A stretch of DNA of 64,000 nt from Syntrophomonadaceae bacterium (lineage in GTDB: Bacteria > Bacillota > DSM-12270 > Thermacetogeniales > Thermacetogeniaceae): positions 1-64,000 of the forward strand of contig DULK01000035.1 of assembly GCA_012840385.1 (NCBI GenBank), written 5' to 3'. The notes under the pieces were generated by a model. The model saw only the letters and a list, made by a program, of their open reading frames with translations. It did not search any database and had not been told where the DNA came from. Position numbers and translations under genes: made by a program. Shown here one piece after another: positions 1-64,000 of this stretch (its first letter is position 1; each line of letters opens with the position of its first letter).

Positions 1-473
1 CTGTACTCGCATCCCGACCTGTCATCCTCGCTTCGCCTGTCCTGTTACCCGGCCTTCCATAGGTCGCTCGCCGGTAGACCCGTCGGGTATTTTCATCCTC
101 TGTTGGTGCCGCCGGAGGCGGCGTGATGGTCTGCCCTGGAAATGTTCAGGTTTATCCTTGCGCTTGCTCCCCGGCACTCAATGCAGATTCACCGACGGAA
201 CCATTCCAGAACGAATTATGAGACTGAGTTGTTTATACTATGGCCGTGATTTTGAGTGCCGGGTTTAACTCGCTTATAACGCGTTGCAGACGGCAGCCGG
301 CCGGCTCCTATGACGCCGTCCATGGCGCATAGTCGCCTAGCTCCCCCGCACTCAACGGCCCTTTCTCTCGGTAACGGGATAATTAATAACGGCCGGTTCT
401 AAATGAACGTTAAAGGGCAGAATTCCCTTTGAGTGAGGGGTCGCTGCGCCTGCAAGGATAAACCACGTCCACC
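1..473. other. Noncoding GC-rich region with no supported gene
   Basis: I find no open frame with credible start, ribosome site and protein-like content in this stretch. GC-rich frames stay open by chance on both strands. Its main content is the nested inverted-repeat structure at 149-464, listed separately. The left 140 bases could be the end of something outside the window, such as a mobile element or a structured RNA, but nothing in them identifies it. Confidence 0.4.
149..464. repeat. Nested inverted repeats, possible small mobile element or structured RNA
   Basis: An outer pair, GGTTTATCCTTG at 149-160 and CAAGGATAAACC at 453-464, is exactly complementary. Inside it are four related arms: CCCCGGCACTCAA at 169-181, its partner TTGAGTGCCGGG at 252-263, CCCCCGCACTCAA at 343-355, and TTGAGTGAGGGG at 429-440. 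The left outer and inner arms together (149-181) can also pair with the right ones (429-464), giving an imperfect terminal repeat of about 35 bases around a 316-base unit. This would suit a MITE-like element, an insertion sequence remnant or a folded RNA. No transposase or target duplication is visible, so the class is undecided. Confidence 0.5.
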
Positions 474-536
474 ATGGAAGGGAGCCGGTCTTCCACAACT
501 AAAGTAGGAAGTTCTGCGGCAAATTACTTGAACATA

Positions 537-749
537 ATGAAAATTGATGAAAAAGGGATGTCTTTATTGAATCTCAGCAAGGTAATCTTGCAGATTGAGA
601 AAACGCGGAACAAACTCATATCCGTCGAACTCAGCGATCAAGAAAAGCTCCTGGAGATCAGCCGTAAGATGGACGAACTGATTTTAGAGTATTACCGGTT
701 GGCTTTTTCTTCAGGGTTAAAACCCGGGGATTCCCTCCGGCGGCTTTAA
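537..749 (+). CDS. Spo0E-like aspartyl-phosphate phosphatase
   Basis: A small, highly charged two-helix protein of about 70 residues. The second helix carries ISRKMDELILEYYRL, which matches the Spo0E family signature (Ser-x-x-x-Asp followed by Leu-Ile and Tyr). Family members dephosphorylate the phosphorelay regulator Spo0A~P and so delay sporulation; that function is inferred from family membership. The start is uncertain. ATG 537 gives a typical family length, ATG 558 a shorter one, and an in-frame ATG at 474 a longer one whose N-terminus looks unlike the family. None has a good ribosome site. The gene lies just right of the inverted-repeat element and is separated from the next gene by about 250 bases. 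Confidence 0.65.
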   Translation: MKIDEKGMSLLNLSKVILQIEKTRNKLISVELSDQEKLLEISRKMDELILEYYRLAFSSGLKPGDSLRRL

Positions 750-901
750 AGGTAACTGACGGCACGAGGTAGTTCTGAAAAAAATGCCAGCAACCGCAGC
801 GGCTGGCGGCAGACCGCTCGCGGCGGAAAGTTTCCCGAGTAATACGCTTCAGCTATATCGCTGGGGCATTTATGGTGACAAGCACCGGGAATAGGAGCGC
901 T

Positions 902-921
902 ACAGAATATTCTGTTTTTTT
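902..921 (+). terminator. Short hairpin with T-run after the Spo0E-like gene
   Basis: ACAGA at 902-906 pairs with TCTGT at 911-915 around a four-base loop, followed directly by an unbroken T-run. The stem is short, so it is a weak terminator candidate. The preceding bases 770-900 contain other pairing segments, for example GCCAGC with GCTGGC near 785-820. I could not match them to a known riboswitch class. Confidence 0.4.
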
Positions 922-1008
922 CTTGTTTTTTTACTTTATGCAGGAATTTACTATCCAAAAACAGAAAAGATATTCAGTTAAAGGCGTTTCAAAAGGGCGG
1001 TGGGGAGT

Positions 1009-2565
1009 ATGAACTCAGGCCAGCGAAGAGACGATCTCCGACGGCTGGTGGATGCTCTACCAGATGATAAAATCGAAGCGGCCCAAACATTATTGGAACT
1101 TCTGCTCATTGAAAGCAGCAAACTTTCAGATGAAAAGTTAGTAAGGCATTTGAGCCTTCTCGAGAGTATTATCGACTCCCTCCCCGATGCTGTCCTTGCC
1201 GTTGACCGCGAAGGGAAGGTGGTCGTATGGAACCGAGCCGTGGAAGAAATGACCGGAGTCAAGAAGGAGGAAATGCTGGGCAGGGGGGAATACGCTTACG
1301 CCGTCCCTTTTTTCGGGAAACAGAGACCGCTCCTCGTGAACTTTCTGCTTGGTAACGGCAAGGAGGGGGAGCAGGTGTACGAGAAAATCGAGAGGAAGGG
1401 CCATATTCTTATAGGTGAAGGTTTTGCCCCTTTTCCTCGCGGTGGCAGCGGGCTTTATTTTTTGACCTTTGCAGCGCCGGTTCGGGATGAGAAAGGGAAC
1501 CTGCTCGGAGCGGTTCAGTGCATCCGAGACATTAGTGAACGCAAAAAGATGGAGGAAGAACTGAGGTGGGGCAGCACTCATGACACTCTCACCGGTCTGT
1601 ACAATCGTGCCTTCTTTGAAGAACAACTGAGGCAGTTGGAAAAATGCCAATGTTTACCTGTTAGTCTCGTTTTCTGCGACCTTGACGGTTTGAAAGTGGT
1701 CAACGACATGCTGGGACACGAGCAGGGTGACGAACTCTTGCGCCGTGCGGGCAAAGTAATTGCGAGCTGCGTTCGGAGTTCCGACGTGGTGGCACGGCTT
1801 GGTGGGGATGAGTTTGCCGTGATCCTGCCGCAGACGGACCGAAAGAAAGCGGATGAAGTTGCCAAGCGTATAATTGAGGCCGTGGAAATGGATAATGTGC
1901 GGCACCCGGATCTTCCCTTAAGTATCTCAGTAGGAGTAGCAACAGCGAAAGATGCTTCACGCCCGCTGCGGGAGGTCTATAAAGAGGCGGACGATGCGAT
2001 GTATGTGAACAAGCTTGCCAGCGGTAGAGACCCGCGGGGTGCGGTAATCCGCACCCTTAAAGAGGTCCTGGCGGAGAAAGAGTTCCACAACACAGAGCGC
2101 ATGAAAGATGTTGCCTGCAAGTTAGGAGAAGCGGTAGGGCTCTCGCGCGAACAGATGGATAGTCTTCGCCTTCTCGTGGACGTGCACGATATCGGCAAGC
2201 TTGTTATACCTGATCATATTCTCTTCAAGCCTGGTCCCCTGACAGCGGAGGAAATGAAGCAGATCCGGCGTCATCCCGAAGTCGGCTACCGTATTGCCCT
2301 TTCTTCGGGCGAATTGGCTCCTATAGCTCCTTTGATTCTGCAACACCACGAGTGGTGGGATGGACGGGGTTATCCCCAGGGCCTGCGCGGGAACGAAATC
2401 CACATCTTGAGCCGCATCCTTGCCATAGCCGACGCTTACGATGCCATGACTTCGGATCGGCCCTACCGCCCTGCTTTGACATCACAAGAGGCTCATGAAG
2501 AACTGAGAAAGGGCGCAGGATCTCAGTTCGACCCTGAACTTGTGCAGATCTTTTTAAAATTGTAA
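1009..2565 (+). CDS. PAS-GGDEF-HD-GYP cyclic-di-GMP turnover protein
   Basis: Three domains are visible in order. A PAS sensor lies at about residues 45-180 (SLPDAVLAVDREGKVVVWNR). A diguanylate cyclase domain at about 180-340 has an intact GGDEF near 265 and an RSSD inhibitory-site motif five residues before it. An HD-GYP phosphodiesterase domain at about 350-518 has HDIGK near 393 and HHEWWDGRGYP near 445. Both the synthesis and the hydrolysis motifs are complete, so the net activity cannot be read from sequence. No membrane segment is seen, so the protein is likely cytoplasmic. A GTG at 1000 is an alternative start; ATG 1009 sits after a G-rich stretch. It probably feeds the c-di-GMP pool that the PilZ protein at 37429 would read. 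Confidence 0.9.
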   Translation: MNSGQRRDDLRRLVDALPDDKIEAAQTLLELLLIESSKLSDEKLVRHLSLLESIIDSLPDAVLAVDREGKVVVWNRAVEEMTGVKKEEMLGRGEYAYAVPFFGKQRPLLVNFLLGNGKEGEQVYEKIERKGHILIGEGFAPFPRGGSGLYFLTFAAPVRDEKGNLLGAVQCIRDISERKKMEEELRWGSTHDTLTGLYNRAFFEEQLRQLEKCQCLPVSLVFCDLDGLKVVNDMLGHEQGDELLRRAGKVIASCVRSSDVVARLGGDEFAVILPQTDRKKADEVAKRIIEAVEMDNVRHPDLPLSISVGVATAKDASRPLREVYKEADDAMYVNKLASGRDPRGAVIRTLKEVLAEKEFHNTERMKDVACKLGEAVGLSREQMDSLRLLVDVHDIGKLVIPDHILFKPGPLTAEEMKQIRRHPEVGYRIALSSGELAPIAPLILQHHEWWDGRGYPQGLRGNEIHILSRILAIADAYDAMTSDRPYRPALTSQEAHEELRKGAGSQFDPELVQIFLKL

Positions 2566-2686
2566 ATGGATGATGATAAGCGGCATAACCTGAGTTTAAG
2601 CCCCAAACTAATTTAAAAAACGAAAGGAAGTCCGGCGATTTCCGTATGAATCAGCTGTCTTTTTCTGCTCTTGGCTTAAGAATAAT

Positions 2687-2908
2687 TTGGGTGTCTACAA
2701 ATACAGCATGCCCACAAACCCCTGTTATGCAGGACTCCGGTACATTCCACTGCTCTCCTTCCCAATCCTCTATCCTGACTTCCTAAAAAGTACCAAGATG
2801 TCACCGCTCTTCACCACTTGGATTGGTGCCGTTGCCGGTTTTGCAATCATAGGAATTGCAGGAATGGCAACTGTCAGTTATTTGTTGAAACGGCGCTTTC
2901 TGCTGTAA
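2687..2908 (+). CDS. Possible small membrane protein
   Basis: An open frame whose C-terminal half forms one hydrophobic helix (WIGAVAGFAIIGIAGMATVS) followed by a basic tail KRR. The nominal start is TTG 2687, while an internal ATG at 2798 would give a 36-residue protein containing just the helix. Neither has a clear ribosome binding site, and the N-terminal part reads like chance translation. I do not recognise a family. If real, it is a single-pass membrane peptide standing alone between the GGDEF protein and the merR gene. Confidence 0.25.
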   Translation: MGVYKYSMPTNPCYAGLRYIPLLSFPILYPDFLKSTKMSPLFTTWIGAVAGFAIIGIAGMATVSYLLKRRFLL

Positions 2909-2955
2909 CATTCACTTGGCGTAACTGTGCCGTGAGGGTAAGGTAATCCTGTTAT

Positions 2956-3123
2956 TCATTGCCGAAACCGGTACGAGGTAATGTTGTGGTAGATCGCTGT
3001 GCAATCTCCTGTGTAGTAAGGCCCGAAAGGGCCGTCTCCGTCCAGCACCGTACCCTGCTTGTCAGCAAGAATAATGCCTCGCTCTTCTTCGGAAGATATT
3101 GACTCAGGGAGTGAGGATTTATG
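2956..3123 (-). pseudogene. Possible gene remnant on the minus strand
   Basis: A 55-codon open frame read on the minus strand, ending in TGA at 2956-2958, has protein-like composition in its second half (GTVLDGDGPFGPYYTGD, then an aromatic-rich tail). It begins right after an in-frame TAA, and no ATG or TTG is present; only an internal GTG could start it. It may be the 3' end of a decayed gene or chance. The same DNA can also fold, with GGTACG at 2970 pairing CGTACC at 3049 and a GGCCC-GAAA-GGGCC hairpin at 3020-3033. I do not recognise the protein. Confidence 0.2.
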
Positions 3124-3131
3124 TTAGTATC

Positions 3132-3161
3132 TTGACATCGTAACAGTTATAGTGTTATGAT
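3132..3161 (+). promoter_or_regulatory. merR promoter with palindromic operator in the spacer
   Basis: TTGACA at 3132-3137 and TATGAT at 3156-3161 are separated by 18 bases. The spacer and -10 are occupied by an almost perfect dyad: ATCGTAACA at 3137-3145 and TGTTATGAT at 3153-3161, a 25-base palindrome with one mismatch. MerR-family proteins bind dyads placed between -35 and -10 and retune over-long spacers, so autoregulation by the adjacent regulator is the natural reading. This also excludes any start codon for merR as early as 3161. Confidence 0.75.
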
Positions 3162-3226
3162 TGTGGCAGGATCTGCCGGGAACCTGTCAGGTAAGTGCTT
3201 ATGACGGGAGATCGGGGGGATTGGTT

Positions 3227-3715
3227 GTGGCAGAAGGATACAGGATCGGGGAACTGGCGGAAAAAAGCGGGCTTTCGAAAAGAACAATCCATTATTACCT
3301 CAGCAGGGGGCTTCTTCCTCCACCCAAGGGTGCAGGGCCCCGGAGTTTTTACACCGAGGGGCACCTGCTCAGGCTCGAACTCCTGAAAAAACTCCAGGAA
3401 AGGTACTGGCCGCTGGACAAGATCCGGGAGCACCTGAACATCCTCTCAGACGAAGAGGTGAGAAGGGAACTCCAGGAGCTTCAGAGGCAGTCGTGCGAAA
3501 AGCCAGACGACTCTACCGCTTCGGAGCTTAAGCTCCTTGAGGTCTTAGAAACCCAGGAGGAGTTTGCCGCCGGGGGGATCGCGGAATATTTGAAAATCGA
3601 CGTTGCCTGCGGTATAAGCCTCCTGTTTCCCAAAGAGTTGCAGGAAAAGCACCTCAAGACCGTCCTCCACATCGTCAGATACGCCAGAAAACTTCTGCTT
3701 GACGGCGGAGGTTGA
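3227..3715 (+). CDS. MerR-family transcriptional regulator
   Basis: The N-terminus YRIGELAEKSGLSKRTIHYY is a typical MerR winged-helix motif, followed by the wing and LDKIREHL helix. The C-terminal effector half (about residues 80-162) has no CxxC or Cys-rich metal site that I can see, so the ligand is unknown. GTG 3227 is preferred because a G-rich ribosome site lies about seven bases upstream and the promoter -10 ends at 3161, which rules out the longer frame. The downstream VIT-VWA gene begins 45 bases after the stop with no terminator between them, so the two are probably cotranscribed and autoregulated through the dyad at 3137-3161. Confidence 0.85.
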   Translation: MAEGYRIGELAEKSGLSKRTIHYYLSRGLLPPPKGAGPRSFYTEGHLLRLELLKKLQERYWPLDKIREHLNILSDEEVRRELQELQRQSCEKPDDSTASELKLLEVLETQEEFAAGGIAEYLKIDVACGISLLFPKELQEKHLKTVLHIVRYARKLLLDGGG

Positions 3716-3760
3716 AGCACCGGCAGAAAGTCAGGATTTGCATGAAATGGAGGTGCTCTG

Positions 3761-6283
3761 GTGGAGAGGAGTGGTTTAGCCGTGCTCGGCGAGGTCGGCA
3801 AGATCCCTCTCAAGAGTGTGAAAATTACCGGGGATCTCTGTCTTCCCTTCGCCCGCATTACCGTTGTGCAGTGCTACGAAAACACTGCCGATGAAAGCAT
3901 CGAAGCAGTCTATACCTTCCCAGTTCCGGACACTGCTGTGGTGCTTGGCTTCACGGCCCGCACCGGGGAAAGAACGATCAAGGGGGAGATCAGGAGAAGG
4001 GAAGAGGCATTTCAGGTTTACCGGGATGCCCTGGAGTCGGGCGACGGAGCGGTGCTGCTGGAGCAACACCGGCCCAACATATTCCAGATCTCGGTGGGTC
4101 ATCTGTTGCCCGGTGATACCGTCGAAGTGGAAATCTCCTACCTGGAAGAACTGCAGTGCCAGGACCGGGAGTTGAGGCTGGCAATTCCGATGGTGGTGGC
4201 TCCCAGGTATATCCCCGGTATCAAAACCGGCGAGAAAAGGGGCCCCGGCTCGGCGGAACCCACCGACCGCGTGCCTGATGCCGATTTCATCACACCTGTT
4301 GTCGGGGATGCAGACTACCGGGCAACCCTTGACCTGAGGGTGCTCGCCCCGAAATCCACCCTCTTTGATTCTCCCAGCCACAGCATCCGTGTCGACTGGA
4401 TCGCCGAAAACACTGCCCGGATCACCTTTGCCGGGACCTCCGTCGCCATGGACTCTGACTTCGTTCTGATCTGTACCCTGGAAGAGGAGATAGGGGGAGG
4501 CGGAGCGATTTACTCGAAAGACGGGCAGGAAAAGCTGCTGCACCTTATATTTCTCCCGGAACTGGAGCCGCAGCATCCGCCCGGGGGGAAGACCTACCTT
4601 TTCGTGATCGACATCTCCGGTTCGATGATGGGGGAAAAACTCAGGCAGGCCAAGAGCGCCCTCCTGCTTTGCCTGAGAAACCTTGTCGCCGGAGACAGCT
4701 TCAACATCATTGCCTTCAACCACGCCTGCACCGGTTTTTCGAAAAAGGTCGTTCCTTTCGACCAGCAGAGTCTCGACCGGGCCGGCCGCTGGATTGAGAG
4801 CCTTCAGGCTTCAGGGGGAACGGAAATCCTGGAGCCTTTGGCCTTCTGCCTGAAGGACGGTGGAGGTTTCGAAGACGGCATAATCCTCTTCTTTACGGAC
4901 GGCCAAGTAGGCAACGAACAGGAGGTCCTGGCTTTCGCAAAACGGCGCCTCAGAAAAGGAAGGATCTTTACCTTCGGAATCGACACCGCCGTGAACGGTT
5001 ATTTCCTTAATGAGCTTGCCCGGGTGGGCAGGGGAAGGGCGGAGTTCATCTATCCCGGCGAGCGGATCGACGAAAAGGTTGTAAGGCAGTTTTCCCGGAT
5101 CGTATCCCCTTTTGTCGAAGAGGTACAAATTGAATGGGGCGGCAACAGGGTGGAAGATCTTTTTCCCCGCAGGATTGACATCATCTATGACATGGAGCCG
5201 CTTCACGTTTTTGCAAGGATAAAAGGCGAGCCCAGGGGGAAGGTGATGCTCAGAGGCAGGATTAAGGGGAAAGATGGTGATACGGTATTTGAAAGCGGGA
5301 TTGACCTGAACACCCTTCCCCGCTGCGATGTGGATTTGCCGGAAAAAGCCTGGGCGCATCGGGTAATCCGGGAACTGGAACGGGAGCTGGACTGTATGTC
5401 CGGCAGGAAAAGAAATAAAATCGCCGCGGAAATCGAGAGGCTCTCCCTCGAGCACGGCATCATTTCCTCCCTCACCTCCTTCGTTGCTGTGGAGGAAAGG
5501 CTGGAGAAGGTCTCGGGTCTGCCTGTTAAACGTCTGATTCCGGTATCCCCGCCCAGGGAGTGGAGGATGTTTGAATTTTCTCACATTATGCCGTTATACA
5601 GAGCGCCGTTGATGTTGGGAAAGTCGCTGCAGGAAGAGATGCCTGTGAACCTGCTCGAGGCCGATGTCTCCTGTTTTTCAGCTCATCCCGGGGTAAATCT
5701 TTACGAGCAGTCGGCGCCGGCTGCGCCTGGCACTGCAGACCTGTTCAGGATCCTTGCCCGGAAGCAGATGGCCGACGGGGTTTTCGCCGACGGAGAGACA
5801 CATAACCTGAGACAGAAGCTGAAAACCACCGCTCTCAGCCTTTTGGCCTTTCTGCTCGGCAAGGAGGATATCAGCATTTACCTGAACCAGCTCAGAAAGG
5901 CCCACCGCTTCATCCTGGAAGTCTTGGAAGCCGGGAAAATATGTTTTGACGTAGAGAGCGAAGCCGATGCTGAGCTTTGCCTGCTGCTCTGCCTGGCTCT
6001 GAAACGTTCACTGCTCCGGGGGATTGTAAAAAGAAAGGAGAGGGATGCGGTGAAAGGGTTGGTCGGGCGGCTGGAGGAGGCGCTGGAGAATGCTGCCCGT
6101 GTTTCCGGGAGGATCGGCCGGGTGATGGAGGAAGCGGAACACCTCGAACGGCCTGAGAGCGCTGCAATCGTCCTGGATTTTCTGGGAGTGTCCGGGAGCG
6201 GCATGCCGGAAGCCGGGGATTGGGAAAACCTCCCACCGTCTGCCCTGGCCCGTTGTGCTCTCTTGGCCATATCTAAAAAATAG
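3761..6283 (+). CDS. VIT and von Willebrand factor A domain protein
   Basis: An 840-residue protein. An N-terminal VIT (inter-alpha-trypsin inhibitor) domain covers about residues 1-140. A von Willebrand A domain lies at about 278-450 with an intact metal-ion adhesion site: DISGS near 283 and TDGQ near 378. A long C-terminal half is partly helical and unassigned. No signal peptide, sortase motif or membrane helix is seen, so unlike many VIT-VWA proteins it appears cytoplasmic. GTG 3761 follows a GGAGGTG ribosome site, which lies partly in a stem formed by AGCACC (3717) and GGTGCT (3751). VWA domains bind protein partners through the metal site; the partner here is unknown. It pairs with the upstream merR gene. 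Confidence 0.85.
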   Translation: MERSGLAVLGEVGKIPLKSVKITGDLCLPFARITVVQCYENTADESIEAVYTFPVPDTAVVLGFTARTGERTIKGEIRRREEAFQVYRDALESGDGAVLLEQHRPNIFQISVGHLLPGDTVEVEISYLEELQCQDRELRLAIPMVVAPRYIPGIKTGEKRGPGSAEPTDRVPDADFITPVVGDADYRATLDLRVLAPKSTLFDSPSHSIRVDWIAENTARITFAGTSVAMDSDFVLICTLEEEIGGGGAIYSKDGQEKLLHLIFLPELEPQHPPGGKTYLFVIDISGSMMGEKLRQAKSALLLCLRNLVAGDSFNIIAFNHACTGFSKKVVPFDQQSLDRAGRWIESLQASGGTEILEPLAFCLKDGGGFEDGIILFFTDGQVGNEQEVLAFAKRRLRKGRIFTFGIDTAVNGYFLNELARVGRGRAEFIYPGERIDEKVVRQFSRIVSPFVEEVQIEWGGNRVEDLFPRRIDIIYDMEPLHVFARIKGEPRGKVMLRGRIKGKDGDTVFESGIDLNTLPRCDVDLPEKAWAHRVIRELERELDCMSGRKRNKIAAEIERLSLEHGIISSLTSFVAVEERLEKVSGLPVKRLIPVSPPREWRMFEFSHIMPLYRAPLMLGKSLQEEMPVNLLEADVSCFSAHPGVNLYEQSAPAAPGTADLFRILARKQMADGVFADGETHNLRQKLKTTALSLLAFLLGKEDISIYLNQLRKAHRFILEVLEAGKICFDVESEADAELCLLLCLALKRSLLRGIVKRKERDAVKGLVGRLEEALENAARVSGRIGRVMEEAEHLERPESAAIVLDFLGVSGSGMPEAGDWENLPPSALARCALLAISKK

Positions 6284-6394
6284 AAAGGTAATTTGCAAGA
6301 GTTTTGTTTTCCAGCGGTGGTTCTATTAAACCGTTTTCACAGCAGCGCAAAGTCTTAATATTAACCCTGATGCTTTGGCATATTCTTTTTTAGT

Positions 6395-6424
6395 AAGCCC
6401 GTGATATAACCGGGCTTTAATTAT
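6395..6424 (+). terminator. Rho-independent terminator after the VIT-VWA gene
   Basis: AAGCCCG at 6395-6401 pairs perfectly with CGGGCTT at 6411-6417 around a nine-base loop, followed by a T-rich but interrupted tail. It lies between the VIT-VWA gene and Ku, so it would end the merR operon. Confidence 0.65.
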
Positions 6425-6556
6425 TTGCTGGGCATATGCATCTTCCGGGAATGTTTCAAAACATCCGACACAAAAAGGGAACACTCGCGAACATTGAATT
6501 ATCCTCTGTTGATCCGTGGCAGACTAAGGCTGAAAGAAAAGGAAGGGGGGATGTTA

Positions 6557-7372
6557 ATGCGGCCCCTTTGGCGGGGGACAATCAGTTTCGGTTTGGTAAA
6601 CATACCGATCAGGCTTTACTCTGCCGTGGAGGATCATGACTACAAATTCCGTTTCCTGCATAAGAAGTGTCATACGCCACTGGTTTACGAGAGAAAGTGT
6701 CCCAACTGTGAGGTGGTTGTTTCACAGGATGACATTGAAAGGGCCTATGAGTATGAAAAGGGTAGGTTTGTAATCGTCGAGGAGGAACTCCTGACCACTC
6801 CTGGTGAAAACCTGCACAGCATCGAAATCCTGGATTTTGTTAACCTGGCAGAAATAGATCCGATTTATTTCGCAAAGCCTTATTACCTCGCTCCCAATGA
6901 AGGCGGGGAAAAAGCCTATCAGTTATTGCTCCGTGCTATGCGCAACACACAGCGGGTCGCCATTGCCAAGGCAAGACTTCGCAACAAGGAATCTCTTGTG
7001 GCTTTGCGGGTTTACAGGGACTGCCTGCTGATGGCCGTAATGTATTACCACGATGAAATACGATCGTTAGAAGAAATCCCTGAACTCCGGAAAAATGTTA
7101 AACTCCATGAGAATGAAATCAAAATGGCTGTAAATCTCATTGAAAATCTGGCAGGAGATTTTCATCCGGAAAAATACGAGGACGAGTATCGCGCCTCCCT
7201 TCAAAAGATCATCGATGCAAAGATAAGGGGGCAGGAAATAGCAGTTCCCCTGACCGCTCCCGCACCAAAGGTGCTTGATCTTGTTGAAGCCCTTAAAGCA
7301 AGCCTTGAAGCCACGAAAGAGAAGAAGGGGGAAAAGGGGCGCAGGAAAAAAAGAGGTGTCTCTGGAAAGTGA
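6557..7372 (+). CDS. ku: Bacterial Ku DNA end-binding protein
   Basis: A 271-residue Ku-core protein. The N-terminus MRPLWRGTISFGLVNIPIRL is the diagnostic start of bacterial Ku, and CHTPLVYERKCPNC gives the usual small Cys motif near residue 30-45. The C-terminus ends in a Lys/Arg-rich tail typical of bacterial Ku, which aids DNA binding. It homodimerises as a ring on double-strand ends and recruits the ligase LigD for non-homologous end joining. ATG 6557 is chosen because GGAAGGGGGG ends six bases upstream; ATG 6551 is too close to it. No ligD gene is adjacent. In spore formers Ku is often made for spore DNA repair; whether that holds here is inference. Confidence 0.93.
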   Translation: MRPLWRGTISFGLVNIPIRLYSAVEDHDYKFRFLHKKCHTPLVYERKCPNCEVVVSQDDIERAYEYEKGRFVIVEEELLTTPGENLHSIEILDFVNLAEIDPIYFAKPYYLAPNEGGEKAYQLLLRAMRNTQRVAIAKARLRNKESLVALRVYRDCLLMAVMYYHDEIRSLEEIPELRKNVKLHENEIKMAVNLIENLAGDFHPEKYEDEYRASLQKIIDAKIRGQEIAVPLTAPAPKVLDLVEALKASLEATKEKKGEKGRRKKRGVSGK

Positions 7373-7495
7373 ATCTTGTCTCCATTTTCTGGGCCAACGG
7401 TGGTAAAAAATAATAACAGAAGGAGGATTCTGCAAATCAAATCAGAACAAAAATAATCGAATAAAATGGAAAGCACTGCAAAGGGAGTTGTTTCT

Positions 7496-8602
7496 ATGCA
7501 AGATTGTTATTATTGGGCCACCCTACATATAAGTATGGAGCTGGGGCCGCGCAGCCTGCTGTATCTTTACCGGTATTTTGGTTCGGGGAAGGCAGTCTTC
7601 GAAGCGGATCCCGGTGAATTCCGGAACATACCTTTGCTTTCTCCTCAAGTTGCTGAAAAAATTATTGCTTGCCGGAATTCTCTCACCCCTGAAAAAACCG
7701 CTCAGGAACTCATATCAAGCAACATCAAGGTCACAGTACTGGGAGACCCGGATTACCCAAAGCTTCTTGCAGAAATCCCTGATCCTCCTGTGGTGATTTA
7801 CAGCAGAGGCAGGCTACCTGGGCATGAAATGCCTTTGATAGCCATAGTGGGAGCACGAAGGGCAACCCCCTACGGAAGGGTTATGGCGAAGAAGCTGGCC
7901 GAGGATTTAACAAATCTCGGTTGGGGTGTCGTCAGCGGCATGGCGAGAGGAATCGATACTGCTGCCCATGAGGGGGCAATTGCCGGGAACGGTTACACCC
8001 TGGCCGTTTTGGGGTGCGGTGTGGATGTCTGCTATCCCCGAGAAAATCAAAAGCTCTATGAAAAGATAGCAGAAATGGGATGCCTTTTGAGTGAATTTCC
8101 ACCTGGTACACATCCCCAGCCGAAGAACTTTCCAATAAGAAACCGGATCATCAGCGGCTGTTCCCTGGGGACGCTTGTAGTGGAGGCGGGTGAGCGCAGC
8201 GGTGCCCTGATAACTGCCAACTTTGCCCTCGAACAAGGGAGGGATGTCTTTGCTGTCCCCGGAAGCGTTACAAGTATTCGGAGCCGCGGTACAAACAATT
8301 TAATAAAACAGGGGGCAAAGCTTGTGGAAAGTGCCGAGGATGTGATTGCGGAGTACCCTTATTTAAGTTTTTCTTTGCCGGCCTCACAAGAGTGCCCTGT
8401 AAAGAGAACAAAGCTACCGCCGGAGGAGGCCGCGGTTTACAAGTATTTAAACTTGGAACCGACTCATATTGATCAGCTGGCGGAACTTACCGGCATGCCT
8501 GTTTCGATGATCGGCAGCATTCTGACGATGCTGGAACTCAAGGGGCTTGCAAAGAGATTGAATGGAGATTATTATATCTCTGCGGATCTTTCCCGGCGTT
8601 GA
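7496..8602 (+). CDS. dprA: DNA processing protein DprA (Smf)
   Basis: A 368-residue protein with the DprA Rossmann core, visible as GARRATPYGR, SGMARGIDTAAH, LGCGVDVCYP and FAVPGSV. There is an N-terminal helical region and a C-terminal winged-helix segment (about 300-368). DprA binds single-stranded DNA and loads RecA during transformation; in bacteria without overt competence its role is less certain. ATG 7496 has AAGGGAG nine bases upstream, better than the upstream ATG at 7466. It is the first gene of the dprA-topA-trmFO-xerC-hslVU-codY block seen in B. subtilis. A strong AGGAGG at 7421-7426 upstream does not fit any plausible start. Confidence 0.95.
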   Translation: MQDCYYWATLHISMELGPRSLLYLYRYFGSGKAVFEADPGEFRNIPLLSPQVAEKIIACRNSLTPEKTAQELISSNIKVTVLGDPDYPKLLAEIPDPPVVIYSRGRLPGHEMPLIAIVGARRATPYGRVMAKKLAEDLTNLGWGVVSGMARGIDTAAHEGAIAGNGYTLAVLGCGVDVCYPRENQKLYEKIAEMGCLLSEFPPGTHPQPKNFPIRNRIISGCSLGTLVVEAGERSGALITANFALEQGRDVFAVPGSVTSIRSRGTNNLIKQGAKLVESAEDVIAEYPYLSFSLPASQECPVKRTKLPPEEAAVYKYLNLEPTHIDQLAELTGMPVSMIGSILTMLELKGLAKRLNGDYYISADLSRR

Positions 8603-8631
8603 GCGATATTCCTTAAAAAGGGTGAAATTAA

Positions 8632-10710
8632 ATGGCCAAGGTCCTTGTAATTGTGGAATCTCCTGCAAAGGCACGCGCTATCTCTAAGCTGTTAGGAAGA
8701 AAATATCTTGTCAAGGCGTCTATGGGACATATCCGTGACCTTCCTAAAAGCCAGATCGGCGTTGACATAGAGAGATCCTTTGAGCCTAAGTATATTACAA
8801 TTCGAGGAAAGGGCGAGTTGATCAAAGATTTAAAAGAATCCGCGAAAAAGGCGGACCAGGTGCTGCTGGGCCCCGACCCCGATCGCGAAGGAGAGGCCAT
8901 TGCTTGGCACCTGGGCAATATTCTGGACATACCTCCGGATGCCCCATGCCGGATTGAGTTTCATGAGATCACCAAGAAGGCACTGGAGGAGGCGGTGAGG
9001 CAGCCGCACCGGATCAATTTGAACCGGGTTGACGCCCAGCAGGCCAGGCGCGTTCTCGACCGGTTGGTGGGTTATAATTTGAGCCCTCTGCTTTGGCGGA
9101 AAATCAAAAGGGGTTTGAGCGCAGGGCGTGTCCAGTCCGTTGCCGTCCGTTTGATTTGCGACCGGGAAGATGAGATTAAGAATTTTAAACCGGAAGAATA
9201 CTGGACCCTTACCGCGCGTTTAAAGGCGCAGGAAAGCCTGTTTGAAGCTAACCTGTTTCGCAAAGGGGGGCAAAAGGTCAACCTTGCGAACGAGGAAGAT
9301 GTTAATAAAGTAATTGAGGATCTGAAAACAGCCGAATTTATCGTAGTTAAGATAAATAAACGCGACCGCAGGCGAAATCCCTTGCCGCCATTCACCACCA
9401 GCACGCTGCAGCAGGAGGCCAGCCGGAAATTGAATTTTCCTGTGAAAAAGACGATGCTGATTGCCCAGCAGTTGTATGAGGGCCTCGATTTGGGCGAGGA
9501 AGGTATTGTCGGTTTGATCACATATATGCGAACCGATTCCACAAGGCTCTCTGAGGAGGCGCAAAACTCTGCTCGGGAATATATTAAGAACACCTTTGGT
9601 TCCGAATATATCCCTGAAAAGGCTCCACAATACAAAACAGGGCGCATGGCCCAGGAGGCACATGAGGCTATACGCCCAACGGTGACCGAAAGGGTTCCCG
9701 GGAAAGTCAAGTCTTTGCTCACCCGTGATCAGTACAGATTATATAAGCTCATATGGGACCGTTTTATTGCCAGCCAGATGAGCCCCGCAGTTTTTGAGGC
9801 TACTACGGTCGACATAGAAGCCGGTCCGTACCTTTTCCGGGCCACCGGCTCTGTCCTTCGCTTCCCCGGTTTTATGAGAGTTTATACGGAAACTGACGAA
9901 GAGGAGTCGACTTTACCTGCTCTCGTTGAGGGAGAAAAACTTGTTCTTCAGGAATTGCTGCCCAAGCAGCATTTCACCCAGCCGCCTCCGCGTTACACCG
10001 AGGCCAGTCTGGTTAAAACACTGGAGGAAAACGGCATCGGCCGGCCGAGCACCTATGCCCCGATTATTGCCACCATTCAAAGCCGCGGCTACGTCGTGAA
10101 GGAAGACAAGTATCTCTACCCGACCGAATTGGGTTGTATCGTTGTTGACCTTTTGAAAGAATACTTCCCGAAAATAATCGATACTGAGTTTACGGCAGGG
10201 ATGGAGGAAAAACTCGATCAGATCGAAGAGGGGCAAACCCCCTGGCAGGAGGTGGTCGCGGAATTTTACCGGCCGTTCAAGCAGGATCTTGAACACGCCG
10301 AATCCGAGATCGGTGTGATCGAAGTGGAGGATGAGCTGAGTGAGGAGAAGTGCCCCAATTGCGGACGCAACCTGGCGATAAAGCAGGGGAAATACGGTAA
10401 ATTCCTTGCTTGCCCGGGATTTCCCGAATGCCGTTATACGCAGCCTTATTACGAGGATACGGGAATCCCGTGCCCTCGCTGTGGTGGAAAAATAGTGGTG
10501 CGCAAGACGCGCCGTGGCAAAAAATTTTATGGTTGTATAAACTACCCCGAATGCGATTTTACATCATGGGATGAACCGTCACGGCATCTATGCCCGGAAT
10601 GCGGCCATTTTCTCACATACCAGGGGCGTTTGAAAAAGAAGCTCACCTGCCCCATCTGTAGCAAAACATATGACGAAAACAATTTGCCCGGGAGAGCCGA
10701 GGTGAAGTGA
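8632..10710 (+). CDS. topA: DNA topoisomerase I
   Basis: A type IA topoisomerase of 692 residues that relaxes negative supercoils. The TOPRIM domain is N-terminal (VLVIVESPAKARAI), with the acidic triad in GPDPDREGEA. The catalytic tyrosine lies in GLITYMRTDS, near residue 298. The C-terminus has three Cys4 zinc ribbons (CPNC..., CPRC..., CPEC...CPIC) spanning about residues 575-680. Length and layout match Firmicutes TopA. The next gene starts on its stop codon. Confidence 0.98.
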   Translation: MAKVLVIVESPAKARAISKLLGRKYLVKASMGHIRDLPKSQIGVDIERSFEPKYITIRGKGELIKDLKESAKKADQVLLGPDPDREGEAIAWHLGNILDIPPDAPCRIEFHEITKKALEEAVRQPHRINLNRVDAQQARRVLDRLVGYNLSPLLWRKIKRGLSAGRVQSVAVRLICDREDEIKNFKPEEYWTLTARLKAQESLFEANLFRKGGQKVNLANEEDVNKVIEDLKTAEFIVVKINKRDRRRNPLPPFTTSTLQQEASRKLNFPVKKTMLIAQQLYEGLDLGEEGIVGLITYMRTDSTRLSEEAQNSAREYIKNTFGSEYIPEKAPQYKTGRMAQEAHEAIRPTVTERVPGKVKSLLTRDQYRLYKLIWDRFIASQMSPAVFEATTVDIEAGPYLFRATGSVLRFPGFMRVYTETDEEESTLPALVEGEKLVLQELLPKQHFTQPPPRYTEASLVKTLEENGIGRPSTYAPIIATIQSRGYVVKEDKYLYPTELGCIVVDLLKEYFPKIIDTEFTAGMEEKLDQIEEGQTPWQEVVAEFYRPFKQDLEHAESEIGVIEVEDELSEEKCPNCGRNLAIKQGKYGKFLACPGFPECRYTQPYYEDTGIPCPRCGGKIVVRKTRRGKKFYGCINYPECDFTSWDEPSRHLCPECGHFLTYQGRLKKKLTCPICSKTYDENNLPGRAEVK

Positions 10711-12032
10711 TGGCATCGGTTATCGTTATCGGCGGGGGTTTGGCCGGCTCCGAAGCCGCATGGCAGGCAAGCCGGCTCGGCGCTGAAGTCATCCTATACG
10801 AAATGCGCCCTGTGCAGCAAACCCCCGCACACCACACCGACCTGCTTGCAGAACTGGTCTGCAGCAATTCCCTGCGGGCCCAGTCCCTGCAGAACGCCGT
10901 AGGATTGCTGAAAGAAGAAATGCGAATGGCACATTCTTTGATCATCGAATGTGCAGCTAAGACGGCGGTACCTGCCGGTGGCGCTCTTGCCGTGGACAGG
11001 ACTGCATTTGCGGAGGCAGTGACGGAGGCTATTGTTAAAAACCCGCGAATAACATTGATCAGGAAAGAGGTGAAGGAACTGCCTGAAGAGAGGCCCCTGG
11101 TTATTGCAACAGGCCCCCTTACTTCCCCAGCCTTAGCCCGGAGTATCGCCTCCCTTACGGGTGAGGAATATCTCTCATTCTACGATGCGGCGGCGCCGCT
11201 CGTGACGAGAGAGTCACTTAACATGGAGAAATTATTTGCGGGATCACGCTACGGTAAGGGAGATCCCGCGTACCTGAATGCTCCGATGGATGAAGAGGAG
11301 TACCGGCGATTCTGGCAGGCTTTGGTTACCGCGGATGTCCACGAACCGCATGTCTTTGAGAAGAACCTTTTCTTCGAGGGGTGTTTGCCCATTGAGGTTA
11401 TGGCGAGAAGGGGCCCCGATACCATGCGCTATGGCCCTCTTAAACCCGTAGGCCTGATAGATCCCCGTACAGGTAAAGAACCCTATGCGGTGGTCCAGTT
11501 GCGGCAGGATAACCTGGCAGGCACCATATACAACATGGTCGGTTTTCAAACTCAGTTGAAATGGGGGGAGCAAAAGCGGGTCTTTCGCATGATACCGGGT
11601 TTGGAAAACGCAGAATTTGTTCGCTTCGGGGTAATGCATAAAAACACCTTTATCAACGGACCCAAGGTTTTACTTCCGACCCTGCAGATGCGTTCAGACC
11701 CGGGTATATTCTGTGCGGGGCAGTTTACCGGTGTTGAGGGATACGTGGAATCCGCGGCGAGTGGATTCATTGCCGGTATCAACAGTGCACGCTATGCCCA
11801 AAACAAACAACTGTTGACGCCCCCGCCCGAAACGGCCCACGGCGCCCTTTGCTGGTATGTTGCAACATCGCCAAGTTTAAATTTCCAGCCCATGAACATC
11901 AATTTTGGCCTTTTCCCCGAGCCATCGTGCCGCACCTCCCGTCGCAATAAGACCAAAGTCCTTGCCGAAAATGCCCTTAAGAGCTGGCCCAAATTTCTTG
12001 AAAATTTAGATAGCAGTAACTTGCCGAAATAA
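10710..12032 (+). CDS. trmFO: tRNA (uracil-54-C5)-methyltransferase, folate/FAD-dependent
   Basis: TrmFO (formerly Gid) makes 5-methyluridine at position 54 of the tRNA T-loop, using methylenetetrahydrofolate and FADH2. The N-terminal dinucleotide fold IGGGLAGSEAAW binds FAD, and the characteristic ELVCSNSLRAQSL segment and GQFTGVEGYVESAASG C-terminal motif are intact. ATG 10710 overlaps the topA stop (TGATG) with GGTGAAG upstream; GTG 10707 is a weaker alternative. Its place between topA and xerC is the conserved Firmicutes order. Confidence 0.96.
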   Translation: MASVIVIGGGLAGSEAAWQASRLGAEVILYEMRPVQQTPAHHTDLLAELVCSNSLRAQSLQNAVGLLKEEMRMAHSLIIECAAKTAVPAGGALAVDRTAFAEAVTEAIVKNPRITLIRKEVKELPEERPLVIATGPLTSPALARSIASLTGEEYLSFYDAAAPLVTRESLNMEKLFAGSRYGKGDPAYLNAPMDEEEYRRFWQALVTADVHEPHVFEKNLFFEGCLPIEVMARRGPDTMRYGPLKPVGLIDPRTGKEPYAVVQLRQDNLAGTIYNMVGFQTQLKWGEQKRVFRMIPGLENAEFVRFGVMHKNTFINGPKVLLPTLQMRSDPGIFCAGQFTGVEGYVESAASGFIAGINSARYAQNKQLLTPPPETAHGALCWYVATSPSLNFQPMNINFGLFPEPSCRTSRRNKTKVLAENALKSWPKFLENLDSSNLPK

Positions 12033-12066
12033 TCATTGTGTGCTAGCATTCTATCAGAGGATCAAG

Positions 12067-12993
12067 ATGGAAAAGATAGAGGAATATCGTCAACTTTTTC
12101 TCAATTATCTAAAGAATCAGAAAAACCTGAGCGAAAAGTCTATAATCAACTACTCTGCCGATCTGGACCACTTTTTAACATTCTTAAAATCATCCGCACA
12201 AATCTTTGAGCTCGACCAAATAGAAACAAAGCATTTGCGTGAATACCTCTCTCAAATGTATTCCTTAGGTTATGCCCGAAGCACCATTGCCAGACACATG
12301 GTCTGTTTGCGCGCTTTTTTCAGGTATCTTTACCAGTTGAATGCGGTCAAAACAAATCCTTTGACATTGGTTCGTACACCCAAGGGATCGAGACGCCTGC
12401 CGCAGTTTCTTTATCCTCACGAGATCAATACACTTTTGGATACGCAGGATCGAAATGATTTGTTAGGCATACGAGATAGGGCCATGTTAGAATTATTTTA
12501 TAGTTCGGGCTTAAGGATCGGAGAAATCGTCCAGATAAATATCGGCGATCTTGACTTTTCCTTACGGTGTCTCCTGGTCAAAGGAAAAGGTAAAAAAGAG
12601 AGGATGGTGCCTTTCGGCAAACGGGCGGCGGAGGCTTTAAGCCTTTATTACGTCAAGGCAAGGCCCCTGATCACGGGCAGGCCGGAGCCTGATGTAAATG
12701 AACCGTTTTTTGTTAACTGGAGGGGGCAGCGTTTGACTACGCGTGGTGTTTATGGAATTGTTACTGGATATTTAAAAGAAGTCGCCCCCACCAGAAATCT
12801 ATCGCCACATGCCTTGCGCCATACCTTTGCCACCCACCTTCTGGATGGTGGGGCAGACCTGCGATCCGTTCAGGAGCTGTTAGGTCATGCCAGAATGTCC
12901 AGCACCCAGATCTATACCCATGTTTCCGTTGAAAAGATAAAAATGGTTTATGACAGTGCCCATCCAAGGGCAAAAACCTCAAAGAAAGAATAA
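12067..12993 (+). CDS. xerC: Tyrosine recombinase XerC (CodV type)
   Basis: A 308-residue site-specific recombinase that resolves chromosome dimers with its XerD partner. The N-terminal SAM-like DNA-binding domain spans about residues 5-90. The catalytic domain shows SGLRIGEI (Arg), the beta-hairpin Lys in [21 protein letters not shown] and the nucleophile Tyr in IYTHVS. ATG 12067 has an AGAGGA site. The label XerC rather than XerD rests on position next to hslVU and codY, as for codV. Confidence 0.93.
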
Positions 12994-13006
12994 GAAAGGA
13001 GTCTTT

Positions 13007-13540
13007 GTGTTGTTTACGGGAACAACAATCATCGGAGTTAGATGCAAGGGGCAGGCAGCATTGGGTGGAGATGGCCAGGTAACATTTGGTAACAATACAA
13101 TTATGAAGGAACATGCGTGTAAAGTACGAAGATTATATAACAACCAGGTATTGGCGGGGTTCGCAGGTTCTGTGGCAGACTCTCTTACACTTTTCGATAA
13201 ATTTGAGCGCAAGCTTGAAGAGTACCGGGGCAACCTCTTGCGGTCGGCGGTTGAGCTGGCCCGAGACTGGCGTCTTGACCGCTATTTGCGGCGCCTGGAG
13301 GCCCTGCTCATTACAATGGACAAAGAACACCTTTTGATCATATCCGGAAGCGGCGAAGTCATTGAACCGGATGACGGCATCGCTGCGGTGGGGTCCGGGG
13401 GGCCATATGCCCTGGCGGCTGCGCGCGCCTTGACCCGGCACACGTCACTCGATGCAGCACAAATAGTACAGTCGGCTTTAGAAATTGCAGCATCAATCTG
13501 TGTTTATACAAATAATTTTATTACAGTAGAAAAATTATAA
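13007..13540 (+). CDS. hslV: ATP-dependent protease subunit HslV (ClpQ)
   Basis: A 177-residue proteasome-like N-terminal-nucleophile hydrolase. The mature N-terminus is expected at the first Thr of [10 protein letters not shown], after removal of a short leader (about five residues), and the GDGQVTFGN motif follows. It forms a dodecamer capped by HslU, encoded 11 bases downstream. GTG 13007 has AAAGGAG five bases upstream; TTG 13010 is an alternative. HslV paired with CodY matches the clpQ-clpY-codY arrangement. Confidence 0.95.
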
Positions 13541-13551
13541 GGGAGAGAAAG

Positions 13552-14952
13552 ATGGAAGAATTAACACCACAGCAAATTGTTGCCGAGTTGGATCGTTATA
13601 TTATCGGCCAGCAGGCGGCCAAAAAAGCGGTGGCAATCGCCTTAAGAAATAGGTATAGAAGGCGTCTTTTGCCGCCTGAATTGAAGGATGAGATTGTACC
13701 GAAAAATATTATTATGATTGGCCCAACGGGTGTAGGAAAAACAGAGATCGCCAGGCGGCTGGCCAAACTCGTGAACGCCCCGTTTATAAAAGTGGAGGCT
13801 ACTAAATTTACAGAAGTAGGGTATGTGGGGCGTGATGTGGAATCGGTTGTGCGGGATCTGGTAGAAGTTGCGATCAGGATGGTAAAAAATGAAAAGATAG
13901 CTTCGGTTGCCGATAAAGCCGCGGAGCTGGCTGAAGAGCGCATATTGGAGCTTCTATGCCCTGCATCCCGCCGTAAGAAATCCCAAAAGACCCCTTTCGA
14001 TTTATTGTTTGAAGAGTTCGGAGTCAGGCAGACAGCCCCGGTAGAAAACGAAAGTGAAATAACAGGCGAAAAAAAACAGCAGCGCCGGGTCCTTGCGGAA
14101 AAACTGAGAAACCGGGAGATGGAAGATGTATACGTAGAAATCGAGGTAGAAGAAAAACAACCTCAGATGCTGGAGATTTTCTCGCTCGGCGGGATGGAGG
14201 AGATGGGACTTAACCTCCAGGATGTTTTGGGAAACATTTTGCCCAGGAGAAAAAAGAGGCGGCGGGTCAAAATCAGCGAGGCACGGCGCATCCTGGCTCA
14301 AGAAGAGGCTCAAAAGTTGATAGATATGGATGAAGTGATTTCTGAGGCCATTGAACGTGCTGAACAAAGCGGGATCGTCTTCCTAGATGAGATTGATAAG
14401 ATAGCAACGAGAGAAAACAGCAGCGGTCCGGACGTTTCGCGCGGCGGTGTACAGCGCGATTTTCTGCCCATCATAGAAGGGACAACAGTGATTACGAAGT
14501 ACGGCCCGGTAAAAACCGATTATATTCTTTTTATTGCAGCAGGAGCCTTTCATTTCGCAAAACCATCTGATTTGATTCCGGAGCTGCAAGGGCGTTTCCC
14601 GATCAGGGTAGAACTGGAGCCTTTGAGCAAAGATGATTTTTTGAAGATTTTAACCGAGCCTGATAATTCCTTAATAAAACAGTATACCGAACTGTTGCGC
14701 ACTGAGGGGCTTGAGGTTGAATTTACACAGGATGCCCTTGCAGAGCTCGCAGAAATTGCCTATCTCGTGAATGCGCGTACTGAAAATATTGGGGCACGCC
14801 GCCTGCACACCGTAATGGAAAAGGTTGTTGAGGATATATCCTTTCACGCCCCGGAAATGCCCGGGAAGAAAATCATAATTGACAAGGAGTATGTAACCTT
14901 GCGGTTAAGTGATATTGTTAAGGACGAGGACCTAAGCAGGTATATTCTTTAG
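13552..14952 (+). CDS. hslU: HslU (ClpY) ATPase subunit of the HslVU protease
   Basis: A 466-residue AAA+ unfoldase. The N-terminus [17 protein letters not shown] is the usual HslU start. Walker A is [11 protein letters not shown] near residue 60, Walker [12 protein letters not shown] near 277. The variable I-domain lies between them, and the sensor 2 region [10 protein letters not shown] is near 420. It feeds unfolded substrates to HslV. ATG 13552 has GGGAGA upstream. Confidence 0.97.
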
Positions 14953-14974
14953 TTTAGTAATGGAGGGAAGCGAG

Positions 14975-15769
14975 ATGGAGGCCCTGTTGGAAAAGACCCG
15001 CATCATCAACAAGTTGATGCAAAATGCTCAGGGTGGCATTGATTATAAATTAATGGCTCAGGTCTTGAGTGAGAACATCGGAGCCAACATATATCTCGTG
15101 GGACGGCGGGGAAAAATACTCGGATATCATTTTGTTGAAGGGTTCACCTGTCCGATCATGTCGGATGTTCTTTTACACAGCGAAAGTTTTCCTGAAAGTT
15201 ACAACCAGCAGTTGTTAATGGTTACGGAAACAGAGGAGAATATAAAACAGGATAACGGCTGCTGCATTTTCAACGCTAACGAAAAATGCCAGCTAAATGA
15301 CAAGCGGAAAACGATTATTCCCATCTACGGTGGCGGTGACCGCCTGGGAAGCATGATCCTGACCAAAGCCGGGGCCGACCTGGAAACAGGTGATTTGGTG
15401 CTTGCGGAACACGGGGCAATTGTGGTGGGAATTGAGATTCTGCGCATTAAAAATGAGCGGGTTGAGTCGGATACGAAAAAGAAGGCGGCAGTTCAGATTG
15501 CACTCGGAACACTTTCCTTCTCTGAAATGGAGGCGGCAGGACATATTTTCTCCGAATTAGGCGGCTCGGAAGGTTTGCTGGTGGCAAGCCGGATAGCGGA
15601 CAGGGTGGGAATCACACGTTCTGTGATTGTCAATGCCTTGCGTAAATTGGAAAGTGCAGGTGTGATCGAGGCAAAGTCCCTTGGGATGAAAGGGACTTTT
15701 ATCCGGATCCTGAATGACAACCTGCTGGATGAATTGAAAAAAGTGCGGTGGAACAAAAAGATCCGTTAA
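14975..15769 (+). CDS. codY: GTP- and branched-chain-amino-acid-sensing repressor CodY
   Basis: A 264-residue regulator with an N-terminal GAF ligand domain (about 1-155) and C-terminal winged helix (about 200-255). The helix shows SRIADRVGITRSVIVNALRKLESAG, recognised here in two parts as the CodY DNA-binding motif. CodY represses nutrient-acquisition, motility and sporulation genes when GTP and branched-chain amino acids are plentiful. ATG 14975 has GGAGGG eight bases upstream, and the upstream ATG 14960 is part of that site. A terminator follows before the flagellar cluster. Confidence 0.97.
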   Translation: MEALLEKTRIINKLMQNAQGGIDYKLMAQVLSENIGANIYLVGRRGKILGYHFVEGFTCPIMSDVLLHSESFPESYNQQLLMVTETEENIKQDNGCCIFNANEKCQLNDKRKTIIPIYGGGDRLGSMILTKAGADLETGDLVLAEHGAIVVGIEILRIKNERVESDTKKKAAVQIALGTLSFSEMEAAGHIFSELGGSEGLLVASRIADRVGITRSVIVNALRKLESAGVIEAKSLGMKGTFIRILNDNLLDELKKVRWNKKIR

Positions 15770-15810
15770 ACAAGGTATAGGACTTTTGGATTAGTTTCTT
15801 AGAGAGCATC

Positions 15811-15865
15811 GAGAAGCGATGGCAAATATTACTGGAGAAAATTCTACCAGTCGCTTCTCTTTTTT
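15811..15865 (+). terminator. Rho-independent terminator after codY
   Basis: GAGAAGCGA at 15811-15819 pairs perfectly with TCGCTTCTC at 15851-15859, followed by six T residues. A second small stem (ACTGG at 15831 with CCAGT at 15847) sits inside. It separates the hslVU-codY operon from the flagellar operon. Confidence 0.85.
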
Positions 15866-15912
15866 GTCGAAATTAGAAGGAATTTCATAGGGGGACCTAG
15901 AATTACTGGGTT

Positions 15913-15921
15913 TGATATAAT
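15913..15921 (+). promoter_or_regulatory. Probable extended -10 promoter of the flagellar cluster
   Basis: TGATATAAT gives a perfect TATAAT (15916-15921) with the TG of an extended -10 element. No convincing -35 is seen 16-18 bases upstream, which extended -10 promoters can tolerate. It lies about 45 bases before flgB and directly after the codY terminator, so it is the best candidate start of the long fla/che transcript. No clear sigma-D type promoter was seen here. Confidence 0.55.
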
Positions 15922-15967
15922 ATGGAGTGATTAATAAATAAATGTTTTAAAGGCGGGTGCACGGAAA

Positions 15968-16366
15968 ATGTGGGAGCAACTGGGTGAACCAATCCTTCCT
16001 GTTCTTCAGGGAATGCTGGACGCCAACTGGCTGCGCCAGCAGGTGATCGCCAACAATATTGCAAACGTCGACACTCCCCAGTACAAAAGATGGGATGTTG
16101 TCTTTGCACAGAAATTGAAAGAAAGTTCTGACATTTCCCTGGCAAGGACAAACCCCCGGCACATTGCCGGGGAAAACCCGGAAACGGTCAAACCCTCATT
16201 AATCCAGCCTGAAAAGACAAGTATGAGGAATGACGGGAATAACGTCGACCTGGAGTACGAAATGGCGCTCCAGGCGGAAACCGTTTTGTTGTACAATCTA
16301 CTGACCAGGTTGGTATCCGATCATCTGGGAATGCTGCGCACGGCAATCACCGAAGGGAGGCGTTAA
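15968..16366 (+). CDS. flgB: Flagellar proximal rod protein FlgB
   Basis: A 132-residue rod protein. The N-terminal segment WLRQQVIANNIANVDTPQYKR is the axial-protein family motif (here read from residue about 19), and the C-terminal helix MALQAETVLLYNLLTRLVSD forms the coiled-coil partner. FlgB is exported and assembles above the MS ring. The ATG has AAGGCGG upstream. First gene of the fla/che cluster. Confidence 0.95.
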   Translation: MWEQLGEPILPVLQGMLDANWLRQQVIANNIANVDTPQYKRWDVVFAQKLKESSDISLARTNPRHIAGENPETVKPSLIQPEKTSMRNDGNNVDLEYEMALQAETVLLYNLLTRLVSDHLGMLRTAITEGRR

Positions 16367-16369
16367 ACG

Positions 16370-16819
16370 GTGGGTCTTTTTACCGGGATTGAAATCAGTG
16401 GGAGCGGTTTGACCGCTCAGCGCCTGCGGCTGGATGTCATAGCCGGGAATATTGCAAATGCCGAAACGACCAGATCCGGCCAGGTGGATCAGAATGGTCG
16501 CCCCATTCCTTACCGGTGCAAGCGGGTTGTTTTTGAGGCAAACAATGTCGACTTTGGTGCGGTTATGAGGGGTGTCGCAAGCAGCTGGGGAGGTGTCAGG
16601 GTCAAGGAAATCGTGGAGGACCAGAGCCCTTTTCCGCTTGTTTACAATCCTGATCACCCGGATGCAGACCCACAGGGTTACGTCCTGATGCCCAATGTGA
16701 ATGTGCTGCAGGAAATGGTGGATCTGATCAGCGCCAGCAGGGCCTACGACGCCAATGTTACTGCATTGAACGCATCAAAGGAGATGTGCACCCGGGCGCT
16801 GGATATCGGGCGGGGATAG
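16370..16819 (+). CDS. flgC: Flagellar proximal rod protein FlgC
   Basis: A 149-residue rod protein with the axial N-terminus SGSGLTAQRLRLDVIAGNIA and the C-terminal motif PNVNVLQEMVDLISASRAYD shared by FlgC and FlgG. It starts at GTG 16370, three bases after flgB, with GGGAGGCG upstream. It builds the proximal rod together with FlgB. Confidence 0.96.
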   Translation: MGLFTGIEISGSGLTAQRLRLDVIAGNIANAETTRSGQVDQNGRPIPYRCKRVVFEANNVDFGAVMRGVASSWGGVRVKEIVEDQSPFPLVYNPDHPDADPQGYVLMPNVNVLQEMVDLISASRAYDANVTALNASKEMCTRALDIGRG

Positions 16820-16844
16820 AAGACGGAAATGTTGAAGGGGTGTT

Positions 16845-17159
16845 GTGACGGTGGATATTTTAGCCGGAACACTGCTTTCGCCGCTGGGGTCCCCCGGAGG
16901 AAATGAAGTTGCCCGGCCGGAGAAGCAGAAAGGAGCGGAAATACCGTTTAAGGATTTCTTGACCCAGGCTATCAGGGACGTGAACAATCTCCAGCAAGAG
17001 GCCGAACAAAAGATCAGGGAGATGACTCTGGGGAACGCAGGCAGTTTCCACGAAATAATCATAGCCACGGAAAAGGCATCGCTGGCCTTACAGCTGCTCA
17101 CGCAGATTCAGAACAAACTGGTTGACGCATATCAGGAAATTATGCGCATCCAACTTTAG
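16845..17159 (+). CDS. fliE: Flagellar hook-basal body protein FliE
   Basis: A 104-residue adaptor between the MS ring (FliF) and the rod. The C-terminal region with FHEIIIATEKASLALQLL and QNKLVDAYQEIMRIQL is the FliE signature. It begins at GTG 16845 with AAGGGG upstream. The proline-rich N-terminus is less conserved. Confidence 0.93.
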   Translation: MTVDILAGTLLSPLGSPGGNEVARPEKQKGAEIPFKDFLTQAIRDVNNLQQEAEQKIREMTLGNAGSFHEIIIATEKASLALQLLTQIQNKLVDAYQEIMRIQL

Positions 17160-17179
17160 GTGACCGGGGTTGGACAGAA

Positions 17180-18727
17180 TTGGTTAAAGAATTCTTGCTT
17201 AAATGTAGGGAAACCCTGCTTGAGCGCTGGAACAAGCTGGATTCGAAGCAACGTATTTTGTTTGCCGGCGGGGTCCTGCTGATTTTGCTGGTAACGGTGT
17301 ACCTGATCGTGGTTGCCAGCAGGCCGAAGTTCGTCCCCCTCTATACCAACCTCGATCAGCAGGATGCTGCGGCGATTATCGAACAGTTAAAGGAGAAAAA
17401 GGTCGCTTATCGTTTGAGCGATGACGGAAGCACCGTGCTCGTCCCGGAATCGCAAAAATATGAGCTCCGCCTGGAACTGGCAAACCAGGGGCTTCCAAAA
17501 GGCGGCAGCGTCGGTTTTGAAACCTTAAACCAGAACCGTTTCGGGGAGACGGAAAGCGAGAGAAAGGCCAGGTATTTAATCGCCCTGCAGGGTGAGCTGG
17601 AGAGAACCATCCGCAGGCTTGATGCGGTGGATGATGTGCGGGTGCACATCGTAGCCCCCGAACCGTCCCTTTTCATCGAACAGTCGAAGGATGCCACCGC
17701 TGCCGTGCTCGTCAAGCTGAAACCCGGCCGCAGCCTGCAGGATCAACAGGTGGAAGGGATCATGCGCATCGTTGCCGCCGGTGTCGAAGGGCTTAAGCCG
17801 GAGAACGTCACGGTGGTGGATACGCAGGGAAATGTCTTATCGGAGGGTGTGGGCGGCCAGGGGATTTCGCAAGCTTCGAAGCTAACGGCGAACCAGATGC
17901 AGCTGGTGCAGGAATACGAAAAGCAGCTGGAGAAGTCCATCCAGTCGATGCTGGAAAGGGTTGTCGGCCAGGGGAAGGTTGTCGTCCGGGCCAATGCCAC
18001 CCTGGATTTCGACCAGGTGGAGATAAAGAATGAAGTTTACGGGGACAAGCAGATCAGGAGCCAGCAGCAAACAGAAGAGATTTCCAGCGGAAACGCCAAT
18101 CCCCAGGGAGTGACCGGCACGGCCGGCAACATTCCCTTATATGCCCAGCCGGGTGCGCAGGCCGGCGGCGGCCAGTATCAGAAGACGGAAAAGACTACGA
18201 ATTACGAGGTGGATAAAAACAGCGAGCACAGGATTGTGGCACCCGGCCAGGTCAAGCAGCTGTCCGTGGCCGTGGTGGTTGACGGCCAGCTGGATCTCCT
18301 GAAGCAGCGGGAAATCGAGAATCTGGTCACGGCGGCGGCGGGGATCAACCAGAGCCGGGGGGACAACCTGACGGTAACCAGCATGCCTTTCAACACAGCC
18401 TGGTCCCAACAGATGGAAAAAGAAATGGCAGCAGCACGTCGCCGAGATCAGTTGCTTAAATTCGGGGTGACCGCCGCAGTTATCATCGGCCTCGGGCTGG
18501 CCCTGTGGTTTGTCCTCAAGAGGCGGCGACGGGAGAAGGAAGAGATCGATTATCTCGCCGGACCCGCCATGTCCCTTGATGAAGTGCTGGCGACGAAGGA
18601 GACCGAATTGTCGCCGGAGGAAAAAGAAAGGGCCCGGATGGTTGAGCATATCCAGAATCTGGTACGACAGAGCCCGAAAGAGGTTGCCCAGTTATTGAAG
18701 ACCTGGCTGGGTGAAGAATCGAGGTGA
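17180..18727 (+). CDS. fliF: Flagellar MS-ring protein FliF
   Basis: A 515-residue inner-membrane ring protein. It has an N-terminal transmembrane helix (about 25-46, LFAGGVLLILLVTVYLIVVA), YscJ-like ring-building domains (about 48-300), a second membrane helix near 435-452, and a cytoplasmic tail that binds FliG. TTG 17180 is the only reasonable in-frame start, with a weak GGGG site upstream. The tail overlaps nothing; fliG starts eight bases after its stop. Confidence 0.96.
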   Translation: MVKEFLLKCRETLLERWNKLDSKQRILFAGGVLLILLVTVYLIVVASRPKFVPLYTNLDQQDAAAIIEQLKEKKVAYRLSDDGSTVLVPESQKYELRLELANQGLPKGGSVGFETLNQNRFGETESERKARYLIALQGELERTIRRLDAVDDVRVHIVAPEPSLFIEQSKDATAAVLVKLKPGRSLQDQQVEGIMRIVAAGVEGLKPENVTVVDTQGNVLSEGVGGQGISQASKLTANQMQLVQEYEKQLEKSIQSMLERVVGQGKVVVRANATLDFDQVEIKNEVYGDKQIRSQQQTEEISSGNANPQGVTGTAGNIPLYAQPGAQAGGGQYQKTEKTTNYEVDKNSEHRIVAPGQVKQLSVAVVVDGQLDLLKQREIENLVTAAAGINQSRGDNLTVTSMPFNTAWSQQMEKEMAAARRRDQLLKFGVTAAVIIGLGLALWFVLKRRRREKEEIDYLAGPAMSLDEVLATKETELSPEEKERARMVEHIQNLVRQSPKEVAQLLKTWLGEESR

Positions 18728-18734
18728 ACGAGAA

Positions 18735-19736
18735 ATGAAAGAACTGACAGGAAAACAAAAAGCCGCGATTCTGTTGATCTCTTTAGGCCCGGAGATTTCT
18801 GCGCAAATCTTCAAGCATTTGCAAGAGGACGAAATAGAGCAGTTAACCCTGGAAATAGCCAATATCAGAAAGGTGCCTCCGGAGAAAAGGGATGAGGTCT
18901 ACCAGGAATTTTACCAGATGTGCCTGGCAAACGAGTATATCAGCCAGGGGGGGATCAACTATGCCCGGGAACTGCTGGAAAAGGCCCTTGGCCCCCAGAA
19001 GGCGGCGGAAATTATTAACCGCCTCACGGCATCCCTGCAGGTGCGCCCTTTTGATTTTATAAGAAAGGCGGATCCCTCCCAGTTGCTCAATTTTCTCCAG
19101 GGTGAACACCCGCAAACAATTGCCCTGATTCTGGCGTACATGGAACCGGAACAGGCCGCCTCGGTGATCTCGGCCCTGCCGCCGGAAAGCCAGACCGAAG
19201 TGGCACGGCGGCTGGCCTTGATGGACCGCACCTCCCCTGAAATATTGCGGGAGGTGGAAAAGGTTCTGGAGAGGAAGCTCTCATCTGTGGTGACTCAGGA
19301 CTATACAAGCGCGGGAGGAGTCAAATCCCTGGTTGAGGTTTTAAACCGGGTGGACCGGGCCACTGAAAAAACCATCATTGAAACACTAGAAGTGCAGGAC
19401 CCCGAACTGGCAGAGGAAGTCAAGAAACTGATGTTTGTCTTCGAGGACATTGTGCAGCTGGATGATCGGGCGGTGCAGCTTGTACTCAGGGAAGTCGACT
19501 CCCATGACCTGGCTCTCGCCCTAAAGGGTGCGGGGGAACAGGTGATGAAGAAGATCGAAAACAACATCTCCAAGCGGGCGGCACAGATGCTGAAAGAGGA
19601 CATCGAGTATATGGGGCCGGTCCGCCTGCGTGACGTCGAGGATGCCCAGCAGAGGATCGTGGCGGTGATCAGGAAGCTGGAGGAGCAGGGCCAGATCTTT
19701 ATTACCAGAGGCGGGAGGGACGAGATCATTGTCTAA
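18735..19736 (+). CDS. fliG: Flagellar motor switch protein FliG
   Basis: A 333-residue rotor protein with N-terminal (FliF-binding), middle and C-terminal (stator-interacting) armadillo-like domains. LTGKQKAAILLISLGPE opens the protein, GEHPQTIALILAYMEP is the middle-domain motif, and the C-terminus carries the charged helix MFVFEDIVQLDDRAVQLVLREV that contacts MotA. ATG 18735 has an AGGTGA site and gives the usual length. fliH overlaps its last eight bases. Confidence 0.97.
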   Translation: MKELTGKQKAAILLISLGPEISAQIFKHLQEDEIEQLTLEIANIRKVPPEKRDEVYQEFYQMCLANEYISQGGINYARELLEKALGPQKAAEIINRLTASLQVRPFDFIRKADPSQLLNFLQGEHPQTIALILAYMEPEQAASVISALPPESQTEVARRLALMDRTSPEILREVEKVLERKLSSVVTQDYTSAGGVKSLVEVLNRVDRATEKTIIETLEVQDPELAEEVKKLMFVFEDIVQLDDRAVQLVLREVDSHDLALALKGAGEQVMKKIENNISKRAAQMLKEDIEYMGPVRLRDVEDAQQRIVAVIRKLEEQGQIFITRGGRDEIIV

Positions 19737-20487
19737 GGTAATCAAGGCGACCCGCCTGGTAATGTCATTGCCGCGGACGATCAGCTATCTCAATAACACC
19801 CTGGGAAGGGATCTGGAGCAAGACAGCGGCGAGGGAAAAGAATGCGGCCTTGACGCCGTTGATGCCAGGGAGATCCTGGCAGAGACGGAGGCCATGGTGA
19901 GCAGCCTTCTAAAGGAGGCCGGAGCGAAGGCGGAGGAGATCATAAATAACGCTCGCGAACAGGCAAGCAAGATTGTTGAAGAAGGGCGCGCAGAACTGGA
20001 GCGCTTAAAGCAGGAAGCAGAAAGGGCGGGCTATGAGGAAGGGTTTGCTGCAGGGCAAAAGGCGCTTGCCGGAGAGAGGGAAGAGCTGCTGCGGGAGGTG
20101 GCTGCGGCCCGCGCCGCACTGGATGAGGAAAGACGGAATTTAATCAAGGAGATGGAGCCGAAGCTGCTGCAGCTGGCCATCTACATCGCCAGGCAGATCG
20201 TTCACGCAGAATTGAAACTTTACCCCGGGCAGATCAGAAATCTCATCCGGGCCACCCTTGATAGGGCGCTGGAAACGGGTGATGTGGTCCTGAAAGTGCA
20301 CCCAGGTGATTATGAGGAGGTCGTCGCCATGCTGGAAGAAGCCGGGGAAAGGAAGGTTCAGGTGGAGGTTGACAACAGCATCCAGAGGGGGTGCGTTGCC
20401 GAAACCCCATATGGGATGGTAGACGGGACGGTGGACGGCCAGCTGAAGGAGGTCGCCCATGAGCTATTAGAGGTGCTCCCTGAATGA
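19729..20487 (+). CDS. fliH: Flagellar export ATPase regulator FliH
   Basis: A 252-residue protein that restrains and positions the export ATPase FliI. A long Glu/Ala/Lys-rich coiled coil (about 40-140) precedes the globular C-terminal domain (LQLAIYIARQIVHAEL onward), as in FliH/YscL proteins. It starts at TTG 19729 with GGGAGGG upstream and overlaps both fliG (8 bases) and fliI (4 bases), suggesting translational coupling. Confidence 0.92.
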   Translation: MSKVIKATRLVMSLPRTISYLNNTLGRDLEQDSGEGKECGLDAVDAREILAETEAMVSSLLKEAGAKAEEIINNAREQASKIVEEGRAELERLKQEAERAGYEEGFAAGQKALAGEREELLREVAAARAALDEERRNLIKEMEPKLLQLAIYIARQIVHAELKLYPGQIRNLIRATLDRALETGDVVLKVHPGDYEEVVAMLEEAGERKVQVEVDNSIQRGCVAETPYGMVDGTVDGQLKEVAHELLEVLPE

Positions 20488-21782
20488 TTAACCTGGAAAA
20501 ATATTACCGTCGTTTAAGGGGGCATGAACCCATCAAATATTGGGGCAGGGTCGGGCAGATTATCGGGCTGACCATCGAATCCGAAGGCCCCCGGGGAAAC
20601 GTCGGTGAACTGTGTTACCTGATCACTCCGGAGGGCCGTATCAGAGCCGAAATTGTCGGTTTCCGGGAAAGGCGGTCGATTCTTATGCCGCTGGGTGAGA
20701 TCCGGGGTGTGGGACCGGGCTGCCGGGTGGTGGCAACGGGTGATGTCTTTAAAATTGGAGTTGGCCCGGAGCTGGTTGGGCGGGTTCTTGACGGGCTGGG
20801 GAAACCCATGGATGGCAAAGGCCCGGTCGAGTTTACCGACTGGTTCCCTGTAACCGCGGAAGCCCGCAACCCCCTCGAGAGAAAAAGGATCCAGGAGGTC
20901 CTGCCCCTGGGTATCAAGGCAATAGACGGGCTCCTTACCTGTGGAAAAGGGCAGCGCCTGGGGATCTTTGCGGGGAGCGGCGTGGGGAAAAGCGTACTGC
21001 TGGGTATGATTGCCCGCAACACGAAGGCTGACATCAATGTGATTGCTCTGATCGGCGAGCGCGGGCGTGAGGTGAGGGAATTTATTGAAAAGGACCTGGG
21101 TACAGAGGGGCTGCAGCGCTCCGTTGTCGTGGCCGCCACCTCGGACCAGCCCGCCCTGGTGCGTTTAAAAGGAGCCCTGGTAGCAACGACAATCGCTGAA
21201 TATTTTCGAGATCAGGGAAAAGACGTCTTGTTGATGATGGATTCTGTGACGAGGTTTGCTATGGCCCAACGGGAAGTGGGCCTGGCCGTGGGTGAGCCAC
21301 CCGCCACGCGGGGCTATACGCCGTCGGTTTTTGCTCTGCTACCCAAACTGCTCGAACGGGCCGGCACTTCAAAAAGAGGGACGATCACAGGGCTATATAC
21401 TGTGCTGGTGGACGGTGACGATCTCAACGAGCCGGTAACAGATGCCGTTCGGGGCACTTTGGACGGCCACATCGTCCTGTCCCGGGAACTGGCCGCCCAA
21501 AACCATTATCCTGCCATTGATGTTCTCAATTCGGTCAGCCGCGTGATGCTGGATATCGTTACCCCGGAGCATCAGGCTAAAGCAGCTCGTTTTAAAAGCA
21601 TTCTTGCTACTTATCGTGAAGCCAGGGATCTGATCGAAATCGGGGCTTATAAAACGGGGTCAAATCCCAGAATTGACGAGGCGGTTAATTTGATTGAGGG
21701 ATGCCGGGCTTTTCTCCGGCAGGACGTCCATGACTGTTACAGTTTTAAAGAAACGGTTGAACAACTCTCTGCCTGCTGTTAG
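20484..21782 (+). CDS. fliI: Flagellum-specific export ATPase FliI
   Basis: A 432-residue ATPase of the F1-beta family that powers docking of flagellar export substrates. Walker A is FAGSGVGKSVLL near residue 163, Walker B VLLMMDSVTRFAMAQRE near 250, and the FliI/YscN-specific ALLPKLLERAG follows. ATG 20484 overlaps the fliH stop. GAGGTG lies eight bases upstream. Confidence 0.98.
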   Translation: MINLEKYYRRLRGHEPIKYWGRVGQIIGLTIESEGPRGNVGELCYLITPEGRIRAEIVGFRERRSILMPLGEIRGVGPGCRVVATGDVFKIGVGPELVGRVLDGLGKPMDGKGPVEFTDWFPVTAEARNPLERKRIQEVLPLGIKAIDGLLTCGKGQRLGIFAGSGVGKSVLLGMIARNTKADINVIALIGERGREVREFIEKDLGTEGLQRSVVVAATSDQPALVRLKGALVATTIAEYFRDQGKDVLLMMDSVTRFAMAQREVGLAVGEPPATRGYTPSVFALLPKLLERAGTSKRGTITGLYTVLVDGDDLNEPVTDAVRGTLDGHIVLSRELAAQNHYPAIDVLNSVSRVMLDIVTPEHQAKAARFKSILATYREARDLIEIGAYKTGSNPRIDEAVNLIEGCRAFLRQDVHDCYSFKETVEQLSACC

Positions 21783-21794
21783 GAGGTGGTTGCC

Positions 21795-22250
21795 CTGAAG
21801 CGGTTCCGTTTCCGGCTGCAGAAATACCTGAATTTAAAACAACAGGAAGAAAGCATGCGGCGTATCAATCTGGCCCGGGCGCAGCAGTTATACCAGAAAC
21901 AGGAAGATGTTATGCGGTCCATCCAAAAAGAGTTGGGAAATGCGCTGGCACGAATGAGGGAAGCGCGCCAGGGCGGCCTCGACCTTGATCTTATCACGAT
22001 GAGTGAATATTATCTTCGGGTACAAAAGGAACAGCAGGTCCGGCAGGCTGCGGTCCTGGAGGAAGCGAGGGCTGAGCTCTTAAGGCGACAGCAGGAATTT
22101 GTCAATGTACAAAAAGACAGAAAATTGTTGGAGCGTTTTTATGACCGGCTGTGGTCGGCTTACTACCGGGAATTTCTCCGTGAAGAACAAAAAAACCTCG
22201 ATGAAGTGGGGTTAATCCGTTTTTTCAGACAGCAGGAGGAACCAGTTTGA
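21795..22250 (+). CDS. fliJ: Flagellar export chaperone FliJ, probable CTG start
   Basis: A helical coiled-coil protein (about 151 residues) that escorts export substrates and stimulates FliI. KRFRFRLQKYLNLKQQEE is the expected family N-terminus. AGGAGG at 21781-21786 overlaps the fliI stop and sits eight bases before CTG 21795, which falls exactly where family members have Met. The only canonical in-frame codon, GTG 21786, lies on the Shine-Dalgarno itself and has no site of its own. So CTG initiation is inferred. The gene is followed by a MotE-like gene, as ylxF follows fliJ in B. subtilis. Confidence 0.88.
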   Translation: MKRFRFRLQKYLNLKQQEESMRRINLARAQQLYQKQEDVMRSIQKELGNALARMREARQGGLDLDLITMSEYYLRVQKEQQVRQAAVLEEARAELLRRQQEFVNVQKDRKLLERFYDRLWSAYYREFLREEQKNLDEVGLIRFFRQQEEPV

Positions 22251-22251
22251 A

Positions 22252-22794
22252 ATGAAGGCTGCTCCCGGTTCTGGGAAAATAGTTATTGCAAGCCTGATAA
22301 TTATTTTAATCGGTGGAATTGTGGCCGCATCCACCACCGGGTGGATTGATCCAAAGGGCATAGCGGCCAAGATTCCGGTTGTAAACAGGTTTATCGGCAA
22401 GACCAGCCAGAAGAAACAGGCTGGCAATTCCCCTGCGGACGTGGCGTCCTTGAGAAAAGAAAACCAGCAGCTGAAAAAACAGGTCGCAGAACTGGAAAGG
22501 GAACTGAGCCAGAAGCTGAGCCAGGGAACATTAAATACCGCTCCTGCAGGGGCAACGGCCAAACCGGAGGATAAAACGAAACTTTACCGTGATCTTGCCG
22601 CCTACTATTCCGGCATGAAGCCGGCGGCTGCGGTTGCCATCCTGAAAAACCTGGATCCCCAGCTGGTGGCGGATATTTTAAAGGTAATGGATAAAGAACA
22701 GGCGGCTCAGATCCTGGCAGCTATGGAACCGGCTCAGGCGGCCAGGTTGATAGAATTGATTGCCAGCAGTGGAAGCCCGGCCGGTACCCAGTGA
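22252..22794 (+). CDS. MotE/YlxF-like membrane protein of the flagellar operon
   Basis: A 180-residue protein. One N-terminal membrane helix (about 10-28) is followed by a short coiled coil (about 65-90) and a C-terminal MgtE-N-like helical repeat with KPAAAVAILKNLDPQLVADI and ILAAMEPAQAARLIEL. In other bacteria this MotE/YlxF architecture acts as a periplasmic or extracytoplasmic chaperone for stator proteins. No stator genes are in the window, so its partner here is unproven. ATG 22252 has AGGAGG twelve bases upstream, a loose spacing. Confidence 0.8.
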   Translation: MKAAPGSGKIVIASLIIILIGGIVAASTTGWIDPKGIAAKIPVVNRFIGKTSQKKQAGNSPADVASLRKENQQLKKQVAELERELSQKLSQGTLNTAPAGATAKPEDKTKLYRDLAAYYSGMKPAAAVAILKNLDPQLVADILKVMDKEQAAQILAAMEPAQAARLIELIASSGSPAGTQ

Positions 22795-22829
22795 TATCCC
22801 AGACCTGCAAGGAAAGGAGGTGATACGAT

Positions 22830-24284
22830 TTGAATGCCGAACCCGTAGCACCTTTACAATTCCCCAATAACGCCACAAATAGTCCTGTTGGGGGCGACAA
22901 CGGCCAGAGCGCCGCTGTAGACACTCTTTTTTTCAGGCTGATCCTTGCCCTGTTGGCGGATGCCCGGAACCAGGGAGAAACGGCAAAGACGGGGATGCCC
23001 CTTGGCCAGTTTGGCCCGCAGCAAACAAACTCACCAACTCTTCCTGATCAGGATGTAAAAGAAAAAAGCAGTGACGCTTCTGTTCAGGAAGCAGGCGCCT
23101 TAGGCGTTTTGATTCCCTTTGGGCAGAACTGCTCCCAGGGTGTCCTCCCCCAAGGGGATGCGCTTCCCGGACAGGCACTCCAGCCGGTGAATGCAGAAAG
23201 CCGTCGGCTCCAAAATGTATCACAGGCCGATATGCCCGGCCCTCAATTTGCAGCACTTTTTCCTGGCCTGGAGGAACAAATTGGGCAATCCTTAAATCAG
23301 GATAGTAGTGTTGATATCGCTCAAGTATCCGTCACAAAAACATTCAAGCGATTATCGGACCTCGTGGCCGGAAGTCAACCGGGCTCAGCGGAAATCTCCG
23401 GTCTAACAGGAGGTGGGCAGGATACCGGCAAGGCGGGGAATCTACCCACTGTGATGACAGGTACAACAGTCCCCGGGGAAAGCAACACCCCTCCCTTACA
23501 GAACCAACCGTTTCAAGGTAGGGAAGACCGGCCTGTTTGCGATCCAAAAAGCACCGGGATTCAACCGGAAAAGTCGCAGGCTTACAGCCCTCAGGCGAAA
23601 TTTGCACCTGGTCATCAAAAAGGATTGCAGGAAAAAGCAGCAGAAAATGCAAAAGTTCAGCACCAGCCCGATAGGCCGGTTTTTATCGAGGATGTAGCCG
23701 AGCAGCAGGTTTTAAAGGCAGAGACCCGGCTGCCGCTAAAGGCTAGTGGGGATCCTGTCGAGAACAGCGCACTTCCGGCCAGTCATCGGGGATTCACACA
23801 GCTTGATCCTTTTTCCCCGCCGAAGCTGATGGACGGCCGGCCGGAGGAGGCTGCTGCAAGGGAAGTAATCAAACAGGTGGTGGATAAGGCGCACCTTTTT
23901 GTTGGCAGAGGCGTGGCATCTCTCAAGCTGCAGTTGAAGCCGGAATTCCTGGGGAATTTAAAGCTGACGATCAGCGTCGAGCATGGTCTGGTGCACGCCC
24001 GCTTTACGGCTGAAAATGCCGCCGTGGCAAACCTGATTGAGGCCCGACTCCCGGAGCTGCAGCATGCCCTGTCGGAGAGAGGGATTTCCTGGCACCAGGT
24101 AAGCGTCTCGGTGGATGCCCAGGCCCATTCCGGGGGATTTGCCCATGCCCAATACGAAGGAAATGGCTCGCTGCGGCCGAACCCATATGCCTTTACCGGA
24201 GAATCCTCCGGACAGGAAGGGCCGGGGGAACCGGTGGCGGCGAGTTATCCCGGAGTGAAAGGAGCTGTTGATTATCTTGTTTAG
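22830..24284 (+). CDS. fliK: Flagellar hook-length control protein FliK
   Basis: A 484-residue protein with a long low-complexity Gln/Pro/Gly-rich N-terminal ruler (about 1-340) and a C-terminal substrate-switch domain (about 345-440) carrying LKLQLKPEFLGNLKLTISVE and the helix LPELQHALSERGI. FliK measures the hook and switches FlhB from hook to filament export. TTG 22830 is preceded by a near-perfect AAAGGAGGTGAT site. Confidence 0.9.
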   Translation: MNAEPVAPLQFPNNATNSPVGGDNGQSAAVDTLFFRLILALLADARNQGETAKTGMPLGQFGPQQTNSPTLPDQDVKEKSSDASVQEAGALGVLIPFGQNCSQGVLPQGDALPGQALQPVNAESRRLQNVSQADMPGPQFAALFPGLEEQIGQSLNQDSSVDIAQVSVTKTFKRLSDLVAGSQPGSAEISGLTGGGQDTGKAGNLPTVMTGTTVPGESNTPPLQNQPFQGREDRPVCDPKSTGIQPEKSQAYSPQAKFAPGHQKGLQEKAAENAKVQHQPDRPVFIEDVAEQQVLKAETRLPLKASGDPVENSALPASHRGFTQLDPFSPPKLMDGRPEEAAAREVIKQVVDKAHLFVGRGVASLKLQLKPEFLGNLKLTISVEHGLVHARFTAENAAVANLIEARLPELQHALSERGISWHQVSVSVDAQAHSGGFAHAQYEGNGSLRPNPYAFTGESSGQEGPGEPVAASYPGVKGAVDYLV

Positions 24285-24295
24285 GAGGTGGTCAA

Positions 24296-24742
24296 ATGAC
24301 AACGGTTGGTATGGTAACCGGTTCGACAACTCAGCAAGCAACGGTTGCATCCCAGAAATCATTAGGCAAGGATGAATTCCTGAAGCTTTTGATCACGCAG
24401 CTGAAGCAGCAGGATCCCCTGTCGCCGGTGCAAAATACGGAATTTATCGCCCAGATGGCCCAGCTGACATCCCTCGAACAACTGCAGGAGCTAAACAAAA
24501 ATGTCAACCAACTGGTTGAACTCCAGGAGCAGAATAAGGGCAGGCAGGACCTGCTCTATGCAGCGAGCTTGCTGGGGCGGGAAGTCGAGGCCAGGAACCC
24601 GGAAACGAATGAAACATACAGGGATCTGGTCAAGGGGTATTACCAGAAGGACGGGGAGATCTGGCTGAGCTGCGCGGAGCATGAGATTCCCCTCGATTGG
24701 GTTTACAGGGCAACGGTATCCGGCGGGCAGGGTGGTGCGTGA
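24296..24742 (+). CDS. flgD: Flagellar hook-capping protein FlgD
   Basis: A 148-residue hook scaffold protein. The N-terminal LGKDEFLKLLITQLKQQDPL and TEFIAQMAQLTSLEQLQ segments are the diagnostic FlgD motif; the C-terminal part is short, as in Firmicutes. The cap directs polymerisation of FlgE and is then lost. ATG has AGGAGGTGG upstream; the stop overlaps the next start. Confidence 0.95.
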   Translation: MTTVGMVTGSTTQQATVASQKSLGKDEFLKLLITQLKQQDPLSPVQNTEFIAQMAQLTSLEQLQELNKNVNQLVELQEQNKGRQDLLYAASLLGREVEARNPETNETYRDLVKGYYQKDGEIWLSCAEHEIPLDWVYRATVSGGQGGA

Positions 24743-25110
24743 TGACCGAACGGGTCTATTTCCCGCAGCCGGTCCTGCCTCCTGCGCAGGTTGGCCAGGC
24801 CGGGAAGCAGAAGGAAACAAATAAGGAAATATCCTTTGCGGAGATCCTCTCCCGGCAGTCGCTGAAGTTTTCCCGGCACGCCCAGGAGAGAATCGCCCGG
24901 CGGGGAATCCCCCTGGATTCAGGGCGGCTGCAGCGCATCCAGGAGGCGGTGGATAAGGCGGCGGCCAAAGGGGCGAGGGATTCCCTGATCCTGGTGGACA
25001 ATCTCGCCTTTGTGGTGAGCGTCAAGAACCGCACCGTGGTCACAGCCGTGGATGAATCAAGCCTGCGGGGGAACGTCTTTACCAATATCGACAGTGCCGT
25101 GATTATTTAA
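24742..25110 (+). CDS. Flagellar operon protein of unknown function (TIGR02530-like)
   Basis: A 122-residue protein found between flgD and flgE in many Firmicutes. The core LKFSRHAQERIARRGI followed by a helical segment and VVSVKNRTVVTAVDE matches this family; its biochemical role is not known to me. ATG 24742 overlaps the flgD stop (TGATG), so coupling is likely. Its codon use is noticeably GC-rich. Confidence 0.85.
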   Translation: MTERVYFPQPVLPPAQVGQAGKQKETNKEISFAEILSRQSLKFSRHAQERIARRGIPLDSGRLQRIQEAVDKAAAKGARDSLILVDNLAFVVSVKNRTVVTAVDESSLRGNVFTNIDSAVII

Positions 25111-25119
25111 AGGGCTGAT

Positions 25120-25146
25120 GGGGCCGGACCTCTCCGAGGGGGCCCC
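25120..25146 (+). other. Intercistronic hairpin before flgE
   Basis: GGGGCC (25120-25125) pairs with GGCCCC (25141-25146), and inside it CCTC (25129-25132) pairs with GAGG (25136-25139) around a three-base loop. No T-run follows, so it is not a standard terminator. It could act in mRNA processing or stability and so set hook protein dosage. Confidence 0.5.
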
Positions 25147-25199
25147 GGTTTACAGAACGATGGAAGTAAACCACCCGAAAAAAGGAGGTCAAGACAAAA

Positions 25200-26459
25200 A
25201 TGATGCGTTCTCTTTTTTCCGCTGTTTCGGGCCTGAAGGCCCACCAGCAGCGGATGGATGTGATCGGCAACAACATTGCCAATGTCAACACCCCGGGCTT
25301 CAAGAAGAGCCGGGTCACCTTTCAGGACATGCTCAACCAGACCATCAGGGGGGCAAGCCGCCCGATAGAAGGGGGACGGGGCGGAACCAATCCGATGCAG
25401 ATGGGTTTGGGAGTAACGATAGGCAGTATCGATACCGACTTCGGAGCTACCAGCCTTCAGGATACAGGTAAAAATACCGATCTGGGGATCAACGGGGATG
25501 GGTTCTTCATCCTGGCCGAGAAAGCAGGAGGCAGGGAGTTCTATACCAGGGCCGGTTCCTTTGACTTCGACAACGCCGGTAACCTTGTCAGCAACCTGAA
25601 CGGGTTGCACGTTATGGGCTGGCTGGCTGACGACACAGGGAAAATTGATTATAATATGCAACTGCAGCCGATTAAAGTCGACTGGTCCGTATCACAACCG
25701 CCCAAAAAAACCGAGACAGTCACTTTAACCGGAAATCTCGATGCCGGTCTGGCGCAAAATAAAACTATCACTGTGGAGAAAACCGTATACGATACACAAG
25801 GCCATCCATATCAGCTGAAAATAACATTTACAAAGGGGAATAATCCCAATAATCCCAATGAGTGGACATGGAGCGCTTCGATTATTGATGCAAATGGTGT
25901 TACTAAAAATACTCCAACAGATACTGTGATATCTTTTGATCCTGATACCGGTAAGCCAACAAGTACGTTATCATCAGGCACTGTCACATACTCTCCTGTT
26001 AGCGGTGGTAATGATATAACTATTAACCTGAATTTTTCTGGCATGACACAATATGCCGCGGAAACCACCGCAGCAGTACAGTCTCAAGACGGTTATCCCT
26101 CGGGAACGCTCGATACACTGACAATCGATCAGGCGGGAAATATCGTCGGGGTCTTTTCCAACGGAACTAGCCGGATTCTCGCCCAGATCGCCCTTGAGCG
26201 CTTCGTCAATCCGGCTGGACTGGTGAAAGAGGGAAATTCTCTCTTTTCTAAATCGAGCAATGCTGAACCCGTTGGCGCCAAACCACCGGGAAGTAGCGGC
26301 TTCGGCACCGTGAAACCGGGAACGTTAGAAATGTCCAATGTTGATTTATCTTCGGAGTTCACCGACATGATCACCACCCAGCGGGGATTCCAGGCGAACT
26401 CCCGGGTGATCACGGCTTCTGATGAAATGCTTCAGGACCTTGTTAACCTGAAGCGCTAG
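25200..26459 (+). CDS. flgE: Flagellar hook protein FlgE
   Basis: A 419-residue axial protein. N-terminal SGLKAHQQRMDVIGNNIANV and C-terminal SNVDLSSEFTDMITTQRGFQ are the conserved D0/D1 helical ends that polymerise in the hook. The central domain, about residues 165-310, differs: its DNA (about 25700-26090) is near 40% GC by eye on sampled lines against near 55% in the ends, and it encodes a Thr/Asn/Pro-rich segment with a NNPNNPN repeat. That fits a surface-exposed, exchangeable domain. ATG 25200 or 25203 follows AAAGGAGGTC. Confidence 0.95.
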   Translation: MMRSLFSAVSGLKAHQQRMDVIGNNIANVNTPGFKKSRVTFQDMLNQTIRGASRPIEGGRGGTNPMQMGLGVTIGSIDTDFGATSLQDTGKNTDLGINGDGFFILAEKAGGREFYTRAGSFDFDNAGNLVSNLNGLHVMGWLADDTGKIDYNMQLQPIKVDWSVSQPPKKTETVTLTGNLDAGLAQNKTITVEKTVYDTQGHPYQLKITFTKGNNPNNPNEWTWSASIIDANGVTKNTPTDTVISFDPDTGKPTSTLSSGTVTYSPVSGGNDITINLNFSGMTQYAAETTAAVQSQDGYPSGTLDTLTIDQAGNIVGVFSNGTSRILAQIALERFVNPAGLVKEGNSLFSKSSNAEPVGAKPPGSSGFGTVKPGTLEMSNVDLSSEFTDMITTQRGFQANSRVITASDEMLQDLVNLKR

Positions 26460-26483
26460 TGTAAACGGTTGGAGTTTGGGGAT

Positions 26484-26508
26484 GCGGCCCGCCGGAAAGC
26501 GGGCCCGC
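26484..26508 (+). other. GC-rich hairpin between flgE and flbD
   Basis: GCGGCCCGC (26484-26492) can pair with GCGGGCCCGC (26499-26508) around a short GGAAA-containing loop, with one bulge. No T-run follows. Possibly an RNA processing or attenuating element. Confidence 0.4.
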
Positions 26509-26538
26509 CCCTACCTACAGGAAAGCGGGTGAGAAAAA

Positions 26539-26784
26539 ATGATTAAAGTTACCCGGTTAAACGGAGAAGGGTTTTACGTCAACTCCGATCTGATCGAATT
26601 CATCGAGGAAACGCCCGATACCGTCCTCTCGCTCACCACCAGCAAAAAGATCGTGGTAAAGGAAGATGTTGCAGAGATAATCAGGCGCATTATAGATTTT
26701 CGCCGGTTAATTGCGCAGGGTCCGCGCAGGGAAGGCGGGGAAAGCGGGCAGGAGGCGGAGGCCGGGGATTTGGCCGATCATTGA
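26539..26784 (+). CDS. flbD: FlbD family flagellar protein (SwrD-like)
   Basis: An 81-residue protein. MIKVTRLNGEGFYVNSDLIE and the EETPDTVLSLTTSKKIVVKE segment are the FlbD/SwrD family core. In B. subtilis SwrD raises motor power. In many Clostridia this gene precedes motA and motB, which are absent here. ATG 26539 follows GGGTGAG. The basic Gly-rich tail after residue 65 is not conserved. Confidence 0.88.
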   Translation: MIKVTRLNGEGFYVNSDLIEFIEETPDTVLSLTTSKKIVVKEDVAEIIRRIIDFRRLIAQGPRREGGESGQEAEAGDLADH

Positions 26785-26819
26785 GAGAAAACAATTTTGG
26801 TTGACGGGAGGTAGAGTTC

Positions 26820-27323
26820 ATGGCTCCGGAAGCATCCGGCGGGGAAACCCAGAAGCAGCTCAAGCAGGGTATTGTCATCGATCAAAGGATTCTGGTGGTG
26901 GGGGTGGCGGCCGTTGTCATCTGTGCCGTGGCGGCGCTCTTAGTGGCTTTGTTTGTTGTCAGGAATTCAAATAATATTGCTGCTGCGCGCGGCTCGGGAA
27001 CCGCTAAAAGCGAAATTTCCCAAGTAGGCCCTCTCTTCGATGCCGGCGAATACGCGACGAATCTGGCGCCGGGCGGGGAAAAAAAATTCATCAAGATAAA
27101 AATTGTTTTCGAATTAAGCGACAAGTCTTTGGAAAAGGAAATCACGGAAAAATTACCGGTGCTGCAGGATCGGATGCTCTACTTTTTGAACAGTAGAACG
27201 AGCGACGAACTGGGTGCGGAGCAGCGCACCGCATTGAAAACCGAAATGTTGAATGACCTGAACCGCTATCTAACAAAAGGCAAGATTAAGAACATCTATT
27301 TCTCGGATCTGGTCATGCAGTAA
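26820..27323 (+). CDS. fliL: Flagellar basal body-associated protein FliL
   Basis: A 167-residue inner-membrane protein with one membrane helix (about 22-45) and an external domain (PLFDAGEYATNLAPGGEKKFIK) typical of FliL. It supports stator function near the basal body. ATG 26820 has GGGAGG upstream. Confidence 0.9.
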   Translation: MAPEASGGETQKQLKQGIVIDQRILVVGVAAVVICAVAALLVALFVVRNSNNIAAARGSGTAKSEISQVGPLFDAGEYATNLAPGGEKKFIKIKIVFELSDKSLEKEITEKLPVLQDRMLYFLNSRTSDELGAEQRTALKTEMLNDLNRYLTKGKIKNIYFSDLVMQ

Positions 27324-27341
27324 GTTCCTGCGGGAGTGGTT

Positions 27342-28337
27342 ATGATGACAGATATTTTATCCCAATCGGAAATCGACGCATTGCTTGCCGCCCTCACGTC
27401 GGGAGAGGTAAACCCGAACGAATTAAAAGAAGAAGAAAAAACTAAAAAGGTTAGAACGTATGACTTCCGGAGGCCGAACAAGTTCTCCAAGGAACAGATG
27501 AACAGCATGCAGGTTATTTATGAAAACTATGCCAGGACGTTAGCTACCTTTCTGTCCGCACAGCTAAGGAACATAGTCCAGATGTCTGTGCTGTCGGTGG
27601 AACAGCTGACGTACGACGAATTCATCCGTTCGCTTCCCGATCCTTCAATTATCGTCATCTTCAATATGGCCCCTCTCGAGGGGAACGGGATCTTCGAGAT
27701 TCAGGCTCCTCTTGCCTTTGGAATGATTGACCGGCTTTTCGGCGGTTCCGGGGGGGTGCCGAACAAAACCCGTGCCTTAACGGAAATAGAGCGTGCCATT
27801 ATAGAACGGGTGAGCCAGCGAATGCTGGATCTTTTAAGCGAAGCCTGGGAAAACATCACTAAACTCAATCCAAAGGTGGAGTTTATTGAATCCAACCCCC
27901 AGTTCGCTCAAATAGTCTCCCCGATGGAAATGGTGATTTTGATTTCTCTGGAGACGAAGATTGGAGAGATTGAAGGAATGATCAACTTCTGTCTCCCTTA
28001 TATAGTGCTGGAGCCTGTTATCGACAAGCTGAGCCTGCACTTCTGGTTTGCCAGGACGTCGAGCGAACAAAACCCGGCTCACCGTCTTTCTTTACAGAAG
28101 CGAATAGAAACAGCACGAATACCTCTTCACGTGCTCTTGGGGACTACAACCATCACCGTGAGAGAACTCCTTGATCTTCAGGTTGGTGATGTTGTCCCTT
28201 TAGATAAGAAGGTCGAACAGGATTTAGATGTGCTTATAGGGAATTCCCAGAAGTTTTATGCGAAACCCGGCATTTTAAATAAGAGGTTGGCAATTCAAAT
28301 CACCGGTTTTCAAATGAAAGGGGGAGACCTGGCCTGA
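27342..28337 (+). CDS. fliM: Flagellar motor switch protein FliM
   Basis: A 331-residue switch protein. The extreme N-terminus DILSQSEIDALLAAL is the CheY~P-binding helix, the middle domain (about 45-230) is CheC-like (MIDRLFGGSGG), and the C-terminal SpoA domain covers about 245-325. ATG 27342 and ATG 27345 are both possible; GGGAG lies five and eight bases upstream respectively. Its mRNA end carries the ribosome site for fliY. Confidence 0.96.
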   Translation: MMTDILSQSEIDALLAALTSGEVNPNELKEEEKTKKVRTYDFRRPNKFSKEQMNSMQVIYENYARTLATFLSAQLRNIVQMSVLSVEQLTYDEFIRSLPDPSIIVIFNMAPLEGNGIFEIQAPLAFGMIDRLFGGSGGVPNKTRALTEIERAIIERVSQRMLDLLSEAWENITKLNPKVEFIESNPQFAQIVSPMEMVILISLETKIGEIEGMINFCLPYIVLEPVIDKLSLHFWFARTSSEQNPAHRLSLQKRIETARIPLHVLLGTTTITVRELLDLQVGDVVPLDKKVEQDLDVLIGNSQKFYAKPGILNKRLAIQITGFQMKGGDLA

Positions 28338-29413
28338 GTGAAAACATTTTATCACAAGAAGAGATAGACCTTCTGCTTAAGGGAGAGAGCGGCAAGTCTC
28401 AAGACACAACTACGATCTCGGACCTGGAAAAAGATACTATCGGCGAAATCTGTAACATCTCAATGGGGACGGCTGCTACGACTCTTTCCAATTTAATCGG
28501 GAAAAAGGTTGAGATAACCACGCCCCGTGTCAAGATTACAACACGCAGCCAGTTCCAAGTGGATTATCCTATGCCTTACGTTGTAGTTAATGTTCGGTAT
28601 ACCTCTGGTTTAATAGGCGAGAATCTTTTTGTCATTAAAGAGCATGACGCTGCTGTGATTGTTGATCTTATGATGGGGGGAAACGGGAGCGACCCTCCAA
28701 AGGAGTTGAATGAGCTTCATCTCAGCGCAATCAGTGAAGCGATGAACCAGATGATGGGCTCTGCTTCAACCTCGATGTCAACGATTTTCAATAAAACCGT
28801 CAACATCTCGCCCCCCTCGTTGAGATTAGTTAATTTAGCCGAAGAACAGATTGATGGGTTGGATAATGGAGATGAAAGATTAATACTGGTAACCTTCAAG
28901 ATGTTTATTGAGGACCTGGTCGACAGCGAGATGATGCAGCTTTTACCCGTGAGTTTTGCCAAGGAGATCAGCCGGGGGCTGCTTGGTCAGTTAGAAGAAA
29001 GCCCTTCTCCTGCACAAGAGGAATTAACAAGGGTTGCATCAAAGGAACCACCTCCTCAGGTTAGATCTCAACCGGTAAGTGCCGATGAGGGAGTCCAAAT
29101 CCAACCGGTACAGTTTGTTCCATTTGATACTATTACGTCACAACCTAAAGAGACTGCGAATTTAACATTGATCTTAGACGTGTCGCTGCAGTTTTCGGTG
29201 GAATTGGGGAGAACGCACAAGACCATCAAGGAAATACTTGAACTGGGGCCGGGGTCGATCGTTGAGCTGGAAAAGCTTGCCGGGGAACCTGTCGATGTTC
29301 TGGTTAACGGCAAACCTATCGCCAAAGGAGAGGTCGTAGTAATAGATGAGAACTATGGGGTGCGCATAACCGAAATCTTAAGCTCCGCTGAGCGGCTTGA
29401 TAAGCTTCAGTAG
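28334..29413 (+). CDS. fliY: Flagellar motor switch phosphatase FliY, probable CTG start
   Basis: A 359-residue protein combining a CheC-type CheY~P phosphatase domain with a C-terminal FliN/SpoA domain (about 270-350). Both phosphatase helices are present: GEICNISMGTAATTLSNL and SEAMNQMMGSASTSMS, each with Glu-x-x-x-Asn. The conserved N-terminal peptide NILSQEEIDLLLKG lies upstream of the first ATG (28463), in the same frame, and no ATG, GTG or TTG precedes it. CTG 28334 overlaps the fliM stop and has GGGGGAG seven bases upstream. I therefore place the start there; starting at 28463 would cut the first phosphatase helix. Confidence 0.93.
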   Translation: MSENILSQEEIDLLLKGESGKSQDTTTISDLEKDTIGEICNISMGTAATTLSNLIGKKVEITTPRVKITTRSQFQVDYPMPYVVVNVRYTSGLIGENLFVIKEHDAAVIVDLMMGGNGSDPPKELNELHLSAISEAMNQMMGSASTSMSTIFNKTVNISPPSLRLVNLAEEQIDGLDNGDERLILVTFKMFIEDLVDSEMMQLLPVSFAKEISRGLLGQLEESPSPAQEELTRVASKEPPPQVRSQPVSADEGVQIQPVQFVPFDTITSQPKETANLTLILDVSLQFSVELGRTHKTIKEILELGPGSIVELEKLAGEPVDVLVNGKPIAKGEVVVIDENYGVRITEILSSAERLDKLQ

Positions 29414-29433
29414 TAATTCGGGAGGGAGATATA

Positions 29434-29796
29434 TTGGGTAAGCGTATTTTAATTGTTGATGACGCAGCTTTTATGCGTATGATGCTGAAAGACATCCTGA
29501 CCAAGAACGGCTATATCGTAGCCGGTGAGGCTGAAAACGGAGCAGTTGCCGTAGAAAAGTTTAAAGAATTGCGTCCCGATCTGGTGACGATGGATATCAC
29601 CATGCCAGAGAAGGATGGTATCACGGCTGTAAAAGAAATCTGTGCAATAGATTCTAATGCGAAGATCATCATGTGCAGCGCCATGGGCCAGCAGGCGATG
29701 GTCATCGACTCGATTCAAGCAGGCGCGAAGGATTTCATTGTAAAACCCTTTCAACCCGACAGGGTATTGGAAGCAGTCGCTAAGGTATTGGGATAA
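29434..29796 (+). CDS. cheY: Chemotaxis response regulator CheY
   Basis: A 120-residue single-domain receiver. The acidic pair DD at 9-10, phosphoacceptor Asp54 in VTMDITMPEKDG and Lys in FIVKPF near 104 are intact. Phosphorylated CheY binds FliM and FliY to alter rotation. TTG 29434 follows GGGAGGGA. Its position between fliY and fliO is the Bacillus/Clostridium arrangement. Confidence 0.95.
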   Translation: MGKRILIVDDAAFMRMMLKDILTKNGYIVAGEAENGAVAVEKFKELRPDLVTMDITMPEKDGITAVKEICAIDSNAKIIMCSAMGQQAMVIDSIQAGAKDFIVKPFQPDRVLEAVAKVLG

Positions 29797-29808
29797 CCGG
29801 GGGGCCAC

Positions 29809-30345
29809 TTGGTTATGACAACTTCAGCACTAAAAAACCTGTTAAAAATCGTGGAAACATACCTGATACTCCTTATTATCGCACCCCCGGCCTGGGCCGC
29901 TCCTTTAACTAATTTGGAATACCAGGAACCGGAACCTGTGGCACCACCAAGTATTGGTGGGCTTCTATTCCGTTTGATCATCAGTTTAATAGTTGTGATT
30001 GGGCTGGCTATTATAGGCATCAAGTTTTTACAGAAACGGGCCTTCATTACGCAAACTGGACGCTGGATTAGAATCATAGATCAGGTTGGTATTGGTCCCA
30101 ACAAGGCATTACTGCTGTCGGAAATTGCCGGAAGGATATATGTACTGGGGGTTACGGATCACAGCATCTCGAAACTTCTGGAAATTGAAGAAACTTCACA
30201 AGTAGCGGCAATTTTAGAAGAAAGCCTGGAAACCGGTATTTCTCCGTGGAAAGGCGGAATTTTGCCTAAACTTTGGAGGAAACCGTTCCAGCAAATGTTT
30301 ATTGAAAAAAAGGACGATCCTTTTGATGCCAGAGAGGGAGAATAA
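29809..30345 (+). CDS. fliO: Flagellar biosynthetic protein FliO (FliZ type)
   Basis: A 178-residue export-gate assembly protein. A signal-like N-terminus ends near AWAAP, then a membrane helix RLIISLIVVIGLAIIGIKFL lies at about 57-78, followed by a small cytoplasmic domain with IDQVGIGPNKALLLSEIAGR. TTG 29809 and ATG 29815 are both possible; the GGGGGG site sits four and ten bases upstream. It helps stabilise FliP during gate assembly. Confidence 0.85.
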   Translation: MVMTTSALKNLLKIVETYLILLIIAPPAWAAPLTNLEYQEPEPVAPPSIGGLLFRLIISLIVVIGLAIIGIKFLQKRAFITQTGRWIRIIDQVGIGPNKALLLSEIAGRIYVLGVTDHSISKLLEIEETSQVAAILEESLETGISPWKGGILPKLWRKPFQQMFIEKKDDPFDAREGE

Positions 30346-30348
30346 AGG

Positions 30349-31128
30349 ATGAGGGAGAGGAAGAAGGCTGTCGGCATCCTGATCACCGTCACCGTACTGC
30401 TTGGCTTTGTCTGCTATTTCGTTTTCATCCGGCATGCCAGTGCGCAACCCGTTCCCGTCCCGCGCTTGAATATCGGCATTGACACTGCCCAGAAACCGGA
30501 AGAAGTATCTCAGAGTCTGCAAATACTTCTGCTTATTACGTTATTGTCTCTCGCTCCTGCAATCCTGATCATGATGACATCCTTCACGCGCATCATTGTC
30601 GTCCTTTCCTTTATGCGGAGTGCTCTTGCAACTCAGCAAATGCCCCCCAACCAGGTACTGATTGGGCTGGCTTTATTTCTTACCTTTTTCGTGATGGCAC
30701 CCACCTGGCAGACGGTCAACAGTGATGCATTGCAGCCCTATTTAAAAGGCCAGATAACACAGGAAGAGGCCTTCCGGCGCGGGATGGAACCTATCCGGTC
30801 GTTTATGTTCAAACAGACCAGGGAAAAGGATCTTGCCCTTTTTGTATCACTGGCTCATATTCCCAGGCCGCATAATTACAATGACATTCCCAATTACGTC
30901 TTGATTCCGGCGTTTTCGATAAGTGAGTTGAAAACAGCCTTTCAAATGGGATTTGTACTTTTCATTCCTTTTTTAGTTATCGATATGATAGTTGCCAGCA
31001 CTTTGATGTCAATGGGTATGCTTATGCTGCCTCCCATGATGATCTCTTTACCTTTAAAGATTCTTTTGTTTATCATGGTGGACGGCTGGAACTTGCTTGT
31101 TCGCTCTTTAATAATGAGTTTCCATTAA
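30349..31128 (+). CDS. fliP: Flagellar export gate protein FliP
   Basis: A 259-residue membrane protein with an N-terminal signal-like helix and four membrane segments. MMTSFTRIIVVLSFMRSALATQ and the C-terminal FLVIDMIVASTLMSMGM are strongly conserved in FliP. Five copies form the core of the type III export gate with FliQ and FliR. ATG 30349 has AGGGAG eight bases upstream. Confidence 0.97.
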   Translation: MRERKKAVGILITVTVLLGFVCYFVFIRHASAQPVPVPRLNIGIDTAQKPEEVSQSLQILLLITLLSLAPAILIMMTSFTRIIVVLSFMRSALATQQMPPNQVLIGLALFLTFFVMAPTWQTVNSDALQPYLKGQITQEEAFRRGMEPIRSFMFKQTREKDLALFVSLAHIPRPHNYNDIPNYVLIPAFSISELKTAFQMGFVLFIPFLVIDMIVASTLMSMGMLMLPPMMISLPLKILLFIMVDGWNLLVRSLIMSFH

Positions 31129-31139
31129 GGAGTCGTGAA

Positions 31140-31412
31140 ATGACAGAGCAGTATATTATTACCCTGGGACGTGAGGCCTTATACGCAATTCTTCTGGTCT
31201 CTGCCCCGCTGCTGGGAGCGAGTCTGCTGGTGGGTTTGCTCGTCAGCATTTTTCAGGCTACTACCCAGATTCAGGAGCAGACGTTGAGCTTTATACCGAA
31301 GATCATAGCAGTGCTCGTAACTGCTGTTATCTTCGCACCGTGGATGTTAAAAATACTGGTTTCTTTTACCCAGGGCCTGTACCTGAATCTCCCGCGCCTG
31401 ATAGGAGGTTAG
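31140..31412 (+). CDS. fliQ: Flagellar export gate protein FliQ
   Basis: A 90-residue protein of two membrane helices. The segment VGLLVSIFQATTQIQEQTL between them is diagnostic. It forms the export gate with FliP and FliR. ATG 31140 has AAGGAG seven bases upstream. Confidence 0.96.
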   Translation: MTEQYIITLGREALYAILLVSAPLLGASLLVGLLVSIFQATTQIQEQTLSFIPKIIAVLVTAVIFAPWMLKILVSFTQGLYLNLPRLIGG

Positions 31413-31415
31413 AAT

Positions 31416-32207
31416 CTGGCTCCCATGGCTTTCACGAACTATGTTTTTCAGCATATCGATCTCTTTTTTCTGGTGTTCGGTAGGGTGGCCGGGTTCTTTC
31501 TGACTGCGGTTCCCTTCAGCAGCAGGAATTTCTTGCTGCAGGCGAAAATATGGCTGGCAGCACTGTTTAGTTATCTTATTTTTATGGTTTACCCGCGTAA
31601 TACAGCTGCGGTTTCAGGGGATTTAATCGGCTATCTGTTGCAGTTCGGCGGAGAATTTTTAATAGGAGCAATCATGGGGTTCCTTACCCAGATCACCTTT
31701 GCGATTTTTCAGTTTGCCGGGCAGATGATGGATATGCAGATCGGTTTTGGCATCGTAAATGTGATTGATCCTCAGTACGGGATCCAGGTTCCCATCCTGG
31801 GAAATTTTAAAAACCTGCTTGCCCTGCTCTTTTTTCTGGCGATTAACGGGCATCATTATCTTCTGCTGGCCCTTGAACGCAGCTACGACTTCCTGCCGAT
31901 CGGCAATATTCACATCAGCGGAGGATTCTACTCCTTTATTTTTTCGCTGGCGGGTGAAATGTTCATTTCTGCCTTAAAAATAGCACTTCCAGTTCTCGGG
32001 GCTCTTTTTATAGCCGACCTGGCGATGGGCATCATCGCCCGTACAGTGCCCCAAATGAATGTTTTTCTTGTGGGATTGCCGTTAAAGATCGGCGTCGGTT
32101 TGGGAATGTTGATGCTGATGATGCCGCTGTTTATCTGGATATTTTATTGGATCTTTACAGGGCTGTTTGAAGATTTGAACAGGCTGCTGATCATCATGAG
32201 AAGGTGA
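31416..32207 (+). CDS. fliR: Flagellar export gate protein FliR, probable CTG start
   Basis: A gate protein with about six membrane helices; LFFLVFGRVAGFFLTAVPF and the mid-region GQMMDMQIGFGI are recognisable. AGGAGG at 31403-31408 lies seven bases before CTG 31416 but sixteen before ATG 31425, too far for normal use. The protein is 263 residues from CTG or 260 from ATG, so both are compatible with the family and the choice rests on spacing alone. The end overlaps the flhB ribosome site. Confidence 0.9.
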   Translation: MAPMAFTNYVFQHIDLFFLVFGRVAGFFLTAVPFSSRNFLLQAKIWLAALFSYLIFMVYPRNTAAVSGDLIGYLLQFGGEFLIGAIMGFLTQITFAIFQFAGQMMDMQIGFGIVNVIDPQYGIQVPILGNFKNLLALLFFLAINGHHYLLLALERSYDFLPIGNIHISGGFYSFIFSLAGEMFISALKIALPVLGALFIADLAMGIIARTVPQMNVFLVGLPLKIGVGLGMLMLMMPLFIWIFYWIFTGLFEDLNRLLIIMRR

Positions 32208-32212
32208 CGTTT

Positions 32213-33322
32213 TTGGTAGAGGGTCTTGAAAGGCTAAACCTGCAGCTGTTTGCTGAGGATCGAACTGAAAAAGCAACTCCTCGCCGGCGGGAAGAGGCTC
32301 GCAGAAGAGGACAGGTAGTACGCAGCATGGAAATCAATTCGGCTGTAATCCTCTTGTGCACCTTTTTCTTCTTGAAAACATTCAGCCCCTGGTTGGGGAT
32401 TCAAATAGGAAATTTCACCAGTCAAATTCTCGGCGAGTTGGGCAGGCAGGATCTTGGAATGAAAAACCTGTACAGCATCATCCTGTTCACTTTTATTGCG
32501 TTCTTTCAGATCTGCCTCCCCATAATGGGTATTGCCCTGGGAGCAGGGCTGGTGGCGAACTACCTGCAGGTGGGAGTGCTTTTTACAGGCCATCCGCTTA
32601 CGCCGAGATTTGATCGTCTGAACCCGGTCGAGGGTTTTAAAAGAATCTTCTCCCGGCGTGCTGTTATGGAACTCGTTAAAGCAGTTATAAAAATGGGGAT
32701 GGTCGGGTATTTCGCCTATACCACCGTGAGGGGCAATCTGGACTTATTTCCCGGGCTGCTGGATATGAGCGTAGCCCGGGCCGTCGGGGAGATCGGGGAA
32801 TTGAGCAGCACCATTATCTTACGGATCGGCATTCTTCTCCTGGTCCTTGCAATTGTTGATTACCTCTTTCAATATTGGGAATATGAAAAATCGATCAGAA
32901 TGACAAAACAGGAATTGAAGGAAGAGTACCGTCAGTACGAGGGGGACCCTCAGGTAAAGGCTAAAATAAGGCAGCTTCAAAGACAGATTTCACTCCACCG
33001 GATGATGCAGGAGCTTCCGAAAGCTGATGTTGTTATTACAAACCCAACCCATTATGCAGTAGCGCTTAAGTATGTACCAGACGAAATGAAAGCCCCGGTT
33101 GTCATCGCAAAGGGGGTGGACGAATTGGCATTGCGAATCAGGGAGGTTGCCAGAGATAACAACATAACCATTTTCGAAGACCCGCCTCTCGCCCAAACCC
33201 TGTATAAGACCGTAGAGATTGGACAGATGATTCCCCCGGAGCTTTATGAAGCAGTGGCACACGTCTTAGCCTTCGTTTACAGGCTCCGTCAGGGGTACTT
33301 CCGCGAAAGGGGGGTGAGCTAG
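32213..33322 (+). CDS. flhB: Flagellar export switch protein FlhB
   Basis: A 369-residue membrane protein. It has four membrane helices and a cytoplasmic domain that autocleaves at NPTH (in VITNPTHYAVALKY), which changes export specificity from hook to filament proteins when FliK signals. The N-terminal EDRTEKATPRRREEAR is diagnostic. TTG 32213 has GAAGGTGA five bases upstream; GTG 32204 lies within that site and is unlikely. Confidence 0.97.
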   Translation: MVEGLERLNLQLFAEDRTEKATPRRREEARRRGQVVRSMEINSAVILLCTFFFLKTFSPWLGIQIGNFTSQILGELGRQDLGMKNLYSIILFTFIAFFQICLPIMGIALGAGLVANYLQVGVLFTGHPLTPRFDRLNPVEGFKRIFSRRAVMELVKAVIKMGMVGYFAYTTVRGNLDLFPGLLDMSVARAVGEIGELSSTIILRIGILLLVLAIVDYLFQYWEYEKSIRMTKQELKEEYRQYEGDPQVKAKIRQLQRQISLHRMMQELPKADVVITNPTHYAVALKYVPDEMKAPVVIAKGVDELALRIREVARDNNITIFEDPPLAQTLYKTVEIGQMIPPELYEAVAHVLAFVYRLRQGYFRERGVS

Positions 33323-33323
33323 G

Positions 33324-35387
33324 TTGGCCAGTGTACCGGTTAGCGGAAATTATTTTAGATATAGTGATATCACCGTTGCGGTTGCCGTCATCCTGTCGGT
33401 TGTGATGATGATTGTTCCGGTTCCGCCTGACCTCTTGAGTTTTCTTCTTATTCTGAATATCACTCTGTCCCTTCTTATTTTGCTGGTTTCTCTTTTCACC
33501 CAGGAGGCCCTGGAGTTTTCCGTGTTCCCGTCGCTTCTTCTGATTATGACTTTGTTCAGGCTCTGTTTAAATATATCCACGGCCCGGTTAATACTCCTGT
33601 ATGCCTATGCCGGTGAAGTGGTCCAGAAATTTGGTGGCTTTGTTATAGGGGGAAACCCGGCGGTTGGCTTTGTTATTTTCTTAATATTAGTGGTGATCCA
33701 GTTTATCGTAATAACAAGGGGTGCAGAGCGGGTTTCAGAAGTTGCCGCCCGTTTCACCCTGGACGCCATGCCTGGCAAACAGATGAGTATCGATGCCGAT
33801 CTCAACGCAGGTATCATTACTGAAGCAGAAGCAAAGAAAAGACGAAGAAAAATCCAGCAAGAGGCCGATTTTTACGGCGCCATGGACGGTGCCAGCAAGT
33901 TCGTCCGGGGAGATGCCATTGCTGCATTGGTGATTATTGTTATCAATATCCTGGGCGGATTTATTATCGGCTTAGTACAAAAGGGAATGTCCTTTCAAGA
34001 GGCGCTTCAGACCTATACGCTTCTGACCGTTGGAGACGGTCTCGTCACGCAGATACCGGCCCTGTTGATCTCTACATCGGCAGGTATCATTGTAACCCGT
34101 GCTGCTTCGGAAGCCAGCTTTGGTTTTGATCTTTCCAAACAACTGTTTAGCTATCCAAAAGCCCTTGGCGTGGCCGGTGGGATACTTTTAATACTGGCTT
34201 TTCTTGGCCTGCCACCTGTGCCTATTATTATCATGTCCGGCCTGCTAGGCGGTTTGGCTTATTCTCTGAACCGTTCCTCTAAAGAAAACAAACTTAAAGA
34301 AGAGGAAAGGCAGCGGGCACAAGAATTGGAAGAGTCAAAAAAACCGGAGCATATTTTATCCCTCGTCCAGGTTGATCCCCTTGAAATCGAGCTCGGGTAC
34401 AACTTGATACCTCTTGTCGACGCTAAACAGGGAGGTGATCTCCTGGACAGGGTGGTGATGATCAGGCGCCAGTGCGCCCTCGAGCTGGGGTTTATTGTTC
34501 CTCCGGTACGTCTAAGGGATAATATGCAGTTAAATCCCAATTCCTACGTGATCAAGATAAAAGGGGTGGAGGTGGCTCGCGGCGACCTGATGCTGGATCA
34601 CTTCCTGGCACTTGGCCCGGATGTTCAGGACAAGCTTGAGGGAATACCAACACAAGAACCCACTTTTGGTTTGCCCGCCCTCTGGATTCCGGCGCACTGC
34701 AAGGAAGATGCGGAACTTGCCGGATTTACGGTTGTTGACCCAACATCTGTGATTGCCACTCACCTCACCGAAGTAATTAAAAAATATGCCCATGAACTGC
34801 TCACCAGGCAGGATGTTCAGAATTTTATTGACCATATTAAAAAGACTAACCCGGCAGTGATAAATGAACTTTCCCCTGATCTGATCAGCCTGGGAGAAAT
34901 TCAGAAAGTCCTAGGTAACCTCCTGCGGGAGAGGGTTTCGATTCGAGATTTGGTTACTATTCTGGAGACCCTGGCAGATTGTGCAAGGTTGACAAGGGAT
35001 CTGGATCTCCTTACCGAATATATACGTCAAGCCCTTGGAAGACAAATTGTCAGCCAGTATTTAGAAGATAACAAGCTCTGCGTATTAACACTGGACCCTG
35101 AAATAGAACAGTTTTTAAAGGAAGGGATACAGAAGGGTGAACAGGGTTCGTACCTTGTGCTGGAACCGCAAAAGGCACAGCGTCTTCTAGGAAAATTAAA
35201 AGAAGGCGCGCAACGAATGATGGAAGCGGGGCATCAACCTATCATTTTGTGCGCACCAGTATTGAGGTTGCACCTTAAGCGATTAACTGAAAGAATCTTG
35301 CCAGGTCTCGTAGTTCTTTCCTTTAATGAACTGCAGCCAAATATACAGGTGGAATCCGTTGGGATGGTGAGCATGCTTGAAGATTAG
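33324..35387 (+). CDS. flhA: Flagellar export gate protein FlhA
   Basis: A 687-residue protein with about eight N-terminal membrane helices (1-315). The FHIPEP signature region RFTLDAMPGKQMSIDADL follows near residue 145. A large cytoplasmic ring domain (about 340-687) docks chaperone-substrate complexes. TTG 33324 follows GGGGGGTGA. Confidence 0.98.
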   Translation: MASVPVSGNYFRYSDITVAVAVILSVVMMIVPVPPDLLSFLLILNITLSLLILLVSLFTQEALEFSVFPSLLLIMTLFRLCLNISTARLILLYAYAGEVVQKFGGFVIGGNPAVGFVIFLILVVIQFIVITRGAERVSEVAARFTLDAMPGKQMSIDADLNAGIITEAEAKKRRRKIQQEADFYGAMDGASKFVRGDAIAALVIIVINILGGFIIGLVQKGMSFQEALQTYTLLTVGDGLVTQIPALLISTSAGIIVTRAASEASFGFDLSKQLFSYPKALGVAGGILLILAFLGLPPVPIIIMSGLLGGLAYSLNRSSKENKLKEEERQRAQELEESKKPEHILSLVQVDPLEIELGYNLIPLVDAKQGGDLLDRVVMIRRQCALELGFIVPPVRLRDNMQLNPNSYVIKIKGVEVARGDLMLDHFLALGPDVQDKLEGIPTQEPTFGLPALWIPAHCKEDAELAGFTVVDPTSVIATHLTEVIKKYAHELLTRQDVQNFIDHIKKTNPAVINELSPDLISLGEIQKVLGNLLRERVSIRDLVTILETLADCARLTRDLDLLTEYIRQALGRQIVSQYLEDNKLCVLTLDPEIEQFLKEGIQKGEQGSYLVLEPQKAQRLLGKLKEGAQRMMEAGHQPIILCAPVLRLHLKRLTERILPGLVVLSFNELQPNIQVESVGMVSMLED

Positions 35388-36516
35388 GCGTTTTGTTGCT
35401 AACGATATGCAGGAAGCCCTGGCAAAAGTCAAGTCCGTTATGGGTAACGATGCCATTATCCTGCAAACCCGGAGATTCCGCGAGGGCGGTTTACTTGGCT
35501 TGTTCGGACATTACATGGTTGAAGTAACAGCAGCCGTTGATGAGGATGTTCGACCTCCTAAGCCTCAAGCCAATCTGTCAGTTCCACCTGTTAACGCCAT
35601 TGCTTCTGCTGCATCAAAAACAGCAGTGGAGATGGATGTTAAAAAGGAAATCAATGAACTGAAAGCACTGCTCGGGGAGATGCTCGACGACTTAGAAAAC
35701 AGTACAGCTACGGCTATCACTTATCCGAAAAACTTTCAGCGCATATACAAGATCCTGATAGAAAACGAGGTGGAGGAAAAGCTTGCCCGTAAAATCATTT
35801 CTGACGCCCTTGAATCGATAACCCCTTCTCTTTGGCAGGACTATGACGAGATATCCCGAACAGTTGCAAAACTGATCGTGGAGCGCATTCGTACCAGACC
35901 AATTGTTTTTAAAAAGGGGAATGAAAAAAAGCGGATAGCACTGGTTGGCCCTACTGGCGTAGGCAAGACCACAACAATCGCCAAGCTTGCAGCAATCTTT
36001 GCGATCTTGGAAAAAAAGCGTGTTGCCCTTGCAACCGTCGACACATACCGCATTGCCGCAGTTGATCAATTAAAAACCTATGCGGACATTATCTCGGTGC
36101 CCCTTGAGGTTGCTTACACACCCGGCGAACTAGAGGATGCATTAAAGAAACATCAGGATAAGGACCTGATCCTGATTGACACGGCGGGGAGAAGTCCCCT
36201 GAATGAGTTGCAAATGACTGAACTTAAATCATTCCTCGAACCCTGCAGCGACGTGGAGATCTTTCTTGTGCTGGGCGCGACGACGAAATATGCCGATTTA
36301 ATGGAAACCGTAATGCGCTTCAGCCAACTCCCGATTAAACAGCTGGTTTTTACAAAGCTTGATGAGACCCAACATTACGGTGCCATCTTGAACATTGTCA
36401 GTAAAACACGCAAGGCAGTGGCTTATATTACCACCGGGCAAAATGTACCTGACGATATTGAGGTCCCGGATCCTGATAAAATTGCTAAATTGCTCCTCCA
36501 GGTGAGTAAGAGATGA
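35377..36516 (+). CDS. flhF: Flagellar SRP-like GTPase FlhF
   Basis: A 379-residue SRP-family GTPase with B, N and G domains. G1 is [16 protein letters not shown] near residue 190, and DTYRIAAVDQLKTYA and DTAGRSP follow. FlhF sets where a flagellum is built and works with FlhG, which follows with a four-base overlap. TTG 35377 lies inside the end of flhA. Confidence 0.96.
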   Translation: MKIRRFVANDMQEALAKVKSVMGNDAIILQTRRFREGGLLGLFGHYMVEVTAAVDEDVRPPKPQANLSVPPVNAIASAASKTAVEMDVKKEINELKALLGEMLDDLENSTATAITYPKNFQRIYKILIENEVEEKLARKIISDALESITPSLWQDYDEISRTVAKLIVERIRTRPIVFKKGNEKKRIALVGPTGVGKTTTIAKLAAIFAILEKKRVALATVDTYRIAAVDQLKTYADIISVPLEVAYTPGELEDALKKHQDKDLILIDTAGRSPLNELQMTELKSFLEPCSDVEIFLVLGATTKYADLMETVMRFSQLPIKQLVFTKLDETQHYGAILNIVSKTRKAVAYITTGQNVPDDIEVPDPDKIAKLLLQVSKR

Positions 36517-37448
36517 ACGATCAGGCCGAAAAGTTAAGATTACTTGCGAAGTCTCTTCAGGAGAAAATCCACAAGCAAATATTTAGCGCCCCTACGCCCT
36601 GTCGAGTGATCACAGTGACAAGCGGAAAGGGAGGGGTTGGTAAAACCAACCTCGCTTTGGCGTTATCTCTGGCCTTTGCAATGCAGAAATATCGCGTCAT
36701 TTTGATGGACGCGGACATGGGATTGGCAAATGTTGATGTGATTCTGGGGATTGTACCAAAGCATAATCTATCTCATGTTATCCGTGGAGAAAAGACAATC
36801 AGGGATATTATTCATGAGGGTCCCGAAGGCCTCAAAATAATACCTAGTGCATCGGGGATTGAAGAACTGGCGAATCTTGATTCGATGGTTTTGACCAAGC
36901 TACTTGATGAGATTGCTATCCTTGAGCATAGCTTTGATTATCTTATTATTGATACTGGTGCCGGTATATCCAGGCAGGTAATGGCTTTTATTCTGGCGGC
37001 GGAGGACATTCTGTTGGTTACTACCCCTGAACCGACCGCCATTGCAGATGCTTACGGCCTGATTAAAGTGTTTAAAAAGCATCATGGTAAAGGTCGCTTG
37101 AGGTTAATCGTCAACATGGTAAGGAGCGAGCAGGAAGGCCGGGAAGTCGCCCAAAAACTTGCAAAAGTCGTCAGTCAATTCCTGAAGTTTGAAATTGATG
37201 TTGCTGGCTATATTCCCTCTGATCGTGCAGTGGAGGAAGCGGTCCGAAGAAACCAATCCTTTATTACCGCGTTTCCACGGGCTCCGGCCTCTCTGAGCAT
37301 AATTAAAATTGCATCTTCATTCGGCGATTTTACACCGCCAGAATCATCGCACGGCATTCAGAGTTTTATTAAACAAATCATTTCTTTTTTACAGGGGAGG
37401 GGAAGCGTTCAGGAAGGGAGGATGGACCTTGGTAGCAGAAGAGCTTAA
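36513..37448 (+). CDS. flhG: Flagellar number regulator FlhG (MinD-like ATPase)
   Basis: A 311-residue ParA/MinD ATPase. The deviant Walker A SGKGGVGKTNLALAL is near residue 37, and the N-terminus LRLLAKSLQEKIHK resembles the FlhF-activating helix of FlhG. It controls flagellar number and spacing with FlhF. ATG 36513 follows AGGTGA. Its end overlaps the start of the PilZ gene by 20 bases. Confidence 0.95.
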   Translation: MNDQAEKLRLLAKSLQEKIHKQIFSAPTPCRVITVTSGKGGVGKTNLALALSLAFAMQKYRVILMDADMGLANVDVILGIVPKHNLSHVIRGEKTIRDIIHEGPEGLKIIPSASGIEELANLDSMVLTKLLDEIAILEHSFDYLIIDTGAGISRQVMAFILAAEDILLVTTPEPTAIADAYGLIKVFKKHHGKGRLRLIVNMVRSEQEGREVAQKLAKVVSQFLKFEIDVAGYIPSDRAVEEAVRRNQSFITAFPRAPASLSIIKIASSFGDFTPPESSHGIQSFIKQIISFLQGRGSVQEGRMDLGSRRA

Positions 37449-38088
37449 AATAAATAAAAGAGTGGAAATCAAAATCCAGAATTCGTATTACGCCGGTAAT
37501 TATTCCAGCAGGGTCGAGGAAATTCTTCCTGACACCATAATCCTGGCTGCTCCTTTAAAAAGAGGCGTGATTGTACCTTTAAGGGTAGGTGACACCGTTA
37601 CTGTCAGTTATTTTGGTCAAACGGCTGGCTATAGTTTTACTACAAAGGTAATTGGTACCAACTATCAGAAGCTGCCGCTTATTGCAGTACAAAAACCTCA
37701 AGAAATTACCAAAATCCAGAGAAGAAAATATATACGAATTTCCACCAGCATACCTGTCCGTTTCCTTATATTAGACGATAAGAAACAGCCTACCAGTTCG
37801 AATGTTTACTGTACTGAAACGCTTGATATCAGCGGCGGAGGAGCGATGATCATATCTCCCGTTAAGCTTTCCCAGGAAGACTGTTTGGATGTTGAATTAG
37901 ACCTACCCCGCAGAGGTAATATTCGGGTTGTGGGAAGAGTTGCGCGGGTTGAAGAGACGAGAAACGAATACGGGATAAGATATTTGATTGGCATAGATTT
38001 TTTGGTGATTGATGAATCAGACCGGGATAAAATTATTCAGTATGTTTTTGAATTACAGAGAGATATGAGAAGAAAAGGTTTGATTTAG
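37429..38088 (+). CDS. YcgR-like PilZ-domain cyclic-di-GMP receptor
   Basis: A 219-residue protein with an N-terminal YcgR-type domain (about 8-100) and a C-terminal PilZ domain (about 100-215). Both c-di-GMP binding elements are present: RRKYIR (the RxxxR loop) and DISGGG (the DxSxxG strand). YcgR-like proteins slow the motor at high c-di-GMP. TTG 37429 has GGGAGGA seven to eight bases upstream and overlaps flhG. Being inside the fla cluster implies motility control. Confidence 0.88.
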   Translation: MVAEELKINKRVEIKIQNSYYAGNYSSRVEEILPDTIILAAPLKRGVIVPLRVGDTVTVSYFGQTAGYSFTTKVIGTNYQKLPLIAVQKPQEITKIQRRKYIRISTSIPVRFLILDDKKQPTSSNVYCTETLDISGGGAMIISPVKLSQEDCLDVELDLPRRGNIRVVGRVARVEETRNEYGIRYLIGIDFLVIDESDRDKIIQYVFELQRDMRRKGLI

Positions 38089-38095
38089 AAGGGAG

Positions 38096-39193
38096 TTGCA
38101 GAATATTTATAAGCAAATCAATGTGCTCGTGGTTGACGATTCTGCTTTCATGAGAAAGGTTATCACCGATCTGCTGAATTCGGACCCGTCAATCAATGTA
38201 GTCGGGACCGCCCGCAATGGAATTGATGCCTTGAAGAAAATTGACGAACTGCATCCTGATGTTGTAACACTTGATATTGAAATGCCGGTTATGGACGGTC
38301 TGACCACCCTCGAAAAAATAATGCAGGAAAAGCCTTTACCTGTGATCATGCTGAGCAGCCTGACTCAAGCAGATGCCGAGATTACTATTAGAGCTCTGCA
38401 AAAGGGTGCTGTAGATTTTGTTGCCAAGCCTTCCGGCACTATATCACTCGATCTGGCAAAGGTAAAGGGAGAACTTATAAGCAAGATCAAAATCGCCGCA
38501 ACTGTGGAGGTTAGCAAGGCGCTCAAGCGTGAGCCTGTGGCAAACTGTGATCTATCTGAGAGCCTTACAAAAAGTATTGTTACAACCAGGAAAGTACAGG
38601 AGACAAATAAGTTGGTTTTGATTGGTACCTCAACCGGAGGGCCGCAGGCTCTGCATGCTGTCCTATCAAAACTGCCCGAAAAGATACCGGCTGCAATTGT
38701 TATTGTACAGCATATGCCACCAGGGTTTACCAGATCCCTTGCTGAGCGTCTTGATCAAATAGCGGAAATCCATGTAAAGGAAGCGGAAGATAGAGAGCGG
38801 GTCGTGGCAGGAACAGCTTATATTGCTCCCGGTGATTATCACCTTGTTCTGGAATGTTCATCCCCGAAAAAAACGGAACTGCTACTGCGTTTGAACAAGG
38901 ATGCACCGGTAAACGGGCACCGGCCTTCCGTGGATGTGCTGATGAAATCAGCAGCAAGGATTGACTGCTGTGATTTTATAGGAGTTATTATGACAGGAAT
39001 GGGACATGACGGGAGAGAAGGTGTTCGTGCTTTAAAGGAAAAGCAAGCCAAAATAATCGCACAAGATGCAAGTACTGCCGTTGTATATGGGATGCCAAAA
39101 GCTGTTATCGAAGCAAATTTGGCTGATCATATTGTCCCGCTTCCTTTAATAGCGCAAGAGATTGTTCGCCTGTTGGACCCGCAAAAGAATTAA
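38096..39193 (+). CDS. cheB: Chemotaxis methylesterase CheB
   Basis: A 365-residue receiver plus methylesterase. The receiver has DDSAFM and the phosphoacceptor Asp in VTLDIEMPVMDG; the esterase triad is in GTSTGGPQAL (Ser), QHMPPGF (His) and GMGHDG (Asp). It demethylates or deamidates receptors. The start is unclear: TTG 38096 directly abuts the AAGGGAG site (38089-38095) with no spacing, whereas ATT 38105 is nine bases away and gives YKQINVLVVDDSAF, the usual family N-terminus. I list the TTG frame and flag ATT as possible. Confidence 0.93.
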   Translation: MQNIYKQINVLVVDDSAFMRKVITDLLNSDPSINVVGTARNGIDALKKIDELHPDVVTLDIEMPVMDGLTTLEKIMQEKPLPVIMLSSLTQADAEITIRALQKGAVDFVAKPSGTISLDLAKVKGELISKIKIAATVEVSKALKREPVANCDLSESLTKSIVTTRKVQETNKLVLIGTSTGGPQALHAVLSKLPEKIPAAIVIVQHMPPGFTRSLAERLDQIAEIHVKEAEDRERVVAGTAYIAPGDYHLVLECSSPKKTELLLRLNKDAPVNGHRPSVDVLMKSAARIDCCDFIGVIMTGMGHDGREGVRALKEKQAKIIAQDASTAVVYGMPKAVIEANLADHIVPLPLIAQEIVRLLDPQKN

Positions 39194-39206
39194 GGGGGTT
39201 GAGATC

Positions 39207-41228
39207 ATGGATGTGTCTCAATACATGGATCTGTTCTTAGCGGAAGCTAAAGAGCACCTCGATTCTCTTAATGAGAATCTCCTTGCTTTGGAAAAGGAAC
39301 CAGGTGATATAAAGGTCTTAAATGAAATATTTCGTTCCGCTCATACGTTAAAAGGAATGGCGGCGACCATGGGTTTTGAAGGAATTACCGAGTTAACTCA
39401 CGAAATGGAAAGCGCTTTGATGCTTTTTAAAGAGGGCAAGGTAGCGGTCACTCCAGAAGTCGTGGATGTCCTCTTTAGGTGCCTGGATACATTGGACATG
39501 ATGATAGAAAACATAACAGAACAGGGTGAACAGAGTTACAATTACCAGCCGCTGATTGAGGATCTGCGAAAGCTCGACAAGATGAGAGGTGGACAGCCCC
39601 CGGCTTACCCGCAGGAGGGGGTGCAACAGGGAGAAGCACGGCAGGAACAGCCGATGGAGTTTAATGAATTTGATATATCGGTAATGCATGCTGCGGCAAA
39701 AAGCCGGTATTCCTCTTATTACATTAAGATTGGACTGGCTCCCGGAACGGTTATGAAATCGGTGCGGGCTTTTATGGTGTTTCGAGCCCTTGAGGAATAC
39801 GGCCAAATCATTAAATGCCAGCCGCCTGCTCAGGATTTAGAAGAGGAAAAATTTGATGACAGTTTCGAAGTCGTGTTTCTTACCCAGGAACCTGCCGAGA
39901 AAATATTGCAGAGCCTGGAGAAAATTGCCGAGGTTTCCGTGTTGTCCTTACAGTCGATTGATGCCGACCGGCTTGGAGAAGATGACAGCAACCGGGCAGA
40001 AACAGCACAGCCGGAAAAAACCGCAATGCCGGAAAAGTCTGCTGGTCAGGCTGCCGTCGAGCATGACTCGGCCGGGGGAGCAGCGTTCAGAACTGTTCGG
40101 GTAGACATCGGGCGTCTTGATAATTTGATGAATCTTGTGGGCGAACTGGTAATCAATAAAACCCGGCTTGAGCAGATCGGATTGACCCACCGTATCACGG
40201 ATCTCCTTGAGGCGATCGAGCAAATGGGCCGGTTGACCACCGATCTTCAGAACCTGGTGATGAAAGTAAGGATGGTCCCTATCAAGCAGGTCTTTAACAG
40301 GTTCCCCCGCATGGTCAGGGACCTTGCCCGTGAATTAAATAAAGAGGTTCAATTTATCATGGAGGGGCAGGATACAGAGCTTGACAGGACCGTTATTGAC
40401 GAGATCGGCGATCCCCTTGTTCATTTGATCAGGAACGCCCTCGATCACGGCATTGAGCAGCCGGATGAGAGGATTAAAGCAGGTAAAGAAAAAACGGCCT
40501 TACTGCGGCTTGCCGCCCGTCACGATGGCAATAACGTAATTATTATGGTTGAAGATGACGGACGGGGTATTGATATTGAGAAGATCCGCAGAAAGGCGGT
40601 TGAAAAAGGATTGCTAACCGGAAAAGAAGGAGAATATGCCGATGAAGGCGAGATTCTAAAGCTTATCTTTCAGCCCGGCTTCAGCACCGCAGAGGTGGTT
40701 ACTGACTTATCAGGCCGCGGAGTTGGAATGGATGTTGTAAAGTCTAAAATCGAGTCGTTGAATGGAAATATATCAATTGAAACAAAGAAGAATGTCGGAA
40801 CGAAAGTGATCATCAGTCTCCCCTTGACGTTGGCAATTATTCAGGCACTACTGGTAGGTATCGGTGGCGAGCAGTACGCAATTCCCTTGAGTTCCATTGA
40901 TGAAACAACTTTCATTCTTCCCGAGCAGATCAAGACTGTAAAGAATCAGGAAGTTATGCTCTTACGGGGAACAGTCTTACCGCTTCTGAGGCTTGACCGG
41001 CTGCTCGACATTCCTACTGGCAATAAAAGTAACGGAGAACTGTTTGTTGTGGTTGTGAGAAAGGGAGAACGCCGCGTCGGGCTTGTGGTCGACCTGTTGG
41101 TAGGCCAGCAAGAAATTGTTATCAAGTCGCTTGGGCAGTTGTTAACCGGAATCCGCGGCATTGCCGGAGCCACTATTTTAGGAAATGGGCAGGTTTCCCT
41201 TATTCTTGACGTTAACAGTTTAGTTTAG
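39207..41228 (+). CDS. cheA: Chemotaxis histidine kinase CheA
   Basis: A 673-residue kinase. The phosphotransfer P1 domain has His46 in SAHTLKGMAATMG, and P2 (CheY-binding) lies at about 150-265. P3 dimerisation, the P4 ATPase (HLIRNALDHGIEQP, VEDDGRGID, DLSGRGVGMDVV) and the C-terminal CheW-like P5 domain follow. It phosphorylates CheY and CheB in response to receptors. ATG 39207 has AAGGGGGTTGAG upstream. Confidence 0.98.
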   Translation: MDVSQYMDLFLAEAKEHLDSLNENLLALEKEPGDIKVLNEIFRSAHTLKGMAATMGFEGITELTHEMESALMLFKEGKVAVTPEVVDVLFRCLDTLDMMIENITEQGEQSYNYQPLIEDLRKLDKMRGGQPPAYPQEGVQQGEARQEQPMEFNEFDISVMHAAAKSRYSSYYIKIGLAPGTVMKSVRAFMVFRALEEYGQIIKCQPPAQDLEEEKFDDSFEVVFLTQEPAEKILQSLEKIAEVSVLSLQSIDADRLGEDDSNRAETAQPEKTAMPEKSAGQAAVEHDSAGGAAFRTVRVDIGRLDNLMNLVGELVINKTRLEQIGLTHRITDLLEAIEQMGRLTTDLQNLVMKVRMVPIKQVFNRFPRMVRDLARELNKEVQFIMEGQDTELDRTVIDEIGDPLVHLIRNALDHGIEQPDERIKAGKEKTALLRLAARHDGNNVIIMVEDDGRGIDIEKIRRKAVEKGLLTGKEGEYADEGEILKLIFQPGFSTAEVVTDLSGRGVGMDVVKSKIESLNGNISIETKKNVGTKVIISLPLTLAIIQALLVGIGGEQYAIPLSSIDETTFILPEQIKTVKNQEVMLLRGTVLPLLRLDRLLDIPTGNKSNGELFVVVVRKGERRVGLVVDLLVGQQEIVIKSLGQLLTGIRGIAGATILGNGQVSLILDVNSLV

Positions 41229-41251
41229 TTTAATGAGGGACGGTGTGGGAA

Positions 41252-41719
41252 ATGTCAGAAGAGAAAACAATTTCAAAAGACGAGGTGCAGTTGGTAGTTT
41301 TCTCGATAGGCGCCGAAGAGTATGGGCTTGAAGTAAGCCAGGTCCAAGAGATTATCAGGCTGCTGCCGATTACGCGAGTACCGCGCGCCGCTGCTTTTAT
41401 TGAAGGGGTAATCAACCTCCGGGGGAATGTAATTCCGGTTGTTAACCTGCACTACCGGTTAGGATTGGATCAGCGGAAAGACACCGATCGAACCAGGATC
41501 ATTGTTGCTGAAGTACAGGGAATGGCCGTTGGCCTAATCGTTGATCAAGTTTTGGAAGTGTTTTATTTATCCCGCAGCGCATTGGAACCACCCGCATCAG
41601 CAGGCAGTGTGAACGATGTGGCCTTTATAAAGGGAATAGGCAAACTCCATGACCGCCTGATCCTGCTGCTGGATCTGGAATCGCTGCTATACCTCAATAA
41701 AGCTGAAGCAGTTTCATAG
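41252..41719 (+). CDS. cheW: Chemotaxis coupling protein CheW
   Basis: A 155-residue adaptor linking receptors and CheA. The fold motifs VFSIGAEEYGLEVSQVQEII, INLRGNVIPVVNL and GLIVDQVLEV are typical. ATG 41252 is preferred; GTG 41243 is closer to the GAGGGA site than usual. About 220 bases separate it from cheC. Confidence 0.95.
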   Translation: MSEEKTISKDEVQLVVFSIGAEEYGLEVSQVQEIIRLLPITRVPRAAAFIEGVINLRGNVIPVVNLHYRLGLDQRKDTDRTRIIVAEVQGMAVGLIVDQVLEVFYLSRSALEPPASAGSVNDVAFIKGIGKLHDRLILLLDLESLLYLNKAEAVS

Positions 41720-41943
41720 GTCTCCTGAAAGAATACTCCTTTTAAATGAACAGTGTTGCTCTTTAGGGTGGGAAGCCTCCATACCTTTTTCGACACCTTA
41801 TCTGCAATCTGCATGATGTCCTACCTCGGAAAATATGCAGTTATCCTGGAATATGCAAGTAGAGTAAGGCTTCTCTTTACCAGATAGCACCCTTTAACTA
41901 TACCGATGGTGAATGTTTACATTTGATTAAAGGGGATACAACG
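41720..41943 (+). other. Intergenic gap between cheW and cheC
   Basis: The longest break inside the che cluster. I see no gene, no convincing promoter and no strong terminator. A weak hairpin with a T-run (AGGGTGGG near 41765 and CCATACC near 41779) is present but poorly paired. Codon-like composition is lost, so it may be a decayed remnant. Confidence 0.4.
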
Positions 41944-42570
41944 ATGGTGAAAGATTTTCAATCACTGACCAACTTTCAACTCGATGCTCTGCGAGAGATA
42001 GGCAATATCGGAGCGGGAAATGCTGCCACTGCGCTTTCCGAGCTCATTGGTGAGAGGGTAGATATGGGAGTTCCCCATATTGATGTTCGCCATTTCTCTG
42101 AAGTTCCTGAAATCGTAGGGGGATCGGAAAGCTTCGTTGCCAGCATTTATATAAAAATATCAGGTTCGGCGCCTGGTGAAATATTGTTATTGTTTCCGGT
42201 CGAAGATGCCAAACAGTTGCTCTGCATTCTTTTAAAGGAGCATTCCATCCTATCCCGGCAGACTTTCGATCCGCTCGAATCTTCCGCCTTAATGGAAGTG
42301 GGAAATATTTTAGCCGGTTCCTTTTTAAATGCCCTGGCCACCATTACTTCGCTGAAATACATTCCCTCCGTACCTGGTTTCTGTGCCGATATGGCCGGGG
42401 CGATACTGGGCGCTGTTCTCCATGATCTTGGAATAATGGGCGATCACGTTCTGTACATAAAAACAGACCTCCGTTTCCAAGCAACCAAGCATGTCGGGGG
42501 ATATCTTTTTTTTCTGCCCGAAGCTGAATCCCTTGAAACGATTTTGAACACACTTGGGGTGAACAGTTAG
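41944..42570 (+). CDS. cheC: CheY~P phosphatase CheC
   Basis: A 208-residue phosphatase. Two active-site helices are intact: REIGNIGAGNAATALSEL and MEVGNILAGSFLNALATI, each with Glu-x-x-Asn. CheC hydrolyses CheY~P and binds CheD. ATG 41944 has AAAGGGG upstream. Confidence 0.95.
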   Translation: MVKDFQSLTNFQLDALREIGNIGAGNAATALSELIGERVDMGVPHIDVRHFSEVPEIVGGSESFVASIYIKISGSAPGEILLLFPVEDAKQLLCILLKEHSILSRQTFDPLESSALMEVGNILAGSFLNALATITSLKYIPSVPGFCADMAGAILGAVLHDLGIMGDHVLYIKTDLRFQATKHVGGYLFFLPEAESLETILNTLGVNS

Positions 42571-43055
42571 TGGGGGAAGTATTAAAGGTCGGAATTGCTG
42601 AACTTAAGGTAGCTAAAGCCCCCGTTAACCTTTCTAGTGCAGGACTCGGTTCATGTGTCGGAATCTGCCTTTATGATCCTCGTGCGAGAATCGGGGGACT
42701 GGCGCACATCATGCTACCCGATTCAAATCAAGCAAGAAATTCCGTCAATAAAGCCAAGTTTGCCAATACCGCCGTCCCTGTTCTGGTTTCTGAGATGCTG
42801 AAACTTGGTGCAGTAAAAGAAAGAATTATAGCAAAAATTGCCGGAGGTGCCCAAATGTTTGTTTTCCCCGGCGCATCAGACTTCATGCGGATTGGAGAAC
42901 GCAACGTCGATGCCACAAAGAAAGCATTAGCCGAGGAAAAAATTCCTTTGGCCGCTCAGGATACTGGAGGCAATTACGGACGCACCATTGAACTGTGTAC
43001 AACGACCGGGAAGTTATATATTCGAACCATCGAGCATGGGGAAAAGTTTATATGA
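42570..43055 (+). CDS. cheD: Chemoreceptor glutamine deamidase CheD
   Basis: A 161-residue enzyme of the cysteine-hydrolase fold. The catalytic Cys is in LGSCVGICLYD and the His in LAHIMLPD. It deamidates receptors and cooperates with CheC. GTG 42570 overlaps the cheC stop, with GGGGTGA five bases upstream. Confidence 0.96.
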   Translation: MGEVLKVGIAELKVAKAPVNLSSAGLGSCVGICLYDPRARIGGLAHIMLPDSNQARNSVNKAKFANTAVPVLVSEMLKLGAVKERIIAKIAGGAQMFVFPGASDFMRIGERNVDATKKALAEEKIPLAAQDTGGNYGRTIELCTTTGKLYIRTIEHGEKFI

Positions 43056-43128
43056 TGTTTTTACGTTAGCAAGTCCGCCTAAATATCAAGTAATGCACAA
43101 GAAATCAATTTTGCCGGAGGTTAACTCA

Positions 43129-43923
43129 TTGAAGGAGTTAAATACTCAGGAACAGGAAATAACATTACTTTGGTATAACTATAAAAACAAAAAAGATCTG
43201 AAAGCCCGTGAACAGTTGATTCTTCATTATATTTCTCTTGTAAAATATCTGGTGGGTAGGATGGCAATCGGACTTAAAGGGTATTTAGAGATTGACGATC
43301 TGATCAGTGCGGGGGTATACGGTTTAATCAATGCGGTTGATCGCTTCAATCCGGATAAAGGTATCAAGTTTGAGACATTCGCACTGGCTCGGATAAAAGG
43401 TGCAATCCTTGACTGGCTACGCTCTTTAAACTGGATACCACAATCGGTGCGCGCCAAGGCGAGAAAACTGGAAAGCGCTTTTGCCGATCTGGAACAGAAA
43501 CTGGGTCGCCCCCCCGAAGAGCCGGAACTGGCTGAACACCTCGGTCTTGATTTAAAAAGCCTGAACCAGCTTTTGCATGAAGTCACCCCACTAACCCTTG
43601 TGTCTCTTGAGGAATGCTGGCGTTCACCTGGTTTAGACAGTGAAGGATTGTCTCCGGAAGAGTTGATACCAGATCCCAACGCTGATGACCCCCTTGCACA
43701 CCTTGAATTTGAAGAAATTAAACAAACCCTTGCTGATGCTATTGAGAAACTTCCAGAAAAAGAAAAGCTGGTAATTGCTTTGTACTATTATGAAGGCTTA
43801 ACTCTGAAGGAAATTGGTCAGGTAGTGGGGCTTTCGGAATCGCGTATTTCACAGTTGCACACAAAAGCAATTTTGCGGTTAAGAGGGCGCTTAAGCAGGA
43901 AGAAAAAGAGCCTGATTGTATGA
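43129..43923 (+). CDS. sigD: Flagellar RNA polymerase sigma factor (SigD/FliA/WhiG family)
   Basis: A 264-residue sigma-28 family factor. Region 2 shows LVKYLVGRMAIGL and DLISAGVYGLINAVDRFNP, region 3 IPQSVRAKARKLESAF, and region 4 ends in YYEGLTLKEIGQVVGLSESR. It directs late flagellar genes. TTG 43129 has CCGGAGG eight bases upstream and matches family length; the longer frame to 42988 overlaps cheD and lacks a ribosome site. No anti-sigma gene (flgM) is in the window. Confidence 0.95.
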   Translation: MKELNTQEQEITLLWYNYKNKKDLKAREQLILHYISLVKYLVGRMAIGLKGYLEIDDLISAGVYGLINAVDRFNPDKGIKFETFALARIKGAILDWLRSLNWIPQSVRAKARKLESAFADLEQKLGRPPEEPELAEHLGLDLKSLNQLLHEVTPLTLVSLEECWRSPGLDSEGLSPEELIPDPNADDPLAHLEFEEIKQTLADAIEKLPEKEKLVIALYYYEGLTLKEIGQVVGLSESRISQLHTKAILRLRGRLSRKKKSLIV

Positions 43924-44013
43924 TATGCTACCTCTTAGAAGAAACGAGAGCAGGAAAAGGCTCGGAAAGGGAGAAGTTATATTTACAGAAAAATGGGTAC
44001 AAGGGGAACGGAA

Positions 44014-45630
44014 ATGCCCAGCTACAATGAACGGGAGTATAAAAACACAAATCTATTCCGTATATTGGAATTTACCCCGGAGGGTGTATATTTAACCGTA
44101 TCTCCCTTGAGTACATTGAAGTTTTCGGATCTGGAACAGGAACTCAACACCCTGTCTGTAACGGGAGTAGATTGGAATGCCGTAAACCAAGCGTTGCAGG
44201 AAAGATCAACCCGTTGTCTCATTGCGCCACCCCAGGAAGTTTCAAAAAAAGATGGGGAAGTTATTGTTGGTATCAGCCAGGATGAAATGGAAGCCTATCT
44301 CACCGTTTTTCCACCCATTAACGGAAACCCGGTTACCAGGGAAGCAGTTCTTAAAGCCCTTGAGAAAGAAGGAGTTGTTTTCGGAATCGACTATGCCAAA
44401 TTGGACGAGGCTATCCAAGAAGCCAATCCAAATGTTAGAGTTGTTGTTGCTCGTGGAAAACCGGCCGTAGATGGGAAAGATGCGGAAATAAATTATAGTT
44501 TTCCCCTTGAAAAAACGCCTCTTAAACCTGTTGAGTTGGAAAACGGCAGGGTTGATTACTATAATTTAAACCTGGTTCATAATATAAAGGAAGGCCAGGT
44601 TCTGGCTACAAAAACCCCGGCAACTCAGGGAGAAGCAGGTTACACGGTTAGAGGGAATAAACTCTTGCCACGCGCCGGGAGAGACTTGCCAATTAGAGCG
44701 GGTAAAAACACCCAACTGACCGCTGACGGCATGAGCCTCAAAGCAACAACAAACGGTCATGTAGTGATACAGGACGGAAGGATTAATGTTTATACCACAT
44801 ATATAATACCCGGTGATGTGGATTTCTCGACCGGCAATATCGAATATGTTGGCAGTGTTCGAATCATTGGAAGCATTAAATCCGGTTTTACGGTAAAAGC
44901 TGACGGAGATGTGGAAGTGGGAGAAACCGTCGAAGGGGGTTCCATTATCGCCGGGCGCAACGTTATAGCAAAGGAGGGAATTCGCGGACTAGAAAAGGGG
45001 AGTGTTGTCGCTAAGGGATCCGTTTTTGCAAAGTTCTTAGAAAATGCAAAGGTACAGGCAGGGGAGAACGTCATAGTAGGAGAGTCAATCATGCACAGCA
45101 ATGTAAGTGCTGGAGGCAAAATCATTGTTGATGGCAGAAAAGGATTCCTGGTTGGAGGAATTTGCAGAGCCGGTGAAGAGATTGAAGCGAAGACAATTGG
45201 GTCAAACATGGCGACGGTTACGGAACTGGAAGTGGGAGTAGATCCAGAACAAAGGGTAGCTTATAACAAGATTGTAGCGGCAAGAAAGGAAATCGAAAAA
45301 AACCTGGATAAAGTAGAGAAAGCACTGCACTTGCTGAAAGTATTGGTGGAAGAAGGAAAGACTTTGCCGCCGGAGAAGGAATCACTCTTAAGCAAGTTGG
45401 AGCATACTCGATGGGAACTTAAATCAAAACTGGAAGAGGTTATGCAAGCGGAAGAAAACCTGTTTAGAAGCCTCAGTATGCTCGGAAAAGGAAAAGTAAA
45501 AGTTAACAACCATATCCATCCGGGTGTTATTATTAGAATTGGCAATCTAACTTATTATGTGCGTGATGAGATGAAATGTGTGGTATTTGCAATACAGGAA
45601 GGAGAAGTTAGGGCAATGCCTTGCTCCTAG
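44014..45630 (+). CDS. FapA-like protein (DUF342)
   Basis: A 538-residue protein of the FapA/DUF342 family. It has an N-terminal domain (about 1-190), a central parallel beta-helix-like region rich in Gly/Val repeats (about 200-400, for example GSVRIIGSIKSGF and ISIGAG-like turns) and a C-terminal coiled coil (about 420-500). Family members recruit polar or flagellar factors in other bacteria; here the role is inferred only from the position after sigD. ATG 44014 has AAGGGG upstream. Confidence 0.85.
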   Translation: MPSYNEREYKNTNLFRILEFTPEGVYLTVSPLSTLKFSDLEQELNTLSVTGVDWNAVNQALQERSTRCLIAPPQEVSKKDGEVIVGISQDEMEAYLTVFPPINGNPVTREAVLKALEKEGVVFGIDYAKLDEAIQEANPNVRVVVARGKPAVDGKDAEINYSFPLEKTPLKPVELENGRVDYYNLNLVHNIKEGQVLATKTPATQGEAGYTVRGNKLLPRAGRDLPIRAGKNTQLTADGMSLKATTNGHVVIQDGRINVYTTYIIPGDVDFSTGNIEYVGSVRIIGSIKSGFTVKADGDVEVGETVEGGSIIAGRNVIAKEGIRGLEKGSVVAKGSVFAKFLENAKVQAGENVIVGESIMHSNVSAGGKIIVDGRKGFLVGGICRAGEEIEAKTIGSNMATVTELEVGVDPEQRVAYNKIVAARKEIEKNLDKVEKALHLLKVLVEEGKTLPPEKESLLSKLEHTRWELKSKLEEVMQAEENLFRSLSMLGKGKVKVNNHIHPGVIIRIGNLTYYVRDEMKCVVFAIQEGEVRAMPCS

Positions 45631-45657
45631 GAATCACATACCATGTGGGGGGTTACC

Positions 45658-45993
45658 ATGACTCAGGCGGTTGATTTCCAGATACTTCTTCCAAGGGCTC
45701 AGGATATTAGCAGGATTCAGCACATCCAACAGACAAATGAGCAGAACCAACAGCAATGTTTTGCCGCACATCTTGCACATGATACAGAAATAGCTCAAAG
45801 AACCGTGCAAAATCCTTCTCAGACCAGGGAAGCGAGGATTAAGGAGGAAGAACGCAAACAGCAACAGTCGTTGCAACACCAACAAGAAAAACCTTTCGAA
45901 AAGAAAAAAAATGCATCATTTGAAACGTCAGACGAAACTATAGAAAAGACCGATAATGCAAACTTAGGGCGCCATATTGATCTAAAAATTTAG
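45658..45993 (+). CDS. Unknown small Gln-rich protein of the flagellar cluster
   Basis: A 111-residue hydrophilic, Gln- and Glu-rich protein, probably one long helix, with no recognised domain. The N-terminus TQAVDFQILLPRAQDISRIQ and the C-terminus GRHIDLKI look like short binding segments at either end of a charged linker. ATG 45658 has GGGGGG five bases upstream. It is placed between FapA and the SwrB-like gene, suggesting a motility role. Confidence 0.7.
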   Translation: MTQAVDFQILLPRAQDISRIQHIQQTNEQNQQQCFAAHLAHDTEIAQRTVQNPSQTREARIKEEERKQQQSLQHQQEKPFEKKKNASFETSDETIEKTDNANLGRHIDLKI

Positions 45994-46012
45994 TTTAGAG
46001 GAGTAAAAATAA

Positions 46013-46567
46013 ATGGAAGTATTGATTATTGTCTTAGGACTGCTTACGACCGGTATTATTGCATTGGTTTCTCTGATTGTTTGGCGGGACAGACGGGAAT
46101 TGAAGCTTAAACAAATCGCCATTGAAATCAATCGGGTTGAAGAAATCTTGAATAATTTCTATCAAAATAAGCAGGAATTTGACAAAATGCTCGACAGTGC
46201 AAAAAGATACACCGACAATGCCATTTCACAGGTAGAAGGGCAGATCAAGCAGATCAAGAATACCCTGACGCATATCGAGCAGCGTCTCCCACTTGTTAGC
46301 TTGAGCGGGGATAAAAAGGAGACAGGCAGGGAACGGGAGAGAAACCACAAAACTCAAGGCAAAGGAAAATCTCGAGGCAGCCGGGATCCAAAACATCAGT
46401 CCCAGAAAACAGGTGAGATTATAAAAATCAATGATGGGGAAAAATACGCACGAATCTATGAAATGGCTGAAAAAGGTTTAAACACCCAGGAAATTGCCCA
46501 GAAATTAAATTTAGGCCATGATGAGGTAGAACTCGTGCTGGAATTAAAGGGGAAAAAGCTTTCTTAA
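46013..46567 (+). CDS. SwrB-like membrane protein (DUF6115-like)
   Basis: A 184-residue protein with one N-terminal membrane helix (about 3-24), a coiled coil (about 30-100), a charged linker and a C-terminal helix-turn-helix-like segment YEMAEKGLNTQEIAQKLNLG. It occupies the exact swrB place of B. subtilis (sigD-swrB-rpsB) and shares the layout, so a role in activating flagellar assembly is plausible. The sequence match is not proven. ATG 46013 has GAGGAG upstream. Confidence 0.75.
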   Translation: MEVLIIVLGLLTTGIIALVSLIVWRDRRELKLKQIAIEINRVEEILNNFYQNKQEFDKMLDSAKRYTDNAISQVEGQIKQIKNTLTHIEQRLPLVSLSGDKKETGRERERNHKTQGKGKSRGSRDPKHQSQKTGEIIKINDGEKYARIYEMAEKGLNTQEIAQKLNLGHDEVELVLELKGKKLS

Positions 46568-46574
46568 GATGGAT

Positions 46575-46605
46575 AAGGCCCTGTTTAAAAAGCAGGCGCC
46601 TTTTT
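46575..46605 (+). terminator. Terminator of the fla/che cluster
   Basis: AAGGC plus CCTG (46575-46583) pairs with CAGG plus GCCTT (46593-46602), with one bulged C, around a TTTAAAAAG loop. A T-run follows to 46605. The same T-run lies against the rpsB promoter. Confidence 0.8.
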
Positions 46606-46606
46606 G

Positions 46607-46636
46607 TTGTCAGTTGTTAGCTTTTTATGATATACT
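46607..46636 (+). promoter_or_regulatory. rpsB promoter
   Basis: TTGTCA (46607-46612) and TATACT (46631-46636) are separated by 18 bases, a good sigma-A type promoter. It starts immediately after the flagellar terminator, about 100 bases before rpsB. Confidence 0.7.
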
Positions 46637-46657
46637 AACCGATGGCGTAAAAACACA

Positions 46658-46713
46658 CGCTACTGAAGACGCCAGAAGGTCCCCTTTGGGTCCTGGCCGT
46701 TGATGAAGTAGCG
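46658..46713 (+). promoter_or_regulatory. Structured leader of rpsB
   Basis: CGCTACT (46658-46664) pairs perfectly with AGTAGCG (46707-46713). Inside is a second stem-loop: GCCA (46671-46674) with TGGC (46694-46697), continued by GG-T-CCC and GGG-T-CC around a CTTT loop. The whole lies between the promoter and the AAGGAGG site. This is the form expected of an autoregulatory ribosomal-protein leader, here presumably binding S2. Confidence 0.6.
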
Positions 46714-46741
46714 GAGGAAAAACCTTAAGGAGGAATTTTTT

Positions 46742-47470
46742 GTGTCGGTAATTTCCATGAAGCAATTGCTCGAGGCTGGCGTTCATTTTGGTCACCAAAC
46801 CAGACGGTGGAATCCTAAAATGGCGCCCTATATCTTTACTGAGCGGAATGGCATTTACATCATTGATCTGCAGAAGACGGTAAAAAAGATTGACGAGGCT
46901 TATGCTTTTATCAAGGATGTGGTACAGGAAGGAAAAAGTGTTTTGTTTGTTGGTACCAAGAAACAGGCTCAGGAATCGGTGCGCGAAGAAGCAGAAAGAT
47001 GCGGCATGTTTTATGTTAATGAACGCTGGCTTGGCGGAATACTGACTAACTTTGCAACAATCCGCAAGCGGGTGGATCGCCTTTGTGAACTTGAACAGAT
47101 GGAGGAATCGGGCCACTTTGATCTTCTCCCGAAGAAGGAAGTAACTAAGTTAAGAGCCGAAAAGGAAAAATTGCTGAGGTTCCTGCGGGGAATTAAGGAT
47201 ATGAAAGAGTTGCCGGGTGCCCTTTTTATTGTAGATTCCCGCAAAGAGCGAATTGCTGTTTTAGAGGCCCGTAAACTGGGAATACCTACAGTTGGAATTG
47301 TTGATACTAATTGTGACCCTGATGAGATTGATTATGTGATACCGGGGAATGATGACGCCATTAGGGCAGTGCGCCTGCTTACATCCAAAATGGCGGACGC
47401 GGTGCTTGAGGCGAAGCAAGGAGAACAGCAACAAGAACAACTACAGCCGCAAGAACAGGCTGAGGAATAA
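46742..47470 (+). CDS. rpsB: Ribosomal protein S2
   Basis: A 242-residue small-subunit protein. [20 protein letters not shown] is the universal N-terminal motif, and [12 protein letters not shown] and [19 protein letters not shown] follow. The Gln-rich tail after about residue 225 is variable. GTG 46742 has AAGGAGG eight bases upstream. Confidence 0.98.
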
Positions 47471-47504
47471 TTGTGACCGTGCACAGAAGACGGAGGGGAT
47501 ATTT

Positions 47505-48101
47505 TTGATTAAGGCCGAACTTGTAAAGGAACTAAGAGAGCGGACCGGGGCCGGTATGATGGACTGTAAAAAGGCCCTCACGGAAACCGGCGGTGACATG
47601 GAAAAGGCAATTATCTACCTGCGGGAACACGGTCTTGCGGCAGCCGCTAAAAAGGCCGGGAGAACCACTAAAGAAGGCAGAATTGAAGCCTATATTCACC
47701 CTGGTGCAAAACTGGGGGTGCTTATCGAGGTTGATTGCGAAACAGATTTTGTTGCAAATACCGAAGATTACAAGCATCTTTGCCGTGAACTTGCTATGCA
47801 GGTCGCAGCCGCAAGTCCCAGTTACATCAGCAGGGAAGATGTTCCTCAGGAGCAGGTGGAAAAGGAAGCAGCCATTCTCCGCAACCAGGCTCTTGCAGAA
47901 GGTAAACCGGAAAAGGTTGTAGAAAAGATTGTTGCCGGGAGGTTGGAAAAGTTTTATCAAGATGTTTGTCTCCTGGAACAGCCTTATATCAGGGATGCGG
48001 AGAAAACAGTCAAAGAATTGATCAACGAATACATCGCAAAACTGGGAGAAAATATTGTAGTCCGTCGTTTCACCAGGTTTCGTCTGGGAGAAAATGCATA
48101 A
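47505..48101 (+). CDS. tsf: Translation elongation factor Ts
   Basis: A 198-residue guanine-nucleotide exchange factor for EF-Tu, of the short form typical of many Clostridia. [17 protein letters not shown] and [15 protein letters not shown] are diagnostic. TTG 47505 has CGGAGGGG upstream; the longer upstream frame overlaps rpsB and has no site. Confidence 0.97.
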
Positions 48102-48149
48102 ATCCTATAAATCTAAAAAGGAATTCAGTAGGTTCTGTAGAAGATATGA

Positions 48150-49449
<1,300 letters not shown>

Positions 49450-49471
49450 TGTTGGCAAAAAGTGAGGGCAG

Positions 49472-49717
49472 ATGACCGTATCCATACCAGACACAGTAGG
49501 TTATCTTTTTAAAGAAGCACAGCGCATCTTAGAGGAAGCAGGTTGCCGGGTGCAGCTTAACCCGAGAGGATTGCCTTTAAAGGGACAGCTCAGAGTTATA
49601 CGCCAGCGGACGGTTGGAGAAAAAACAGTCGAATTAACCTTAGCCAGTGAAATATATGAAGACCCAAGTCTCATAGAAAAGGAGGTGAAAAAGAATGCCT
49701 TACAAGATTACAGATAA
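49472..49717 (+). CDS. Small PASTA-like protein
   Basis: An 81-residue protein with the alternating pattern of one PASTA domain: PDTVGYLFKEAQRILEEAGC, then LRVIRQRTVGEKTVELTLA. PASTA domains usually sit in tandem on membrane kinases or penicillin-binding proteins; here there is no membrane helix or second domain, so its function is unknown. GAGGG precedes ATG 49472. It overlaps the ribosome site and start of the ferredoxin gene. Confidence 0.7.
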   Translation: MTVSIPDTVGYLFKEAQRILEEAGCRVQLNPRGLPLKGQLRVIRQRTVGEKTVELTLASEIYEDPSLIEKEVKKNALQDYR

Positions 49718-49865
49718 ATGTGAAGCATGTGGCAGCTGCATGGATGAATGCCCGAATGAGGCCATTGAAGAGGTAGACGGCAAGTACAGGATTAATCCTG
49801 ATAAGTGCGAGGATTGCGGAACCTGCATCGATGTCTGCCCGAATGAGGCGATCACTGAAGAGTAA
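49695..49865 (+). CDS. Small 2[4Fe-4S] ferredoxin
   Basis: A 56-residue bacterial ferredoxin. It carries two complete CxxCxxCxxxCP cluster motifs: CEACGSCMDECPNEAI and CEDCGTCIDVCPNEAI. ATG 49695 has AAGGAGGTGA upstream and overlaps the end of the PASTA-like gene by 23 bases. As a low-potential electron carrier in the same segment as ispG, it could supply the electrons for that enzyme; this is inference. A terminator follows. Confidence 0.93.
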   Translation: MPYKITDKCEACGSCMDECPNEAIEEVDGKYRINPDKCEDCGTCIDVCPNEAITEE

Positions 49866-49883
49866 AATTAGGTTAGTTCTCTT

Positions 49884-49906
49884 CCCCCTCAAGGAGGGGG
49901 TTTTTC
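49884..49906 (+). terminator. Terminator after the ferredoxin gene
   Basis: CCCCCT (49884-49889) pairs perfectly with AGGGGG (49895-49900), with a CAAGG loop, followed by TTTTTCTT. It would end or attenuate the rpsB transcript before uppS. Confidence 0.85.
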
Positions 49907-49935
49907 TTAATTCCAAGGATATGGGAGAGTACAGC

Positions 49936-50730
49936 TTGTTTCAGCACATCTTGGGGTTTTTTAATAAAATAAGACAGAGAAGAAACGTAGATAACTTAAC
50001 AACCAATCGTTTACGAAAAATGCTTGATCCGGCGCGCCTCCCCCGTCATGTCGCTATTATCATGGATGGAAACGGGAGATGGGCCCAGGCAAGAGGCCTC
50101 CCCCGGGGGTTAGGCCATCGTGCAGGTGTGGAATCCCTCAAAGACATTGTATCCGTTTGTTTAGAACTCGGCATTAAGGTTTTGACCGTATATGCTTTTT
50201 CCACAGAAAACTGGAAAAGACCACAAGAAGAAGTCAGCATACTAATGAATTTATTATGCGAGTATATTCAAAAGGAACTTAAAGAACTTCACGAGCACAA
50301 CGTACAGGTTAGGGCAATTGGTCATATAGACGAGCTTCCTCTACCTGCTCAAAGAGAACTAGAAAAAGCCCAAAAGCTGACAGCTAATAACGAAAAACTG
50401 ATCCTGAACATAGCCTTAAATTATGGTGGACGGCTGGAAATTGTGGATGCCGCCCGCAAGCTTGCAATGCGGGTCAAGCAGGGGGAGATTAATCCTCTCG
50501 ACATAGACGAATCCCTCTTCAAACAGTATTTGTATACCGCGGACCTCCCCGATCCCGACCTTTTAATCAGACCAGCGGGAGAACTTAGAATCAGCAACTT
50601 TTTGCTCTGGCAGACAGCCTATACTGAGTTTTGGGGTACCTCCGTCTATTGGCCAGATTTTCGCCCCAAACATTTTTTACAAGCATTGGTGGATTTTCAG
50701 AAGCGGGAACGGCGCTTTGGCGGACTTTGA
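49936..50730 (+). CDS. uppS: Undecaprenyl diphosphate synthase
   Basis: A 264-residue cis-prenyltransferase making the C55 lipid carrier. IIMDGNGRWAQARGLPRG carries the catalytic Asp, and STENWKRPQEEV, NIALNYGGR and DLLIRPAGELRISNFLLWQ follow. TTG 49936 has GGGAG about eight bases upstream; ATG 49921 is an alternative with an adjacent AAGGA. The start comes after the ferredoxin terminator. Confidence 0.96.
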   Translation: MFQHILGFFNKIRQRRNVDNLTTNRLRKMLDPARLPRHVAIIMDGNGRWAQARGLPRGLGHRAGVESLKDIVSVCLELGIKVLTVYAFSTENWKRPQEEVSILMNLLCEYIQKELKELHEHNVQVRAIGHIDELPLPAQRELEKAQKLTANNEKLILNIALNYGGRLEIVDAARKLAMRVKQGEINPLDIDESLFKQYLYTADLPDPDLLIRPAGELRISNFLLWQTAYTEFWGTSVYWPDFRPKHFLQALVDFQKRERRFGGL

Positions 50731-50746
50731 GAGAGGTATCAGTCCT

Positions 50747-51553
50747 ATGTTATTAAAGAGAATCTTAAGTGCAGTGATAGGTATACCAATCCTTGTTTAC
50801 CTTGTCTATGAGGGAAGACTGCTCTTCCTTACCGGGGTGATTTTTCTAACGGTTACCGGCCTTTTCGAGTTGCGCCGGATTTTGTTGCGCATGAACCTGA
50901 AGATAATACCCTTTCTGTTATATGGGAGCGGCTTGGTCTTTCCTCTTCTTGCCTATTTTACTTCAAACGACAAAAGCGGCTGGGCCTTTTACATCGGTCT
51001 TACATTAATTTTAATGATGCATCTTATAATTTTGATGATTACCTTCCCAAAGTATTCAGTAGGCGATTTAGCCTCTTCTTATCTGGGAAGTTGTTATATA
51101 GGAATGCTTTTAAGTTACCTTATTCTCATCAGAAAGATGGTTCCCTATGGATTTCCATACCTACTTCTTGTCCTGATCCTAACGTGGTCGTGCGATATAG
51201 GGGCCTATTTCTCAGGACGGCTGTTTGGGCGGCGGCCGCTGTGGCCCAGGTTAAGCCCTCATAAAACCCTCGAAGGTTCCATCGGAGGCTTAATCCTTTG
51301 TATAGGGTCGGCTCTTTTATTGCAAGCAATATATCGGCTGTTTTCCCTGTTTGATGCACTGATGCTTGGTATCCTGATAGGGAGCGTTGTCCAGATAGGT
51401 GACCTGGTGGAATCGGCCTTTAAAAGATTGGGCAGGGTTAAAAATTCCGGAGACTTGATTCCCGGTCATGGAGGCATCCTGGATCGTTTTGACAGTCTTC
51501 TTTTTAGCGCACCCGCGGCATACTTTTACTTAAAGTTCTTTATAAACCCCTAA
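50747..51553 (+). CDS. cdsA: Phosphatidate cytidylyltransferase
   Basis: A 268-residue membrane enzyme making CDP-diacylglycerol for phospholipids. About eight membrane helices precede the signature SPHKTLEGSIGG and GDLVESAFKR...KNSGDLIPGHGGILDRFDS. ATG 50747 follows GAGAGG. Confidence 0.96.
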   Translation: MLLKRILSAVIGIPILVYLVYEGRLLFLTGVIFLTVTGLFELRRILLRMNLKIIPFLLYGSGLVFPLLAYFTSNDKSGWAFYIGLTLILMMHLIILMITFPKYSVGDLASSYLGSCYIGMLLSYLILIRKMVPYGFPYLLLVLILTWSCDIGAYFSGRLFGRRPLWPRLSPHKTLEGSIGGLILCIGSALLLQAIYRLFSLFDALMLGILIGSVVQIGDLVESAFKRLGRVKNSGDLIPGHGGILDRFDSLLFSAPAAYFYLKFFINP

Positions 51554-51564
51554 GGAGTAGAAGC

Positions 51565-52665
51565 ATGTCTCAAGCTATAGAGAAAATGCTCTTATGGCTC
51601 TTAAAAATCGTAATCACAATCCTGGCTGTTGCGGGGTTGTACTTTTTCGTGAAATACTTCTGGCCGCTTTTTGAGCATTCGCTTACGGCTGGGATTAAAG
51701 TTGCTCTCCCTTTTTTTGTCGCCTATCTCTTCGGAACCCTGCTTAACCCGATCATCACTCTTTTGCAAAAGAAGCTTCATCTTTCCCGCACCTGGGGAGC
51801 ACTGATCTCTCTGGTCGTTTTCTTATCCATAATTGGAGGGTTGTTATATCTTCTCGTTTCCAACCTTATCCGTGAACTGATCCAGCTTTCAGCGGTTCTT
51901 GGTACACTTTCTGAAAATATTGGGAACCTGAACATTAATCTGCTGTTGGAAAGGTTCCGCATTTTATTGATTAACCTGCATCTTCCCCCGGATATTGTGC
52001 AGAATACTGTCGGGAACGTCTGGCAGGTTTTCGACGTAATCAAGAATTTAACCAAAATGTTCTTGACTCAACTCCTTCATATTGTAACATCACTACCAAA
52101 CTACTTTATTCTTTTGATTATTACGGTAATTGCGAGCTTCTTTTTTGCACGCGATTTCGATCTCATCAAAAAGAGTACAATAAAATTCATACCTGTTAAG
52201 TGGCAGCCCCATTTCGTCAGGGTGGTGGCAAGCCTGAACAAGGCTTTGTCCGGCTACTTGAAAGCGGTGCTGGTTTTAATCAGCATATCAGGCTTTATTA
52301 GTTTAATAGGGTTGACAATTCTCGGTGTCAGTTACGCTCATATTCTGGCAGTTGTAATAGCATTGTTTGACCTTTTACCGGTTTTGGGCCCCGGCTCCCT
52401 GTACATTCCCTGGAGTATCTGGTTGTTTATCTCGGGAAACCTGCGCCTTGGGATTGGTCTCCTGGTTCTATATGGTATAATCGTAGTGGTAAGGCAACTC
52501 CTGGAACCAAAGATAGTTGGCCAAAGTATTGGGCTTCATCCCCTTACTACATTAATGGCACTCTATTTTGGACTCTCCCTTTTAGGGTTTTGGGGTATTA
52601 TCCTGGGCCCCGCCGTGGTTATAGCTTATAAGGCATTTTTCGATGAACAAAAGGCAGGAACTTAG
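51565..52665 (+). CDS. AI-2E family membrane transporter-like protein
   Basis: A 366-residue protein with about eight membrane helices, of the AI-2E/PerM family. The conserved C-terminal part shows DLLPVLGPGSLYIPW and RQLLEPKIVGQSIGLHPL. Substrates are often unknown; a quorum signal role should not be assumed. ATG 51565 has AAGGAG upstream. Confidence 0.85.
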   Translation: MSQAIEKMLLWLLKIVITILAVAGLYFFVKYFWPLFEHSLTAGIKVALPFFVAYLFGTLLNPIITLLQKKLHLSRTWGALISLVVFLSIIGGLLYLLVSNLIRELIQLSAVLGTLSENIGNLNINLLLERFRILLINLHLPPDIVQNTVGNVWQVFDVIKNLTKMFLTQLLHIVTSLPNYFILLIITVIASFFFARDFDLIKKSTIKFIPVKWQPHFVRVVASLNKALSGYLKAVLVLISISGFISLIGLTILGVSYAHILAVVIALFDLLPVLGPGSLYIPWSIWLFISGNLRLGIGLLVLYGIIVVVRQLLEPKIVGQSIGLHPLTTLMALYFGLSLLGFWGIILGPAVVIAYKAFFDEQKAGT

Positions 52666-52667
52666 TA

Positions 52668-53822
52668 ATGAAAAAAAACGTTGTCATCCTCGGTTCCACC
52701 GGTTCCATTGGAATACAGTCTCTAGAAGTAATCAGCCGGTTCCCCGAAGACTTTAGAATAGTAGGACTGGCTGCCAACCGCAGCATTGATTTGCTAGAAG
52801 AACAGATCAGGTTCTTTGATGTACCTTACGCGGCTGTAATGGATGACCAGGCTGCTGAGATTTTGCAGGATCGCCTGGCTGGGACTAAATGCAAATGCCT
52901 TAAAGGGGCTGAGGGCATTTTAGAACTCGTCAGGCTGCCCGAGGCCGAGCTTATCCTGGTAGCAGTAACCGGTGTTGCCGGGCTGAAACCGACCCTTGAA
53001 GCAATCAAACATAAAAAAAATATTGCGCTAGCCAATAAAGAAACTCTGGTAGCAGGCGGAAATCTCATAATGGATGCAGTTTATCGCAACGGAGTGCAAA
53101 TTTTGCCGGTGGACAGTGAGCACTCGGCAATTTTTCAGTGCTTAGATAAAAGCGAAGACGTGGCAGAATTGATAATAACCGGTTCGGGGGGGCCATTCAG
53201 GAAGTTCACCAGGGAACAGTTGCAACATGTAAGGCCGGATATGGCCTTAAAGCACCCAACCTGGAAAATGGGGCCGAAAATCACCATCGACTCTGCAACA
53301 CTAATGAATAAGGGGCTCGAAGTGATTGAGGCCAAATGGTTGTTTGGTGTTGATTACGATCAAATAAGTGTCATAATTCATCCTCAAAGCATTGTTCACA
53401 GCCTTGTGAGATACAAGGACGGAATGATGCTTGCCCAGCTTGGCTGGCCGGATATGCGCTTGCCGATTCAATATGCACTTCTTTATCCGGTGCGAAAAAG
53501 CAATAACCTGGAGCCCCTGGACCTGGTCAAAGCCGGCCAGCTAACTTTCGAACCTCCTGATCTTGAAAACTTCCCAAGTTTGAGTTTAGCCCGTGAAGCG
53601 GGAAAGGCCGGCGGCACAATGCCTGTTGTATTGAATGCGGCTAATGAAATAGCCGTCAATGCTTTCCTGAATGGGAGGATTAAATTTCTGGACATCCCTG
53701 AAATTATCTCAGGTGTTATGTCCCGGCACGATCGAAAGCAGGTCACCGAACTTGACGATATTTTGGCCGCAGACCGGTGGGCGCGCCAATACGCAGAACA
53801 AATCATTAATACAAGATCTTGA
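52668..53822 (+). CDS. dxr: 1-deoxy-D-xylulose-5-phosphate reductoisomerase
   Basis: A 384-residue MEP pathway enzyme. LGSTGSIGIQSLEVI binds NADPH, and LANKETLVAGG, PVDSEHSAIFQCL and TLMNKGLEVIEA give the metal and substrate site. It makes 2-C-methylerythritol 4-phosphate. ATG 52668 lies two bases after the preceding gene. Confidence 0.98.
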   Translation: MKKNVVILGSTGSIGIQSLEVISRFPEDFRIVGLAANRSIDLLEEQIRFFDVPYAAVMDDQAAEILQDRLAGTKCKCLKGAEGILELVRLPEAELILVAVTGVAGLKPTLEAIKHKKNIALANKETLVAGGNLIMDAVYRNGVQILPVDSEHSAIFQCLDKSEDVAELIITGSGGPFRKFTREQLQHVRPDMALKHPTWKMGPKITIDSATLMNKGLEVIEAKWLFGVDYDQISVIIHPQSIVHSLVRYKDGMMLAQLGWPDMRLPIQYALLYPVRKSNNLEPLDLVKAGQLTFEPPDLENFPSLSLAREAGKAGGTMPVVLNAANEIAVNAFLNGRIKFLDIPEIISGVMSRHDRKQVTELDDILAADRWARQYAEQIINTRS

Positions 53823-53833
53823 GGGGGATTGCG

Positions 53834-54868
53834 GTGTTTATCATCATATCTCTATTGGTGCTAGGATTCCTGATTGTGGTTCACGAACTCGGCCATTTTG
53901 TAGTTGCCAAGGTGGTTGGAATTCAGGTGGACGAATTCAGTATCGGCTTTGGGCCCAAATTATTGAGTATCAAATCCCAGCGGGATCAGACAAGGTATTC
54001 CTTTCGCCTCTTGCCGCTAGGGGGATACGTAAAAATGGCAGGAATGGAACCGAATGATGATCACATCAACGGCTTTAACAAAAAGCCCCTGAAAGATCGC
54101 TTCGCGGTTATTTCGGCCGGATCCCTGACAAACTTTCTTGTGGCGATAGTGCTTTTCATAATCGTCTTCAGCCTGATTGGCATTCCTACCCCTTCCAACG
54201 CCAATATAATTGGCGATATTATTTCCGGCAGCCCCGCCGACCGGGCGGGATTAAAGACCGGTGACAGGATCATAAAAGTCAATGATGTCAACACGCCAAG
54301 GTGGAATGATATTGCCAATAAGATACATAAAAGCGGTGGACAAAAAGTAAGGCTGGTGATCGAACGCAGTGGGCACACCTACACATTTTACGTTACTCCC
54401 CAGTTCGATCCACAAATGCAGATCAGTCAGATCGGTATCCGGCAGGGAATTAGATGGGAGAGACAGGGTTTCTTGCAGGCAGTCAGGTTGGGTTTGGATC
54501 GCGCCTTCGGCTTTTCTAAGTTGATCCTTGTGGGAATTCTCGGGATGGTAACCGGAGCTGTTCCCCCCAGCGAGATTGCAGGACCGGTGGGTATAACCCA
54601 GATGATCGGTGATGCCGCCCGCGGAGGACTGGGTTATTTGTTGAGCTTTACCGCAATTTTGGGAATTAATTTAGCCCTGGTTAACCTGCTACCAATTCCT
54701 GCGCTGGATGGGAGCAGGTTGATGTTTCTCTGCATTGAGGGAATTCGAGGTAAACCAATTGACCCCGAAAAAGAAAATTTCATCCACCTGATTGGCTTTG
54801 CATTGCTAATGGTTTTATTCCTTTTGATAACATATAATGATCTCGTTCGTATACTGGCCGGTGGTTAG
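53834..54868 (+). CDS. rseP: Site-2 intramembrane metalloprotease RseP
   Basis: A 344-residue M50 protease. HELGH near residue 17 in the first helix binds zinc; a PDZ domain lies at about 115-200, and NLLPIPALDGSRL carries the third ligand. It cleaves membrane anti-sigma factors or signal peptides. GTG 53834 has GAGGGGG six bases upstream; TTG 53819 is the longer alternative. Confidence 0.96.
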   Translation: MFIIISLLVLGFLIVVHELGHFVVAKVVGIQVDEFSIGFGPKLLSIKSQRDQTRYSFRLLPLGGYVKMAGMEPNDDHINGFNKKPLKDRFAVISAGSLTNFLVAIVLFIIVFSLIGIPTPSNANIIGDIISGSPADRAGLKTGDRIIKVNDVNTPRWNDIANKIHKSGGQKVRLVIERSGHTYTFYVTPQFDPQMQISQIGIRQGIRWERQGFLQAVRLGLDRAFGFSKLILVGILGMVTGAVPPSEIAGPVGITQMIGDAARGGLGYLLSFTAILGINLALVNLLPIPALDGSRLMFLCIEGIRGKPIDPEKENFIHLIGFALLMVLFLLITYNDLVRILAGG

Positions 54869-54869
54869 A

Positions 54870-55991
54870 ATGGGTATAAGGCGGCGGTTAACAAAACAAC
54901 TGATGTTGGGAGACGTGCCGGTCGGTGGTGGTGCTCCGATTTCGGTTCAGACGATGACAAAAACCGATACGCGGGATGTTTATGCAACTGTAAGTCAAAT
55001 CCATGAACTTCAGGAATTGGGTTGCGATATCATCCGTGTTGCGGTTCCCGATGAAGAGGCCGCCGAGGCGCTCAAAGAAATAAAAAAGCAGATCTCTATT
55101 CCGCTGGTAGCGGATATCCATTTCGATTACCGGTTGGCTCTCCTGGCTATCAAGAACGGGGTAGATGGGCTCAGGATCAACCCAGGTAATATTGGAAATC
55201 AAGAACGAGTACGTGCGGTCGTCAGAGCGGCTTCGGAAAGAGGTATTCCTATTCGGATTGGGGTTAACAGCGGTTCGCTCGCCACCAATATTCTAAACAA
55301 ATACGGGAGGACGGCCACCGGTTTGGTTGAGAGTGCCCTGTCACACGTGAAGCTGCTTGAAAAAGAAAATTATTATAATATCAAAATATCGGTGAAAGCC
55401 CCAGATGTTCTCATGATGATCGAGGCATATCGTCTTCTTTCGGATCGTGTAGAGTACCCCCTGCACCTGGGTGTTACCGAAGCAGGGTGGGGCCTGTCGG
55501 GTACATTCAAGTCGGCAATCGGGATCGGGACATTGCTTGCGGAAGGTATCGGGGATACCATACGCGTTTCTCTGACAGGCCCACCGCATGAGGAGGTTAA
55601 GGCAGGCCTGGAGATATTAAGGATTCTGGGGCTCCGTCCTGGGGGAGTCGATCTCATATCGTGCCCCACCTGCGGCCGCTGCCGGATAGACCTGATGTCC
55701 ATCGCCCGGGAGGTTGAGCGGCGCCTGCCTCCGACCAGGCATGATCTGAAGGTTGCTGTTATGGGCTGTACTGTCAATGGACCCGGTGAGGCGAGAGAAG
55801 CGGATGTGGGCATTGCCGGAGGAAAAGGCTGCGGGCTCCTGTTCAAAAAGGGAAAGCTGGTTCGTAAGGTGCCTGAAGAGGAATTAGTTGACGCCCTTAT
55901 TACAGAGATTGATGAAATACTGGAGGAAAGGGAGAACAACAATGCGGGTAACTCAAGCGCTGATACCGACACTTCGAGAAGTTCCGGCTGA
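54870..55991 (+). CDS. ispG: 4-hydroxy-3-methylbut-2-en-1-yl diphosphate synthase (flavodoxin/ferredoxin)
   Basis: A 373-residue iron-sulfur enzyme of the MEP pathway. A TIM barrel ([15 protein letters not shown] and RINPGNIGN) and a C-terminal domain with [11 protein letters not shown] and [11 protein letters not shown] bind a [4Fe-4S] cluster. It needs two electrons from ferredoxin or flavodoxin. The last 16 codons overlap the start of proS, adding a Ser/Asn-rich tail after [19 protein letters not shown] 54870 has GGTGG upstream. Confidence 0.96.
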
Positions 55992-57678
55992 GGCAGATAC
56001 CATTAGCCATCAACTATTACTTCGAGCCGGTATGTTGAGGAGAGTGGCCGCCGGTGTTTATACACTTCTTCCGCTGGGATACCGTGTTGTGCAAAAGATC
56101 GAACGGATCGTTAGAGAGGAAATGAACCGTGCGGGCGGTGTGGAAATGTTGCTCCCCATTATCCAGCCCGCCGAGTTGTGGTATGAGTCGGGGAGATGGA
56201 ACGTCTACGGGCCCGAATTGTTCCGTTTAAAGGACCGGCACGACCGCGACTTCTGTTTGGGGCCCACTCATGAAGAGGTGATTACCGACCTGGTCCGACA
56301 GGAAGTGAAGTCTTATCGCCAGCTTCCTCTCCTTCTCTACCAGATCCAGAATAAATACCGGGATGAACGGCGGCCGCGATTCGGCTTGTTGCGGGGGCGG
56401 GAATTTATCATGAAGGATCTTTATTCTTTTGACAGAGATGAAGAGGGGTTGGAGATCAGCTACCGCAAGATGTACGAGGCCTATACCAGGATATTCACCC
56501 GCTGCGGACTCACCTTTCGGGCCGTTGAAGCGGATTCCGGTGCTATCGGCGGAAGTGATACACACGAGTTTATGGTGCTGGCCGATACAGGGGAGGCAGA
56601 AATTGTTTACTGCACAGGCTGTGATTATGCAGCGGATGTAGAAAAGGCACCTTGTAGAGCCGAAACCAAAGATGCTTGTGAGGAGATGCTGGATACCGAA
56701 CTGGTTGCAACACCGGGTGCCCGCACCGTCCGGGAAGTGGCAGAATATCTCAATGTAACACCTGAACGGATCATTAAAACATTGCTCTATGAAGCCGATG
56801 GCGAGCTTGTTGCGGTGCTCGTCAGAGGGGATCGCAACGTAAATGAGATTAAAGTAAAGAACTTTCTCGGCGTCAATCAAATTGAAATAGCATTAGAAAA
56901 TGGATCTGAGGAAAAGTACGGGTTACCGTTAGGCTATGTGGGTCCAGTTGGCTTGAAAGAAAAAGGTGTAGTTAAGATTTTAGCAGACGGAGAGGTCCGG
57001 TATTTGAGAAACGCCGTAGCCGGAGCAAACCGAATGGGTTTTCATTACCGCAACGTTAACCCAGATAGGGACTTCGTAGTTGATAATTACGGAGATTTCA
57101 GGGTCGCGGAGGAAGGGGATTCGTGCCCATGCTGCCATCAGCCGCTTAAAATGAGGCGCGGTATCGAAGTGGGGCAGATCTTTAAACTGGGCACCAAGTA
57201 CAGCAAAGCATTAGGCGCAACGGTCTTGGACGAACAGGGAAACGAGATCCCGATCGTTATGGGATGTTACGGTATTGGCATTACCAGGACGATGGCTGCT
57301 GCGGTCGAGCAGGGACATGATGAGGACGGAATTATCTGGCCGGTTGACATAGCACCTTTCGAGGTCGTTATAATGGCCGTAAATCAACGGGATTCCTTAC
57401 AAACCGAGATTGCCGAAAAAATCTACGAGGATTTAAGGAATGCCGGCATTGATGTCATCTATGATGACCGTACCGAACGCCCTGGGGTAAAATTCAAGGA
57501 CGCCGACCTGATCGGGTATCCCATCCGTCTGGTGGTTGGCAACCGGGCTGTAACAGATAATCTGCTTGAGATTAAACTGCGTTCAACGGGAGAAATTATT
57601 TATAAAGAAAAAGATGAAGCGGTTAGTTATCTGCGCGAAGTTCTAAACAGATTGAGAAAGGATAATAATCTTACCTGA
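55942..57678 (+). CDS. proS: Prolyl-tRNA synthetase, bacterial type with editing domain
   Basis: A 578-residue class II synthetase. The conserved N-terminus [18 protein letters not shown] fixes the start at ATG 55942, with AAAGGGAG upstream, 50 bases inside ispG. Catalytic motifs are [12 protein letters not shown] and [21 protein letters not shown] (shown in part); the insertion editing domain is at about 225-405. The anticodon-binding domain closes the protein. Confidence 0.97.
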
Positions 57679-57680
57679 TG

Positions 57681-57709
57681 TTGCAGAAAAATTTAAGTTT
57701 TGTTATAAT
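57681..57709 (+). promoter_or_regulatory. Promoter of the rimP-nusA-infB operon
   Basis: TTGCAG (57681-57686), a 17-base spacer and a perfect TATAAT (57704-57709). It begins three bases after the proS stop and lies about 105 bases before rimP. Confidence 0.85.
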
Positions 57710-57734
57710 TTCAAATGATGTAACGGTAAATGCT

Positions 57735-57780
57735 TGCAAGGAGGTTGTTCCTTGAGAGTGGGTTGATGCCCACTCTTTCA
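57735..57780 (+). promoter_or_regulatory. rimP leader: orphan ribosome site, mini-ORF and hairpin
   Basis: AGAGTGGG (57755-57762) and CCCACTCT (57769-57776) form a perfect eight-base stem, followed by TTTCATATT. Just upstream CAAGG (57737) may pair with CCTTG (57750). AAGGAGG at 57738-57744 is a full ribosome site with no gene; it fits TTG 57752, which would encode a four-residue peptide (Met-Arg-Val-Gly) whose stop is in the hairpin. This could be an attenuator for the operon. The T-run is weak. Confidence 0.55.
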
Positions 57781-57813
57781 TATTATTGATAACGTTTAAT
57801 GCGGGGTGTTTTT

Positions 57814-58272
57814 TTGAAAAAGGAAAAGATATATAAAATTATAGAAGAGCTTCTTGAGCCTCTGGCAGTTACCCGGGGAATTGAACTGGTAGATGCAGTC
57901 TATGAAAAAGAAGGAAGCAAATGGTTTTTGCGTATTTATGTCGACAAACCCGGAGGCATTCAACTTAATGATTGCGAAGAAATCAGCGGTTTTTTAAGTG
58001 AAAAGCTGGATGCTGTTGACTTGATTCCACACCAGTATTATCTGGAGGTTTCATCACCCGGTATTGAAAGGCCGCTCAGGAAACCCGGGGATTTTATCAG
58101 ATTTCGCGGAAGGGATATCACACTGCGAACCAATGTGCCAATTCAAGGTCAGAAAAATTTCTGTGGAAAGCTTGTCGACTATGTTGAGGACCAGGTGCTT
58201 CTTGAAACAAAATCAGGTCCTATCAAAATATCGATTAATTTGATCGCAAAAGCTAAACTTAAAGTTTTCTGA
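57814..58272 (+). CDS. rimP: Ribosome maturation factor RimP
   Basis: A 152-residue factor for 30S assembly. LEVSSPGIERPLRKPGDF and the N-terminal GIELVDAVYEKEGS are diagnostic. TTG 57814 has GGGGTG seven bases upstream; ATG 57799 has no site. Confidence 0.95.
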   Translation: MKKEKIYKIIEELLEPLAVTRGIELVDAVYEKEGSKWFLRIYVDKPGGIQLNDCEEISGFLSEKLDAVDLIPHQYYLEVSSPGIERPLRKPGDFIRFRGRDITLRTNVPIQGQKNFCGKLVDYVEDQVLLETKSGPIKISINLIAKAKLKVF

Positions 58273-58305
58273 TGTTTTGGAGTTTTGAATGAGGAGGTGA
58301 AATTT

Positions 58306-59394
58306 GTGAATCTAGAATTTATCAATGCTCTTAAGGAGATTGAAAAAGAAAAGGGTATAAGTGCCGAGGTATTGTTACAAGCCATAGAACACGCCCTTTT
58401 GACCGCTTACAGAAAGAATTTCGGTTCAGCTCAAAACGCCCGCATAGAAATAGAGAGGGATACGGGAGAGATCAAGGTTTTTGCCAAAAAGAATGTTGTA
58501 GAGGCCGTAACAGATCCCAGGCTTGAAATTACACCTGAGGAAGCTAAGAGACTTAATCCGGCTTACGACGGCAGTTCCGATACGGTTGAAGTAGAGGTAA
58601 CACCCAGTAATTTCGGACGGATAGCTGCACAAGCAGCAAAACAAGTAGTTGTACAGCAAATTCGTGAAGCGGAAAGAGGGCTTATCTACGAAGAGTTCTT
58701 AAGTCGCGAAGGTGATATCGTAACAGGTGTAGTCCGCCGTCAGGAGGCAAAGAATATTTATATCGACCTGGGGCGCGCCGAGGCACTACTGGCGCCATCT
58801 GAGCAGATCCCGACGGAAAAGTACAACCGGGGTGACCGCATCAAGACGTACGTAACCGAAGTAAAGAAAACCACAAAAGGCCCCCAGATCCTTGTGTCCC
58901 GGACGCATCCAGGACTGTTAAAGCGCCTGTTTGAACTGGAAGTGCCCGAAATTTATGAAGGAATTGTTGAACTGAAAGCAGTTGCCCGAGAGCCCGGGAC
59001 GCGTTCCAAGATTGCCGTATATTCAAAAGACGAGAATGTTGACTCAATTGGAGCCTGTGTCGGCCCCAAAGGGATGCGCGTACAGGCGATTGTTAACGAA
59101 CTTAGAGGCGAGAAGATAGACATTATTAAGTGGAGCAGCAATCCCAAAGAATTTGTAGCCAATGCATTAAGCCCCGCTAAGGTTATCCTTGTTGCTATAA
59201 ATGAGGAAGAAAAAATTGCGAAAGTAGTTGTTCCAAACAACCAGCTTTCTTTAGCTATCGGAAAAGAAGGCCAAAACGCCCGTCTCGCTGCGCGTCTGAC
59301 CGGGTGGAAAATAGATATCAAAAGCGAGTCTCAGTTACATGAAAGCAGTGAGGAATTAACTGAGGAACAAGAGGTGGTCCATGATAATGGCTAG
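58306..59394 (+). CDS. nusA: Transcription termination/antitermination factor NusA
   Basis: A 362-residue RNA polymerase factor with an N-terminal polymerase-binding domain, S1 domain (about 135-200) and two KH domains (CVGPKGMRVQAIVNEL and AIGKEGQNARLAARLTGW). GTG 58306 has AGGAGGTGA eight bases upstream. Confidence 0.97.
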   Translation: MNLEFINALKEIEKEKGISAEVLLQAIEHALLTAYRKNFGSAQNARIEIERDTGEIKVFAKKNVVEAVTDPRLEITPEEAKRLNPAYDGSSDTVEVEVTPSNFGRIAAQAAKQVVVQQIREAERGLIYEEFLSREGDIVTGVVRRQEAKNIYIDLGRAEALLAPSEQIPTEKYNRGDRIKTYVTEVKKTTKGPQILVSRTHPGLLKRLFELEVPEIYEGIVELKAVAREPGTRSKIAVYSKDENVDSIGACVGPKGMRVQAIVNELRGEKIDIIKWSSNPKEFVANALSPAKVILVAINEEEKIAKVVVPNNQLSLAIGKEGQNARLAARLTGWKIDIKSESQLHESSEELTEEQEVVHDNG

Positions 59395-59662
59395 GATTAA
59401 AAAAGTTCCTCAGCGTATCTGCGTGGGGTGCCGGCAGACGAGGGGAAAGAAGGAATTAATCAGGATAGTTCGGACACCGGAACAGCAGGTTGTCATTGAT
59501 CCCACAGGCAAACGTTCGGGAAGGGGCGCCTACATCTGTAGGAATATTGCCTGCTTGCAGGCGGCCCTGTCAGGCAAGCACCTGCAGCATGCTTTAAAAT
59601 CCGAAGTCCCTAGTGAAGTGGTCGAGGACTTGATCAAATCCCTTTCGGGTGAGGCGAATTGA
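59381..59662 (+). CDS. ylxR: RNase P modulator RnpM (YlxR family)
   Basis: A 93-residue protein of the YlxR/RnpM family. RICVGCRQTRGKKELIRIVR and SGRGAYICRN are the conserved core. In B. subtilis it binds RNase P RNA and inhibits it. ATG 59381 or 59387 follows GAGGTGG; it overlaps nusA by 14 bases. Confidence 0.93.
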   Translation: MIMARIKKVPQRICVGCRQTRGKKELIRIVRTPEQQVVIDPTGKRSGRGAYICRNIACLQAALSGKHLQHALKSEVPSEVVEDLIKSLSGEAN

Positions 59663-59961
59663 ATTCACCGCTCGCTCTGTTGGGACTTGCAAAGCGGGCC
59701 GGAAAACTTGCTTCGGGGATGACCAACTGTTTACATGCGATCCGAAATAAACAGGCAAAGCTAATTATTATCGCTAAAGATGCGGGAGTTAACAAAAAAA
59801 AGATAATCAGGGTCTGTCTTGCAGAAAGAATCAAATATGTGGAATATGGGACTAAAGATGAGTACAGAAGAATACTCGGCTGTCCGTCATGCTTTTGGGC
59901 GATCTTATCGAGAGAATTGAGTCAAGGATTCTTGGCCCAAATACAAAGACGGGAAGATTGA
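59659..59961 (+). CDS. ylxQ: L7Ae-like ribosomal protein (YlxQ)
   Basis: A 100-residue L7Ae/L30e-fold protein. ALLGLAKRAGKLASG and LIIIAKDAGVNKKK are typical, and kink-turn RNA binding is expected. TTG 59659 overlaps ylxR by four bases, with GGGTGAGG upstream. Confidence 0.9.
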   Translation: MNSPLALLGLAKRAGKLASGMTNCLHAIRNKQAKLIIIAKDAGVNKKKIIRVCLAERIKYVEYGTKDEYRRILGCPSCFWAILSRELSQGFLAQIQRRED

Positions 59962-59986
59962 CACTCAAAATAGTGGGGGTGATTAA

Positions 59987-62239
59987 ATGGCAAAAACTCG
60001 GGTTCATGAAATAGCCAAGGAACTTGGGCTAAACAGCAAAGACCTTACTGCCCGTTTACAGCAAATGGGTTTTTCGGTAAAAAATCATATGAGTACTCTG
60101 AAAGAAGACGAGGTTAAAAGGATAAGACAATTGTTCAGCAAGAAAGAAACTCCTAATACCCCGAAAGCGGTAAAGAAAGAACTCGGTAAGGAGCATAAGG
60201 AACCCCAAAAGGAGCTAAAAAAGGAACGCCGGAAAGAGTACAAGAAAGAACATGCAGTGACAAAAAAAAGACCACAAGAAGTTTTTGAGGATGAGTCTAG
60301 AAAGCACAACCTGGAACATGAGGAATACAGGAAAAAAGTTTTAGCCCGTAAAGAGGAAATCCGGCGCTCGCAAGAACAAAACCAGCGCAAATTGCTTTCC
60401 AAGGTGGCTAATATTTCCACCCACGGCCACGGAAAAAGGAAGCGAAAAGGATCTGCTCACGCGACTTCTAGCGTGGGGCCCACGAAGATACTGATCGGAG
60501 AAAAGATCACTGTTCAGGAACTGGCAAATCGCATGCAAGTTGAAGGAAGCGATGTAATCAAGAAATTAATCGAGCTTGGCGTCATGGCCGCTTTAAATCA
60601 AGAGATTGACAGTGACACTGCAATTCTCGTTGCCGGGGAATTCGGGATAGAGGCAGAAGTTGAAACTGAGGTTGGAAAATTTGAAGCATTCATCGAGGAT
60701 ACACCGGACGATCCCGATCAGCTTGAACCGAAACCGCCTGTAATCACCGTCATGGGTCATGTTGACCATGGGAAAACATCCTTGTTGGATGTAATTCGCC
60801 ATACAAACGTAACGGCGACAGAGGCAGGAGGAATTACCCAGCACATAGGTGCCTACCAGGTTGAAGTGAAAGGTAAAAAGATAACCTTTCTCGATACCCC
60901 CGGTCACGAGGCCTTTACAGCAATGCGGGCCCGCGGAGCCGAAGTAACAGATATCGCAGTTCTGGTGGTTGCTGCCGATGATGGGGTTATGCCTCAAACG
61001 GTAGAGGCCATTAACCATGCTAAGGCAGCCGGGGTTCCCATCATTGTCGCAATTAATAAAATTGACAAACCACAAGCGAATCCCGATCATGTGAAACAGC
61101 AGCTGACCGAGTACGGCCTTGTTCCGGAAGAATGGGGAGGAGACACAATTTGCGTACCCGTTTCTGCTAAAACCAAAGAAGGTTTAGATCAACTGCTGGA
61201 AATGATTTTGCTTGTCGCAGAAATGGAGGAACTGAAGGCAAACCCGAACCGTCCTGCCCGCGGAACAGTAATAGAAGCCCAGTTGGACAAAGGTAGAGGC
61301 CCTGTGGCAACGGTATTAATCCAAAAAGGCACACTGGAAATTGGGGATTATGTTATAGCCGGTACCGCCCATGGAAGAGTCAGGGCGATGCTGGATTTCA
61401 AAGGCAGGCGCATTAAAAAGGCCCTACCTGCAACGCCTGTAGAGATTCTCGGCCTTTCTGAGGTTCCGAACCCGGGAGATCCTTTTGCGGTCTGCCAGGA
61501 CGAAAAACTCGCACGACAAATTGTAGAAGAGCGCCTGCAGCAAAAACGGCAGCATGATATGGCAACCCGAGAGAAAGTAACGCTGGATGATCTCTTTAAG
61601 CAAATCCAGCAGGGTAAAGTTAAAGAGTTAAACCTCATTATCAAAGCCGATGTACAAGGATCGGTTGAAGCCCTGATCCAGGCGCTTACAAAGTTGAGCA
61701 CCGACGAGGTAAGAATTAATCTCATCCATTCCGGTGTAGGGGCGATAACGGAGACCGACGTCATGCTTGCTAGCGCTTCGGGCGGACTGATCATCGGCTT
61801 CAACGTACGTCCTGATAACAATGCTAAAAGAGCTGCCGAGCAACAGCAGGTTGAAATCCGGCTTTACAGGGTAATTTATGAGGTAATTGACGACATCAAG
61901 GCTGCCCTGGAAGGACTCCTCGAGCCGGAACTTCGAGAAGTTGTTATGGGACGGTCCGAGGTAAGGAATGTCTTTCATATACCGAAAGTCGGAGCGATCG
62001 CCGGTTGTTATGTTTCAGAGGGAAAAGTCGTCAGAAACGCCCGTGTACGAGTTATCCGCGACGGTGTTGTTATCTATGAGGGCAGTATTGCTTCACTCAA
62101 GCGGTATAAAGACGATGTCCGTGAGGTGGTTCAGGGGCACGAATGCGGAATTGGCCTTGACAAATTTCAGGATCTCAAGCAAGGAGACATACTGGAAGGT
62201 TATTATATAGAAGAGGTAAAAAGGGCGCTCGAGCCTTAG
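59987..62239 (+). CDS. infB: Translation initiation factor IF-2
   Basis: A 750-residue GTPase. Two IF2-N repeats flank a charged Lys/Glu-rich linker (about 45-150). The G domain has [12 protein letters not shown] near 256, [15 protein letters not shown] and NKIDKP, followed by domains II-IV that bind initiator tRNA. ATG 59987 has GGGGGTGA upstream. Confidence 0.98.
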
Positions 62240-62253
62240 GAAAGGTGAAGAAA

Positions 62254-62616
62254 ATGGGCTTTCGCGTGAACCGTCTTGCGGAAGAAATTAAACGTGAGGT
62301 GACAGATATTGTCCGTAACCACTTGAAAGACCCCCGGATCAGCCATCTCACCAGTGTGACGGATGTAGAAGTGTCCAAAGATATGCGCTATGCTAAAATA
62401 TTCGTGAGCGTTTACGGATCTGATGAAGAACAGGCCAAAACACTGGAAGGCCTTCAAAGAGCAAACGGGTTTATACGATCAGAATTGGGGAAGAGGATCC
62501 GTTTGCGCTATCTTCCGGAAATTACGTTTAATCTTGATACCTCGATCGAACAGGGGATCAGGATCAGCCAGATTATCGATAAAGTCTGTGATGAAAATAG
62601 GAAGGAAGAATTATGA
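62254..62616 (+). CDS. rbfA: Ribosome-binding factor A
   Basis: A 120-residue KH-fold factor for 16S rRNA maturation. [16 protein letters not shown] and [16 protein letters not shown] are diagnostic. ATG 62254 has AAAGGTGA upstream; the GTG at 62245 is inside that site. No ylxP gene lies between infB and rbfA, unlike B. subtilis. Confidence 0.95.
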
Positions 62617-63602
62617 TAAAAAGGGATGTGGAAAATATTTTCAGAAAGGGTAATAATTTTTTGCTTGCCTCTCACCTCAATCCTGATGGCGATGCAGTGG
62701 GATCGTTACTGGGGTTGGGTTTGACGTTAAGAGAGTTGGGCAAGAACGTTACCATCACCTCTCCACATCCTGTTCCCCGTACCTTTTCTTTTTTACCAGG
62801 TTACGAGTTGATCCAGGAACCCGGCAACTTAAACAGTTTAACCTTTGACGTAGGAGTCGTGTTGGACTGCACGGAAGTTGAACGCACAGGCAAAGAAACC
62901 GAAGGGTTGCTCAAAAACTGCAATACTCTATTGAATATTGATCATCATGTCAGCAATACGAATTTCGGAAACTTAAATTTAGTGGATACGGACGCTGCCG
63001 CCACCGGTGAACTGATTTTTGAAATCCTCGAAGAGATGGGGGTTCCCATTACGCCGGAAATCGCCACAAACCTGTACGTTGCCATCGTCACAGACACAGG
63101 CTCTTTTCAACACCAGAATACAACTGCCAGGTGTCACCGGAATGCGGCATCCCTTTTAGGACTTGGAGCGGCGCACGCCAGGGCTTATCAGTTGCTATAC
63201 GAAGAGCGCTCCTTAAAAAGCATGCGGCTTCTGGAAAAGTGTCTCAGGACGCTGTCTGTCAGTGAGGACGGGTTAGTCGCCTGGATGGCCGTTCCTCAAA
63301 AATATTTAATTGAAACAGGGTGCGGCATAGAAGAATGTGAGGATCTTGTCAATTATCCAAAGTCAATAAGCGGGGTTGAGGTGGGTATTCTTTTCAAACA
63401 GGTCAGCAATAATGAGGTTAAAGTAAGTTTTCGCTCGAAAAGCTATGTTGATGTAAATAGTCTTGCTGCCAGTTTCGGAGGAGGCGGACATGAACGTGCA
63501 GCGGGTTGTACGGTTCACGGGACATTGAAGGATGTCGAAAGGAGAGTTTTAGCAGCAACTGTGAATTTCCTGCTTGACGCCAAGGGGGCAACCAGTACTT
63601 GA
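62613..63602 (+). CDS. nrnA: Oligoribonuclease / pAp phosphatase NrnA (DHH family)
   Basis: A 329-residue DHH/DHHA1 phosphoesterase. [15 protein letters not shown] and [12 protein letters not shown] bind metals; [11 protein letters not shown] is the C-terminal substrate motif. It degrades short RNA oligomers (including pGpG, the product of c-di-GMP hydrolysis) and pAp. ATG 62613 overlaps the rbfA stop, with GGAAGGAAG upstream. Confidence 0.93.
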
Positions 63603-63603
63603 A

Positions 63604-64000
63604 ATGGATGGCTTAATTAATGTACTCAAAGAGCCTGGCGTAACATCTCATGATGTTGTTTTATATTTGCGGCGGCTTTTCAAGATCCGGAAGATCGGCC
63701 ATGCCGGGACGCTCGATCCCGGAGCCGCGGGTGTGTTGCCCATATGTGTGGGACAGGGGACACGGGTATCAGAATTTATGATGGAAAAGCCGAAGAGATA
63801 CCGTGCCGAGATCACCTTCGGTATTGAAACCGACACCTATGATGCAGGTGGATCAATTGTCCGGAGACAACCCTACCGGCTTGAACTGCCCGAAATAGTA
63901 AATGTTTTAAAGAAATACCACGGCGAAATCAAGCAGGTTCCTCCGATGGTATCTGCAATTCACCATAAGGGCAAAAGGCTTTATGAGCTGGCCCGAGAGG
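63604..64000 (+). CDS. truB: tRNA pseudouridine-55 synthase, truncated by the window end
   Basis: The first 132 codons of TruB. The catalytic Asp is in GHAGTLDPGAAGVLP, and KRYRAEITFGIETDTYDAGG and GEIKQVPPMVSAIH follow. It makes pseudouridine 55 in the tRNA T-loop, next to the TrmFO target U54. ATG 63604 begins one base after nrnA; its ribosome site (AAGGGGG, 63582) is further away than usual. Confidence 0.96.
   Translation, partial: MDGLINVLKEPGVTSHDVVLYLRRLFKIRKIGHAGTLDPGAAGVLPICVGQGTRVSEFMMEKPKRYRAEITFGIETDTYDAGGSIVRRQPYRLELPEIVNVLKKYHGEIKQVPPMVSAIHHKGKRLYELARE

Follow-up and report, generated by a model that had tools for sequence, protein, structure and literature searches.

Two candidate start codons of fliR and probable CTG starts of fliY and fliJ among the motility genes of a Syntrophomonadaceae bacterium

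Two candidate start codons at the fliQ-fliR junction

The window, that is, the whole stretch of 64,000 nt that was analysed, lies on contig C18 of the 2.70 Mb, 105-contig genome of a Syntrophomonadaceae bacterium (G000). It carries fliJ, fliY, fliQ, fliR and cheB on the plus strand. The end of fliQ contains an AGGAGG Shine-Dalgarno sequence (SD; 31403..31408), read from the sequence and matching the SD matrix learned from the data. It is followed by a T, the fliQ stop codon TAG (31410..31412), AAT, CTG (31416..31418), GCT, CCC and ATG (31425-31427). The gaps from the SD are 7 bases to the CTG and 16 to the ATG, exactly the geometry reported in an earlier note on this DNA. The genes fliQ and fliR do not overlap, the distance from the fliQ stop being 3 bases to the CTG and 12 to the ATG. 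The codons CTG, GCT, CCC and ATG share a reading frame that is open from 31413 on, immediately past the fliQ stop, so that fliR can begin only at AAT, CTG, GCT, CCC or ATG. The protein taken from 31416 was identified as FliR by a profile match (TIGR01400, 198.8 bits); counted from the ATG the gene spans 31425..32207, and a start at the CTG would add Met-Ala-Pro. Thus, the CTG is an in-frame near-cognate codon at the best SD spacing (7, with a sample optimum of 6-10), and a canonical alternative, ATG 31425, lies three codons past it. By eye, no second SD-like run was seen ahead of this ATG in the sequence read.

Start codons were scored with a model that allowed any of the 61 sense codons as a start and learned the SD matrix and the spacing from the data. 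The samples comprised 1.05 Mb of the own genome including the window, 0.81 Mb of G010, 0.40 Mb of G011 and 0.40 Mb of G019, and overlapping loci (L015, L016 with L079, L135, L136) were removed for the final model. The learned SD is AGGAGG-like, with a spacing peak at 7-8 and a preferred range of 6-10. With spacings of up to 20, the posterior at fliR is 0.71 for the CTG and 0.25 for the ATG; with spacings of up to 13, that of the CTG is 0.91. Gaps of 16 seldom occur in the sample, their share of 0.002 being at about the pseudocount level. This preference counts against the ATG, in a model that considers the SD and the codon alone and is blind to conservation. At the same time, a stretched SD such as that of fliR has two in-frame codons at a spacing of 6-10, and among the in-frame control codons in the vicinity of gene starts CTG has a share of approximately 4% (875 sites, for which 35.7 are expected). 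An accidental CTG at an allowed position before fliR is expected in about 1 of 12 cases and is not strong evidence alone.

The gene fliR was found in 14 of 20 family genomes, the own genome included. When start positions in the 13 relatives were placed by ungapped extension from the match, an ATG was found exactly at the codon of 31425 in 11 of them, and in the remaining two (L013, L014) it lies 3 and 2 codons later. For three of the 11 (G004, G001, G018) a GTG or TTG is located 2-3 codons upstream, so the shared ATG need not be the start there. Several relatives have no AGGAGG ahead of the shared ATG, and a strong SD is therefore not essential for fliR. The CTG is present in one relative only, G010, in which the preceding codon has changed from AAT to CAT. 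The fliR sequences of G010 and G011, both from the genus of the window, are 97% and 90% identical to the own sequence, and at 97% identity the presence of the CTG in two species weighs little. In G011 the CTG is absent, a TGA stop lies two codons ahead of the ATG, and the leader is 12 bases shorter, AGGA being followed by six bases and then by the ATG. From these comparisons, fliR most likely inherited its start at ATG 31425, and the CTG most likely either arose or reached the right distance in the lineage of G000 and G010, or was lost in G011.

Probable CTG start codons of fliY and fliJ

At fliY (28334..29413, plus strand) the putative start CTG contains the beginning of the fliM stop codon in the form CTGA. 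The SD, AGGGGGAG (28319..28326, plus strand), was read from the sequence, and CTG 28334 lies 9 bases after AGGGGG and 7 after GGAG, with a posterior of 0.91 (spacings up to 20). A fliY match was obtained in 15 of the 20 family genomes, and 13 loci were read, those of G009 and G002, with C-terminal matches only, being left out. The first codon is CTG in seven of the 13 (G000, G010, G011, G001, G003, G004 and G005, from genera g1, g2 and g4). In the others the same codon is TTG (G019, G017), GTG (G006, G018, G016) or ATG (G014). Counting against this correspondence, an ATG directly precedes the GTG, one codon before it, in G006 and G018. Six of the seven CTG genomes have no upstream in-frame canonical codon, the contrary case being G005, with TTGs 15 and 32 codons upstream. 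Downstream, the next canonical codon is likewise codon 13 or later in six of seven, while in G011, again counting against a CTG start, the sixth codon is TTG. In those six, a start at codon 13 or later would cost FliY all or part of the EIDxLL motif, the CheY-P binding motif. Furthermore, all seven CTGs are preceded by an SD at 8-9 bases, and the match to the FliY profile begins at profile position 2 when the CTG is taken as the start, and otherwise at profile position 50.

Since the CTG of fliY in the own genome shares its last two bases with a fliM stop codon, its conservation could in principle reflect fliM. According to this explanation the TG is kept just for the fliM TGA, and fliY begins further down or by another route. 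In 12 of the 13 loci fliY begins before fliM has ended, the overlap being 4 bases in five, 8 in six and 11 in one; in the remaining locus (L186, G014) no fliM was found upstream of fliY. In five of the seven CTG genomes (G000, G010, G011, G003, G004) the fliM stop is indeed the TGA of CTGA, 4 bases into fliY. However, the stop lies 8 bases into fliY in G001, G005, G006, G016, G017 and G018 and 11 bases into it in G019, so that G001 and G005 have CTG without the TG being forced by fliM. An NTGA overlap at 11 fliY loci, for which the fliM frame had been assumed, was rejected when fliM was located directly, its stop being that TGA in only five. The fliM explanation also has to contend with the six of seven genomes that have no canonical codon before the conserved FliY N-terminus, and with the six remaining genomes, whose corresponding codon is TTG, GTG or ATG. 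We therefore regard it as very improbable.

For comparison, among 12 aligned FliY sequences (G016 left out) there are 26 other leucine columns that are invariant in the CTG genomes; none of them is all-CTG, and the share of CTG is 55 of 171. When each genus is represented by a single genome, one of the 27 FliY leucine columns is CTG in all three. The CTG of fliY thus combines the best SD spacing with the lack of a good canonical alternative, and it is kept in relatives or swapped for ATG, GTG or TTG. Judging from this pattern, fliY very probably starts at CTG 28334.

The gene fliJ (21795..22250, plus strand) scores 41 bits against TIGR02473, below the cut-off of 50.45, and 31.5 against the Pfam FliJ profile, above the cut-off of 28.4. 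Its AGGAGG (21781..21786, plus strand) lies 8 bases before CTG 21795, for which the model gives 0.75 (spacings up to 20). The start was read in four genomes, the own included, and falls at one codon, ahead of KRFRFRLQKYLNLK: this codon is CTG in G000 and G011, ATG in G010 and TTG in G019, which belongs to another genus. Such a switch can be compared with the 185 starts that have a posterior >0.5 and were aligned from G000 to G010. Of these, 169 are canonical and unchanged, four are switches between canonical codons and four meet a gap. Among the eight non-canonical ones seven are unchanged and the single switch is the CTG-ATG of fliJ; these counts include some duplicated loci, and unchanged GAG, ATA and ATT calls may be false. 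The codon swaps suggest that fliJ very probably starts at CTG 21795. The start regions of fliJ (z -0.95) and fliY (z -0.10) and two stretches at fliR (z 0.96, 0.14) showed no RNA hairpin beyond that of shuffled sequences.

The CTGs of fliJ and fliY, which the earlier note had set beside fliR as a group of CTG starts in one operon, are real. The group stands for fliY, with CTG in 7 of 13 genomes of three genera, and for fliJ, with CTG, ATG or TTG in four genomes. The codon of fliR does not join it on equal terms, given the ATG common to 11 of 13 relatives and the missing CTG in G011. FliY, which occurs in many copies in the C-ring, is at odds with a description of all members as low-copy parts.

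A probable ATT start of cheB

Downstream, cheB (38105..39193, plus strand) probably starts at ATT (AUU) 38105. This ATT lies 9 bases from the SD GGGAG (38091-38095), and a TTG at 38096 directly adjoins the SD. The ATT is kept in G010 and G011, where flanking codons have changed, and in G019 (L102:18723). In the latter genome the frame opens 12 bases upstream of the ATT and contains no canonical codon before a GTG that lies 18 bases downstream of the ATT. No cheB match was present in L017. The posterior of the ATT in the window is 0.73 (spacings up to 20).

Start codon usage across the genome

Relaxed initiation in this organism had been offered in the earlier note as one explanation of the CTG starts, to be checked by a genome-wide excess of SD-spaced CTGs. 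If start codon choice were generally relaxed, CTG and other near-cognate codons should be used genome-wide. In the start model, CTG accounts for 11.8 of 861 genes in G000, 16.6 of 699 in G010 and 7.9 of 368 in G011, and for 1.4 of 330 in G019. This corresponds to 1.4-2.4% of the sampled genes in the own genus and 0.4% in the other. In all three sampled genomes of the genus it is the commonest start after ATG, GTG and TTG, and it ranks first among the non-canonical codons in 95%, 97% and 100% of the bootstrap replicates. However, GAA reaches 10.3 in G010 and 11.2 in G019, values which must be noise, and noise of this size is therefore to be expected in the model. A crude tally of the codons found 6-10 bases after an SD around gene starts gave 30 CTGs where 35.7 were expected in G000, 31 against 34.9 in G010, 17 against 16.6 in G011 and 11 against 15.9 in G019. 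By this count neither CTG nor ATT, ATA, ATC or ACG was in significant excess in any of the four genome samples, each diluted by 280-634 SD-like motifs that have no in-frame canonical start, the majority of which probably occur by chance. Moreover, a gene for IF3 (TIGR00168) scores above the cut-off in 17 of the 20 family genomes, including the own. Thus, the proposed excess is absent from the simple count and appears weakly, as a small excess, in the start model, and the simple form of relaxed initiation finds no support. We consider a generally relaxed choice in this organism quite unlikely.

Near-cognate starts with a posterior >0.7 are concentrated in the window (4 of 61 genes vs 6 of 800 in the rest of the own sample, p 0.0035), in a post hoc test, the window having been picked for the CTGs seen there and fliR being among the four. 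In G019 the corresponding numbers are 2 of 24 vs 3 of 306 (p 0.044). Overall, the claim of a group is partly supported: it holds for fliJ and fliY, cheB being a possible further member, and it does not amount to a relaxed rule of the whole organism.

Where fliR starts

The explanation that we favour, and hold to be moderately probable as a whole, is that ATG 31425 of fliR is inherited and usable, the CTG being at most an extra start, while fliY and fliJ start at CTG. Compared with G011, the distance between the SD and the fliR ATG is greater by about 12 bases in the own species and its closest relative, and this longer leader would leave the CTG at the best distance from the SD. Ribosomes that finish fliQ, or that bind AGGAGG afresh, could then begin at either codon, the products being FliR with or without three extra residues. 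We consider it somewhat more likely than not that CTG 31416 is used at all. The site is a real sequence feature at which a second start is plausible but unproven, and the ATG is the codon shared with relatives.

A special case of this explanation is that the CTG is a chance leucine codon which is never used, and fliR starts only at the ATG, with the SD working over a longer than usual distance or by reinitiation following fliQ. The sharing of the ATG among relatives and the ease with which a CTG falls at an allowed position by chance are in line with this, whereas the rarity of SD gaps near 16 and the lack of a hairpin that would shorten the distance speak against it; its prospects appear to be a little short of even. 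Alternatively, fliR could start at CTG 31416 alone in the two closest species, the ATG now being just an internal methionine codon. Such a start would have the better spacing (7 vs 16), the higher posterior (0.71 to 0.91), neighbouring genes with CTG starts, and a position 3 rather than 12 bases past the fliQ stop, which matters in so far as coupling drops steeply with distance in termination-reinitiation (PMC10666635). Against it stand the ATG that 11 of 13 relatives have at the corresponding position, the missing CTG in G011 of the same genus, and the relatives in which fliR does without AGGAGG. We consider it possible, with some doubt.

Mechanism and relation to known systems

For fliY and fliJ, the simplest account would be that initiation proceeds in the ordinary way, with fMet-tRNA placed on a near-cognate, mispaired CUG with the help of a strong SD. 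The start of fliY falls within the terminal bases of fliM, so that ribosomes finishing fliM would be near. By analogy with published cases, CTG starts may be expected to yield a fraction of the AUG level and to be subject to repression by IF3.

The combination of a near-cognate start with a strong SD is of a known kind. In Streptomyces, sigR has a GTC start that is repressed by IF3 and preceded by a very strong SD (AGGAGGTG); this non-canonical start is conserved, in an operon of two interacting proteins, and sets their ratio (PMC5472188). The likeness to the present genes lies in a conserved non-canonical start with a strong SD. The differences are that the sigR codon is GTC and not CTG, that repression by IF3 was shown for sigR and is only presumed here, and that fliR has a canonical ATG close by. 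The ATT of cheB has its parallel in Staphylococcus aureus, for which ccpN (AUA), cvfC1 (AUU) and infC (AUA) starts with extended SDs are described, the ccpN start being kept between S. aureus and Bacillus subtilis (PMC13009471). In poor medium, AUU and AUA reporters reached approximately 10% of the yield obtained with AUG, and in rich medium that of ccpN reached up to 30% (PMC13009471). In contrast to the cases discussed here, the word CUG is absent from that text, and its relevant passages contain no flagellar genes. On Escherichia coli ribosomes, CUG holds the initiator tRNA in complexes less stable than those with AUG, GUG and UUG (PMC11497404); these complexes differ in being formed in vitro, and the structures contain a variant initiator tRNA. 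In termination-reinitiation, coupling depends on the overlap (PMC10666635), and the short fliM-fliY overlaps in 12 of 13 genomes resemble such cases. They differ in that fliY starts with CTG in three genera, and that fliQ and fliR do not overlap. Titles and openings of abstracts contained no report of CTG starts in fliY, fliJ or fliR, in a search outside whose scope most subscription papers fall.

The probable starts have consequences for annotation and comparison. A search for open reading frames that admits ATG, GTG and TTG only would cut off the first 43 residues of FliY, including the EIDxLL motif, and would put the starts of fliJ and cheB at less likely places. The CTG of fliY, kept across three genera, is evidence from comparison that some bacterial genes maintain CUG as their start codon, to which fliR on its own contributes little. 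One may further imagine that the motility operon of this clostridial clade is set apart by conserved near-cognate starts which act as a translational throttle on motility via IF3 and the growth state. Its members would be fliY (CTG), fliJ (CTG), cheB (ATT) and perhaps fliI of G019 (CTG) and fliR (CTG), and flagellar switch, export and adaptation parts would then be jointly sensitive to IF3 and growth state. We consider this unlikely.

Further candidate near-cognate starts

Several other genes have candidate near-cognate starts. In G019, fliI (L102:1234-1239) has a possible CTG start nine bases after AGGAGG, the model giving 0.43 for this CTG and 0.47 for an ATT; at the corresponding place, fliI of the window has ATG 20484, as seen by eye. 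The fliO start, TTG in the window (29809), is CTG in G011 (L016 around 8397), and in both an ATG follows two codons later. A predicted protein of 357 residues in the own genome (L044:473) and in G010 (L128) may start at ATA, or at ATC or GTC before it, after a good SD, and there is no canonical codon between the opening of its frame and the ATA. In G011, a protein of 378 residues (L148:8775), presumably similar to RodA/FtsW, seems to start at CTG (model 0.95), and no ortholog of its N-terminus was found in the sampled stretches. Finally, infC of G019 (L104:1717-1720) has ATA or ATT after AGGAGGTG, AGGAGG, with no canonical codon at that distance, and thereby resembles the non-canonical infC start reported for S. 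aureus (PMC13009471).
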